Source: Acholoe squamosa
Lineage: Eukaryota; Annelida; Polychaeta; Phyllodocida; Polynoidae
Assembly (NCBI GenBank): GCA_949317995.1
Contig: OX439037.1
Span: 55,816,576-55,880,575, forward strand
Length of the DNA: 64,000 nucleotides
Reading direction: 5' to 3'
Part shown: positions 1-64,000 of the stretch, one piece after another
Numbering within the stretch: position 1 is the stretch's first letter
Layout: every line of letters starts with the position of its first letter
The notes under the pieces: model-generated
What the model was told of the DNA's origin: nothing
Seen by the model: the letters and a program-made list of their open reading frames with translations, nothing else
The model's database searches: none
Made by a program: the position numbers and the translations under genes

Positions 1-746
1 CTTATATTATATGCAGAACAGGTATACTGACCTAGCACCTTCATCACCTGGATGTTCTTAATGTCTCTGTAGTTTATAGCCCCTGGAGCTGCTTCACCCA
101 CCAGCGTCCGAATACTGGAAGGACTTTCATCTTGTGTATTGCACCGCTTTCGGTGCCAAGTTGAAAACGAAAATGGCGAGTGTCTCTCTGGGAATAACGA
201 CGGTGTCCGTGGAAAGGGTGAATGACAAACCGGAAGTGGCTTGGCAGATAGCGGAAATGGTCCTGCATATAGCGGAAGTGCTTTTGGAGTGGTCAGAAGC
301 GGCCTCAGAGGAAGAAGAGGTACTCTTGCCCCCGGCGATACTGGTTCAGGTGATATCGGAGGTGGCTTTGGTGGAGACACATTTATGCGAGGGGTGATGG
401 GGAATGGACCGGGAGACATTGGCGATTGGCTTGGAGACACGAAGAGCTGCCTTGGAGACACATGAAGTAATTTGGGAGACCCATAAAATGGTCTGGGAGA
501 CCCATCAAGTAGCCTGGAAGGCCCGTCAGGTAGCCTTGGAGAACCATCAAAGAGTCTAGGGGATCCCTCAGGTAGTCTGGGAGATTCTGGGACCTGTGAG
601 AACAGGAGTAGTGGTGCGTGCGGCATAGATAGGGGTGAAGGTGATAGCGATAAGGGGTGTGGCAACCCCCTAAGTAGTGGAGCAGGAGACACATGGTGTC
701 TAGGGCTGACCACCAGTCCGAGCTGCTCCACTCGCAGGGAGCCCAT
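1..746 (-). CDS. Partial proline-rich protein, first exon, runs off the left edge
   Basis: The minus strand has one reading frame open from a stop at 783-785 to the window edge, about 250 codons. The ATG at 744-746 sits in a strong Kozak context (GCCATGG) and the protein begins MGSLRVEQLGLVVSPRHH. The middle is proline-rich and repetitive, with SPRLPDG-like heptads encoded by 21-bp repeats. The C-terminal part is ordinary sequence with the motif GQYTCSAYN just before the edge, which resembles the F-strand D-x-G-x-Y-x-C of an Ig domain. A possible donor (CTAG|GTCAGT, exon end at 32) would end the exon before that motif. The family is not identified; Ig-like membership is a guess. The long open frame and Kozak context are what support the call. 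Confidence 0.5.
   Translation of the reverse strand, partial: MGSLRVEQLGLVVSPRHHVSPAPLLRGLPHPLSLSPSPLSMPHAPLLLFSQVPESPRLPEGSPRLFDGSPRLPDGPSRLLDGSPRPFYGSPKLLHVSPRQLFVSPSQSPMSPGPFPITPRINVSPPKPPPISPEPVSPGARVPLLPLRPLLTTPKALPLYAGPFPLSAKPLPVCHSPFPRTPSLFPERHSPFSFSTWHRKRCNTQDESPSSIRTLVGEAAPGAINYRDIKNIQVMKVLGQYTCSAYNI
428..594. repeat. 21-bp in-frame minisatellite in the proline-rich exon
   Basis: About seven to eight diverged copies of a 21-bp unit like GGAGACCCATCAAGTAGCCTG. On the minus strand each unit encodes a heptad such as SPRLPDG, SPRLLDG or SPRPFYG. The period is a multiple of three, so unit gain or loss would keep the frame open. Confidence 0.7.
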
Positions 747-785
747 GGCGAGGTGAGCCCCTGTGAGCAGGTCATCAACAGCTCA

Positions 786-2000
786 CGTCCTACTCACCTG
801 TTCACCCACAGGTACCGTGACGACAGCATGGAGACTCAGTCACTATTCCTGGATGGAAATCTAGTCAAAGCAGTCCTATATAAAACAACAAAAAACGGAG
901 GAAGAGTGTGAATCTTTGCTGATGGCGTGTGTGAGAAAAGGAAGAATGAAAACAAACTGGATATGACTGGATTTATGTGACTATACACATTATTAGGCCT
1001 ACAATTCATGCCTAAACATGATCATGCATTAAAGAAGGACGATTTAGGATGTTTTTTTTTTCGAATCATTTTACTGATGACATATACATCAATACTAAAA
1101 TTGGTCATAGTCAGTGATAAAATGAAAAAGCACTAAATATTGTGATGCTCAGGAAGTTATTTCACTCAGCACTGATTTTCTAGATGGGCATTACTCTACT
1201 TCAGTTTGACTGTGCTTTTGTTTTACATGTTAGAGAAATATTCCATATACCGGCTTCCTTTTCCCCATGTGAATGCTTTGGCGCCTATGTTTATCGTATC
1301 ATACAGCACGTTTTGATGTCATACATAGAAGGGATGTACCCGAACTATTCTCTTTTCATGTCTCATTTTTTCAGTGCCCACTGTGTCCAAGACACCCCGT
1401 TTGAAATTGACCTCGAAATCGAATGCACCTACCTTCTAGAAAACCAACACGATCTACGCTTCAATCCCAGTCAGACCCGATTGGAGTAATCCAATTGTCG
1501 TATGAATAGACCTCCAATTTCTTCAAGAGTTAGAATCCAGTTTTCAAATATAAGAGAATGTATCCCACAATGCGTCCAAAGTGCATAGTACACAAGACGT
1601 CGCAATATGTCATACAAGTAGTGAACACACCGACAACTAGAAGGGCTTGAAATTGTCGTCTGGAGACTTGACCTAAATAGGTTACTGTGCACGTGCCCGT
1701 CACGGATGGTTGCATCTATTTCTACCCTTCTCGTCCTAATTAATGGCGTTCAGCGTTAGGGATTAGTCAGCTTAGCAGTAGCGAACAGAGTATTCTCCTT
1801 GAGTGGATTTCTAACTATGATTGGCTGAAGTCATTTCTTGCCGAGCAGATTCATTTTTTCGGTCAGGGCCACGCGCAGGTATGAAACGCAGACATTTTGA
1901 TTGTCTTTCCTTTTTTATCAAATGAGAGACATAATTCCTGTAAAACTGTGTCATTGAATTTTCAGGAATAGCACAGGCAAATGTAAAACGTGTAAGTTAA
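786..2000. other. No gene recognised
   Basis: AT-rich sequence. The small ORFs here (for example 1184-1489, plus) look like chance frames and have no recognisable domain. Nothing else is supported. Confidence 0.5.
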
Positions 2001-2142
2001 GAGGTCGTACATAAATTACGTCGCACCTTTTTCGGAAATTTTGAACACCCCCCACTCCCCCCCCCCCCGTCACACTTAGTCACAATCGAAAAATACCCCT
2101 CCCCCCACCCCCTCCTGTGTGACGTAATTTATGGACGGCCTC
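2001..2142. mobile_element. Short inverted-repeat element, 'GGCCGTCCATAAATTACGTCA' family
   Basis: A 142-bp element with about 26-bp imperfect inverted ends: GAGGTCGTACATAAATTACG on the left and its complement with GGACGGCCTC on the right. The interior is C-rich with 'GTCACACTTAGTCACAATCG'. The same ends appear at 14269-15353. It codes for nothing. I found no clear target duplication. Confidence 0.7.
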
Positions 2143-3182
2143 CAATTGGCATTGGCCAAATTCAAGTAAAATTGCCAGACCATTAGTCCCGGGCCATCAG
2201 TTGAAGCAACAACATAAACCCGTCTCATTTTGAAATGTACCCATTGAAAACTGCAATTATCCTTGATTGAAACCAAGCTGGATATATTTTCACAAGAGCT
2301 TGCGATGCTAGGCTACTGAGTATAAAAGAAATCCCGCCACTTGGTCTTCAGAAAAAGCCTTGAACATAGAGCAGCATATCTGGAAGACACTAGATATGAA
2401 GACCAAACTTAAACTTGGCTTATCCTAAACCCCCGTCAAAATACAATCATCTTTGGCCCTAAGCCAAGCCATTCTATTATGTTATCAGCATAATTATCCT
2501 CACGATCACTTGATCAAGCATACCTGAAAAAAATCATTTGTATGTTTATGTACTCTGTAGGAAGAAAAGATGAAGGAATAATCAATCAATCGCCCTTTTC
2601 TTTTTCACTAGTGGACAGGAGAGAATGTATGACTTTGACAAGTTCCTCCGATTTAATTGATAACCAAGTGAAAAATGTAAGCAATCTTTGGGAATCCAAA
2701 AAGGCTGTTATCACCTGAAGCCGGACATAGTTATGACTAGAGACATTCTTCTGAAGTCGGACACCCCTATTCTCCCATCTTTTCATAAGATAATGGAAAA
2801 TAATCATTTCCTGTGGTATGGAGATTCATAGTGATATCAGGATTTAATTAACCTGCATACCAGATGTAATATACAACAATTACACCACAGTAAGACTTAT
2901 CATTTGCTAATGTTAATGTGGAATCCCTTATCAAAAAAGAAAGAAAAAAACGGCCCATGATATACGCACGACCACGTCGTGTGTATTTGAATTATCTCCC
3001 GATTCTAGCCTCTACAGTGCCTTTTTGGTCATAACCCCCGTGTGTTATCAACCTATAACCCTACTCTGAGACCTTTTGTTCGTCTTCAAGAAGGTGCTAG
3101 TTTCAATCTGGACATCTTAATAAATTGGAGGAGTATACAAAGTCAACTCCTCCACACATGTCCAGTTAAAACCGTTCAGGGT
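2143..3182. other. No gene recognised
   Basis: Non-coding, AT-rich. The small palindrome at about 2960-2983 (tatacgcacgaccacgtcg) is the only structure noticed. Confidence 0.45.
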
Positions 3183-3262
3183 TCAATGGGGAATCGATCC
3201 CCGGCGAGCTCGCTGTCCACTATACCAAGCCGACCAGTGATAGAAGCCAATGCCCGTGGAGT
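3183..3262 (-). repeat. tRNA-derived SINE-like fragment
   Basis: Read on the minus strand, GGCTTGGTATAGTGGACAGC resembles a Pol III A box and GGGGATCGATTCCCC resembles a B box. The spacing is too short for a complete anticodon arm, so this is a tRNA-derived remnant and not a functional tRNA. Confidence 0.5.
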
Positions 3263-3489
3263 ATTTGAAAAAATTTTCCGACACACCTGATGTTTACACA
3301 CCTCGTTAGCATAGAATTCAGGACTTGACATGTTTGGAAAGACTGGTGAAGTAAAAACAATGGCTACGCTGGCTTGGCAAACCGTGCGGATTGGATGCAC
3401 TTACAAAATTTCTTCTCCTCCATTAAATACAGGGTTATAAGGTAAGAAATTAATACAAAATGGAGAAAAATGTGAGATAAACGCCTTAA

Positions 3490-3598
3490 TGTATGTTATG
3501 GGAGGGCACTCGTGGATTTACGGGTTGATAATCCACTCCCGCTGTGCGGTCGTGGATTATCAACCGGTAAATCCACTCGTGCTCTCCCATAACATACA
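3490..3598. mobile_element. Nearly perfect palindromic MITE with TTAA target duplication
   Basis: The arms TGTATGTTATGGGAGGGCAC... and ...GTGCTCTCCCATAACATACA are about 48 bp each and nearly complementary, with a short GC-rich loop around 3535-3550. TTAA lies immediately outside both ends (3486-3489 and 3599-3602), as for piggyBac-type insertion. There is no coding capacity. Confidence 0.75.
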
Positions 3599-3602
3599 TT
3601 AA

Positions 3603-4326
3603 ACGCATAGTATTGTACACACGACCGGGTTGTGGGTATAAGTACCCACTATACACACGACCATCTGAGAAACAGGACAGTTGTGAATATAAGGGTTACT
3701 CACACACAATAATATCTAAGACACGGGACAAGACATATTTTCTAAGACATGGGACTATATGAGAATACCTAAGACATGGGACCGTGATTATGAGAAAATC
3801 TAACTTATGATTGTATACGAGTCCCGTATCTCAGTTATTATGATAACTCTCGAGAAAATTATTTTGTCTCGTGTATTAGAGATGCATAGTCCCGTTTCCA
3901 ATATATTGTATTCCCTCTCTGTGTGTCCTGTGTGTTATATTCCTTTATTTTTCTAAAGAAAAAAAATAGCAATTACCAGGATTTGAAACCACTACTGTGA
4001 GGTCTGCAGATAGGCACCTTATCCATTATACTACCCTGGCAGATACAACTGGCAGGCTTTAATAGACAAATATAATATAGTACAGTGTGTCCTGTTTCTT
4101 GCATGTCCCGTTTCTTATATCCCCAATATTTTCCTGTTTCTTATATGTCCCCCTTCTTAAAAAATCTTGTCCAAATAAGCATCTTATTCGTGCATATAAT
4201 GGGTAGTTATACACACGGCCTGTTCGTGCATATAGCACATATCAATATGCACGACCTCGCGAAAATAACATGAGGGGAAATGACTAAACATGGAGGGGAC
4301 ATCGCTAATTTCTCTTTCTGTGTCTG

Positions 4327-4327
<1 letters not shown>
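3603..4327. repeat. Degenerate repeat with a tRNA-like segment
   Basis: Scattered copies of 'tacacacgacc' and 'acatgggac' motifs suggest an old repeat. On the minus strand at about 4047-3970, GGGTAGTATAATGGATAAGG looks like an A box and GTGGTTTCAAATCCTGG like a B box, with a weakly paired acceptor stem. It is better read as a tRNA pseudogene or SINE head than as a working tRNA. Confidence 0.4.

Positions 4328-4378
<51 letters not shown>
4328..4378. repeat. (CT)n microsatellite
   Basis: About 25 uninterrupted CT units. It creates artificial Ser/Leu and Arg/Glu ORFs on the two strands. Confidence 0.95.
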
Positions 4379-4381
<3 letters not shown>

Positions 4382-5587
4382 CTCTGTCTTTATCTCTCCA
4401 TCCTTTCCTCTAGTGCCAAATTGCCGTGAGCTCATGCATGCAGCTAGCAGGTACAGAGGTTATGCCAAATTGTCAGTTAGGCCAAAAGAGAAGTTGGGTT
4501 TCCAGTTACCCGACCGCTCCTAGCAAAACAGGACCAACCCTAACTATTTTCTTTTTAATTTTTGAGAATTTTGGCGAATTTTTAGGAGATGTTTTATATT
4601 ACTCATTAATTTTCATCAATTTTCCAGATTTTTCCTGTAATTTTCATATATTTCTATCTTGAGACTCATGTTAGCATGCATATTTTTCACCATTCTCATA
4701 TTTTTCATAGTTTTAAAATACAAATTTGATGAATGTGGCAAATCTACTCAAACATTTTTATACAAAATAATAGAAACAAAGTTTAAAAGGAAATCCGACC
4801 TACCTACCCTAGATATTTGAGGCATGTAATTGAAACACAACTTTTTTTGGGCTTAGCAGATACATAATTATGCCAAATACATGTGCCAAATCGTGAATTC
4901 AGGCAGTTAGCAGATACATATGCTATATAAACCAGTGAAATAAAAATGGTTCATATTTTGCGATACATGGATGGAAGTCTTGCTATGATATAGACATGCA
5001 ATGGTGCTTGGTCCACATTATGCACACGAAGAAAGCGAACTCAACATGTATTTGTAGGATTGCTGGTGGAGGGGGGGGGTAGGTACACGAATAGGCCCCT
5101 ATGTGATCTCGACAAATGCATGAAGGATGAAGGATGAACACGGATTAGAAACTTAAGCTTTAAGGCTTTGAAGGAGGTGCAAAGATCATTAGGCTAGTAC
5201 ATACAGTAGTCTTCTATTACTTATCAGGATGAATCTCTGAGATATCCCCCTCATATTTTGTGTTTAGTTTGTTTATTTTTTGGGGTTGGTGTTTGTTGTT
5301 GTTGTTGTGATAAAGGGTTTTATATTAGAGAGTGAATATCACATTGAACAGGTGTTGGCCGTGTTGGATCTCGATCTCGTATGCCTGCTTCCTCCGCCAT
5401 TGTGTAAACAGTCTGAGTGAATCGCTGCCAGGATTTAGGACACTGACCTGACCTTGCCTCCTTACCAGTAACACCACTTTTAGATAGATATAGTCCTAGA
5501 GAGTCGAGATCTGTCTGTACGCTCAGAGTTGGGACTACAAATGTTACCATTTTCTGATACCGTTGGGGACGGACAGTTATTAAAATC
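4379..5587. other. No gene recognised; upstream region of the first P450
   Basis: AT-rich with no coding signal. The last 200 bases probably include the P450 promoter and 5' UTR. No convincing TATA box was identified. Confidence 0.4.
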
Positions 5588-8500
5588 ATGGTAACTGTAC
5601 AAGATCTTCTTCCCATAACCTGGAATGGTATTAACATCATCCCAACTGTTGTAGCAGCTCTTCTTGGACTTATCACCTACCTTGTGGTGAGTTTTTATAG
5701 ACCATTTCTCTACGTTATTTCTACTATTTTATAGTTTGGCTACTCTGGCACTGCTTCCCTACTCCGAGGTCATATGCTCTAATTTTAATAGCGTGGTCCA
5801 GGTTATGTGCAAATTTCGAGGTATGTGGGGGAGGGGTATACAGATATCAAGGGCATGGGGCTACATTCAAGGAAAGAAAATCGTCATGGCTGTCACTCAC
5901 ATGACGTTTGAGAGCGTGGTGGACGTCAAGGGCTGAGTGTTGATTAAAAACCTCGGGCATGTGAAGAATGAGCTCCAATGATCTATTATGTTTATTATTA
6001 AATAATTTATCGACCTAGATCTTGTAGCAGTTTAGACTTTGGCACTATTGAAAATACGGTCTCTCAAACAAGCCCTAATCTTTCTCAATACTGCGAACAC
6101 CTTTTTTATCAATACAGATTATAACTCGGCGACCATCAGGCCTCCCACCAGGTCCTCCCTCTGTACCTCTGCTTGGAAGCATCCCTTTCCTGAAACATGG
6201 TGGTGCTGAATACTATAAGGAGTTCACCTTGCTGAGCAGAACCTATGGTGATATCTTTAGTATTGCTCTGGGACATACGTAAGTATAATGTTGTGAATTG
6301 CACATTCCAAAAATAAGTTTAAAAATAATATTAGACCAAAAAAGGGTATAATATTTGAATACACATTTTTTAATAGCGCCTCAAGTGACTGGGACACTTT
6401 GAGTCACTCACAGAGTTCTGCCAATGATCTGGGCTTCATCCTTTTATTTATCATTCATTCCTATGGGTGAAAAGGGATGGAGAGACATGGACTCATCATT
6501 CGTGGGTAGTGGATGCGGCCCTTAACACGATATCCGCAGTTAGAAAATAGAGATAGTCTGTCGACATGATAACTGTGATATGAAACTACTTTCCTGCATA
6601 ATCTACCCACCTTACCCGTGTCTATTACGGCATATCCACCTGATTGATTTTTTCATTGTTCTTCAGTATCACTCTCAGCCCGAATTGTAAATATGCAGCA
6701 CATGTGTACTAGTGTGGTACCTACACAACAACCCCAATCAGCTCGATAGGATTGTACTTACATGAACTCCTAGAATAAATAAGCAATCCACTGTAAAACT
6801 GGTTCGCTGGGCTGAGAGTGTATGTTGTATTAGTCTGGGTGTCTGGTAAAACTACAATTTTGTATCATGTTGGTAAATCCTTTCCTAGGTAGAGGATCAG
6901 TAACATTGTCTATCTACTTAGTACTTTATCTTTGGCTCTGTTTGAAAAGGATCATGTTAGTTGGGGAGCCAGTCTGGAATCAGGTCGACTACCTGGTGTT
7001 GAAAGCAGTACAAGATATCAGGGTTAGATCTGGGTAATTTGATAGTGCTGATTACGAATCTGAGATGCGCATCTTGATATCTAGGTCGGAACAAGGTTGA
7101 ACTAAAGGTCAAAGGTCAAGATCTGGTATTTAATATAGAACAGACAGAGGGCTTTGTTCCATTCGTTAACACTAGAGGTCCTTAGTGCATGGTGTATTCC
7201 CCATCTGTGTGTACCCCATATTGATTAGGACCCATTGCCAATGCATTGCCACCTTTGACCTTAAATCTGACCTTGTTCGTTCAGACCTAGATATCAAGAT
7301 ATGAGCTCAGATTCGTAATCAGCACTATCAAATTACCCTTATCCAACTGTCTTATATTGTGCTGCGCTCCACACCAGCAGAAAGTTAAATAACGATATTT
7401 GGGCTGTCTGGCTCCCCAGCTATGTGTTAATTTCTGCCAAATAAAGCCATATAAACTCAATTCAGTTCTTTGCAATTTGGCTTGAACGCTACGGTGCATA
7501 TTAATGTTTCATAATTATAGACTTCTCTTCACATGGACCTTATATAGCTGCACATTATCGTACTTGTGTTTATAATAATATGTACATTGACACTTTTCAC
7601 TTCGGACAGATGGGTTGTTGTTCTAAATAGCTATGATGTCATCAAGGAAGCTCTAGTCACCAAAGGATCTGATGTCGCTGGTAGAATTGACAACCCGAGA
7701 ATTGATCTTATATACAAGAACCCAAATATCAAAGGTTAGGACAACATCTAGTTTAGAAAGAAAATAAGTATCCAGACATATTGTAGTAGATTATGGCTAA
7801 CCCTCTAGGGAACTTTGATATATCAGTTATTTCCTAATGACTAGTTGTATTAAAAGAGGACTGTTCAGACAGACTTTTCAGATGAGAAAAACAATCATTC
7901 AACTAGTTGATGCCATCAGGAACAAATGCAAACAAGGACTGATTTCTTGATAGATTGCTCTTTCATTTCCAGGCATTATTGATGGAAACTTAACCCCAGA
8001 GTGGTCCAAGCAACGAAATGCTTCCCTCAACATTCTGAGGTCGCATGGATGGGGCAAGAGCAGCATTGAAGACAAGATGGCTAAGGAGAGAGATGTCCTA
8101 ATCGAAATTTTTAAGAAGAGTGCAAAGAGACCATATAATCCTGCATCTAGCATCAATACCTCTGTCATCAACATTATCTGCTCTATGCTCTTTGGAGAGC
8201 GCTTCAATCATGGTGACAAACAGCTGACTGTTATTATCAATAGTGTCAATGTCTTTGTTGCCACTGCAGCTATGGACTTTGAGTGGGACTATGTCCCTTT
8301 TCTCACTAGTCTCATCCCTGGTGTTTCCAAAATAAGGGATCAGGTCTTGGATGCATTTGGCACCCTTGATGAGTTCATAGAGAGTGAGATAGTTCTGAGA
8401 CAAAAGCGCCTTGAACAGAAACCAGATGAAGAACCAAGGGACTTCATTGAGAGCTACCTTAAAGAATTGGCAGCTAGTGCTGATGCTAAGAAAATGAAGA

Positions 8501-10488
8501 TGACAGAGAACTGGGTGAGGGAGATTGCCCAAGACTTCTTTCTTGCTGGATCAGAAACAACAACGACAACATTGAAATGGGCATTGCTTTACATGCTGCA
8601 TTTCCCAGAGGTGGCTGCAAAGGTACAGGAAGAGATGGATAGTGTAATGGGAAAACCCACAGGCCAAGGTGTTACAGGACTTGCTGACAGGGCACGACTC
8701 CCATATACAGATGCCACCATTATGGAGGTCCAGCGTCTCTCATCCATTTTGGCAACTTCCCTAACCCATTGTGTCACCAAGGATGTAAAGATTAAAGGTT
8801 ACCATCTTCCAAAAGGCACACAGGTAAGCAAACTTGGAGCAGGTAAAGATGGAAAAGTTGATTAACTTTAGCCTGGATGACCAAACATTATTGAATTTAT
8901 AATTAGGTACCCAAATTGATGTACTTACCTCAGAAATGATAGAGGAGTGGTTGAATGAAACATTAATACAAGCAGTAATACTCCTCTGTTTGAATATCAG
9001 TGGGGGGCTGTTTATTCCAACTTTGTATGATATATCAACTAGGTGCGCTACAATGTGTATGCCGTCCACCATGACCCCACCTACTGGGCAGATCCAGAGA
9101 AGATGAAACCAGAACGTTTCCTTGATGAAGATGGCAACATATGTAAAAATGAGCGGTGGATCCCATTTGGCATGGGTAGGTTTTAATATTAGAAGATTAG
9201 TCCATAATCGATTAGTATCATTAAAACAACATATTATCCTAAACATATAGACCATATTCAGAGGTACACCTGATAGAATATTCCCAAGTGTGCTTACAAG
9301 AAGGGTTGTCATAGAACAATAGTACAACATGTACAACTGCAATACTCAAGCTCCACCCCTTGCTTACAGCAGTATGCAAGGTTGGGGGGGAGGGGTGCAA
9401 CTCATATTGTAGATCTTGTAGGTTTTGTGGTGGTATAACCTTTGAGTGAAAGCCTATAGCTCTGACTCAGGTGTAGTGTATCCGTGGCCATGACAGTTCC
9501 GATCTCATACAAAAGTTGCCAGCCTCGCTCTGTGGTATACTGTTAAAATGTGTTGAAAAATGGTTCATGTGATCATGTCCAGGGGGCAAGATCCACGAAG
9601 TACCTAAAATATTAGCATGGGATTGCTGCCATTGAACCTTTCTCTCCAGGCAGCCCACTTGGCAGAAAACCCTTTTTAAACATAAAAAGAGCGTTTTTAT
9701 TTGGTTCCTAAGTTTGCCAAACATTTGTAGTTTTCACTGTAAAAAAAAAACAACAACAAAAAAACATGTCAAAACATGAGCTAAAAAAACGTTTTTTGAC
9801 GTTCTCATAGAAACGTTTTCATTTCAGGTTAAAAACCGTTTTTAATGTAAAAGAAATGTAAATAAAGAACGTTTTTATTTGGGTGAAAATTGGTTGAAAA
9901 AAAAAGTTTTTAGCATAACAAAACCCAAACCAAATAAAACGTTTGCAAACGTTGATAACGGTTTTTTTTTTGCCAAGTGGGACATGTTCACAATTTATGC
10001 CTGTGTAAAGGAGAGTGAAAGGGCATTATCCCCAGGGCATTATCCCACGATTAAGCCTGGCAAGCCTTGTTTGGAATAACATTGAGTCTTAAGGGATCAA
10101 ACTGCCCTGTTTGCCGACCTATTGTAGAACCTGTGACTATTATTGATGTGCATTTTGTCCAACAAGGATTTATGGTCACATTCCTTGGCCAGATTCACCT
10201 TTCAAATTGGTTAAGTGAAATATTTCCAATATCTATACTTACTCTTTATGATTATATCTGCTTTAATAAGTTGATTTTCAAGTTTATAACTGCACTGTTT
10301 TAGGACGCCGGAATTGTCTGGGGGAGCAACTCGCTAAACAGGAACTCTTCATGTTCTTCACTGGAATTATCCACAACTTCAATATCTGCCTACCAGAGGG
10401 AGACACACTCCCTTCACAGGAACCTGCCATTCCAGGAGTCATTCTCATACCCCCTCAGTATGAAGTGGTGTTTGAGCCAAGATTCTGA
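5588..10488 (+). CDS. Cytochrome P450, clan 2 (CYP2-like), copy 1, six exons
   Basis: Exons by GT-AG junctions: 5588-5686, 6118-6278, 7610-7734, 7973-8823, 9043-9175, 10304-10488. They sum to 1554 nt, a 517-aa protein with phases that join cleanly. The N-terminus is a hydrophobic anchor (residues about 16-36) followed by the proline hinge LPPGPPSVPLLG, typical of ER microsomal P450s. Visible motifs are AGSETTTTT (I helix, oxygen activation), EVQR (K-helix ExxR), KPERF (PERF region) and PFGMGRRNCLGEQ (heme-thiolate loop with the Cys ligand across the last splice site). All hallmarks are intact, so it is probably an active NADPH-reductase-dependent monooxygenase. The substrate cannot be inferred. 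A tandem paralogue lies at 17928-24854. It resembles vertebrate CYP2 members broadly; no orthologue is claimed. Confidence 0.93.
6958..7421. mobile_element. Long-TIR non-autonomous DNA transposon in P450 copy 1 intron 2
   Basis: Inverted arms of about 145 bp start TAGTTGGGGAGCCAG at the left and end CTGGCTCCCCAGCTA at the right. The inner arms share GGGTAATTTGATAGTGCTGA and its complement. There is no ORF. It lies between exons 2 and 3 and does not disturb splice sites. Confidence 0.65.
9654..9981. mobile_element. MITE with CCCACTTGGCA termini in P450 copy 1 intron 5
   Basis: The ends are CCCACTTGGCA and TGCCAAGTGGG. The interior is rich in AACGTTTTT motifs. A one-ended relative occurs at 47580-47690. 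It is non-coding. Confidence 0.65.
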
Positions 10489-10632
10489 TTACCTTTCTTC
10501 AAAAACCTTTGAATTAAGAAGGAGAAATTACATAGATACATAGACGGAGACAGACAGAGAGGGACAGAGAGGCAGACAGAGACAAAGATTATGGTTACAT
10601 CTAAATAGTGCCATCTCTGTGTGGGAGAGATT

Positions 10633-10638
10633 ATTAAA
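10633..10638 (+). terminator. Candidate poly(A) signal, P450 copy 1
   Basis: ATTAAA lies 145 bases after the stop codon. No canonical AATAAA was noticed nearer to the stop. Confidence 0.35.
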
Positions 10639-10797
10639 AATATGTGCACTATAGGAAGGGATTTAACTATCAATTTCTAATTATCTCAATCTTGCCATTG
10701 AATGGATACCCACCAAACAAAAACTTCGGAAAGACTTGAGTCTCTCTTGTGTACTTACTCATGTGAAACCTCAGTTTTGCACTCCGGCACACCACAA

Positions 10798-11180
10798 GAT
10801 TTTGTAGACTCGCTTCTTTTCTTTAGCCCTCTCATGTCAATACCTGTGTCTTAAACCTAGGATTCCTGCGATAGACACTCATGTTTTCTCTCAAGTTAAT
10901 AACTCATGTTTGCCACATGAACAGCAAAATTAATAACATGAAAAAATAGTAGAGGTAGACTTGTGTCTCTCTCATTTTATTTATTGTCTAAACCCAGAAT
11001 TTATGCTCAAGAGTCACCCAGGAAAATGTAGACTCACTTTTCTTGAACACTCTCATGTCAATACCTGTGTCTTAAACCTAGGATTCCTGCAATAGACTCT
11101 CATTTTTTCTCTCAAGTTAAAAATTCATGTTTGTCACATGAACAGCACAATTTATTAATATGAAAAAAATTGTGGAGGAA
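10798..11180. repeat. Tandem duplication, about 221-bp unit
   Basis: Two diverged copies share 'ctcatgtcaatacctgtgtc' at 10831 and 11052, and both end in a 'catgaacagca' stretch followed by an A-rich block. The repeat lies downstream of P450 copy 1 and has no coding function. Confidence 0.65.
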
Positions 11181-12439
11181 GCCTTCAGCGGAACCTGGAT
11201 TCCACTCATGTACTAACTCGTGTGTATCCTGAGTTTTTTTTACAAAAATGTTTCCATATTCAGCTGAGATTTGTTCCTCTAATACACTCCTACTCCAACC
11301 CAGTCTAAACACCCAGCTTTACCGGTTCACACATCCTGTGTTTATGCCCTGTTTCACCTTAGTATCTAGTATGTCCCTTCAGCCATTTTGAACTGGGATA
11401 TTAGGCGCGAGGACAAAATTCATCAGTTATGAACCAGTTTCCTTACAAAGAGGTAACACATTATTCCTAGCCAGAAGGCCCAGATGTGATGATAAGACAG
11501 CCTTGGTACTGTCTTTATATTTTATCCATACACCCACAAATGGTGTTGTAGAAATGACCTGCCTGCAGTTTACTGATTCAATGTATGAAAACACAGACAA
11601 GAACAAAAATGATAGACCTTAAACGGGTCACCAAAATTCCAAACGAGTCCATGAAGGTAAAACATATATTTGTCCTATTATTAGATGAATCAAGATTAAA
11701 TCATGCCATAATTGTTTGAAAATACATCAAAAGACACCTGGTGGATTAGGTCAGAACTTCTTATTCAGAACTAAAGGTAGATTCCTGAAACTCTCTCAAG
11801 ACACTTTCAAGAATTGAACATATGTTGTGATGTCATTGAAAAACCATGTGAGCCTCTCAGGTTTATGATGACTAGTGTACATAAGTCTGTCTAGATATAA
11901 CCATGTGCTTTGTTTGTCCCCTATTATCACTCATTGATCATTCTATTTCTGCTCTCAGCTAACAATCTATAATATTTTATCACACAGTATTTTGCCATTT
12001 GATTCTCTGCCTGTTACATTTAGTACATTTCATATCTTCTAGACCTACAGTTGTTCAGATATTACATGACATGTGCATATTCCCAAAACAGTGTTAATCT
12101 CCATAGACAATAGAAATCTGGGGTTATTACTTAGATTGTAACTCAAAATACAAAACTAGTAGGTGTGTGTGATGCCTACTACATAGATGTTTATATATGA
12201 CAAGAGGATTCACTCATTTATGGATTAATTGAATGATTCCAGCAACTTTTTGCTTTGGACTACAACCAACATTATGTGCAAAGTGCTTGTTATAAGCTTT
12301 AGTCTTATTTGTAATTCTCCAGTATCACATATATTGAACTATTGAGACACTCATGTTCCCTATGAGTGCTACTTGAGTTGAAACTACTTTCAACTTTCAT
12401 ATTTCACAAAAGAACCATAGCTTAAGATACATTTGTATT
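11181..12439. other. No gene recognised
   Basis: AT-rich intergenic sequence. No ORF of note and no clear repeat boundary was seen. Confidence 0.4.
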
Positions 12440-13290
12440 TCTCTCTAATGCAGTGATGTAAGCTACTGTGTGGCAATATACTGATGCACTTGTGTTCCTC
12501 CCGTGTACAATAATGTGAGTAACTAAGTGTAAGTGTACTGATTCCACATGAGTTTTGACTTGAGATTCACATGTGTTCCTCACTACCGTAATCTCCCGCG
12601 TAGAAGACGCGCTGCACGTATAAGACGCACCCCAAACTCATTACATGCATTTTCGCATATAAGACACACCTCTTAGGGGTGATTTTTGTCAATCCAGTAC
12701 TGTTCTATAGTAAAATTACCCCTCATATAAGACGCACCCCCAACTTGAAGAAATCCTATAAGACGCACAAGGAATTTGTTTGGCGTAGAGGACGCGTCTT
12801 ATACGCGAGGTTTTACGGTAGTACAATAATGTGAGCAACTGAGTATCAACGAACTGGTTTAACTTGAAGCTCTTACTCAAGATGCACCTGTGTTCCTCCC
12901 AAGTACAGACTGTGTGCTATTTCATGTTTTTTACACTAGTTTTCATTTGAGGGGAACACATGTTCCTCTCACGTACAATAAGGTGGGATGCTAGGTATCA
13001 TTTTTTTTGTATATCACACATGTTCTTCACTTGAGTTGCACACATGTTTATTCCCACTACAATCAAGTGGAACACTGAGTGCTATTTAATGTATTTCATA
13101 CAAGTTTTTCACTTTAACTGCACATGTGTACCTCCCCGGCATAATAAAGAGTAAAAATGAGTGCCAATAAATGGATTTCACACAACCTCCTCTCTTGAGT
13201 TGTACATATGTTCGTACCAAGTATGGAATTGTTGGAAACTGGGGATTAGTTTACTGACTTCACACATGTTCATTTCTTGTGACAGACTCC
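12440..13290. repeat. Degenerate 80-110-bp tandem repeat
   Basis: Recurring 'acatgttcctcc(c)acgtacaataa' blocks followed by 'actgagtgctatt...ttcacacgagttt' at irregular 80-110-bp spacing. The copies are heavily diverged. One copy is split by the MITE at 12584-12820. Confidence 0.45.
12584..12820. mobile_element. MITE with TACCGTA termini and 'TATAAGACGC' interior
   Basis: The left end TACCGTAATCTCCCGCGTAG pairs with the right end TACGCGAGGTTTTACGGTA. 'AAGACGC' recurs internally on both strands. It interrupts a 'gttcctcacGTACAATAATG' repeat unit whose uninterrupted copies lie beside it. Confidence 0.7.
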
Positions 13291-14268
13291 TGTTGTTTTA
13301 CTGAGTATTCTTGTACCACTTTGACATGAATTTAAAATTAGGTAGAATGCTGTGATCCTCCACACATTCAGAACTGCGGTGTATTCATTTCTTGTCACAC
13401 ATATTATAAAAATGTGAGAATATGGAGTCTCTCCTGGATTCCAAACATGTGTGCCCTCACTTTGTACACTCTCAAAGCTACATATGTAAATTTCTCAGGC
13501 ACTTCTCATGCCTCTCCAATGAAAACATCACATTCTAGTCTCAGTCTAACTTCACCTCACTTGTACATGTGTGTTTCACATGTACTGTTTGGTGGGTAAC
13601 AGACATTTGTTGAAAGCATAATGAATGTATTGATAGATTGGCTATTTTGGCTACCTTTGATTGTGTTTCAAAGAGATGCAGACTGGTTGCTGAAACAGCT
13701 AGTCCTCGGGAGCTGGAATATAAATGATGTGTAACACGAGGCTCAGGGATATTGTCAAACACTCTCTCTATACTCGAATAATCAGGTTACTGACTAACAT
13801 ATTGAACCTTTCATTTATACAATCTAGTATTGAAGGTGTAGATCTACAATACAAGTGACACCTGTGGCTTGGTGATACATAATCATCTTAACCCTCCACC
13901 CACCGACAGACCCCTATTGGGTTGACCAAGGATGCATTTTTAACAAATCAGATAATCCACTGTATTCACTGTATTTGGGTGCATTACATAACACCTGGTA
14001 CCCATCATACTTGTTCTTAACAGCGCTTATCTCGCCAGGTGCCGGATCAGGCATAACCGACCCAATAGGCGTCCATACTGAGCCCGATAGGGGTCTGGCG
14101 CGGGGAGAGTGTGGGGAATCCGGGGGTGAAAAGGTTAACCTATTCAGGACAGAGAAATAACAGTGTATGTTGATAAGAGGACGGCCTAGAAAAAAATCCT
14201 ATTTTGAAGCGGACTGTATGTACAGAACCATGTAGTAATGTTATTATCAAAGGGCCCACTATGGTGTT
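13291..14268. other. No gene recognised
   Basis: Non-coding. Nothing beyond small chance ORFs. Confidence 0.4.
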
Positions 14269-15353
14269 GGGGGCCGTCCATAAATTACGTCACACCTTTT
14301 CGGCCATTTTCAATACCCCTCCACCCCCCTGTCCCACTTAATCACACATCAGCCAACACCCTCTTAAAAATTATGTCACACTTAGCTAGACCCCACCCCT
14401 CTTCAACCATACTAATGACTCAGCTCAGCTTCAAATAATAATAGCTTATCTCAATCACACTAGAATTTTACCTGAGTAACGGGAATCTGGGGGTGAAATA
14501 AAATCTTACCTGACTATGGGTGGGGAGTTGAGGGGCACAGCCCCCAAATTTTGCCACTAAATCCACCCATCTTGTACCGGTACACCGCTCAGCTGTATGC
14601 TGACATGTTAGTCCTTTAGCTATTGAACATGCTTAGTTTGAATAGGGATTCTTCTCCACACACTTAGATTTATAATTAGGATGAAGGGAATGGGAAATGT
14701 GTATTGTATTGTGATATATTGAATAATGTGCCGAATGGCATTAAGCATGAACTTATTTTGAATGATATTATGGTACGTAGGTATAGAGATTGACCGCTGT
14801 ATACACAGGTATGAATAGTTACATTGTCGTGATCAATGTGTACCAGATTAAACATGTCTCCTGTATGGTGGCTATTAGCAGAGTAAGGTTGCATGAATAT
14901 GACCTGACACATCAGAGTAGTATTATACTTAACAATTATACGTGCTGAAATTTTGTGCGTGCTGACATGATGATGAAGTCTAGTATTTAAAATTTTGCTC
15001 TTGGTATCATTATTATGTACCGTGAATCATACCTGTATCATATTGAATTGAGACATATCATATAAATTTGATGTCAGTTAACATTGTATTAGGGATTGGT
15101 CATCCCACTTCCTACTATACAGGGAGACCACCCAGTTGTGTGATGTTGGGAAATAAACAGTTTCAAAATTCATTCAAAAATTCCATCAAGGGATTTAGCT
15201 TGTTTCATATGATGTCTTTGATATAGGTCTTAAAATTTATTTTTTGAAAATGTGAAGTCATACAATCCTTGACACCTCCCCCTGTCACACTTTGTCACAA
15301 TCGGAAAATACCCCCCACCCCATCCTGTGTGACGTAATTTATGGACGACCCCT
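14269..15353. mobile_element. Longer member, or split copy, of the 'CCATAAATTACGTCA' family
   Basis: The left end at 14269 (GGGGCCGTCCATAAATTACG) and the right end at 15353 (GACGTAATTTATGGACGACC) are inverted. Each is followed inward by the same C-rich block ending 'gtcacactt(a/t)gtcaca'. The roughly 900-bp interior has no recognisable ORF. It is either a 1.1-kb element of which the 142-bp copy at 2001-2142 is a deletion derivative, or a short copy opened by another insertion. Confidence 0.5.
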
Positions 15354-17927
15354 TACATATTAGCAATATTTGTTGAACCGGCTAATCAAGCAATGTTGAG
15401 GCAATCTTTAAGAATGTCCAATGAGTGATGCTTCAAATATCAATTTTCATAATTAAAGATGAACCAAAATGGATAATAGCATCCATAACTTTGTGCGAAT
15501 TATACCAAGATATTACACGAGTACAATAAAAGAAAATGGGAATCAGATATATCAACTATAGACCTACTTTTGTCAGTTTTTCTTTCAAACTCTGCTTGCA
15601 GAAGGTGAACAATTATTGTAGGTCGATTGGGCCCTTTTGGAAGAGACCTATAATTGTTGTCAATATTTATTAAAGAATAAGGAATAGGGAGAATAGTTTT
15701 TCATGCTGATTGATTAATTGATTGATTCAATTGACACAGTGTCACAGAAAAGATCGAAGGGTGCTTTTCAAACTAATGTCAACTGGCTGGGAGCAAGTGC
15801 TCACAGCCTATACATATAATAGAATAAAGTAGATTACTCTCGACAACATATAAAAAGTTCTTTCAGTCACTCATTAGAATGTATGACATTCATAGTTCTT
15901 TATAATCGCATACCTCGTGTATGAGGTCCCCTCGACATGCCTTGAATTGAAGGAAATACTATAAGGCATAGTTGGAACTTGATTTTAGTAGTTTTGTACT
16001 GCTCCATAAGGAAAGATCCTCACGTACAAAGCGCATTGCAAACATTTTTCTCATTCTATAAAGGGGCCCATCTTACGGCATAAATCACGCCTTATATGTG
16101 GGTATTACGGTTGATATTTCACATGTGCTAAGCTACACATTGATAGTTTCATTATCTACATGCATTTAGGATATCCGAGTTGTTTAAATGTGTATTTGAT
16201 TTTACACAAATATACGCAGGTTTCAAATGAAAAGAAATATTAAATTCCTGTGGGAAAGAGACTGGGGGTAATGTATAGGGAAAGGCCAATGTACATTGAT
16301 TAGCTGGCAGGAAAAACTTTATAAATTTATACCACTTTCCAGTGCATTTAATTATGTTTGAACCCGCTATATTGATACCAATGGCCCAATAATTGTAGAT
16401 TCCAAAAATCCACTCCATTAAGATTAATGGCTATAGTGTAAGAGTGTTGCATGAAGGTCACTAGCCCTCCCCCAAAGCCCTGGTCGTAGAGGTGAGTCAA
16501 TATAATGTGAGTAGGCAATGAATGTAATAGACTTAATTATGTTTTATAATGTGTGGCCTTCGGATCCATTTCAGCGATGAGGATGGACTGACATTTTGAT
16601 GGGCCAATTTGTGAGTGTGTGAGTGTCTGCCTGTAGACATATATTCGATAACACCAAGCCGATGAATTGGGTGTATTCGATGACATGGAGTCATATATAC
16701 TGGGCCATGATATTGATTGGAATAATCATGATCTGGATGGTGAAGTACACAGATCATCAGTATTGTATCCATATCTGAATAATTTTGTAGAATATAATGA
16801 TGAGGCAATTCCACTAATCCTTGGTGAACCATGCATGTTCATTATTTTCGATGGTATTTGAAGGAGGTCATTTCTTAAAATGCTACGAGCCAGTATAACT
16901 AACTCGGAGGCCTCCAGTCATATCGGGCAACCATATCAAGTGTCCTGGAAGTTATTTCTTGACATACTGCATCATTGTAAGCATACCTAAATCCCTATTG
17001 GAATAGCCTTGACATTTGTTGTGGTAGGACTGTCTGTGATCGTAGTACCTTGAGAATTGGCCTCTTGAACTTAAGACAAGCAGGTACACTGAGATATGAC
17101 ATAGGTCCTCTGGTATACATTTTATAATGCCTCCTTTAGGCTACACGACATTGTATATGACAACTACCTTCGACCTGCCAAAGGATGGACATTCACTGTG
17201 GCTCACATGTCTACCTATTTCTTTTAATTGTGACACAACTTGGGAAAACGTAACATTATGGGGATTAGTGTCATTTTTGGCCACTAGGTGGCCCATAAGT
17301 GCAAAACATGCTGTATCCTCATACATTATCAGGGGATGTCACTCCACTTCTCCTTGTCTGATTTTGATAAGTAATATAACAAAATGATCCCCAAGACCTT
17401 CTCATTTCATTTAAAATAGATTTGATTTAATCAATAGGTCAATCTGTATTGTCTTGAGCAACTGTTACTGGAGTCAGTTAGATATCCCTAAATCAGCAAA
17501 GCTCCCAGTCCCAGTCAATAGACCTACACAGGTACTGTCAGGGTCAGGTATGATGATATGTTTATATTGTAAAAGACAACTATGCCCATCATTTTGGGTT
17601 CACTGTCGTTAGAATATGTCCCAAAGACCTGCTCAAGGTTTCTGAGAAATTACAAGAAAAATGCCAACATATTTCACTTGTTTTTGCCATCTAGATTCTG
17701 TAAATAGCACTAAATCCCCATAATGTTACCTTTTCCCATGTTCTGTCACAATTATGTGGTATCAGGTGAATCACTGTCAGAAATAGGACCCTGTCCTGGC
17801 CTGACCTCCTTCCCTTCTTAAGATAGATACAGACCCTGGATGCAGTATGTTAAGAGCTGTACTGGGAAGAGCACGATCTGTTCAGGGATTACCATTAAGT
17901 TGAGAATATTAATTAACTGTTGAGAGT
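15354..17927. other. Intergenic, with an inverted repeat at 17225-17756
   Basis: No gene recognised. Arms of about 50 bp around 'gggaaaacgtaacattatgg' (17238-17270) and its complement (17709-17741) suggest a MITE of about 530 bp. The last 200 bases resemble the region upstream of P450 copy 1 and are probably promoter and 5' UTR. Confidence 0.45.
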
Positions 17928-20900
17928 ATGGTAAACGTTCAAGACCTCTTTCCCATAGCTGGGGATGGTATCAATATAGTTCCTACTGCTCTTCTGGCCC
18001 TCCTAGCCATTTCAACGTATCTTGTGGTGAGTTATAATTTTGTTTTGTCTTTATATGTGAAATCCAAGTGTTGGTCTTAATGAGGAGAACATTAGTCAAA
18101 TTTCCATGAAACCATACTTTAATAGTCGGTCTTTATGTCTGAAGATTACGAAATAATTAGTGACATATATATCATTATAGAGGAAAGCAACCGTAATTAT
18201 TTATTTGTTCTCTGGTGGCGTCACAATTGAGCAAAATGCATAGATCCCATTAGCACTTGCAAAGCACAGCCATTTACAATCATTAAACAAGACACAGAAA
18301 AAAAAATTGAATAATATCTTTTGACATTGCTAGTCATAGTCTCCTACCAGATTTGTGTAATTTAGAAATACATATCTGTATATCATTATATCTACAGTTT
18401 ATAACTCGGCGACCATCAGGCCTCCCACCAGGTCCTCCCTCTGTACCTCTGCTTGGAAGCATCCCCTTCCTGAAACATGGTGGTGCTGAATACTATAAGG
18501 AGTTTACCCTGCTGAGCAGAACCTATGGTGACATCTTTAGTATTGCCTTGGGACATACGTAAGTAAATAATGTAGTAGTGCATAGATAACCTCATGAGAT
18601 AGTTTGAAAGTTATTATATTGTACTTTTAAAAATCGCCCATTTCTATTCTAGGGGTCTTCAATACCTCAAAGTTGTCAATAATTTAGGAACATGATTATC
18701 TTCTGATTCCTCTATTTTTGAAAGAAAATTGTATTTCAAATCCATGGCGAAACGTATCAACAAATACACCTCACTAAAGTGCCAGAAGGGTGATTCATAA
18801 AAACTCACGATATCAGTTGGGAAAGACGACCACAGAATCATAGTTTTCGTCAACATTGATAATTTCAAGAAATAATGGAATTGTAACTTCTTAAACACAC
18901 TATGTCATCACAATAACTATGAACTTCATTAACATTCTTTTGGGCTTGAATGGTTGCAAAAATAGTTTTCTACTCAAATAATTCCAGAAACATCTTTCAA
19001 TCTTTTGGTCTTGGAGATATTGCTTCACAAAAATGGAATGGCATAACTGTATCAATATAGGCAATAAACTGTATTATTCATTGTTTGCATTGAATTTGGC
19101 ATCTGATTAGCATAATGATTTAAATTATCAATCAAAAATGACCAAACTTTTTCATACTTTTTAAGCACAGTAACTGTGAGCCAACAAGCAGAAATGGGGG
19201 TTCCTGCGGGATTTAATACCTGTTTTAGCCACCAGGGGACACCACTATGGGCTAGAATAGGAAAAATATGCCTAAAACTATTATAGGGTACTTTTTTATG
19301 CAGAATTCAATGATTTTAGATAAAACATTCTATTTTGGGTGGAAAGGTTTCAAATTAGGCATGTAAAAAGAACGTTTTTGGGCCTAAATAGACATTTTTG
19401 TTGATGTATGTTGCCATGGAAACATGATTTTCATTCTAAATAGGAAAATCAATTATCCCATTTGAAAGAATCTTTCACTAGGTTTGTTAAAAACAGAAAA
19501 CAGAATGAAAATACCATTTCTAGATCAAAAGTTATAGGCAAAAGAATAAAAATTTATGCTAATTTACCTAATTAGCATAAATTATGCTAATTATATATGT
19601 ATCTCATGAATAATTAGGCATAGAGCTTATTGCCATTCAGGAAATGGTCACACCTACCTTAGTTTAGCAAGTGATTCCTCTAAAACTAACAGGAGTATCT
19701 TCTCTTGCAATATATCACTGAAAAGCCAGTGATCTGAATTTTAAAGTTGACTTTTAGCACAGAGCCCCCTTTCTCCTTGCCTCTACACAGTTTTGGATCT
19801 AGAAATGGTATCTATATGCTTTTTACAGCATATGAATCATGATGAATCATTCTATCAATTGACATTATTTTTTTCTATACGAAACATTTATTTCGGTTGC
19901 CATGGTAATACATTTACCTGAGAACCCCTTTTTTAGCCTCTTTTTGGATTCAAAACGTTCTATTTACATTCCAAATAGACAGGAAGTGCCAGAAAATAGA
20001 ACGTTTTTGAGAAAACCATCCTTTTCTATGTAAAAAATAGTAATTTTTGGCCTATTTTTCATACTCTTTACATAATGTGGTGCATTACCTAACCAGGCAC
20101 ATGTCAGAAAATGGATTTCAGGGTAATACTGTATTCGCAGAGAGTGCATTATACATTAGGAGCTTCAGAATATTTTTTGTTTCATCAAAATAAGGTTATT
20201 TGTCAATTTTTGCTGAATTTTCAAAATTATAAAGTGGTCATCATTCGTTCTGAGAAATATAGCTCCAAACATAGGCCATTTTTATCACTATATATACTCA
20301 AACAGCATGAAGGGAGCCACCTTTGTATCATTGTCTAGTCTGTATTAAGCCAAGTCAAGTTGGTACCAATTTAGAGAGATAATGTTAAGCTACATGTAGA
20401 TATCAATATCAGATTGTGACAGGATCTGTGAAAAGGGCCCTTAGTGCGGGGTGCAATAAGGTCCCTATTCCCAGTAAATGTCACATCTGTTATCTTTCCT
20501 TATTCGATACCTCTTTTTCAAACAAGACATTGTGATTATATTGTAAATATATCGATGAAAATTGTCAGGGTAGAAATTACTGACAATTATCATATTGGCC
20601 AATGTTCATCAATCTCTACTAATTTTTCGTAATTATCCTTTTATAAAATCAAAGGGCAGATAGTAATGAAAACAAACATCCAAAAAGCTCAAAATAACTT
20701 CAATTGGCATTTTTCAACTTTTGACCTCATTATCTATGCTCTATGAGACCCAAGATCTGCTGATTTGGTTAGGATGCATCACATTTTAGCTTTAGTGTAC
20801 AGTTTCTAGACGAATGCTCTGTACAGTTCATTTACTTTACTCTTTGAGACTAAAGTACATGTATAATTTATCTTATGTTTTGACAGATGGATTGTTGTTC

Positions 20901-23900
20901 TAAATGGCTATGAAATTATCAAAGAGGCCCTGGTGACCAAAGGAACTGATTTCGCTGGTAGAATTACTGACCCCAGAATGGATTTATTCTACAAAGACCC
21001 TAAAATAAGAGGTTAGTACATGTTAGTTTAGGGCAATGGAAAAAGTTTCCGACACTTGTTATCTGAGTCCCCCTTGTCATAGCGTAGTGGCCCCGGTGCT
21101 TATAGATTTCAACCTGGCCCTACCCCTGCCCTTATTCAAGACCGGCGCTTATTCAAGACTTAGTTTATAGTGGATTTTTTTCAATTTCAATGCTACTGTA
21201 CCCCGGGTGCTTATTCAAGACCGGCACTCATTCAAAGACCCGGCGCTTATACAGGCCCCTACGGTATTTGATAGATAGTAGTACCAAATCGTAGACAAAA
21301 CCAGACACTTTATATCAATACCTGATCTGGATAACTTATTGAAGAATAAACCTACCCTGTCATGACTGAATAGTTAAATGGGTGGTCTGTGTGCCTCTGA
21401 CTGGTACACCCATTCAGAAATCTACTGAAATATGCTTCAATAGTCCACCCAGCCGTTCCCTGCAATAGGAGTGGTCACAGTCTCATGATACACTATGTCT
21501 CCATTCCTTGCTTCAATGTGAAATATATTCATGATTTATGATTTTGAGCTGAAATGAACTAGGGTGCATCAGATGTCTCAGAAATGATTCTGAAATTTCT
21601 TCTTCTCCTAACTTCTTCTCCCCACTCAAAAACGTTTTGAAATGTTTTAGGCTGTAAGAAAACGTCTTTCACAACCGTTTATATCTTAACCCTTTCTGAA
21701 CGTTCCCAACCGTTACGTCTTTGCAAAAGTGAAAATGTTCACTTAAAAAAAGTATATGCAAAGCAAAATAAAAATAGCTTTGGTAATTGCAATCTAGTTA
21801 TCTTCTATATATAGGCATTATCGATGGAAACTTATCCCCAGAATGGTCTAAGCAGCGGAATGCTTCCCTCAATATCTTGAGGTCTCTGGGATGGGGCAAG
21901 ATGGGTATTGAAGAGAAAATGGCTGAGGAGAGGGATGCCCTTGTGGAGATTTTCAGAGAGAGTGCCAAGAAACCATACAATCCTGCATCCAGCATTAACA
22001 CCTCTGTTATCAACATCATATGCTCTATGCTTTTTGGACAGCGCTTTGAACATGGTGACAAACAGCTCTCTGCTATCATAAACAGTGTCAATGTCTTCAT
22101 TGCTACTGCCTCTATGGACTTTGAATGGGACTATGTCCCTTTTCTAACCAGGCTAATTCCAGGCGTCTCAAAAATAAGGGATCAAATCAAAGATGCATTT
22201 GATGTTCTCCAGGACTATATAGAGAGTGAGATTAACCTCAGGAAACAACACCTTGAGCAGAAGCCAGATGATGAACCAAAAGACTTTATTGAGTGCTACC
22301 TAAAGGAGCTTTCAGCTAGTGCTGATGCTAAAAAGTTAAAGATGACTGAGAACTGGGTACTGGAGATTGCAGTGGACTTCTTTATTGCTGGATCAGAAAC
22401 AACAACAACAACATTGAAATGGGCTCTGATCTACATGCTGCACTACCCAGAGGTGGCAGCTAAGGTACAGGAGGAGATGGATAAGGTGATGGGAAAACCC
22501 ACAGGCCGTGGTGCTACAGCACTTGCTGATAGGGCACGGCTCCCATACACAGATGCCACCATCATGGAGATCCAGCGTCTCTCATCCATTGTGGCCACTG
22601 CTCTGGTGCACTGTACAACTAAAGATGTTAGCATCAAAGGTTACCATCTTCCCAAGGGCACACAGGTAAGGTCTTTTTTTTTTAATGAATATAGGTTAAA
22701 TATATCACACATCCTGCAAAGGTAAAAATAGAAATAGCAACTGTAGACCTTCGTCATCAAATGAGAAACAAACAATGTTCAGATATAGGATTATAAATGT
22801 AACACATAAATGATGAAAATCGATAGGCTCCTTAGAAATAGGAAGAAGTGACATTTCATGAATCAATGACTTATATATTTGTGTGCATTATACAATTGCA
22901 ATTTTATATAAATATTAGGTGCGATACAATGTGCATGCTGTACATTATGACCCTAACTACTGGTCTAATCCCACGAAAATGAAACCGGAGCGTTTCCTTG
23001 ATGAAGAGGGGAAGATCTGCAAAGATGAGAGGTGGATCCCATTTGGCATGGGTAAGTTAAGGTTGTGTGGCCATGGAAGTGCCACTATAAATGAGTCCAA
23101 CTAAGGCGTAATCTTGAAATGTATGTGGTTTATTGAGTGAGTATATCAATAGTGACCACCTGGAGGTGACTGATGATCTCCAAGGGCTACTCCAGGGTTT
23201 ATATCCCAACCCTGGGGCAGCACAGGAAGTCAGTGTCTCCATGGTGACTGGTCGGTACATGTAGTAAACAAATCATATTATTGGTGGGGAGTATCAAATG
23301 GTAGTAAAGCTAGCTGCCGATTGGTGCAACGGGAGCTTTCACCAGCCTCAGGGGGCCTCGCCTGGTGGGCCTGAGGTGTGAAAGCGGCCGCTCCTTTTGG
23401 TCCAAAGTTTATGTATATGTCCATATATATGGTAAGTATATTATTCATTAAGTGTGAAAGCTGTTGTTGCTTTCTGACACCAGTTTTATGTATATATCCA
23501 TAGTTGGTAATGAGGTAAAGGTAGAGCTTAATGCTTAGCATCTTATGAGGGTATAGTCCTTTGGCTTTCATAGAAATTATGCTGGTGTGACGATTTCAGC
23601 ATTATTGAAGGATTGCTAAAAGTCCACATTCCATCTGTTACAAATTCCATATAATAAATCATAATATATACAAGTATTAATAATATATTCTTGTTATATG
23701 TGTATTTGTCCTTATTGTGGACTATTTACAATCTTTGTGGTTGTAATTCATTCATATATAATATAATATCACCTATTAATAATTATAATTGTTACATGAT
23801 AATACCAATAGCGGTCATAGATAGCTGGATGTGGCAGAGAGTAGGGGGACAGTTGTCATGAAGCCTAAAAAGGCCTTGAACATTTCTTACTGAAAAAAAT

Positions 23901-24854
23901 TATTACAATGACTTGTGATTCATGATAACTCATCAACCACTAAATGATGTAATTTTTTTTTTTTAAATTGGAGAAGGAAAAAGCCTATGGTCAACCCTGC
24001 CTTTCTAGGTAGAATTGGCTCACATGAAACACACAACTTTTCTAGACCTTATTACACTGAAAACCTGGAAGATCCGAAACTAGTCAGTGGTCCTCAGGTT
24101 GACAATACCTAAAATAACTACCATAATTGGTAAAAATGATGACTTTAGGTTGTTATCCTGATGAGCTAAGTTGTCAGTATGACAATACAGACAATACTGA
24201 GTCATCATACTGACGACTTTGGTTGTCAGGTTGACGACCTAATGTCGTCATTTTGACCAACTAAGGTAGTTGTTTTAGGTATTGTCAACCTGAGGACCTA
24301 AAGTCGTCACCAATGTCTAGTTTCAGAACTTTCAGGTTTTTAGTGTATTCCTGAAATGCATTTGAAACACAGGATGAGGCCATTATTAGTTGTTTTTTTT
24401 TCAAATTTGAAGAAGGTTTTTGCGAAGTCGCAAAATATAATATAAGTGGTAGAATCTTACAATTATATGAAGCCTTCATGTCTCAAGCATTATGGGTCTG
24501 TTGTCACAAAGTAATGATGGATAATGAATATGTTTCATAGATGCCCAAATCTGCGTGGTAGGAGCTAGATAAATGAAATATAATATTCTGTAAAAAGAAT
24601 ATTTCTTATGTTAAATATGGTATTTTGACCAATGTTCAAACCCTCATGTCTATGACCTCATTATTTTAGGACGCAGGAATTGCTTGGGGGAGCAGCTTGC
24701 TAAACAGGAGTTGTTCATGTTCTTCACTGGGATCATCCATAACTTCAATATCCGACTGCCAGCAGAAGCCACTCTCCCCTCCTTGGAGCCTGCTGCTTCA
24801 GGAGTCATCCTCATACCCCCTCAGTATGAAGTGGTGTTTGAGCCAAGGTTCTGA
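17928..24854 (+). CDS. Cytochrome P450, clan 2 (CYP2-like), copy 2, six exons
   Basis: Exons: 17928-18026, 18398-18558, 20887-21011, 21815-22665, 22919-23051, 24670-24854. The lengths (99, 161, 125, 851, 133, 185 nt) and phases are identical to copy 1, giving 517 aa. Visible motifs are an N-terminal anchor, the LPPGPPSVPLLG hinge, AGSETTTTT, EIQR (ExxR), KPERF and PFGMGRRNCLGEQ, so the enzyme looks intact. It arose by tandem duplication with copy 1. Exon 3 differs at about 22% of sites by eye, whereas exon 2 differs at about 4%, which suggests later gene conversion of exon 2. The residues surrounding substrate-recognition regions differ, so the substrates may differ. Confidence 0.93.
19190..20330. 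repeat. Intron 2 repeat related to the GTGG-ended transposon family
   Basis: Contains 'gttgccatgga' blocks, 'aaaacattctatttt' and 'ccaccagggg' motifs like those in the elements at 26531 and 51006, plus an AT palindrome around 'ctaattagcataaattatg' at about 19570. The boundaries are unclear. Confidence 0.4.
21070..21265. repeat. Degenerate 'GCGCTTATTCAAGACCGG' repeat in intron 3
   Basis: Four diverged copies of 'cgg(c/t)gcttattcaagac' between 21090 and 21250, ending in 'cccctacggta'. It looks like an old MITE. Confidence 0.45.
24053..24347. mobile_element. Palindromic mariner-like MITE in P450 copy 2 intron 5
   Basis: The ends CACTGAAAACCTGGAAG and CTTTCAGGTTTTTAGTG are inverted and flanked by TA on both sides, as in Tc1/mariner insertions. 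The arms continue for more than 60 bp (TCCTCAGGTTGACAATACC and its complement). Confidence 0.65.
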
Positions 24855-24965
24855 TCAACTTAGATTTATACAAGAATTCAACAGAGGACGCTTTTTAACA
24901 CAATCGGATGCAATCCACTCTGTTGTATATTGTATGGTACAAAATTAATCTAACCATTTCTTCGA

Positions 24966-24971
24966 AATAAA
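24966..24971 (+). terminator. Candidate poly(A) signal, P450 copy 2
   Basis: AATAAA lies 112 bases after the stop codon. Confidence 0.5.
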
Positions 24972-25626
24972 AAGGGCATAGACATACGTTTGTTGCAATA
25001 GTTCCTTTGAATACAACATTACAATTGATAAATCGTAAACACAAAACTAGCAATTCAAAAAGGAAAGCTTGTCAGATACAACTCTTTATTTCTATTCAGA
25101 TTATTGATTAAATATACCTATGAATATATCTATAAGCTTATTTTTATAAGATAACAACCAAGCATAGTGAGTAGCGGGGAAGATATGTTCTCTTTATTCT
25201 TATCAACAATACTTACCCACTTCAGTGACAAGCTTACATTCCATAATCAATACCAATGCAGTTGTGATTTGATTTATTTGGGAAATAAACAAAGGAGTTT
25301 AATCTTTTCGTTATAAAATTGGCTCTGTAAAGGTTTTTAGGGTGTGTCTCCACCTTTGGGCTCCTCATAAGAAACACAAACCTTTTGGAGATTTGCCCTA
25401 AAATCCCTGTTTTCGAATGATGGAATTATTTCCATAAAAAATTCCTAACAACAACAAAATTATATTCAATTTACATTCCGATTGTAATAGCATCAGAGAA
25501 GGAATAATTCATATAAACCTATTAGGCTTTACATAAAGAAAGTAGAGTGAAGGCACTTTGGGTCCCTTTTCTCTCACTCTATGGACACTTAATGCTCCAT
25601 ATATAGAGGTCAAAAGCAATAAGTAC
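24972..25626. other. No gene recognised
   Basis: AT-rich sequence between P450 copy 2 and the nested-element region. Confidence 0.4.
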
Positions 25627-25678
25627 CCCAGCCAGCACGACCACATGGGCCGCAGATGGGATTTCTCTGGGCCGGCGG
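25627..25678. repeat. Outer tip of the left inverted arm (split by the fold-back element)
   Basis: Begins CCCAGCCAGCAC and reads on to 'gatgggatttctctgggcc'. It is the inverted counterpart of 40340-40394. The arm resumes after the fold-back insertion at 32847. Confidence 0.7.
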
Positions 25679-25689
25679 TGTGGGGCCTT

Positions 25690-26526
25690 TACACAACAAA
25701 AATGCCTTTACGCAGCAAAATAGTATCATTTTGCTGCATAAAGGCTCATGTGGGGCCTTTACGGAACAAAAATGGCGTTATGCAGCAAAAAGCCTTTACG
25801 CAACAAAAGCCTTTATGAAACAAAAGAAACTTGCCTTTACGCAACAAAACCTATAGGGCAGACTTATGTCCTTGCCTTTATGCAACAAATCCTATATAGT
25901 GGCTGTGATTACAGGGGCGTAGGAAGTAAATTTTTATTGGGGGGCCCAGGGGTCTCGGTTGGGGGGGCCTGCTATATTTTTATATAGGCTTATATAGGGA
26001 ACCTCCTCATTATTGGGGGGCCCGGGCCCCCCTGTACCCCCCCTTTTCCTACGCCCCTGGATTACCAATTAAGGCTACAGTAATACCTTGCCTTTACACA
26101 ACAAAACCTATACAGTGGTCTTATTGTTACAGGAACATCTTGCCTTTATGCAACAAAACCTATATAGTGGCCCTTAGTACTAAACAAGGCTACAGTCCTG
26201 AATACCTTGCCTCTTCGCAACAAAACCTATATAGTGGTTTTATTGCTAAAGGAACATCTTGCCTTTACGCAACAAAACCTATAGGGTGGACTTATGTCCT
26301 TGCCTTTTTGCATCAAAACCTATATGTAATGGATGTGAGTAACAAATAAGGCTACAGGAATACCCTGCCTTTACACAACAAAACCTATATAGTGGCCCTG
26401 AGTACTAAACAAGGCTGCAGAAATACCTTGCCTTTATGCAACAAAACCTATATAGTGGTCTTATTGATACAGGAACATCTTGCCTTTATGTAACAAAACC
26501 TATACAGTGGTCATATTGATACAGAA
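25690..26526 (+). repeat. Satellite units of the fold-back left arm
   Basis: The core is CTTGCCTTTAYGCAACAAAA followed by CCTATATAGTGG, then one of several spacers: TCTTATTGATACAGGAACAT, CCCTTAGTACTAAACAAGG plus CTACAGGAATAC, or the short GACTTATGTC. The spacers alternate, giving a higher-order pattern. Small ORFs here (CNKTYIVALSTKQGY-like) are translations of the repeat. Confidence 0.8.
25912..26059. mobile_element. MITE with CAGGGGCGTAGGAA termini
   Basis: A 148-bp element with inverted ends CAGGGGCGTAGGAA and TTCCTACGCCCCTG, flanked on both sides by GATTA (25907-25911 and 26060-26064). It sits inside a satellite spacer. Its right part is repeated at 26914-27037 by the tandem duplication. 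Confidence 0.75.
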
Positions 26527-27889
26527 ACATGTGGGCCAATGGGGGAAAACGCGCCTCCGGGGGATTTTTAGTACTGGCTTTGGCCACCTGGGGGTAGTAT
26601 ACAGGTAAAACACTGAAAGAATTGTCAAAAAATGTTATATACCAGTTTTTGATGGAGAATCCAGTGGTGTGCTTAGAATTATTCCATCTCCACTGAAAAC
26701 ATTCTATATTTGGAATGTTCGTTGCCATGGCAACATAGAAAATTGGCAAATGTGGTCATTTCCAGTTGCTATGGAAACCATCCCATTATTCCAAATGGGA
26801 ATATGTACCAAAAACATTTTTGGAAATTCCTTCAGGAACCTAGAACTGAAGAGTGAGTTCAAAAATTCCCTCTAGAACCGATTTTATGACAAAAACATTA
26901 CATTTCTTTGGTTATTGGGGGGCCCAGGGGTCTCGGTTGGGGGGGCCTGCTATATTTTTATATAGGCTTATATAGGGAACCTCCTCATTATTGGGGGGCC
27001 CGGGCCCCCCTGTACCCCCCCTTTTCCTACGCCCCTGGATTACCAATTAAGGCTACAGTAATACCTTGCCTTTACACAACAAAACCTATACAGTGGTCTT
27101 ATTGTTACAGGAACATCTTGCCTTTATGCAACAAAACCTATATAGTGGCCCTTAGTACTAAACAAGGCTACAGTCCTGAATACCTTGCCTCTTCGCAACA
27201 AAACCTATATAGTGGTTTTATTGCTAAAGGAACATCTTGCCTTTACGCAACAAAACCTATAGGGTGGACTTATGTCCTTGCCTTTTTGCATCAAAACCTA
27301 TATGTAATGGATGTGAGTAACAAATAAGGCTACAGGAATACCCTGCCTTTACACAACAAAACCTATATAGTGGCCCTGAGTACTAAACAAGGCTGCAGAA
27401 ATACCTTGCCTTTATGCAACAAAACCTATATAGTGGTCTTATTGATACAGGAACATCTTGCCTTTATGTAACAAAACCTATACAGTGGTCATATTGATAC
27501 AGAAACATGTGGGCCAATGGGGGAAAACGCGCCTCCGGGGGATTTTTAGTACTGGCTTTGGCCACCTGGGGGTAGTATACAGGTAAAACACTGAAAGAAT
27601 TGTCAAAAAATGTTATATACCAGTTTTTGATGGAGAATCCAGTGGTGTGCTTAGAATTATTCCATCTCCACTGAAAACATTCTATATTTGGAATGTTCGT
27701 TGCCATGGCAACATAGAAAATTGGCAAATGTGGTCATTTCCAGTTGCTATGGAAACCATCCCATTATTCCAAATGGGAATATGTACCAAAAACATTTTTG
27801 GAAATTCCTTCAGGAACCTAGAACTGAAGAGTGAGTTCAAAAATTCCCTCTAGAACCGATTTTATGACAAAAACATTACATTTCTTTGG
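25934..27889. repeat. Near-identical 978-bp tandem duplication
   Basis: 25934-26911 is repeated at 26912-27889. ORF pairs offset by exactly 978 are identical in translation. The unit begins inside the CAGGGG MITE and ends inside the GTGG-ended transposon. TTATT is shared at both outer edges and at the junction, indicating microhomology at the breakpoint. The lack of divergence implies a very recent event or an assembly artefact. Confidence 0.85.
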
Positions 27890-27924
27890 TTATTTTTCCA
27901 CAAAACTGTATTTTTTGCATTATA

Positions 27925-30900
27925 CTATACTATACTATACTATACTACGTGCATGTTCCCTGGGTAACCAGGGTGCTCCCTAGGGGTAGGGCGGCTATGC
28001 ATTTTCCCATATGTTGAGTTGTTTTTCTATCATGTCTAGTTTGGATGCTGTCCTCTTAAGTAGGGTTAGGTTGTCAGTGAAGATGTCTTCTAGTTTGATT
28101 TGGGTTGTGGAGTCTTGGTTGTTATGTATGGTTGGGCACGTTTCTAGTAGGTGTTGTTGGGTTTCTGGAGTGTGGCCACACCCCCTACACTCTTGTGTGT
28201 GGTGCATTTTCCTGTAGTTATCTTTCGCTCTTATCATTCTGGTTCTGGCCATGAAGATTCTCCTTGCTTGTTCTTTAGTTAGTTTGGTCAGGTAGTCATG
28301 GGATTCGCAGCTGTATTTCCTTTTGTTTTCAGTCAGGTAATTGAACTTGCTTTTTTTTACGCCGGTTGTTTTCATGCAGAGTGCTTGTTTTGCCTTCACT
28401 GCTTTCTTTATGGTCGTTTTGCGCTTGGTGGTGGGTAGGTCTGTCAGTATGTTGATCGGGGTTTGGAGTTCTTCGGATGCTTTTTTGGTCTTCTGTATCC
28501 ATGAGGTCGGTCTTGCTCTCGTGTTTGCTATTGTGATCTCTTCGCCTTGGGATTTAGTTATTTTGGTCAGGTAGTTGACCTGTAGTTCTAGGATTCTGTG
28601 TTCTATGTCAAGGATTCTAAGCTCATCATATATGCATTCCCTTGGGGTTGCTTGGGGTAGTCGTAGGATTCTTTTTAGTTGGTTGTCTAGGATTTGGTTG
28701 AGGGCATCAGTGTCTTTTTTCCTTGTGTTCCATGTTTCAGCACCGTAGGTTATTGTCGGGATGATGCAGGTCTCCACGAGTTTCCAGATAGTTTCAAGCT
28801 CTATGTTGTTGTAGTTTTCATTGCCCGCTATGTATAGGACCGTTTGTAGGGCTCCCTCTGCTTTATTCTTTATCGTGTCTATATGGTCGTCTAGGTTATT
28901 CTTTGAGTTGAGCGTTTCGCCCAGGTACTTGTATTTGTCTGTTTTCTCTATTTCCATGTCGTTGATTTTGGGGTTGTCAGGGTTAGTCGTTGTTCCAATT
29001 TGTAGTATTTTTGATTTGTCTTTGCCGAATACTACTCTTAGGGTGTTTGAGACTTTTTCTGTTATCTTTAGCACTGTGTGTTGGTCTTGGATATTGTTTG
29101 ATACAATAGCTACATCGTCTACCCAAAGCAGGCATCTTGTGTATTCATCCACTGTGATTTCTCCTGCTTGTTTCAGGTTGTTAATTTTCTTTGCTATTTC
29201 ATCCATTAGTAAGGCATACTGTGTCACTGCTAGTACTCCTCCTTGTCTTATGCTGTCGTTTATGGCTATCGGTCGTGTTGGGCCGTGTTTTGTTTTGATA
29301 GTGGCCGTCAGGTTTTTGTTGAGTTTTTCGGTGAGTATCCATGTGTCAAGGGCGCAGCCGTTTGATGCCATTACATCCATGATTCCTTCTAGCCATGCTT
29401 TGTCATATGCCTTTGTGACGTCTAGAAATGAGATATATGTTGGTTTATTGTGGCTTTTGTTGATTCTGATGGTTTCCTTGAGTTTTAGTATGTGGTCAAC
29501 TGTTGCTTGGCCTTTCCTGCCTCCTCCTTGGGCTGGTGTTACTCTTACTTGGTTTAAGATTCTAGTGTTAAGCATTCTTTCAAATACTTTTCCAGCGTTG
29601 CTAGAGAGGGTTATGCCTCTTTCGTTACTGCATTTGCCCTTCTTTCCTTTACCCTTGTAGATGCTTATTACTTCGCCTCTGCTCCATTCTGGTGGGATGT
29701 CTTTGTCCCTTGCGATTTTGTTGAGTGCATCTAGGTATATTTCGCGGGTGTTACGGTTGGCTTCTATGAAGATGCTGTTGGGTATATTGTCGGGTCCGTT
29801 GGCTTTGTTCCTGTGTAGTTTGCTGATGGTTTTGTTGAGTTCTTGTAGGGTGAAGGGTTCAAGGGTAACTGGGTTGGCTGAGCGTCTTGCTTTGTTGCGG
29901 TCTAGGATGGCCTTGTTGTCGGTTAGGCATTCTTCTCTTGGGGGTCTTGGTCTGTAGAGGTTCTCGTAGTAGGAGGCTACGTGTTCTTTAGCTTTGTCGG
30001 GGCATTTCAGGATGTTGTTGAGTTCGTCGAGTATGTCTGGGGTGTTGTCTGAATTTGGTTTAAGCAGCCTTTTTCTTGTTTTCCAGAAGTGGTTGGATTT
30101 TGTGCCTCCCTCATTTGTCATCTTTTTTGCTACGGTTGTTATACGGTTTTTCTCTTCTGTTGAATATAGGTCTATGGTCTCTTTCTGGAGCTTGTGGAAG
30201 TCGTCTCTCCTCTTGGTGATTTTGTCCAGAGATTCCTTGTCTCTTATTGCTTTCTGATATCTTTTTTTTGCTGCTTTTACCTTTACTCTGCCTAATCTCT
30301 GTTGTTTTGTCTCAGGTTTATTTCTGCGTAGCTTTATAGTTGCTTTCCCTATGGCCCTGTGCAGGTTTTCTTTGATAGTTGTGGTTAGGCTTGTGTAGTT
30401 ACTGCGTATGTGCGGTGGTGTGTGCTCCATAAGGGTGTTGAACATTGACCATTGTTGAGGGGTGCCTTTTTTCCATACTTTCCTTGTGGTTGTGGGTGGC
30501 CTGGGTATTTTTGAGGGTATTTCAAAGGTTATGGTGTTGTGGTCAGTTGGGTTTTTCCCTTGTAGGGTGAGGTCTCCGCTTTTGTCGACCGTGGCGTTCT
30601 GTATTGTTTTCATTACTCTTTCTTCCATGAGGATGAAGTCTATTATTGACTTTTCGTCATTGTTCCTGCGGTTTTCTCTTGTCCAGTGTATACAATTTTC
30701 GTTGGTGTTAAGTGGGCACATTCCAAGTTGGGTCATCAGGTTGGTTAGGAGTTTGCCATTTCTGTTTTCCTCCTGTCTGTAGTTGGGGTGTTCTATCTTG
30801 ATTTTTGCATTGAAGTCGCCTATGAGTATTACCTCTCCTTTTTGGCGGAGTCGGATTGTTGATGAGGCTATTGTCTGGTATTGTCTTAGTACTTCTTCTG

Positions 30901-31190
30901 TTAGGATTTTTTCCTGGGGTCCGTAGTATGCTGCTATGTAGAGGGGGTTGGGGCGTGTATCGACTGCTATCCAGGTGATCTCGTGATCATCATGATCGGG
31001 TATCAAGAGTTCTTTTGTGCTTGGGTAGAGGTTGTCAGCAATTAGGAATCCAACACCACCGCCTGTGCGGTTTTTTCTTGGCCTGTGGTACCATGTGTAG
31101 CCTTCTATTTTCGGTGGTTTTGTTGCCCTGGTCTCTGCTATGATGGCTATGTCGGTTTTTGTCATGTTTAGTATTGTTTAGTATTATTAG
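27925..31190 (-). mobile_element. APE-type LINE, 5'-truncated, with (TAGTA)n tail
   Basis: It inserted into the GTGG-ended transposon. The uninterrupted copy (51180-51220, reversed) reads 'CATTATAAGTATTTATGATA' where this element begins and ends, and TATA is present at both junctions. The 3' end on the minus strand is a short UTR with a CCCTGG/CCAGGG hairpin and then five to six TAGTA units. The 5' end stops about 25 bases before the ORF's first ATG. Confidence 0.75.
27995..31165 (-). CDS. LINE ORF2: AP endonuclease and reverse transcriptase, 1056 aa
   Basis: One uninterrupted frame. The endonuclease shows AETRA (Glu ligand, about residue 11), GDFNAK (116-121), SIIDFIL (about 173) and DHNTI (about 208). 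The reverse transcriptase shows FLDVTKAYDKAW (580-591), RQGGVLAVTQYALL and WVDDVAI (681-687, in place of the more common YADD). A CCHC-like finger (ECRGCGHTPETQQHLLETC) lies near the C-terminus. The usual first endonuclease strand with its Asn is missing and an in-frame stop lies just upstream, so the copy is 5'-truncated and probably inactive despite the intact frame. The function is target-primed reverse transcription. The clade is not assigned. Confidence 0.9.
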   Translation of the reverse strand: MTKTDIAIIAETRATKPPKIEGYTWYHRPRKNRTGGGVGFLIADNLYPSTKELLIPDHDDHEITWIAVDTRPNPLYIAAYYGPQEKILTEEVLRQYQTIASSTIRLRQKGEVILIGDFNAKIKIEHPNYRQEENRNGKLLTNLMTQLGMCPLNTNENCIHWTRENRRNNDEKSIIDFILMEERVMKTIQNATVDKSGDLTLQGKNPTDHNTITFEIPSKIPRPPTTTRKVWKKGTPQQWSMFNTLMEHTPPHIRSNYTSLTTTIKENLHRAIGKATIKLRRNKPETKQQRLGRVKVKAAKKRYQKAIRDKESLDKITKRRDDFHKLQKETIDLYSTEEKNRITTVAKKMTNEGGTKSNHFWKTRKRLLKPNSDNTPDILDELNNILKCPDKAKEHVASYYENLYRPRPPREECLTDNKAILDRNKARRSANPVTLEPFTLQELNKTISKLHRNKANGPDNIPNSIFIEANRNTREIYLDALNKIARDKDIPPEWSRGEVISIYKGKGKKGKCSNERGITLSSNAGKVFERMLNTRILNQVRVTPAQGGGRKGQATVDHILKLKETIRINKSHNKPTYISFLDVTKAYDKAWLEGIMDVMASNGCALDTWILTEKLNKNLTATIKTKHGPTRPIAINDSIRQGGVLAVTQYALLMDEIAKKINNLKQAGEITVDEYTRCLLWVDDVAIVSNNIQDQHTVLKITEKVSNTLRVVFGKDKSKILQIGTTTNPDNPKINDMEIEKTDKYKYLGETLNSKNNLDDHIDTIKNKAEGALQTVLYIAGNENYNNIELETIWKLVETCIIPTITYGAETWNTRKKDTDALNQILDNQLKRILRLPQATPRECIYDELRILDIEHRILELQVNYLTKITKSQGEEITIANTRARPTSWIQKTKKASEELQTPINILTDLPTTKRKTTIKKAVKAKQALCMKTTGVKKSKFNYLTENKRKYSCESHDYLTKLTKEQARRIFMARTRMIRAKDNYRKMHHTQECRGCGHTPETQQHLLETCPTIHNNQDSTTQIKLEDIFTDNLTLLKRTASKLDMIEKQLNIWENA

Positions 31191-31393
31191 TATAGGTATT
31201 TATAATAGGATATTACGCATTTAGAGTTATTTGCCATTTTCAGTAGTACACTGCAACCCATGTTTGATAAGCAATTACAGAAAAACTATCAGGAATGTTT
31301 TTGCTCAAGATATCTCATTTTAAAGCCTGTGACTTAAATTTCAAAAAGCAATTTCCCCCCTGGAGGGCCCTTTTCCCTCGTCTGGCCACACAT

Positions 31394-31915
31394 CTTGCCT
31401 TTACGCAACAAAACCTATACACTGGTCTTATTGCTAAAGGAACATCTTGCCTTTACGCAACAAAACCTATACAGTGGTCTTATTTCTAAAGAAACATCTT
31501 GCCTTTATGCAACAAAACCTATATAGTGGTCTCATTGATATAGGAACATCTTGCTTTTATGCAACAAAACCTATAAAGTGGTCTTATTGATACAGGAACA
31601 TCTTGCCTTTATGCACCAAAACCTATATATTGGTCTGATGCACCAAACAAAGCTAAGTGAACACCTTGCCTTTACACAACATAAACCTATACAGTGGTCT
31701 TATTGATACAGGAACATCTTGCTTTTACACAACAAAACCTATATATTGATGTTATTTGTACAGGGATACATTGCCTTTATACAACAAAACCTAAAGGGTG
31801 AACTTATGTCCTTGCCTTTATGTAACAAAACCTATATATAATGGCTGCAAGTACCAAATAAGGCTACAGGAATACCTATATAGTGGTCTTATTGCTACAG
31901 GAACACGCCCCCAAA
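31394..31915 (+). repeat. Satellite units, continuation of the fold-back left arm
   Basis: Same core (TTGCCTTTAYGCAACAAAA) and spacers as 25690-26526, plus strand. It resumes right after the ACAT flank of the inserted transposon. Confidence 0.8.
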
Positions 31916-31959
31916 TGTCTCCTAAGGAGTTTAGCAAGCTCTCTCCGCTGTTGTGTAAA

Positions 31960-32841
31960 GACAAGATGTTCCTGTGTCAATAAGACCACTATATATAGGT
32001 TTTGTTGCGTAAAGGCACGGTATTCCTGTAGCCTTGTTTAGTACTCAGGGGCACTATATAGGTTTTGTTGCATAAAGGCATGTTCCTGTAGCAATAAGAC
32101 CACTATATAGGTTTTGTTGTGTAAAGGCAAGGATTCACTGTAGCCTTATTTGGTACTCGCAACCATATAGGTTTTGTTGCATAAAGGCAAGGACATAAGT
32201 CCACCCTTTAGGTTTTGTTGTGTAAAGGCAAGGTATCCCTTTACCAATAAGACCAATATATAGGTTTTGTTGCGTAAAGGCAAGGTATTCCCGTAGCCTT
32301 GTTTAGTACTCAGGGCCACTAAATAGGTTTTGTTGCATAAAGGCAAGATGTTCCTGTATCAATAAGACCACTATATAGGTTTTGTTGCATAAAGGCAAGA
32401 TGTTCCTGTAAAAATAAGACCATTATACAGGTTTTGTTGCGTAAAGGCAAAGTATTTATGTAGCCTTGTTTAGTACTCAGGGCCACTATATAGGTTTTGT
32501 TGCATAAAGACAAAATGTTCCTGTAGCAATAAGACCACTATATAGGTTTTGTTGTGTAAAGGCAAGGTATTCCTGTAGCCTTATTTGTTACTGGCAGCCA
32601 TTATATAGAGGTGTTGTTACGTAAAGGCAAGGACATAAGTCCACCCTATAGGTTTTGTTGCATAAAGGCAAGTTGATTTTGTGGCATAAAGGATTTTGTT
32701 GCATAAAGGCTTTTTGTTGCGTAAAGGCTTTTTGCCGTATAATGCCATTTTTGTTGTGTAAAGGCCCCACATGAGCCTTTATGTAGCAAAATGATACTAT
32801 TTTGCTGCATAAAGGCAATTTTGTTGCGTAAAGGCCCCACA
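31960..32841 (-). repeat. Satellite units of the fold-back right arm, inverted
   Basis: The same units read on the minus strand (GTTTTGTTGCATAAAGGCAAG on plus). The outermost 170 bases mirror 25679-25860 closely, including AATAGTATCATTTTGCT and the ACTTATGTCC spacer. Confidence 0.85.
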
Positions 32842-32846
32842 GGCGG

Positions 32847-33214
32847 GCCTGGCCAAGATGGGTAAATGATGGTAAGTGTCAGGGAAGCCAGCTGGGGCCC
32901 ACATGGGCTAGCCCAGTTCACTGTATGATCCGAAGGTCGATGGTTCTAGTCCGAGCAGTGACAGCTACTCTTCCCATTGTCTCATAGCTTTACCAATGTT
33001 CCTAAATATCTTTCGATCTCATTATTCTTGAGAATAAAAGAAATGAAAACACCAAAACATAAAGAATCATTTTGTTCCATTCTTTATAAAGTGGGCAAGG
33101 GTCTCGAGCTGAAAAAATGGTGTGGACGTGTTGGGACTAGATCCACCGATCTTCGGGTCAATAGTCCAGTGATCAACCTACTGAGCTAACCGGGCAGCTG
33201 TGATAGTCATAGTA
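32847..33214. repeat. Left inverted arm with tRNA-like ends (SINE-like)
   Basis: Closely matches the reverse complement of 39985-40394. On the minus strand at 33196-33137, GGTTAGCTCAGTAGGT (A box) and GGTGGATCTAGTCCC (B box) resemble a tRNA head. A second B-box-like segment faces the other way at about 32928-32955 (GGTCGATGGTTCTAGTCC). No complete tRNA fold is possible. Confidence 0.65.
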
Positions 33215-33230
33215 AAAATCTCCCTAGTAA

Positions 33231-33420
33231 CCTAAAGACACACATAAGGACCCACACAGGGGAGAAACCTCATGTGTGTTCATACTGTGGTAAAGGATTT
33301 AGTCAGTCAGGTAACCTAAAGTACAACATAATGACCCACACAGGAGAGAAATCCCATGTTAGTTCACTTTGTGATAAAAGGTTCACAGATAGACGTAACT
33401 TATGTCAAAAGACTGTAATG
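33231..33420 (+). pseudogene. C2H2 zinc-finger fragment, left part
   Basis: Encodes THTGEKPHVCSYCGKGFSQS-type fingers with the linker HTGEK. One finger has Asn replacing the first His (LKYNIMTH) and the last has Ser replacing the first Cys (HVSSLCDKRF). The frame breaks where the LINE begins and resumes at about 39266. No start codon or upstream exon was seen. It is a degraded zinc-finger gene segment, perhaps cargo between the inverted arms. Confidence 0.75.
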
Positions 33421-33642
33421 GCCATCAGTGAGTGAGTCTACCTTGAGAGCGTGTGACTATTTCTTCGAATTTGAAGAGGATAATAGTGCAGCAACTTCAC
33501 CAAACCTTCAGGGAGGCTTATTGAATGTCTGGTGCCAAGCCCGACAAGGTTTTCATATGAAAAAACCTATTTTTTAACCCCATTTTAAGTGTTTTTTAAT
33601 ATTAGACTGTCATCGAGTGGACGATATTAGGGGTCGCTAAAC

Positions 33643-35505
33643 TTGGACTTACCTGTGCTCACCTGGTTTCAACAGCGCGACAGCCGGCTACACGACTACA
33701 ATGGCGGAGAGACAAGACCAAAGAGTGAACACATACCCCTCACAGAGGCTATCAGGGACCTAAAAACATTAAACCTGGGTAGAAAGGACTCCCCAATAGC
33801 AGCCCTACAGGAAAAAACAGGAGAGGCACTGAACCTGTACAAGGAGGAAGCCATTACAGTAGGTGAAAATATCAGGTGGAATTATGACGAAATAGTTCAA
33901 CGTAAAAACAAAAATGATACACTAGAAAGTGAACTAAAACATTTAAAATCTGAAATGGCTGAGGTACAAAGAGCTACTAGGGTAAATAGAACCACCATTG
34001 AAGATAATAAGGAGCTAATCTCAGTGTTAGACAATAACTTGAGGAGGCGAAACATAGTGGTTGATGGACTGGTCTACCAAGAAGGTGAGCGCACTAAGGA
34101 TGTAGCCTACAACTTGCTATTAGGCATTGACCCATCTCTTGACTATTATGATATAGATTATGCTTTCCGCCAGGGCCCACCAAATAAAGCCATACGTACC
34201 ATGGTCATTGTTATGACAAAGGCTTGTGCAAGAGACTATATATTATCAAGAAAAGGAGAGTTGAAACACAAGAAACCATTGGTTTTTTGTCAGATGACTC
34301 GAACCCTGCCATAAAAAAAGCAAAAATCAGATGTTAGATCCATAGCCTATTTGGGTCAGGAGGTGGGAATAGACGTCAAACCAAGAGGGAGAGGCTTGTT
34401 GGTTAATGGAAAGTTCTACCCACACAGGGCGCTGAAAGACCTCCCCCCCCCCCCCGAGCTACAACTTGCAAATGCAAAGACAGTGGTCACAGACAATTAT
34501 GTAGCATATCAAGGAGAGTTAGCCCCGCTGTCAATCTTCTATGAGTGTAAAATCGAAGCAAATGGATTAACATTTCGCAGTGTGGAGCAAGGTTTTGCCT
34601 ATGCCAAAGCTAAATTTGCAGGAAAACACTCAAAAGCCCAAAAAATCATGGACTGTGAATCACCTTTGGATGCAAAGAAAATTGCAAAATTTGAATGTGA
34701 GGGGTGGCGCAATATTGATGAAGATGAGCTCCAAGCTTTGAACATCTTAAAGTATGAACAGGACAAAAATCTTCTAAAAATACTACTTGGTACTGGGCAT
34801 AGGAAGTTACTGGAATGTGTTGCATCCCCCCATTGGGGAACTAATACATCGATAAACTCAAAACTATTGAAAAATGGATCATACTCTGGCAAAAACAAAG
34901 GTGGTATAATCCTCATGGAGGTCAGGCGAATCCTACGTGAGAGATATCCAGACCTAGCCAAAGAAGTGATGAAGGAAACCAACCCCAATACAGTTAATGC
35001 ACAACAGGCTGCTACAGCACCAGTGACCACAGCTCCTGCTGTACCAACTCCCACCTTGACCACGACTTCTACCCCTCCAGTACAAGGGACACAGGAGACA
35101 GTACAGACTACAATTGCTGCCCATACTACAGCTGCCCATGATACGGCTGCCCCGTCTACAACTGCACATACCCCTCCAGTACATACAACAATGAGCAACC
35201 CCCCACCAGAAGGCACCACAGCACCTGCAGTGAGCATTAATGACAGAACAACTCAAGCCAACACCAAGCAAACTATAACCATGGAGGAGCTACAGGCTGC
35301 CCACGGTTCCCCTCCTCCAAGAGCAACTACCACAACCACATATTCAGCCACTGCACAGAATCCTATCATGTCAACCAACAGAAGGTCAAGTACTAGACAA
35401 CAGGATAAATCAAAAAAACACTCTGATAAAGAAAAAATTGAAAAAAGTCAGGGGTCGAACAAGCTACAACGAATGCTTACCGCGTTCAGCCCTAATAAAA
35501 GATAG
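33643..35505 (+). pseudogene. LINE ORF1: coiled coil, RRM-like domain and C-terminal NADAR domain
   Basis: The first part (33643-34314) has a Glu/Lys-rich helix (ESELKHLKSEMAEVQ) and an ORF1 RNA-binding core (RRRNIVVDGLVYQEGE, YAFRQGPPNKAIRTM). The frame breaks at 34312; a shifted frame there reads SDDSNPAIKKAK, so two compensating indels (T6 and A5 runs) probably caused the stop. From 34351 the protein reads on through a C14 run into a NADAR domain (residues about 59-200 of this block): FRSVEQGFAYAKAKF, EGWRN, ILKYEQDKNLLKILLGTGH, SPHWGTN and GKNKGGIILMEVRRIL, all matching the YbiA/NADAR pattern. A Thr/Pro/Ala-rich linker and a basic tail follow. NADAR enzymes act on ADP-ribose-linked substrates. 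An ATG in good context at 33701 lies in another frame, so the true start also lies behind an indel. Confidence 0.8.
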
Positions 35506-36188
35506 TTCTAATAATTTTTCAGTTAGACATGACATACCAATTGTTCACAAAAGCATTATGCTGATACAGGACTAAGTGTATGTACCTCTGATTGATCATA
35601 TGATTGTCATGAAATATTGTAGAAGGGACTGTTTTGTTTCTGTTCCTATGTATATATAACTGACTATAAGCTTTGTTAACACCCTGCAAATAATAACAAA
35701 ATCTTTGTCTATTATTACTATGATGCACTCTGAACTGGGTCAATGGACGCGCTTGATACCTCTTAATATTATACCAACACTCACCCTAGCCGGCCGCGTC
35801 CAAAAATAACTGTGTTCCATATTAAGACTACAGCGTCTCCGGGTCATTGGACACGCTTGGTTTAACATTGAAATATACCAGGTCGAGCTGACCCACTGAA
35901 CTCTAGCCTAGAGTAAACAACACCTAGCCGACTTGTACTAGTCTATTTATATAACGAAACATGATTTTAACCTCGTTACTATCAATTTGACTTCTTACGT
36001 TCTCATAACCATTAAAGCAATGCACTTAATCAATGTATATATTTTTCTTAGAACCTGTCCACGCTCCAGACCCCCCCCTTCTGCAATGACAGTCATACAG
36101 TCTAAATATGCCTCTACTGTGATCACTTCTCACATCTATCATTCATATCATCCATACTACATATACAATATCATAAGGTGCTATCAAA
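35506..36188. other. Spacer between LINE ORF1 and ORF2
   Basis: Non-coding 680 bp with two 'ggtca(a)tggacgcgctt'-like repeats at about 35740 and 35840. An eroded ORF2 start is possible. Confidence 0.4.
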
Positions 36189-38978
36189 ATGGTAGTATTA
36201 GATAATATTAAGTCACAAAAGGGTCTTAAGATATTCTGCACAAACACTCGCTCTATATATGGTAAAAGGACTGACACTTTTAGGCTAATTTCATACTCTG
36301 ATATCACTGATATTGTAGAATCATGGTTAAAACCTTCAGTACTGGATGCTGATCTACACATCCCAGGCTATCAGTATGTTAGGCTAGATAGGTATCCAAG
36401 CATAGATAAAAACGCTGGCGGCCTTATGCTGTATCTAAAAGATTACTATATTGCTATTCCTGATCTTACCTGCTCCTTCATAGAAAATGATTTTGAAACA
36501 CTATGTGTAGACGTTCAAATTAATGTAATAAAATATAAGATCTTTGTATGCTATAGACCACCTGATAGTAAAGATAAAGGTGCAATATATAATAAATTAA
36601 CCTCACTTTTGAAAAATGTAACAAAAATAGAAAGCTTATACTAATGGGAGATTTTAATATTAATCTATTATGCAAAAAGGATGTTGAAGACGCTACTGTG
36701 AATGAATCATTAATGATATCACCAGACCTGTATCAGGGACTATATTGGATCATATCTATACAAATGTACATAATATTGCCCACTCTGGCTTGGTTGACGT
36801 ACACATCTCGGACCATACCCCCATATTCATGACTTTAAAATGTGAAAATGTCAAACTAAAGATAAAGATTGTATATGCTAGGTCCTATAGAAGATATGAT
36901 TTCTTAGCTTTCAAAAACATGCTCACAGAACATGACTGGAATGATATAGTAGCTTTAAATGATGTCGATGAAATGTGGAATAGGTTATAAATGTGATTTT
37001 GACTAAACTGAATAGCATATGCCCCATAAAAAGGATGAACATACCAGATTACACACCACCATGGCTAACACAACCGATATTAGAACTAATGAGGGTACGA
37101 GACAAACTTTATAGAAAGGCCAGGTTCACTAAATCAGACGGTGACTGGGCTGCTGCCAAGCATTATAAGCTCATAGTGAAACGAGAACTTTTTTACAGCC
37201 AGAAGCATGAAATTGAACTATTATTAAGATTTAGAAAAACAGACCCAGCCAAATTCTGGGATGCTATACATAAACTCCTACCACATAAAACCAGAAGTAC
37301 CCTCATTAAACTTAGAAATCGGACTACTAATTTAATTGTTCCTCCTGATGTATGCGCTGAGTACATAAACAGCTTCTTCGTAAATATGAGGGAAGACTTA
37401 GCAAAAGCTCTACCACCTGGAGAAGGGGTGCCAGTGGCTAATGTACCATATGGAAATCCAATCTTGAACACTAACCTCATGTATGATATCTCTTATATTG
37501 ATATGATTAAAGTGATAAAAGAAATTAATATCAAGAAACCTTCTGCTATAAAGAATTGTAAATCATTTATAATCAAAGATGCTTTTTTTGCTATTGCAGA
37601 TGTAATATTGGTATTATATAATCAGTGTCTACGCACTTCAGTATTTCCGTCTGTTTGGAAAGCTGGGACTGTAATCCCCCTACATAAAAAAGCAAACTCT
37701 CTTGATGTAAATGATCTTAGGCCTATAAGTTTACTACAAATACCAGGTAAAATTTTGGAAAAGATTGTATGTAATAGACTCCAGTTCTATATGAAAAACT
37801 GTAATTTACTTTGCCCATCTCAGCATGGATACAGGGCTGGACATACCACTCAGTCTGCAATAACGGAACATCTATCGACTATTATTAATAACATTATATT
37901 AAACAAGCCTTCATACTGTCTATATCTAGACAACAAAAAAGCTTTTGACACTGTTTCACATTCTAAGTTACTAGAAAAAATGTCCGCTCTAGGTCTGGAC
38001 TTTGCTACTTGTAAATTGTTTGAAAATTATCTTAATAACAGAACACAAAATACTATTGCAAACGATGTACTGTCCACCTCAAAAAATTTGAAATATGGAG
38101 TCCCGCAGGGATCAGTTTTAGGTCCTGTGCTTTTCTCCGTCTATATTAACTCCCTCCCCACTGTCGGGTCTTTTGAAACCACCTTATATGCTGATGATGC
38201 GGTTATAACCGTAAATACTCCACTAGAAATGGAAAATGCCATAAAAGCAGTGTACAACTGGTGTCTACATAATTCACTTACTGTCAATGAAAAGAAAACC
38301 AAATGGATGTTATATAATGGTACAAAAAACAAAAATAGCATATTTAAGTTAAAAAATTCTGAACTAGAGAGAGTGTACAGTTTTACGTACTTGGGTGTGG
38401 AACTCGACCCAGAACTAAAATTCATAAATCATAGGGCAAAATATACAAAGAATATAAGGCATAAAATTTTCCAACTGGCTAGAATTAGAAAATTTGTTGA
38501 TAATTCTACTGCTCTGGACATTTTCAAAACTATGATATTACCAGCTTTTGACTACTGTGATTTTGTGTGGGATAGGGATTATAGAGGAGAAACAAAAGAA
38601 TTACAATTACTACAAAATTGGGCATTAAGGGTTGTTTATAAAGTTAAATTGGAGGAAAATCCAACCATGACTACAGAGCAAATTAAAAACGCAAGTAAAT
38701 GTATGGAACTTGCTGATAGAAGAGATCAACATCTTCTATTCTATGCCTTTTACTTGTCAAAGAGTGAAAACCTGGTCGACAATAGAAACATACCCACTCG
38801 TTTTCATCAAGGGAAAAGATTGTTATTGCCACATAGTCTTAAACCCTATGTCATTCGAAGCGCTTTATTTAGAGCTTGTGCCAGATGGAATCAACTAAAA
38901 GCTAAATATACAACCATTGAGACCCTATCTGAGTTTAAAAACTCTATTAAGAAAGACTACCCAGACTGTTTTATGTAA
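36189..38978 (+). pseudogene. LINE ORF2: endonuclease and reverse transcriptase, frameshifted
   Basis: It is read across four frame segments: 36189-36644, 36644-36720, about 36720-36990 and 36993-38978. Endonuclease motifs are FCTNTRSI, ESWLKP, GDFNIN, LDHIYTN and SDHTP. Reverse transcriptase motifs in the last segment are LDNKKAFDTVSH (about 312-323), YGVPQGSVLGPVLFSVYIN and LYADDAVI (398-405). These place it in the broad Jockey/CR1-like group. At least three single-base shifts, near 36625, 36716 and 36983, break the frame. A C-terminal region with RALFRACARWNQL follows, and no cysteine finger was seen. Confidence 0.85.
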
Positions 38979-39265
38979 TTTGTGTGGCTATGAAAGACTA
39001 ATTCTCATACTCATCTCATCTCATCATTAATCGATCGATCGCTAAAGCTTTTGAAATCGTTTTTGATACGGTATCAATGACATACTGTTGATGTTCATTG
39101 CAGTTAAAGGGCCATTACTGATTAATTTTATATACCAAGACTGTCTTAATCAGAATTGAAATATGAAGGGGGCTTGGTATAATTACCACAATGTGTGGGC
39201 ACCAGGTTTCAATTGCACTTACTTTGTAAATGTAATTATCCCAATAAACAACTTTAAAAAAAAAC

Positions 39266-39585
39266 TTTATGACACACATGATGATCCACACAGGAGAGAA
39301 ACTACATGTGTGTTCACACTGTGGTAAAGGGTTGAGCTGTCAAGCTAGCCGTAGGAGACACACAATGACCCATACAGGGAAGAAGTGGTATATGATTGTG
39401 TTCACAATGTGGTAAAGGATTTATCTATGCAGATGCCCTAAAGAGACATACACATCCCCACACCTTAAAAGCATGTGTCAACAGGGCACAGTGTTCATTC
39501 TCTGTTAGAAGACAAATTGGGGAAACACGACTAAGAGGGAAGCACTATCATAGTTGTGATTACAATGCAAGAGAGGTAGCTTAGT
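39266..39585 (+). pseudogene. C2H2 zinc-finger fragment, right part
   Basis: Continues the fingers interrupted by the [21 protein letters not shown], then a frameshift near 39390, then [21 protein letters not shown] last Cys/His-rich stretch (HSCDYNAREVA) ends at a stop near 39584. Clearly degraded. Confidence 0.7.
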
Positions 39586-39984
39586 CAGAGGCCCTATTAC
39601 TTCATCACATTGAATAGGGACCCCAACATGTTAGTTTTCAGGTAACAGTAACAGATCCAGGGGGTGGCCAGGGAGCACATGCTCCACTAGACCCCCTGCA
39701 AACAACTGAAAATGAGCCTTAGTTAAACCCTTAAATATAGGGAAAATAGTACTGATAGTTGTGTTCCCCCTAGACCAGATTTCCTTGGCTGGGGTCCCAT
39801 AGACCACCTGTTCTGGATAATCAGATGAATATTCTGGATCAAATAGATTCATGTGATGATGGTTGAGATATGAAGCTGAATGCACCATTGGTTATCACAA
39901 CATATAACATATTGAGGCATCAGGACTTCACCCTATTCAATGTGATAGTGCCTCCCTCTCAGCTTCCCTCTAAGACTAAGGTTT
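39586..39984. other. Spacer between zinc-finger remnant and right arm
   Basis: 'gccctattac...cacattgaatagggac' at 39589 and 'caccctattcaatgtgatag' at 39930 are inverted, as are adjacent 'ctaagagggaag' and 'cttccctctaag', so the inverted structure extends inside the main arms. No gene. Confidence 0.45.
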
Positions 39985-40394
39985 TGACTATGACTATCTA
40001 CCCAGTTAGCTCAGTAGGAAGAGCACTAGACTATTGATCCAAAGGTCAAGTCCCAACCCATCCACATCTTTTTTTCAGCTTGAGACCCTTGTCCACTTTA
40101 TAAAGAATGGAACAAAAAGATTTTTCCTGTTTTGGTGTTTCAATTTCTTTTATTTTCAAGTATAATGGAATCGAAAGAGATATTTAGTAACATTGGTAAA
40201 GCTATGAGAGGAAGGGAAGAGTAGCCATCACTGCTCAGACTAGATCCATCGACCTTCAGATCATATAGTAAACTTGGCTAGCCCACGTGGGCCCCAGCTG
40301 GCTTCCCTGACATGTACCACCATTTACCCATCTTGGCCAGGCCCACAAGCCCAGAGAAATCCCATCTTGGGCCCTTGTGATTGTGCTGGCTGGG
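39985..40394. repeat. Right inverted arm with tRNA-like head (SINE-like)
   Basis: Plus-strand 'CCCAGTTAGCTCAGTAGGAA' (A box) and 'GGTCAAGTCCCAACCC' (B box) at 40000-40065, followed by a body ending 'gtgctggctggg' at 40394. It closely matches, in reverse, 25627-25678 joined to 32847-33214. Confidence 0.7.
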
Positions 40395-40646
40395 ACCCCA
40401 CCGCCATCCCTCAAAGCCACATTTCCACGCAGGTCGTGCACAAAGCATGATTTAATTGACAAGGTGTTGTGGATCAAAACCAGTATTTGGAGTATCTTAA
40501 AAGCAATTATGCATGACACAATTAGGTATGGTACCAATCTGGCCCCAGCTTGACCACTAGTGTGAGTCGTCTCTGGCACCTAGCGTTTGTGGGTAAAACA
40601 AGTTTTTCCCGCTGGTTGCTGTAGTGCTTATTTGTAGGCAGGTACC

Positions 40647-41291
40647 TCACGTAGTAATCTTCCTCAGAAAATGGGGACCATCATCCCCAAACATGAGAGA
40701 GGTATTCTCTAGAATACCGATTTGGCGAGACTGGGTATGGTACATGGTTGGCGTTTCCTTAAAGTCCCACAAGTCCTCATAGAGGAAATCATCTGTGCTA
40801 GCAAGGATCTCCCAATCAGCACCCAAGGTATTTATTACCTTCCCAGCCAATACTAGCCCAGAACTGTGGTGTTCATTTTCTATATCCAAATACTGTGCAC
40901 CTTCATCATGAACCGCTATTGGTGTGCTGGTAACCTTTTCCCTGACAACCGTGGAGTAGAGGTCTGCTGTTGAGTCTGTTCCTAGTTCACTGGAGGACAT
41001 CTTCCGTGGGATGGTATACCTCATGACCGTCTCAGACACAGTTACACGTTCCCATATAGACAGTTCTATGACTGAGAGCTGCTGGCATTCTGGAATAGGC
41101 TCCAGATGCGACCTCAGTGGTAAGGGTAGCTGGTCAGCCCTTTTTGTCCTCTTGAGGTTTGCAGTTACCTTGTTTGCCACACATTGCCAGACCTTGCGGA
41201 TGGATCCTTGGGCGAGGGCCACATCTGTACGTCGGTATACCCCAGGTATGTCGTCAGATTGTATAGTCGAGAAAGTGGTATCTGTCGCCAT
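40647..41291 (-). CDS. Unidentified 214-aa protein, possibly a first coding exon
   Basis: The ATG at 41289-41291 starts MATDTTFSTIQSDDIPGVYR. The composition is protein-like, with charged residues, no low complexity and no membrane segment. A plausible 5' UTR acceptor (TTTCCACAG) lies just upstream. The frame ends at a TGA that is itself inside GTGAGG (ATTACTAC|GTGAGG), so the ORF could equally be an exon spliced onward. I recognise no domain. It lies next to the nested mobile elements and could be a captured gene or a host gene disrupted by them. Confidence 0.45.
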   Translation of the reverse strand: MATDTTFSTIQSDDIPGVYRRTDVALAQGSIRKVWQCVANKVTANLKRTKRADQLPLPLRSHLEPIPECQQLSVIELSIWERVTVSETVMRYTIPRKMSSSELGTDSTADLYSTVVREKVTSTPIAVHDEGAQYLDIENEHHSSGLVLAGKVINTLGADWEILASTDDFLYEDLWDFKETPTMYHTQSRQIGILENTSLMFGDDGPHFLRKITT

Positions 41292-43850
41292 ATTGTATTC
41301 TTTATTCTGTGGAAATAGTGATAATAGTTTCCTGTAAGCAAATTATTTCCCCTCGTCTGTGAAGGAAGGTCTTCACTTCTATAGATAAGTAATAGAAAAC
41401 ACTGACACAAGCTGATTTAGGCCTCTCCTAATCAGACATTAGCATCAAAGCGAACAGATGGCTGGGATAGAGGGCATTCCTATGTATTTTCTTAAGATCA
41501 CAAAATTTGGTGTCACGAAAGAAACTCCCTGCTTATTGCACATTAATTCAATGCTGTAAGGTTAATACGGAATAACCAATTTTTTTTCTCTCATATTAGC
41601 ATTCTATTGAGTAAAATGGTGACTTATATACCTAATTCCTATCATATTCTATACATTTGTAGGGGCTCGTAGATCGTGATATAGTGTGAGCGTCTTCCTT
41701 GAGAGGGCGTTTCGAGCGGTCAGGGTCAGACCACTTTCCACTGAGCTTATTATCATATTAAGCGCATAACTTCGAGGTGGATGTAAACCTACACAGAAAT
41801 AAATACATGCCTGTTGCACTAACCCGAGATTCCTTGCCTGGTCTTACTTCGAGCCATACAAGTCATACATTCGAACCATTACACATTTAAGAAATGTGGT
41901 ATTGCGTAGAAGAGACTTGTATATATAGGGAGATCTAGATGGTTGGGATATCTCCATATCGATTTCATTCAATAATTATCCATTTTCCAGCAGCCTTCCA
42001 AACCGTTTGTGTTTAATACTGGAAATACTCACTCTGCTGGACTGCAGGGTTCTCCTTGTTCCTGTTGACACAATCTGTACTGTACTAAACCTCTTATACC
42101 AGGCTTTACGGACCTAAATCACAGAAGGTTGTGCATGATATGAAAATGTATCGAGTAAAGGTGACATTGAAGGGAGGTAGGTACTGTTGGAATCTCATTT
42201 AAGATTCAGTCGTGTTTCTCTTCCATATCACAATGAAGCAGGCTAGTCTGGACTCTGCCTCAAATTCCAGCCTGGCCTAACGCTAACATTTGAAAAGGAT
42301 TCCTGCAAAGCTGAACCCTAGTATACCATTTACTTTCAAAACAGGATTGAGCTGACACTTAGCGAGGTAGCACAAACATATCAGCACAATGATACATCTT
42401 TCAGGCAAACATTTGTGGGCAACCAAAAGGAAGGTACAATGGGGTTGATATGGGTCTGAAAAATGCAAGCCAAAATTTAAACGTTAATTGGTTATTCATT
42501 TTCAGAGTATCAGCTACGCATGACAGAATAGATATTGCTGGCTTTTGGCTTTAAACGAATATCGCACGCAGTATCTGGTCACAGTGGAAGATGAAGAGGA
42601 ATACACCCTAAAAAAAGAAAATGATACAACGTAAAACCTCTGTTGACATCTTTTAGGGCAAACAATATCTAGGATTCTAGTGTATTGGGTGTATTAAGGA
42701 GGGCTTAGTGATTAAAATGTAGGCAGGCAGTATATTCTAGATAGATAAATCTTAACTTTTTGGGAATAGAATGATCCCTACCTGAAATGAGTTGAGAATG
42801 GCAAAGATGAATTGAAAAGCCAACGTTTCCTTGTTGACCGCAAATAGGCCAAATATCCAGTTCGTTTCCATCATTGATACCAACACCATTAGGCTCCAAA
42901 AGGTTGACCTAAACATCAACAGAGGTACTCAGTGAAACACAGGATTCTGGAAACGCATTCATTTCTCTCTAGTCCGCCACGATCGCACAGCACCAAGGAC
43001 TCGGGGCGCGCTTCCCCTTCCCTTTTCTGGTACTAGGTAAAGATTTATCGGACTCTTTGGGCCTCAAACTGAGCCGAAAGAGTAGGACGGGATGCGCCTC
43101 CTACCTTTATCCCAAGTAAGGGGCAAACTCTCTCCTAAAATCCGCCACTGTAGTCTGACCTAGACCTTTTAGGCCTGTGTAGTTGTGCAGGATGCCTCTT
43201 ATACAACACGAAGAGTTCGAGTCAGAGGGCAATAGAAAATAAACATATTTAAGTTTTTGGACAGCAGAACACCATTTAAAAGCCTCGTTACCATTGACAT
43301 GCTGCTAATTTAGAGTTCTTGTTAGCAAAATTTCCAGGTCGTTTCCTTACATACTACAACTGGATCCTACACGTCGTCCCCTAAGCCCTCTTGGAATAGC
43401 ACTGGAATTTGCGGTTGTTGCGCTCAGTGCGATCGTAGAACTTTGAGAAATAATAGCCTCCTGATTTGAATTTGAAAGCTGAAAGCTAAGGTATTGTGTT
43501 TTTGGTTAGCACTGGTTACTGTTTGCCTTTGATAATCATTGACGTCTAGACGGGAACCCTGCTGGCACTTCCATGTAGAGCACATTTCCTTTCGGTTCAG
43601 TGAGACGTGTATGCCTCATTTATTGCATGAAATCACAAATATATCTGGTAGAAATGTGATTCAAAACTAATGAGTCTTTACGTAAAAGATTATGGAGATC
43701 ACACAAGTGGTACCAGTGGGTAAACTGACCTATTTGAAGCAAATTTCAATAAACCAGCTTTACAGTTTCAATGTATTTCTTAGGTAACAGTGGCATTAGA
43801 AATGGACAGACCCTCCTTGTTTGAGTCGATTGTACCCATTCCCACTGGGC
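41292..43850. other. No gene recognised
   Basis: Non-coding sequence on both strands apart from short chance ORFs. Confidence 0.4.
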
Positions 43851-44333
43851 ACATCAATGTTGATTCAGCGTTGAAACAACGTTCGCAATGTTTGCATATC
43901 AACATTGATTTAGGGTTGAAATAGAGTTGAAATTGAAAGTTGAAACAATATACTCAAAATCAACTGTGATTCAACATCTAACCATCAGCGCTGATTCAAT
44001 GTTTGTGTTTCTATGTTGACTCAACATTGTTTCAACAATGTTGAAACAATGTTGACAGTTGTTTTGTTGACATATCAACATTGAATCAACATTGTATCAA
44101 AATTGAAATCAATATTGTTGATTCAACATTGACAAATCAATGTTGAGTCAACATTGAATTGAGAACAATATTTCAACATTGATATGTCAACTGTTGATTG
44201 GATGTTGAAATGGTGTTGGTTGACAACATTGAAATAGAATCATTGAAAAAGGTGTTGAAGACTGGTTGATCAACATCATCAACACAATATCAGCGGGTTG
44301 TCAACTTTGATGCAACGTTCTGTGCCCACTGGG
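43851..44333. mobile_element. MITE with CCCACTGGGCACA termini and 'CAACATTGATTCAA' interior
   Basis: The ends CCCACTGGGCACA and TGTGCCCACTGGG are inverted. The 480-bp interior is built from variants of TTGAATCAACATTG and its complement, so it can fold on itself in many registers. It has no coding capacity. Confidence 0.7.
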
Positions 44334-47033
44334 GGATTGGTTAAACACATAGAACCCGTCTTTCTAGTGTTGAACCAACCCTGCCTCCTGTTATTTATTA
44401 TTCCTTTCCTCTTCCGTGGTTGATAACTATATCATGCGGGTTTATAGTAGGCTGGTGTGTTTTAGTATAGACATTTTAGTTCAGAAATCACCAACCTACC
44501 TATGACGACCATTTGTGAGTACCCCTTACACTTCATGTCTTTGATTCTGTTCGCAATCATCAGTGAACTTTATGCCACTGGGCCTTACACTTGCCTCATC
44601 TTCCATTAACAACTGAACAGCTGACGCCTCAGGTAGAAATTTCATTTTCACTTGCGTTCGCCCAATACGGAGAGGGTACCGCTATCTCAGATTGCAGGTG
44701 TAACTTATTTATGTTTCAATGTGTTCTACAAACCACCATGTGTGCATCATTTACTTACTTAATTCATTATCTTCAACTGATAACGTCTGGGTAGACATTG
44801 GTATGTATCCTCAATTTATCATTCTAAAGGAATTAAAACTTAGGACTCTCCATCTTGTTTATAATATATCCGTGTCACATGTGTCATTTACATTTTGTAC
44901 ATCAGCAGATATCTCTCAACACTGAGTTGTATGTACTACTTGTTACTTATAAAGTGTCATAGTCTCGGTGCACATGTGCACTTGATACCTCCTCATGACC
45001 AGCACAATTTATATCCATGACTAGCACTGTAAAGATTTGTCATACAATCTTTAAACTAATTGATGTGTCACCAGATGAGATAAAATCATTTCCTTTTCTA
45101 CTCTTTTCAGTAGTGTGCATGGGCTGCGGATGCTCCTTTTTTTCAGTGTCTTTGATATGTATATATCAGGTAATAGTTTTATCACAGGTGTATTTTGGTC
45201 AACTACTGCAAGAACTTTTGATTCTCAACTGTCGGACGTTCTGCCGGTTACACCCCCTTTAGTTATTCACAAGAGTTGCTGCATATTAAGACAAGGAGCA
45301 TATTGTAGCCCTTGTAGGATATTGGGCTATCACAGGCAGAGGGGAAAGAGGGGTTTTAGGTGCTAAAGTTAGTTCTCAAAGGGAAGCTATAATACAGTCC
45401 AAATCGGGTTTCCACCAGTTATGAGTTATCTTCTTCCAATCTCCACTCGCTGATTTAAACTGTCTATTTGGGGAATGTTATCAAGGCTAGAGTCAAGTGA
45501 TAGAACCGTGTTTAAATCCCACAGCCCATTTGGAAAGAAAACACAATTGGGTAATTCATCTCCAGGGGTTTTATTAATTATATATATGCCAACCCAAAGG
45601 TCGAATACAATTAAGACTCCAGCGGTGATTTCACATTTCAATTTGATAACCATAAGAACATGCCTTTAACCATGAAGATACCAATAAACTAGGCCCAGTC
45701 AATTTTTCAAATCAATCATGCCAAAGTACTTAAATCACAGATAATATCGCCACCACATTTCATCAATAACATCATATAACCAATCGCGAGCGTGAGTGAT
45801 TTCCATCGTTGTCGAATATCTTTAAATTCACACAATCATAAAACATTTATAAGTTTCATAACCATTAAGTATCTCCAAATCATGAGACTACAAAATGTTG
45901 CTGAATTCCATAATAAAATCACAAAGTGTTATCAGATTTCATAATCCTAAACTGTCAGTGTCCTCAAATTCCATCATGGTATAATCCCAAATTAAATCAA
46001 TCACTCCATGTTGAGATGTTAAATGAGCATTGAGAATATAATAATGGGTAGTGAGAGACCAAAGGAAAAGCAAATCAAGTCTAAATCCTTCTGATGTGTG
46101 TTTCCTCTATGTAATGATCAGATCCTCTATTGTATGCCTAGGCCTCCAATTGAATGAAGTTAAGACTCAAGGAAGCACCCTAGACAGCAGCCAAAAGCTC
46201 CTGTAAATACTATTCAGAATTTCAATTGATTCCTACTTGTAGGCTGCTGAATATAAATATCTTTCCCTTTAATTCCAGGTCGAACTGTGGATCCCTGAAG
46301 TTCTGAGCACAATTCGCACCCCTATCCTTCAGTTCCATCCTTATATACCCCCAGACTAGCGGTGGTTTTGGTCTTTCGCACCCTACACCTTTTGGACATT
46401 AAGCCTGGTGAGATTCTAACAGATCCACCTATAGAGGACACACCCATCAACTCATAAGGACATAATCTCTACTGTCACCACCGGGACCCCCAGACCTACA
46501 TGGACAAAGTCCACCACACTGACCCAGCCTTCACAGCAGCGCCTGGCATCCTATAGGACCATAACATGCCATGCCCACTCTGAGCTTCATCGGGTCTAAG
46601 ATCTATAGTGGCATTCTTTACCTGTTCCCGGTAACATAGCACATCCAGAAGTCCTCTCTCCCTATAGGATATACTTTATAACAAACATTCATGCAATCTA
46701 CTGAGATATACCCAAAGACCACTTAGTATGGAGGAACCCTGCATCTTTGCATTATTTCCTGGATTACAATTATAAATTCACCAACAATAGGGACTAAATT
46801 GTCGCCCTCTTTAATTCCCTATAACTCAATATAGCAGTGAGGTAAAGCGTGAAAGATAATGCATGAAGCACCGTATGAAAAACGAGTAATGCCAATAACA
46901 TTCTTTAAATCCCATATGATAAAGGAACTTTTATGCAAGATTTGGGGAAACCGTGTATTTCCTTTTTAAAAAAAAAGTAAAGGTAAAAGTAATTTTGTTG
47001 CTGTCAATGCTGTTGTGGGCCTAAAAAACATAA
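44334..47033. other. No gene recognised
   Basis: AT-rich with small chance ORFs only. The rightmost part is downstream of the peptidase gene. Confidence 0.4.
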
Positions 47034-47039
47034 TTTATT
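47034..47039 (-). terminator. Candidate poly(A) signal of the peptidase gene
   Basis: AATAAA on the minus strand, 120 bases past the stop codon. Confidence 0.5.
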
Positions 47040-47158
47040 AGTAAGTAGGTAACCAGTGTTTTTCTATCACAATTTAGTACTTCTAACGGGAGATGACAAT
47101 AATGATTGTATCTGTCTTGGATTATACAACACTGTATACATCCTGCAGATATTGATAC

Positions 47159-50100
47159 CTAGCTGATATCTTTCTTGAGGTCCTCAGCAAACTCTGCCTT
47201 TATCTTTGGGACTAGCTCAGGTTTATAAAGGACATCCAAAGCTGTCATAGCCAGAGCCTTGGCCTGATTTAAGGTGTAGGGCTGGGCCTCATCCTTACCT
47301 GAGGATTTATAGAGAAAAGAAATTTATTATTTGACAATTGTAATTCTTTTATTGATGAATTTAAAGATGTGTTTTATGTATATATGATAAAATGATTATA
47401 TTATACAGTAGCCACAACTACAACAAACAAAATACGTTTCTATTCAACATTATTTTTTATTACTTTGTAAAGTAGTACAACATATCACGACGGTTTGACC
47501 CTTTTGGATTTAAAGATTATAACCTGAATAAGAAAACAAGTTTAGCAAATAGAACTATATGCTGGTGAAACCTCTACATCCCACTTGGCATAAAAACGTG
47601 TTTTTTTAACGTTAAAAAAAAACGTTTTTATTGGTTTTCCTATTGGTTATTTAGTTGAAAATTGGTTAAAAAAACTTATTTTGGTATGTTGATTAAACTA
47701 TAAGCCTAACTCCAGGGGGAGACTAAGGCTGGGGATGATTGAAGATGGTCAATTCTATAAAGTCTACATAATGGAAACAAGACAGACTCTTTCAACTATA
47801 ATTAATACTTATATTGTCCACAAACAGTACAAAGCCTCAAATACAATATGATAGTCACAAGTCAGCAGTAATAATTGAATATACCTGACCCTGCACAAAC
47901 CACCCACCAAAAATGGAGCTCTATGGCTTACCTTCCTGGCTGACTGGTCTCTGGTGCAAAAGTGACCAGTGGTCAGTTATACAGTCCCAACCAGCCTGCC
48001 TGCCTAGGTCACATGACCTCCAGCCCTACAGGTGGAGCCACAAGAGGGTGATGTAATGTTACCCGGTGGTTCCCGCCCATAGGGGTTCCCGTCACAGCAT
48101 CTTAAGTTTCCATATTGTGATGGGTATAACTACCCGATACAAGTGGGATGTTAATACAACAACGGCAAAAATAGCCGCCTCCCATTGTTTTAATATCATG
48201 TCCTATCATAAAGAAAGACACAAACCTGTGGCCACTGTAAACTCTCGGGTGTGGTTCATGGCTGTGGTGCCAATGTAGAACATAGGGTGAATGGAAGGCA
48301 CCACATGCGACACATTACCCATGTCAGTACTGCCAGTAGCTTGGTTCATCAACGCAGCATTTCGGCAGAACTCTATACCAAGGCCAGAGGCATTAGCGTC
48401 ATACAGGGAAGCCATTGTCTCATTTGTGATCATGTTTTCATATGCACCTGGCAGCCATTCAAGTTCAACCTAAAAGTTAGGTAAGTTCAATTAAGTGAAA
48501 TATGACATAATGATTATGTTTGAGTATTATAATGATTTTAGAGAGCTAATTTTGTGGAAAAGGATTTAGGAGTGGTATTTCTCAATGCAATTAGGGATGA
48601 TAGTCTGATTTTGTAGAGCAGTTTGAGTAAAACCAAAAATATGATATTACAAGTGCATGGGGGGATGGATAACTGTAAACGAAAGTAAGTTTTCACCTGG
48701 CACCCAGTAGCAGTAGCAGCTGCCTCGAAGCACTTGGCCATCTTGGCCTTAAGGACTTCCAGTTCACCCATAGTTGGAGCTCGGATGTAATACTCCATGG
48801 CAGTCACCTCAGGGATGATATTGGGTTTGGCCCCACCATTTGTAATTACACCTGCATGTGAATTTAAAAAGTCATACAATTATGCTGTCAGAGGTTTATT
48901 GTGCATTTAAAGAAATTAAGGTAGGACTGGCCACAAAAGCCAAAGGCATGTAGAGGTATTAACTTCCATGAATAGTATGAAAGTAACGCCTAAATAAGTG
49001 ATTAATCCTTTAGATCTTGTTGATATGCAGCCCTCTGTAGGGGTAAGTGAAATCAATAACCTTACCATGAACTCTCCAGTCTGGCTTCATCTGCTGCCTC
49101 AAACACGACACGTTATTGTAAGCCATCACTGCAGCATCTAGTGCATTCAGGCCCATCCAGGGGGCGCCTGCGGCATGACTAGCCTTACCCTTGAAGGTAA
49201 TGTTCAACCTGCAAATATTGTATTAACTGGATTTAGGAACCCTTTCCAGGTACTGTTTGTTCTTCCCATGATGTTTGCTTTAGGATTCAGATCATAATGT
49301 TAAATCTGAGCTCATGGATTACATTACAGCTATGGATATATTTCATGCAGATTCTCGACTACAAATACTGGTATCAATCATAGCTTTTTTGTTTTTTAAA
49401 TCAAGGTGGTTTGGCAAATGTCTCTATTATTTGGAAATTGCCAAGTGTTAAATCAGATTTAGATCTACAGGGGATCTTTAGTCATAGGCGTAGCAAAGCT
49501 AGTTAGCGGAATCTGGCTGCAGGTGGTGGCGTTAAGTGTCAAGGAATCGGCCTTAGTTTTAAATATGCCCTAGAAAGGTTAAATTCATGGTCAGTTCTAC
49601 TTCTAATTGCTATATCAATTGATGTCTTAAGACTTACACCTCCATGGCAAACTTGATGGGTCTACTATAAGTGATGCGGAATGGGTGGACCATCATGGCT
49701 AGATGAAGGTCTCTGAAGGCCTCTGCTTTAAGAAGATCTATCTTGCCCCCAGTCCCACCCTCCTCTGCAGGACTGCCTAATACCGTCACCTTGCCAAGAA
49801 ATAGAACAAGCAAGCGTAGTTCTTTCAAGCAATGTCATAAAATAGATAGTCTACTGACTTTAAGGAACGAGTCAAGTTTGGCTTTGAAAGTTTCTGTCCA
49901 AAATATCATTTCAGAGAAAAACATCTTGACAGCAAGCACTGAAAGAGTGTATCATGATGCCCTGATTGCTATTATGCACTCTTTCTCAGCAACAATCAGG
50001 AATATGGATCTAAAAGTTGTGTTAAATGTGTTGTGTATTTATCCAAGTCTTTACTTTCTCCGGGTTCCTTAATAGTTAGCAGCGCCACCTACAGGGACTT

Positions 50101-53100
50101 TATGAAAACAACTACAGCAAGTGGCGAATGGCAATTTTTCGATCGACTTCTCTGCTTGTCCGTTTGTTCTTGATCGATAACTACCTTAAATAATGAACTG
50201 AAGTGGAAATAACTGTGAGTATGACTATGACTAAGGGTTAATCCACCTATTCCAGCTTACTTTATCACAAAAGAGGTAGAAGAAATAGGAGAAAAGTCGG
50301 TCGTTTTAGGCCCTTTACCCCCTCCCCATAGGCGGCTGCTGTTTACAATATTACGTTAAACTTGAAAAGGCAAGATATTTTCGCTTAGAAATAGCAATAA
50401 TAAATAAAAAATAGGATGGTTAACTAAACTTCCTTGGTTGAACACAATGACAACTGAAAAAGGCAAAAATTATTTTTTATTTTTATTCAAGAACGTAAAA
50501 GCACATTCCCCCCACTCCCGATCCGAAGAATGAGGTCAAAGTTTTCAACTTCAAGCTTGTTACCATGGAAACGGTTATCGTTGAAACCAAACTTTGACTC
50601 GTGATAAGACCTTTTATACTCTAAATCCTGTTCTGTTGTAGTCAGGAATTAGCTGGTACTAGATAAGGGTGAAATGTATCTGCAGTAACTGATGGATGCC
50701 TGAAAATTCCTCAGAGGTGTCGTTCCTATTTCTAATGTTCAATCTAGAAGTTTATCATCAACTCATTTGTGTGATGAGAATTAGGAGATAGTTGTGTCCC
50801 ACAACTAAGGTCATGCTAACTCTGGGGTAATTATGGAAATAGCCTCACTACTAAGCGGGGCCACAGTGCATTTAATGGTCAGAAACGCTCGACTTGCAAG
50901 TTTAATTTTGGGTTGAATGGAAATACAGAGCGAGAGCACTAAAACTAGCTTCCATCACCTAATTAGAGAAACGTATCAAGCCTAATGGTGGGCCGGGAGG
51001 AATATGTGGCCAGATGAGGGAAAACATGCCTCCAGAGGGGAAATTGTTTTTCAAGTTTTAAGTGACAGGCTTTAAAATGAGATATCCTGAGCAAAAAATA
51101 TCCCTGGTAGTTTTGCTGTAATTGCTTGTCAAACATAGCTTGCAATGTGCAAATGTAAATTGAAAATTAGCTCTAAATGTGTTATATCCTATCATAAATA
51201 CTTATAATGAAAAAAAAAATACAGTTTTGTGGAAAAATAACCAAATAAATGTGATATTTATATTATAAAATTGGTTCTAGAGGGAATTTTTGAGCTCTCT
51301 CTTCAGTTCTGAGTTCCTGAAGGGATTTCCAAAAACAGTTGTTGCAAAATTTCCCATTTGGAATTGTGGGGCGGTTTCCATGGCAACCAGAAATTGCCAT
51401 ATATGTCAATTTTCTATGTTACCATGGCAACAAACATTCCTTTTGCATTCCAAATATAGAACGTTTTCAATGAAGATGGAAAAATTCTAAGCATACCACT
51501 GGATTCCCCATCAAAACTTGGTATAAAGTATTTTTTGACTTATTTTTCAGTGTTGTACCCACATATTGCCCCCTGGTGGTCAAAGCCAGTACTAAAAATA
51601 CCCCCTGGAGGCACGTTGGCCCACATATGGTCAAATGCACCGAAATGGGGTCACAGGGGGACATTTTATGAAAATATTATAAATGCCAATTTCAGCATTA
51701 ATTCAATTTTATAGCATTGAATCCTATGGGATTCTGGTCCAAGTAGGCTCATTTTTGGGAGCATGGTTTATCTAATTTCTTATAGCCATATTCATATTTC
51801 ATTTATTATCAATGATGCTGGGCCTTGTCTCTCTACATTAGTAATCTATTATAGCCATATTATTGTAATTCTGGATGTTAAAGGCATAATAGATTGTGTG
51901 GCACGTATGGTTCCATGTGGCATGTATGGTTCCATGCCACTTATAACTGTCTTATATCAAAAGTAGTTGGTAGAATCTTTTCCTAATTTATGTCATGAAG
52001 ACATTACATATAGAGAATATTGTAAAAAAAAAATTTCACTAGTATGCTATTTGACTATCAGAGGACCTTGAGGGTATTTGGCACGTATGGTTCCCTCAAA
52101 ACTACCCCAAAGTTAATTTAATTCACATGAATCTAGATAAAAGGTTATTTGTTTAATCTACCAATTTCTTTTCCTTTCCATCTTAAAGTAAACATATAAG
52201 GTATTCTCATTATGGTTTTAACCTTGTTTATGCAGTGCCATCCAGCTGGTATAACAGAATATAAAGTGTGGCACATATGGTTCCCTTTTAGCTACACCAC
52301 AGGGTTATTGCAAGAAGCTTCAATAGATAGGAGGTGAAACTCAGAGCTTTACCTATGGACACAGTGTAACAGCCCCCCCCCTCTACCCCCCCTTCAAAGT
52401 AGGCTCCCTTTTGTGTTCAGTATTGAGTCCTATGTAGGATAAGGGGGTTTATAGAGATGTCAGGAATCTTTATCAGAGTGATATCAAATGGAAACAAGGG
52501 GCCACCTATACCAGAAAATCCTGCTGAATCCAGAATTTGTGATCTTGATTCTCAAAATTTGACCAAAGGTACCTAAAAAGGAGGTTTGATGATGAGAATA
52601 TTTTAAAAATGTACAAAAGTTATATTGAAAATGATTGGAACTATTTATAGATGCAACATGCTAATCAAAGTCAATACCTGAATCTACATATCCTAATGTG
52701 TGCCTATCTCAACCTGACAAGTACTCTACCTGTGTATGGCTCTGCCTCTCCCACATACTGCCTATCCCTTAGTCTACCTATCACTCATACTACCTATCCC
52801 TTGAAACATCTAGAGTTTAATTAGGTTTTCTCTCAAATGGCTTAAAGGATTAAAGTTTACCCTTCACCTTTGTACCTAATTTTCTCTGTACATTCTTACC
52901 ATTAGTCTACCTATCCTCAATCTGCCTATCATTCACTTTACCTATCCCTCATAGTGACTATCCCCCAAATATGCACATCCCTCATATTTGACTGGCACAT
53001 CTGTGATATTACCTAGCACCAATGTATCTTTTGAATATGCTCACCTTACAAGGTACCCTCTGTACCTATCTCTTAAACTGTTTATTACCTATCCTCCTTG

Positions 53101-56100
53101 CTACCCATCCTCTTCAATACCTATCCCTCAAGCTCACTTTATAGCTTTCCTACCTATCACAGCTTGATCAGCTGGGATAGCTCACATCCAACCTTCATTT
53201 TGATCTCTTAGTCAACCTATCCCCTAAGGAACAAATTTAACAGTCTACCTCACACATACATCTACCTATTGCTCATGCTATATATCATTGAGGTTACCTA
53301 TCCTTCAGGCTGCCTATCCTTCATGGTCTAATGATAGCCATGGTGAGGCATTTTAGAAAAGCATGATAATTCAATGGCCTGAGGGATATGTAAGGTAAAC
53401 ATGAGTGATATGCAGACTTGAGGATAGGTACAATGAGCGATAGGTATATTTCACAAGGCATAGACTATAAGAGCTACTATAAAGGTAGAAAGAATAGCAT
53501 ACAAGGTGAGAGATACATAGATAGCTGGTTAGGTAGGCAGAGGGCTATATACCATGAAGGATAGGCAGCCTGAAGGATAGGTAACCTCAAGGATATATAG
53601 CATGAGTGATCAGTAGATGTATGCTTGAGGTAGACTGTTGGATTTGTTCTTTAGGGGATAGGTTGACTAAGAGATCATAACAAAGGTTGGATGTGAGCTA
53701 TCCCAGCTGATCAAGCTGTGATAGGCAGGAAAGCTATAAAGTGAGCTTGAGGGATAGGTATTGAAGAGGATGGGTAGCAAGGAGGATAGGTAATAAACAG
53801 TTTAAGAGATAGGTACAGAGGGTACCTTGTAAGGTGAGCATATTCAAAAGATACATTGGTGCTAGGTAATATCACAGATGTGCCAGTCAAATTTGAGGGA
53901 TGTGCAGATTTGGGGGATAGTCACCATGAGGGATAGGTAAAGTGAATGATAGGCAGATTGAGGATAGGTAGACTAATGGTAAGAATGTACAGAGAAAATT
54001 AGGTACAAAGGTGAAGGGTAAACTTTAATCCTTTAAGCCATGTGAGGGAAAACCTAATTAAACTCTAGATGTTTCAGGGGATAGGTAGTATGAGTGATAG
54101 GCAGACTAAGGGATAGGCAGTATGTGGGAGAGGTAGAGCCATACGCAAGCAGAGTACTTGTCAGGTTCGGATAGGCAAACATTAGGATATGTAGATTGAG
54201 GTACTGACTTTGATTAGCATGTTGCATCTATAAAAAGTTCCAATCATTTTCAATATAACTTTTGTACATTTTTAAAATATTCTCATCATCAAACCTCATT
54301 TTTAGGTACCTTTGGCCAAATTTTGAGAATCAAGACCACAAATTTTGGATTCAGCAGGATTTTCTGGTATAGGTGGCCCCTTGTTTCCATTTGATATCAC
54401 TCTGATAAAGATTCCTGACATCTCTATAAACCCCCTTATCCTACATAGGACTCAATACTGAACACAAAAGGGAGCCTACTTTGAAGGGGGGGTAGAGGGG
54501 GGTGGCTTGCACTATAGGACTCTATGGAGTAACATATCCTAGGGAACCTATACTATTCTTGGTTATTGTACCTAGCTTTTTAGAAATAAAAGGAATGGTT
54601 GTTATAATGGTTAAATATAATAACATAGGTTATGGCACATTAATAGATCAAAAAATGGCTCACTTCTCATGGAAATTTTGTTTTCTATTGAGGATTAAAT
54701 TGTAGAAATAGAGAAAACATGCCAAAGTACCCCCAGAATATACCATATATCACAGGCTGCTGCTCTAGATATTGCTTATAGGTGGGTAAAAGTAGGGTAA
54801 ACATGAAAGCTATTTATTGGCATGATCCAATGGAAATGGTAGAATTGAAATGTATTTAGTTTTTAATCCAATTTACCCCCTTCCCATAAAGAAATATCAG
54901 TTTGCCCCCCATTTCGGTGCAATTGACCATATGCTTATCATCAAATTCCCAAGCCAATCTAGGCTCCTATCTGACTGTGGCATTTACAACACGAAGTGTT
55001 ATAAATCCAATGACTAAGTCAGTATTTTGAGCTATACACCTGCATTTTATAGTTATGATCTTGTAACTCACTGTCATCAGAGTCATTGGGGGGGGGGGGG
55101 TACGCAGTCACCTTGAACCATCGACTTCTAGGCCAAAAGCCAATTCTCTCTATCCCCCTGACGTAATGGTGTGATGTGACTGTTTATAAATTATGTGGGA
55201 ATCTTTTCTTAAGATCACCAGGTCTTGACAAAGTTTGGCGGCCTAGGCATAGCACCCCCCCCCCCTCAATCCTCTAGCTGTTATTGGGGTGGACGAATCC
55301 ACCCTGTACTCCCCCATTTACCTATGAAAACTAGTTAGACATACATGCAAACCGGGCATGCAAAAAGCCAATAGAAAAGGCTTGCCCAGGTCCCCAGGGA
55401 AGGGATGTGCCATCATGGTAAAGTCTACCGGCCGGAATTCTTCAAACATTTCGACCTTCCCTCCGCCACCCTCCTCTGCAGGTGTCCAAACCACTGTCAC
55501 CTGATGGACAAAACGACGGTTAACCATTTCAGGGGGGGGGGGGGTATAGAAAACGTCATAATGCACCAATACAGTCTTGGGTGATGTTCAAATGCAGGGT
55601 GATGATTCATGAGTGCATTAACTCTACGTGATGTGTTTTCACAAAATCAGGCATATATCGTATTTTTTAGCTGAGATGATCGGGTTTAGAGGCAAAAGTC
55701 GTGAATTTTAATAATTTCACTGATATAGAATTAATAATAATATATCTATCATAAGTGACAAGGTCTGCGAATATTGGTCGTAGTGCACGGTGCAATAAAC
55801 CCCCATTTCCCTGTACATTAAGCTGCACTGATTAGGGGCATAAATGAGTCGAGTTTTGCTAAATTGACGAGGTCTTCACATTTTCTTTTTCATACTTTCC
55901 TTAGCAACCTCACATATCTCTTGACCCTATAAAATTATTTTCACCGGAACCTCCTGTAACTCTAAAACACTCCCTGAATTCCAATATTTTTGACAGCAAA
56001 TGGCAAAGAAGCGCAAGGGACATTTACTCAGGTGATTGGCTATAGTGTTCAAAAAAGTATTTCAAGATTAGCCTAAACCATGATTCCCGGGGATATAGTA

Positions 56101-57599
56101 ACTAGGATTTATAATTAAAAAGGAAGATTCAGAAATGAAAATAACAGAAAATAAAGATATTCTGATTGCAACGATCTCAATTCTTCACATAAATGCAATA
56201 ACCTCAATATCCATCTAGGCCGACACATCACATAACATAGCGTTGGCTTGTCTTAGCCCTGGTATAATAGATTTGCCAAGCAGCATTTCATGCTTTATAC
56301 GTATCAACACACTACTGAGTCCTAGTGGCCAGTGCTCGACTGGATCAAATGCTGTAAGACAGAGGAAAATCAGTAAGAATCCAAGTATTCATTTTTATTT
56401 TATGTGAATAACTTCTTCCCATAGAGATAGCATTGCAGGGCCGATCGCCACACCCCCAGTGGCGTAACGTGTGCCGATCCACCACAGCTGCCGATCCACC
56501 ACTGCAGCCTCGTTCCGGGCGCATGTAAACATTCAAAATGGCGGACCACCGCTAGTACGGGGAACTACGGTACCGGATTTTGTTAATTTTCAGTTAATTA
56601 AACACTCTAAAAACAAAATAAATATAGAACTAAACTCCCCTGGTGTCCTCAGTGGCCGATCCACCCCTCGGGGGGTCTCCCCCGATGGCGTTAGACCGCC
56701 CCTCGTGGTGGATCGGCCACCTCGTACACCACGGTCGTTTAGTTCTATCTATATCTGCTCTACTGCTGAGGTGTATCAGCATCAAATCTATTTTCATGAT
56801 TGCTTTTAGTGGGGTGGACTGTAAAGGTCAATCTAACTTAGCAGTGTTGCTGCACTTAAGAGGTCTACAGCGATGGTACAAGTAGGGTAATTCAAACTAA
56901 GTATGAAAGCATACTTACCTATTTTCTTATTTTCACATCTCCTTCTATATTGCTTACAAAAGACTTTTCAATTCCCATAGACACCTATTCTATTCTCGAT
57001 TAGAACAATATCGTTGGGTAATGTAAAAGTAGCATTTTTATAAAATCGTTTTATTAAACCCTACACATATGTTTGGAAAAGATGTATATTTGTGCCGGCA
57101 GTTGAGGCCCCATGCCCGGGGCCCCATGCTAATAACGAAGCTCATGAAAGGTTCAAGGATAAGTAGACCATAAGTTGGCAGGGGAACGGTAATAACTCTA
57201 TCAGCACTTAAAACATCCTTGTCAGCACTTAAGGGAGTGGTCATTATTTATCAACGGGGGGGTGGTGGATTTCTGCGCGAATGCACAAAAAAAAATTATG
57301 CCCACCCCTCAACAGCAGTCAAATTTTTTTGCCCCCCCCCCCGCCCGTAGTTGCAGAGAATTTTCGCCCCCTCTTTGATCTATAGTAGCACGCATGCTTT
57401 TTTTGCTAAAAAAAAAAAAAAAAAAAGGGGTGTGATTTTTTTTCAAGAAGGGTCAAATTCTTTTTAGCCCCCCCCGCCTCGGGAGGGGTCTGAAATTGTT
57501 ATGCTCCCCCCTCAAACCCACCACGCCCTGTTGATGAATAATGACCACTCCCTAAACATCCTCTATCAAGCGTCTTCATATAAAGGTGATGTGAACCGT

Positions 57600-57688
<89 letters not shown>

Positions 57689-60525
57689 CAGGCCTACATT
57701 ATAATTCTTTGTCTTGGTATTACTTGGGATAATTTAGATTTACATGTCTTGCTCTAAGTTGCTTATAAAAATTGATAATTTCAAGGGACACCTACGATTG
57801 TAGAGCTAGCATTTTCAAATGGGTTTTGTCAGTAGCTGTTGGGTGGCACATCATAGATACATCGACATCATCGAAGACTTTTGCGTCCAGAAGTTGGACT
57901 TTTCCCCCTCCGCCCTCCTCGGCTGGCGAGCCCAGGACAGTTACCTGGTGGGGGGAATACAAACTATCGGTAACTCTATCTATACCACCAAGATGTCAAT
58001 TCTGTTGTGGTTATGTGTCCAGCCTTTGAGCTGTTTTTTAGAAGGTTGCCCTGTTCTTGTGCCAGAATTCTTTTGTTGCGATTGATTCATTGAATGTATT
58101 CATGTAACCACCTAGAATATACAAGTGGCAAATGACAATCAGACACTATGTCCATGTTATCACCATTTAAGGCTGCTAGTTTATAACACATCAATTTTAC
58201 CAGATCTGACGGGTTTCACCATGAAATTTCAACAAACCACCTAGAATCGTACAATTTTGGCAACGTGTATACACACATAGGGTGGTTCTTTGTGGGTGGC
58301 AAGACATACACATATATGTTTGAAAAGAAAGCCTTGACAAACATTCATATATCTGAAGCATTCATCACAGATACAAATGCCTGACTGCAGTGCATAACAA
58401 TGCATGTAAAAGAAACCTTGCCGATAGAACGCATCCAATTAAAGTTGATGGCCGTCCTATAAGGCTCAGCAGATGTCATCTTTGCGTAGTTATAGTAGTG
58501 TCATATTGATACTATTGTACAAATACATGTAGTTATGTTATCAACTTATCATTAAGGACAATGCGTTAGCATCACCTACTGATGTGTTCTGCCTTTAACC
58601 CATATATGTTTAGTGCATACTCTATTCGCCTCCTTTAAAGATATCTCGAGTAAACTATGCAAAGTATTTCGAATCCTCTTTCCATTGCTTTAGATACCAC
58701 GGATACAGGAGTTTATGGCACGAATCATATTATACAGTCGATGCATCTGTAGATGATTATTGTTAACGAGGTCTATGCATTTGCCAAACCACCTCATCAA
58801 ATCAATGAAGATAGGCATACAACTTTAGTTATCTACATCCAATAGTACATATTATAATGCATATTATAGCTATGGTGAATGCATCCTCACTTTGCTCTGC
58901 AGAGAAAATTTGGTATGGGTATTTGGGTCTGGGGCCATGGGTGCGCCATCATGGCCAGGGTAAGATTGCTGAAGACTTCATCTTTCATCATCAAGATCTT
59001 GCCACCCCCTCCCTCCTCTGCAGGTGTACCTATCACTGATACCTTTAGATAAGAATGTCAATCAATGATGAAATGAATGGTTTGAAGAGGGCAGAGGAGA
59101 GAGATAAATAGAGTCAGAGAGGCAGATAGATATGGGAAATATACTTAACCCAGCACAATATGTTGTTGGAATATTGGATTATGGACGTGATTGCAGCAGA
59201 CAGTTAATAGTGTGTTCATTCTAGATATGTTTTTAATTTTTTTAATTCAAATCTCTTTTAGCAACCATCCCAACTAGGATCAATGTAATCAGACCTATGA
59301 TAAAGTGCACTGTAGACAATCCCTCAATGTGAACTGTTAACCATGATTAAATCCTAAGAGGTGACAAGGCCAAGGAAATCATCAATTTTTGACAGTATAA
59401 CATGTCATGACATATGATCTTGTTCCACTCTATTCCTTACCCCCCCCCCCCTATTATGAGGCACCACGGCAACCTTTTGGTAATGAATCAACCTCGTAGG
59501 ACATACACTATGGTATAGAAAATGTGTAGATACAAACAAATAATACACTTGAAGTATATGATCGAAACGTCCTTTAACTTACCTGGCCTAGTTTCTTCCC
59601 ATGTTTCTCAGCTTCCATCAATGCAGCCTTAATAGCCACTCCAACACCCACACCCACCTCAGCAATGAGGTTATGCCCGCAGGCATGGCCTATCTCTGGG
59701 AGGGCATCATATTCAGAGATGACGGCTACATGGGGACCCTGATTTTCCTTTCCATAGTCTGCACGGAATGCTGTGTCTAGCTTATACTTTCTCTCCACAG
59801 GGAATCCTAAAAGTAAAGAAATCGGGTGTATTTGCCTTGTATGTGGAGATATAGATACTATAGTCACAAATCCATAATTTTGGTCAAAAATCGTTAAACA
59901 TCTACTTCAAATTTTACCTGATGATGGTAATAATTTGCAAAATTTACCGTTACATAATCAGTTATCAATTTTGAGTTTAGACAGGGGTATTTTCATTATC
60001 AAGGATACATAGATCTACACCTGAACAAGAAGAGTATTGACTTACAGATCTAAATATCCATCCACCTCACTGGCTTTAACACCTCTGGAGTTTTAAATCT
60101 AGCAAGCCGCTTAGCGCTTAAATTTTCATCAATTGTGACATGCACTGGGAAAGGGGGCCTTATTCCCCCTGCACTAAGGCCCTTTTCGCAGATTTTAAGA
60201 ATTCAGGGAGAAGGAGCAAAATATTGTGAATTCTCTTGTTATGTGTGGAACAGGAGAAGGTCCACACTGTATAAATGGTGAGGTATGTAGTATTTTGGGT
60301 TTCAAATAGTATCGCACATCCTCTCTGAGGTATTTGATGGTTGTAGATATTGATGTTTATTTTACCTTGTTTTTCCAGGAAGTCACATAGGACATCATGG
60401 GCACTGTGTTCTTCATAAGCCAGTTCGGGTTTCTCCCAGATGGCCTTACTGACACCATGTAGTTCTGTAGATAGACGGTCTACTGTCTCACAAGCAATAC
60501 GTTTTAGGTCTTCTAATGATGCCAT
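47159..60525 (-). CDS. PM20D2: PM20D2-like M20 family dipeptidase, seven coding exons
   Basis: Exons on the minus strand: 60366-60525 (ATG in ACCATGG), 59583-59806, one of four alternatives (below), 49066-49208, 48697-48851, 48226-48469 and 47159-47298 (TAG stop). With alternative A or D the sum is 1218 nt, 405 aa, near the roughly 436 aa of human PM20D2. Motifs: [20 protein letters not shown] (substrate side), [20 protein letters not shown] (Cys/His metal ligands of M20D enzymes), PAEEGGGGK (catalytic and ligand Glu), MMAHP (ligand His), [19 protein letters not shown] (dimerisation domain) and [16 protein letters not shown] (C-terminal catalytic part with the last ligand His region). In vertebrates PM20D2 hydrolyses beta-alanyl-lysine-type dipeptides made as side products of carnosine synthase. 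No signal peptide is seen, so it is probably cytosolic. The orthology is inferred from motifs only. Confidence 0.88.
47580..47690. mobile_element. One-ended copy of the CCCACTTGGCA MITE in the last intron
   Basis: Starts CCCACTTGGCATAAAAACG with the same AACGTTTTT-rich interior as 9654-9981. The right terminus is missing. Confidence 0.5.
49638..49789 (-). CDS. PM20D2: Alternative catalytic exon D of the peptidase gene
   Basis: 152 nt, acceptor TTGGCAAG|GTGACGG, donor GAGGT|GTAAGT, phases 0 and 2. It encodes [16 protein letters not shown] with one extra residue in the Gly loop, LHLAMMVHP and IKFAME. It lies only 430 bases before the next constant exon. Confidence 0.8.
51006..51624. mobile_element. 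Complete 619-bp GTGG-ended DNA transposon in the peptidase intron
   Basis: The ends are GTGGCCAGATGAGGGAAAAC and CACGTTGGCCCAC, with ATAT on both sides (51002-51005 and 51625-51628). The interior carries 'gttaccatggcaac'. It is the reverse orientation of the copy at 27509-31389 and serves as its empty-site reference. It is non-coding. Confidence 0.75.
52373..54503. repeat. 2.1-kb palindrome with about 955-bp arms
   Basis: Left arm 52373-53327, right arm 53551-54503, loop about 223 bp. The arms begin with 'ctctacccccccttcaaag' and end with its complement. Both arms hold many 'acctatccctca' motifs (reversed on the right). Identity looks high throughout, with only scattered changes. Outside it, 'atggtcaaatgcaccgaaatg' at 51628 and 'catttcggtgcaattgaccat' at 54912 are also inverted and may be termini of a larger element. 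No ORF. It lies in the intron between alternative exons C and D. Confidence 0.8.
55322..55500 (-). CDS. PM20D2: Alternative catalytic exon C of the peptidase gene
   Basis: 179 nt, acceptor CCATCAG|GTGACAG, donor CATAG|GTAAAT, phases 0 and 2. It encodes [15 protein letters not shown] and FTMMAHP. A Trp replaces the usual Gly before TPAEE, and the tail is nine to ten residues longer than in the other copies, so this copy may be decaying or specialised. Confidence 0.65.
56455..56740. repeat. Cluster of 'GCCGATCCACC' motifs
   Basis: 'GCCGATCCACCAC' occurs twice near 56473 and 56490, again near 56654, and inverted near 56712. The GC-rich stretch stands out from the AT-rich intron. Also note 'atagaactaaactcccc' near 56624 and its inverted partner 'tcgtttagttctat' near 56735. 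Confidence 0.5.
57232..57553. mobile_element. MITE with AGGGAGTGGTCATTATTTAT termini
   Basis: The ends AGGGAGTGGTCATTATTTAT and AATAATGACCACTCCCT are inverted, continuing to a CCACCACGCCCTGTTGAT block. The interior has long homopolymers (A18, C12). Confidence 0.65.
57603..57686. repeat. (AT)n microsatellite
   Basis: About 42 AT units, giving an artificial Tyr-Ile ORF. It lies close to alternative exon B. Confidence 0.95.
57796..57944 (-). CDS. PM20D2: Alternative catalytic exon B of the peptidase gene
   Basis: 149 nt, acceptor CCCACCAG|GTAACTG, donor CAATC|GTAGGT, phases 0 and 2. It encodes [24 protein letters not shown] and THLKMLALQ. The end best matches the family pattern of a conserved Leu/Ala strand before the next domain. 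Confidence 0.75.
58891..59042 (-). CDS. PM20D2: Alternative catalytic exon A of the peptidase gene
   Basis: 152 nt, acceptor CTAAAG|GTATCAG, donor CAAA|GTGAGG, entry phase 0 and exit phase 2. It encodes [24 protein letters not shown] and a tail ending NFLCRA. It keeps the Glu pair and the His. It is the copy nearest to exon 2. Confidence 0.75.
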
Positions 60526-62517
60526 GGTAGAGGCTGGCAACAAGAAGAAATTATTTTCAGAAAGCTTAAAGGGTCACATGGTGCTTTATACTAATAAATG
60601 GACTTATAATGCAACTGATGATAATGATACTTCAACACAACCTAATTGGTGAGGAACACACCATTGTTGCTTTTATACCTTAGACTCAGGAGTCAGGACG
60701 CTGTATAGTGTTAAACCAAATTTACCTTACTCTGTGAATGCAGCACTGGTGCATAATCAATGCAGCCTTAACTCACCAGTGCTGCATTCATGCATTATTT
60801 CAGCCCTGCACATTGGGACTATTCCTAACAATGCATATAGCATGACGTAGGGTACAGGGACTTTTTTTTGTTGGCAATTGTATGTCAGCACAGCAATTGA
60901 CATGTCGCACCAGGTGCACGCTTGTGAGACTAGGGCCAAGGTGAGAGGTCATTAAAATACATACATGTAGACCCAGATGGGGTAGTGTTGGAAGTGGGGT
61001 ATTTCCATGCCTCTATATAAACAGTGTAAAGCTCTGAATACGTCACTGTCCAGCTTAGCATTATAAAATGTAAAATGATTCAAATTAGGTACATTGGATG
61101 AAAATGCACTACTACATGTATGTGAACAGTGCATGTATGGTGGATTACAAGGTAAAGAGACTTACTGTTAACGGTGTCAAGGATGGTCAAAGTTCACCCA
61201 CCTGGTGAGGGTTATAGGTATACTACCACCACCACCATTGCTAATACTCCGCCATCTAGAGGTTTGGTATGTAACTAGCATTATAACTGTAAAGCATGGG
61301 GCTAGCCTTAATCTGTAAAGCATTGGGCGGCCCAGATAAGGCCACTCAAAAATGTAGAGATTTTGGAATCTAGAAATTTTGGGAAAATGCCATTCGTCCC
61401 TAGCACAATGCATTTCTAACACCATTAGCTGATACCAAACCTGCCTATATTTGTCCATTTTACCGTGTGTTTTTTTGTTGTTGTTTTTTTTTCCTTTTTA
61501 AAACAAAAATGTGAAATTAAAAAAAGCCTCGAATCATGATTTTTCACAGGTGCGCGCGGTGATGAGAAACCATTTTTAAGGGGTCAAAAGTGTTGGTTTT
61601 TCTTTAATGGATGACGCGGATAATTGGAGCGGATTGCAACTGAGATTGACTAAAGGAACTATACCCCCTTAAACATTTTATTATCATTGGTATTTGGGAC
61701 AATATGTATGCGAAGGTTAGAGAGATTGATCGCCTTTGGTGGGAATTGCGGGGCTATTGGGTCATCACAGTGCATGGATTATTGTTATTTGAAATATCAG
61801 AGTCTGGCTAGTAATTAAGTTCTTGCCTGACGCAAAACATACAGTTTATCCAGATCGCTGCATGAGGTTTTGGGTCGACTTGCATTCCGGCCTGCCCTAT
61901 CTAATCTGACTAATGAATGGATCGATGAATTTCAAGTTTATAGGGTTCATGGCATCAATATATCCACAAGCACCCATATAGTATAGTTTACATGTTTGGA
62001 ACATGTTCATACATCTATGTATAAGGCCACTCCAAAAAAAATGTTTGTCATCACCCATGGGCGTGGCAAGCAGGGGGGACAGGGGGGGGGACTTTTGGCC
62101 AACTTCTCAAAAGGTCAAAACTAAAAGGTCAAGCAAAGGGAGGTCAAAAATTGCAGAAACCCCCCCTGGTCCCACCCACTCTGAAACTAGCTGCTCCCCA
62201 CGCCCGTCACCAAGTCATGAAAAAGGTGACGAGGGAAGTTTGTTTTTTTTGCCTGAGCATTAGGGCGTGATATGTAAACATTGTAGGCCCGTCACAGCCG
62301 GCCATGCATAAGAAAAACTGCATTATGATAGTAAAGTTATAATTGACATTTCAAAATTGTGAGAATGCCTACTTTTGACAACTGCATTCATTCAATGGAC
62401 CATGAACCTTCACTTGAAACCAAACTTAACTTCTTTTGTTCATTTCTTTAGTACATTTTTCTCATAAAATGCTCCACAAAAATCTCCAATGAAGATTTTC
62501 ACCCTTATATGTTCTAG
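60526..62517. other. Upstream of the peptidase gene; no gene recognised
   Basis: The first few hundred bases right of 60525 probably hold the 5' UTR and promoter of the minus-strand gene. Beyond that there is a GGGGG-rich repeat fragment near 62060-62190 and no coding signal. Confidence 0.4.
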
Positions 62518-62611
62518 GTTTATTGATGAAAGTTATAAGAACGTCGATACAGAGGAAGGGAGATATTACAGCATGCCACCGGAAAAGATAGCCCCAGAAA
62601 GCTTTATTCCC
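62518..62611 (+). CDS. Orphan exon resembling a tyrosine-kinase activation loop
   Basis: A polypyrimidine tract and acceptor (TATGTTCTAG|G), 94 nt, donor TTCCC|GTGAGT, entry phase 1 and exit phase 0. It encodes 31 residues including GRYYSMPPEKIAPESFIP, which resembles the kinase segment ending in the APE motif (APES). No neighbouring kinase exons were found within the window. It could be an isolated remnant or part of a gene extending right. Confidence 0.3.
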
Positions 62612-63005
62612 GTGAGTTCGTTATCTAAAACCGTCATTCTGTATCACTGCAGGCACGTATTAAAAGTCGTAACTCGCCTGTTGCTGGGATGCAGTTCATT
62701 CTATGGTAGAGGCCTCACATACCAAAAAAGATAACCCTAAACAGTGACCACAGAAAAAAAAAGATGAATTCGATCAACTTTTATTTCGGGTTGATCAGTA
62801 TTGGTCCAACCAGTTAGCAATATTGATTAAGCATTCAACTATTTGTTATGGTCACTGTGTGGAGTGGGTGTCTCAGGGTATCTGAATATCTTAGGTTATT
62901 CCGCGATTTCTGGGTTTCTCAGTGCTTTTTGCTGGATATTCCCATGCACATACCTGCCGATATTGCACACCCTGTAGGCTGTAACATCAATTTTGTAAGG
63001 CATGC

Positions 63006-63060
63006 GTTATCCATGGATAACCTGCACGCCATGCAGTTATCCATGGATAACCCGCGCGCC
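63006..63060. repeat. Two copies of a 16-bp perfect palindrome
   Basis: GTTATCCATGGATAAC occurs at about 63006 and 63037, each within a 30-bp unit ending in a 'cgcgcgcc' or 'ctgcacgcc' variant. Confidence 0.7.
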
Positions 63061-63109
63061 TCTCACGTCTTTCCATTTCATATGTTACATGTTAAAACCT
63101 ACGATAATT

Positions 63110-63195
63110 TACAAGGCCAGGGTAGGGATCGAACCTGCAGTCTCACATCCCAAATCCAACTCCCTATGCATTGCGCCACAGGGACTGACGAGAAA
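63110..63195 (-). repeat. tRNA-derived SINE head
   Basis: Minus strand: CCTGTGGCGCAATGCATAGG (A-box region) and GCAGGTTCGATCCCTACCC (strong B box). The acceptor halves do not pair, so it is a SINE and not a tRNA gene. Confidence 0.6.
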
Positions 63196-63324
63196 TGCTT
63201 GGTTCGAACGACGTCTGGATATGATACAAAGCCCAGGAAGGCGACGACTGCGGGCTGTCTGCTACCATAACCGCAGGACGGATTCAAACCAAGTCAAGCC
63301 AAGACGGCCACTGAGGTGTGAGAC

Positions 63325-63700
63325 GCCATGGTCTAGTGGTTAGCGCATTGCGCTCAGCCGTCGGAGGTGGGCGGAGCGAGTCCCGGCCCGGACGCGTCTT
63401 TTTTTCACCGTGTGCGCTGTCGCTGTCCGCTGCTGGGCGACGAGGTGTATTATACACTAACATAACCATGAGACGTATTCAAAGCTTTAGCTGTCCGCTG
63501 GCGGGCGACGAGGTGTAGATCTAGGCTTACACGGTCCGGGCGCATCTTTTTTTTTGCTGTGTGTCCGCTACCATAACCGAGACGCATTCATTGCCAAGCG
63601 AAGACAGGCGCTGTCGCTGTCCGCTGCCGGGTGCCGAGGTGTATGTACCGATCATGTACACACAATGGCTGGCTTCGAGTCCCGGGGAGGGGGAATAATT
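63325..63700 (+). repeat. tRNA-derived SINE with internal 'CGCTGTCCGCTG' repeats
   Basis: GGTCTAGTGGTTAGCGCATT (A box) and GGAGCGAGTCCCGGC (B box) lie at 63328-63386, followed by three copies of 'ctgtccgctgs(c/t)gggcgacgaggtg'. There are T-rich runs between the copies. Confidence 0.6.
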
Positions 63701-63786
63701 TTTGTTTTCAACTTGAATTTATTGGTATTCTATTGATTATCTATGGGGGTCTAGACCCCTAAAATCGACAGTGTGACATGGCCTTT

Positions 63787-63975
63787 TCTTAAAATCGAAA
63801 AGGGACATAGAGCTCTAGTGACAAGGACAGGGGAGAAAAAAAGATAATGACATGGGACATGGTCCTTTCTTAAAATCGACATGTGACATGGAGCTAAGTG
63901 ACAAGGACAGAGGAAATTACAAATTTAGTGACATGTGACATGGGTTTTTCTTAAAATCGACAAGTGACATTGGGA
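63787..63975. repeat. 81-bp tandem repeat at the window end
   Basis: 'cttaaaatcga' recurs at 63788, 63869 and 63950, exactly 81 bases apart, with 'gtgacatgg' and 'gtgacaaggacag' between. The array may continue past the window. Confidence 0.75.
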
Positions 63976-64000
63976 CCCCCCATCTATTGGTTTCGTGGAA

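Follow-up and report, generated by a model that had tools for sequence, protein, structure and literature searches.

Does a LINE of the polynoid annelid Acholoe squamosa carry a NADAR domain in its ORF1, and what would such a domain do there? The question was raised by one locus in a stretch of 64,000 nucleotides (hereafter the window: contig OX439037.1 of assembly GCA_949317995.1, positions 55,816,576 to 55,880,575 of the forward strand). The original prediction, made from the letters alone, had placed a NADAR domain behind a LINE ORF1 core and proposed as checks an HMM search, structure prediction, a survey of other copies and an analysis of selection on the catalytic residues. Toxins, and toxin-antitoxin systems of bacteria, are known to ADP-ribosylate guanine reversibly, and LINE ORF1 proteins coat the RNA of their element. 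The wider question is why animals and their parasites retain NADAR.

The window ORF1 contains a NADAR domain

The translation of positions 34351-35505 is a single open frame of 384 residues. Pfam NADAR (PF08719) matched residues 61-196 of this translation (positions 34531..34938, + strand) at E=1.6e-20, scoring 74.5 bits where the cut-off is 35.1 and covering profile positions 14-163 of 163, and the HMM search thus bears out the predicted domain. NADAR was also above cut-off in nine other ORF1s scanned. When the window translation was compared with PDB by phmmer, 8bau (E=3.4e-4) and YbiA 2b3w (E=0.0049) were matched, and with a profile built from eleven NADARs of the host genome, nine of them LINE rows, one the window row and one L029, a probable host gene, the values were 1.3e-25 and 4.4e-20, respectively. 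A weak PDB match to ASCC3 (8alz, E=0.015) was treated as chance; it had E=0.99 with the ORF1 profile and was absent from the fold-search rows.

An AlphaFold2 model of the window NADAR reached a mean pLDDT of 89.6 and a pTM of 0.86. Its input alignment combined the window domain with 39 NADARs of bacteria and viruses (24-32% identity to it), selected from 89 such loci that were fetched; L103 was left out owing to a stop. Structure prediction gave a NADAR/YbiA fold: Foldseek with the model matched 8bau, a NADAR with ADP-ribose (E=4.1e-8, TM 0.82), and YbiA 2b3w (E=1.1e-7, TM 0.76), and at E≤0.001 matches were limited to these two. Viral contigs searched with the window-clade NADAR gave 15 pattern matches, with no relative among them.

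The window LINE is a decayed copy

The domain lies in a LINE copy at 33415..39258 (+ strand) that starts with GTAATGGCC and ends with CCCAATAAACAACTTTAAA followed by an A-run; both ends were set by blastn boundaries common with other copies and by flank read-out. The 5′ half of ORF1 (33631..34314, + strand), with the coiled coil and the RRM-like core, is homologous to the open ORF1s of a 15-copy alignment and is closed by an in-frame stop at 34312-34314. The 3′ half (34315..35505, + strand) continues in the same frame and comprises the remaining CTD-like part, NADAR, the Thr/Pro linker and the tail. The frame predicted at 34351..35505 is therefore present, but it opens at 34315 and represents the 3′ half of ORF1 only. 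The expected Thr/Pro-rich linker and basic tail agree with the composition of 15 relatives, which define a fast-evolving, Thr/Pro/Ala-rich linker (34939..35265, + strand) and a net basic ORF1 tail (35266..35502, + strand).

A downstream ORF2 with endonuclease and reverse transcriptase, also anticipated, was found, but in three pieces, with the reverse transcriptase in the last. The 5′ part of the endonuclease (36177..36644, + strand) is homologous to the start of intact ORF2s and the 3′ part (36706..36990, + strand) matches intact ORF2s, neither having a Pfam match of its own; the piece at 36984..38978 (+ strand) carries the reverse transcriptase (RVT_1 E=3.3e-34). With a stop in ORF1 and a broken ORF2, the window copy is decayed and dead. 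The window as a whole holds one NADAR and two reverse transcriptases. Its second LINE (27995-31177, minus strand) has no NADAR nearby, and this says little because the ORF1 of that element was not identified.

The core of ORF1 had been described as typical for a LINE. The order of coiled coil and RRM-like region is indeed kept in 15 copies, but the RRM-like label follows from pattern and weak evidence. In the intact ORF1s of L012, L018 and L025, neither RRM nor Tnp22 of Pfam was matched at E≤1, and with a profile of eight ORF1 cores the LINE-1 ORF1p structures reached no better than E=0.017-0.22, ranking after an unrelated top match at 0.0059. A single-sequence model of the window RRM-like part had a pLDDT of 39.7 and was not used.

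Full-length copies define a LINE family

We fetched 20 regions of the host genome (1.48 Gb), each surrounding another match, and blastn among the fetched copies revealed a common element of ∼5.87 kb. Both ORFs were open in four of the 20 (L011, L012, L013 and L018), with an ORF1 frame of 585-625 aa and an ORF2 of 939-943 aa. The 939-aa ORF2s of L012 and L018 matched RVT_1 (6.3e-35 and 7.3e-35) and Exo_endo_phos (2.4e-6 and 1.6e-7). The 5′ end was common to 15 of 18 window-family copies, and the other three begin internally, L027 by ∼415 bp. Copies that reach the 3′ end share the terminal sequence and A-run of the window copy, with a variant in L025 and L026; the LINE-type, A-rich 3′ end of the family reads AATAAACAACTTTAAA followed by an A-run.

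Self comparison of L012 showed no repeat of ≥150 bp inside 1263-7130, hence no LTRs. Clear target-site duplications were absent from the 17 copies searched, and the sole long repeats, in L018 and L027, seem to be located within tandem repeats. No DarT transferase was found, as the + strand frames of ≥150 aa between the element ends of L012 and L018 were ORF1 and ORF2 only. With endonuclease and reverse transcriptase in ORF2, no LTRs, an A-rich 3′ end and 5′-truncated copies, the window family is a LINE family. Its ORF2 is not close to L1 (E=5.1e-15 vs. L1 ORF2p), compared with 4.1e-74 against human L1 ORF2p for the L1-type ORF2 of L039 in the same genome; from its GVPQGSVLGP motif and length of ∼940 aa we tentatively take it to be of the CR1/L2/Jockey type.

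NADAR is a regular part of ORF1

Fifteen open ORF1s were aligned end to end and share the order coiled coil, RRM/CTD-like core, NADAR, Thr/Pro linker and tail. NADAR was present in all 15, at residues 273-411 of L012. A genome query with the RRM/CTD-like part plus NADAR yielded 133 rows, 99 of which span the query from residue ≤20 to residue ≥258, with identities mostly of 83-100, 61-70 or 54-57%. The proposal that the LINE acquired a NADAR domain is thus upheld at the level of the family, in which the domain is a regular part of ORF1.

An N-terminal ORF1 query, which is free of NADAR and has no bias towards it, gave 152 genome matches, 150 of them listed. A NADAR match lay ≤2.5 kb on the 3′ side of 121 of these 150 listed matches, in a comparison that used 107 of the 115 rows of the first genome search (the eight left out start beyond NADAR). 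From the remaining 29, one (L045) was fetched and carries NADAR. On whether other copies lack NADAR at this place, a point on which the original prediction could fall, 121 of the 150 listed matches, and L045 from the other 29, speak for the domain.

With an ORF2-endonuclease query, a listed NADAR match was observed 0.6-2.4 kb upstream at 86 of the 150 listed places, and in 19 of 34 for frames of ≥900 aa; this comparison used the NADAR rows of the RRM/CTD plus NADAR query together with first-search rows judged new by eye. The endonuclease places without NADAR may be truncated copies, or their NADAR may fall outside the matches listed. A NADAR-free variant may exist as well.

NADAR is under purifying selection

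Among pairs of the 15 open ORF1s, median dN/dS was 0.046 for NADAR, 0.040 for the RRM/CTD part, 0.139 for the N-terminal coiled-coil part, 0.11 for the tail and 0.49 for the linker. The value for NADAR is similar to that of the RRM/CTD part and ten times below that of the linker. Only pairs with dS >0.1 and finite values entered these medians (80 of 105 for NADAR, 82 for RRM/CTD, 86 for the N-terminal part, 96 for the linker and 81 for the tail), and the most diverged pairs, those with L025, are missing from most of them. The set represents 15 of the 20 fetched copies, because L023, L024, L026, L027 and L028 were omitted for stops or truncation; L001-L008 were not used. Pre-selection of open frames excludes stops, not replacements.

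In a neutral simulation of five pairs under a simple model, the NADAR replacement counts were below all 2000 draws in each pair (0/2000). The same five pairs had fewer replacements in NADAR than in the linker (Fisher p 7.5e-8 to 0.0024). We conclude that the NADAR of the window-family ORF1 is under strong purifying selection.

The ADP-ribose site is largely conserved

Residues in contact with ADP-ribose, and their roles, were taken from the P. nicotianae NADAR structure (PMC11543638). The alignment places, on the + strand of the window, Glu at 34585..34587 (E43 equivalent, distal-ribose contact), Lys at 34606..34608 (K50 equivalent), Trp at 34705..34707 (W89 equivalent, pyrophosphate contact), Glu at 34813..34815 (E125 equivalent) and Trp at 34834..34836 (W133 equivalent, pyrophosphate contact). 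According to the same source, K50 corresponds to K95 of E. coli C7 NADAR, which is essential for efficient hydrolysis, and a Glu at the E125 site marks the YbiA subfamily, the E. coli C7 NADAR having D171 there (PMC11543638). All five residues were invariant in the 15 aligned window-family copies, the codon for E125 being GAA in some and GAG in others. With the PF08719 match above cut-off, a predicted YbiA fold and the E43 and K50 equivalents, the window domain is, by sequence and model, a member of the NADAR superfamily.

Fifteen NADARs other than the probable host genes were then compared. Eleven of them (L012, L018, L025, L041, L037, L038, L039, L040 and L042, and by matches L043 and L044) have an ORF2 or its endonuclease nearby, and L031, L032, L036 and L023b are outside that count. 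The alignment shows E43, W89 and E125 in 15/15, which, together with the low dN/dS of NADAR, agrees with the expected purifying selection on catalytic residues. At the K50 site, 14 of the 15 have K or R and L023b has M, and R at this site is described as permitting in vitro hydrolysis in E. coli C7 NADAR (PMC11543638). K75 is kept in 13 of 15, and W133 gives way to F, Y or M in six. Conservation among these rows is poor at R79, Y84, D86 and R93, as it is between the two solved proteins. Because the E125 site is Glu in all 15 and in the window, these NADARs belong to the YbiA subfamily as delimited in PMC11543638.

At D130, which contacts the pyrophosphate through water, the six window-clade rows have S or C and a loop shorter by one residue, L040 and L023b have H, and the remaining seven have D; the R93 site is acidic in the window clade. 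In this clade, the affinity or the substrate may therefore differ.

The loss of D130 and R93, and the fact that ORF1 proteins are RNA-coating proteins, would also suit the main rival to an enzymatic role, namely that NADAR helps ORF1p to bind RNA or to assemble the RNP, with little or no catalysis. Such a role is possible for SNA-3, an essential protein of the nematode trans-splicing RNP whose first NADAR lacks the key residues (PMC9303266). RNA binding alone, however, would not predict E43, W89 and E125 in 15 of 15 very dissimilar NADARs, and we consider such a module unlikely, if worth serious attention.

Several LINE types carry NADAR

A Pfam NADAR search of the genome returned 3224 first-look candidates; 150 were scored, and all were above cut-off. 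The genome has at least 279 NADAR-coding places, broken ones included, the sum of the 150 scored and 129 rows of the RRM/CTD plus NADAR query with ≥50 NADAR residues, between which no overlap was found when compared by eye. L029 and L030, which scored highest, probably belong to the host: the 222-aa frame of L029 lies in a 3.45-kb locus without reverse transcriptase and is ≤59% identical to bacterial NADARs, and L030 groups with L029 in the tree.

Six further regions, chosen for long frames and not at random, were fetched, and in all six NADAR lay in ORF1, followed by an ORF2 with reverse transcriptase. The ORF2s of L037, L040, L041 and L042 are presumably CR1/L2/Jockey-like, as judged by their motifs. 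L039 has the L1-type ORF2, and L038 a third type (E=2.7e-26 vs. L1 and 7.8e-19 vs. R2). The original reading of NADAR as the domain of one LINE was thus too narrow, since several LINE types of this genome, one of them L1-type, carry it.

That NADAR is a chance passenger of one copy or an assembly artefact could be argued from the broken state of the window copy itself. The 15 open ORF1s, the 99 spanning rows of 133, purifying selection and the presence of NADAR in unlike LINE types rule this out, and we give it next to no credence.

An RRM/CTD-like core precedes NADAR in L037, L039, L040, L041, L042 and the window family, and in the ORF1 of L038 NADAR occurs without a recognisable RRM. Profile comparison showed homology between the RRM/CTD core of the window family and that of the L037 family (probability 98.1%). 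Weaker links joined the window family to L039 (90%), L040 (88%) and L042 (56%), and the L037 family to L040 (90%), L042 (86%) and L039 (85%); single-sequence core comparisons among L039, L040 and L042 gave no link. From the LP-type CTD motif to the SNF-type NADAR motif there are 31-32 residues in L012, L041, L037, L039 and L040, and 55 in L042.

Core homology and motif spacing suggest (i) one ancestral RRM/CTD-NADAR fusion, common to L1-type and non-L1-type ORF2s, and (ii) exchange of ORF1 between LINE lineages. Exchange of this kind has been argued for other ORF1 types (PMC4120745). The NADAR of L038 looks like a separate event. A reverse transcriptase tree of 10 rows was almost unresolved, with no starred branch. 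In the NADAR tree, from which the near-duplicates L033, L034, L035 and L024b were omitted, one clade of non-host NADARs was neither rejected nor demonstrated (p-AU 0.306), and a single non-host clade without L038 was rejected at 0.030 in a test picked after the tree was seen.

A bolder reading, which we rate as rather unlikely, is that the RRM/CTD-NADAR module passed whole among LINE superfamilies of this animal lineage and was kept since the host ADP-ribosylates guanines of retroelement RNA or cDNA as a defence. If so, NADAR would be a widespread retrotransposon counter-defence, revealing an unknown defence by nucleic-acid ADP-ribosylation.

A candidate role in removing ADP-ribose from guanine

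ORF1p, through its coiled coil and RRM/CTD-like core, would bind the RNA of its own element and carry the YbiA-type NADAR along. The tethered NADAR could then meet the element RNA, its cDNA and the nicked target DNA, and hydrolyse ADP-ribose from guanine of those nucleic acids, reversing modification by a host ADP-ribosyltransferase. Local removal of guanine-ADP-ribose by an ORF1p-tethered NADAR is in our view the most likely function, held tentatively and a little short of an even call. We infer that ORF1p binds RNA, that NADAR is catalytic, that guanine-ADP-ribose is its substrate and that the domain serves to protect the element.

NADARs, those of DarT-NADAR systems among them, take ADP-ribose off guanine in ssDNA, and they are presented as the sole hydrolase family found to remove ADP-ribose from guanosine of RNA (PMC11543638, PMC11833690). 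They are reported to be inactive on phosphate-end ADP-ribose of RNA and DNA (PMC11833690). Guanine-specific transferases are described in animals, namely the pierisins of butterflies and CARP-1 of a clam (PMC11543638). Three points count against guanine-ADP-ribose removal by the LINE NADARs: D130 and R93 are changed in the window clade, NADARs from outside DarT systems are active in vitro but are described as inefficient antitoxins against guanine ADP-ribosylation (PMC11125620), and riboflavin intermediates are reportedly cleaved by NADAR as well, in bacteria and plants.

Two further substrates were considered. As proposed for phage NADARs, the domain might act on small ADP-ribose derivatives, either signals or RNA-repair by-products, that arise from host defence, and not on nucleic acid of the element (PMC9503650). 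The same paper, however, argues that the polyprotein-embedded NADARs of eukaryotic RNA viruses mainly target macromolecular ADP-ribose, and a domain fused to a coat protein is more likely to have a macromolecular substrate close by; we regard small derivatives as improbable. LINE integration nicks DNA and PARPs go to nicks, so that NADAR might instead strip ADP-ribose from proteins, for example at PARP-decorated nicks in target-primed reverse transcription. This appears more doubtful still, because the known NADAR activity is on guanine, phosphate-end ADP-ribose is not a substrate, and the available text of PMC11833690 names no protein substrate.

Relation to known systems

The original prediction knew of no described LINE of this kind, but a precedent exists: a single sentence in PMC12477816 (Genome Biol 2025), based on a Repbase search, names several Tx1 LINEs from Crassostrea gigas whose ORF1 contains NADAR. 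These are likewise non-LTR retrotransposons with NADAR in ORF1, and L039, with its L1-type ORF2, may be of their kind; the window family differs in having an ORF2 far from L1. In its available text, PMC12477816 treats LINE NADARs without analysis of selection, active site or clades compared. It also places NADAR in the Pol of a Gypsy element of Ectocarpus, which is likewise a capture by a retroelement but concerns an LTR element, with NADAR in Pol rather than in a LINE ORF1.

CR1/L2 LINEs with an esterase or PHD in ORF1 resemble the NADAR LINEs in their added accessory domain and in the swapping of ORF1 between lineages (PMC4120745). The main text of that paper, as available, gives RRM, CCHC, PHD, Tnp22, esterase, zinc finger and leucine zipper as ORF1 domains, NADAR being absent. 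DarT1-NADAR toxin-antitoxin systems share the NADAR fold and the E43 and K50 equivalents; in contrast, the LINE has no partner frame, and Glu (YbiA type) replaces Asp at the E125 site (PMC11543638). The polyproteins of nidoviruses, hepe-like viruses and picornaviruses also have NADAR in a replication protein of an invertebrate selfish RNA-based element (PMC9503650), but they are viral, and are likened here by description and not by sequence.

Among the open-access papers listed by our searches, we found no report of NADAR in non-L1-type LINEs, nothing on selection or the active site of LINE NADARs, and no genome with several NADAR-bearing LINE types. Within the reach of these searches, what is new is the spread of NADAR over several LINE types, together with the common junction, the conserved pocket and the selection.

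An ADP-ribose pocket kept by selection in the coat proteins of several unlike LINE families of one genome makes the retention of NADAR a testable question. Identifying what the pocket erases would tell whether ADP-ribose is a mark that the host puts on nucleic acid of retroelements. The several NADAR-bearing LINE types hint that jumping genes and host are engaged in a conflict that has gone unstudied, and ORF1 emerges as a place where LINEs gather enzymes and may exchange them across superfamilies.

Genomic surroundings of the NADAR LINEs

The window LINE copy interrupts a stretch coding for C2H2 zinc fingers of the HTGEK type, the two parts of which lie at window 33190-33435 and immediately past 39258. 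At L018, an intact copy of the same family has inserted among tandem repeats of ∼80 bp each (L018:16-1231 and 7030-9001). A second LINE was observed in the window at 27995-31177 (- strand), with an open ORF2 of 1060 aa in which the Pfam scan detected RT and endonuclease domains; no NADAR was found near this LINE, for which no ORF1 was identified. Immediately 3′ of the NADAR LINE at L038 (L038:6530-9002) are two frames of 650 and 200 aa that, judged by eye, look like an RT/RNase H and a tyrosine recombinase, respectively, a combination that resembles DIRS-type elements.

NADARs and additional ORFs at other loci

Besides the window-family copy, which runs along the other strand, L023 (3301-3753, + strand) and L024 (3331-3783, + strand) carry a second, distinct NADAR. 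It scored ∼91 bits with a profile built from the NADARs of the A. squamosa genome, and in the alignment-mapped active-site table (row L023b) it has Met at the K50 site and His at the D130 site (P. nicotianae NADAR numbering).

ORFs of ∼215-265 aa with a common GGFNDLC motif lie behind the NADAR ORF1 in L037 (2440-3240 and 3356-4090) and L036 (116-760, - strand). The Pfam scan returned no match for either L037 ORF. Judging by the motif, these ORFs perhaps encode an SGNH-hydrolase-like accessory protein. In the NADAR LINE of L042, an additional ORF of 240 aa (L042:3066-3788) sits between ORF1 and ORF2, and matched PF21641 (NarE) weakly (E=0.0011, 19.7 bits, under the cut-off of 27).

The ORF1 of L038 (757 aa, L038:559-2832) encodes NADAR followed by a GNSNARG-containing part with a weak match to SASA esterase in the Pfam scan (E=0.072), and is followed by an ORF2 of 1167 aa. 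L038 is a case of NADAR within another ORF1 architecture.
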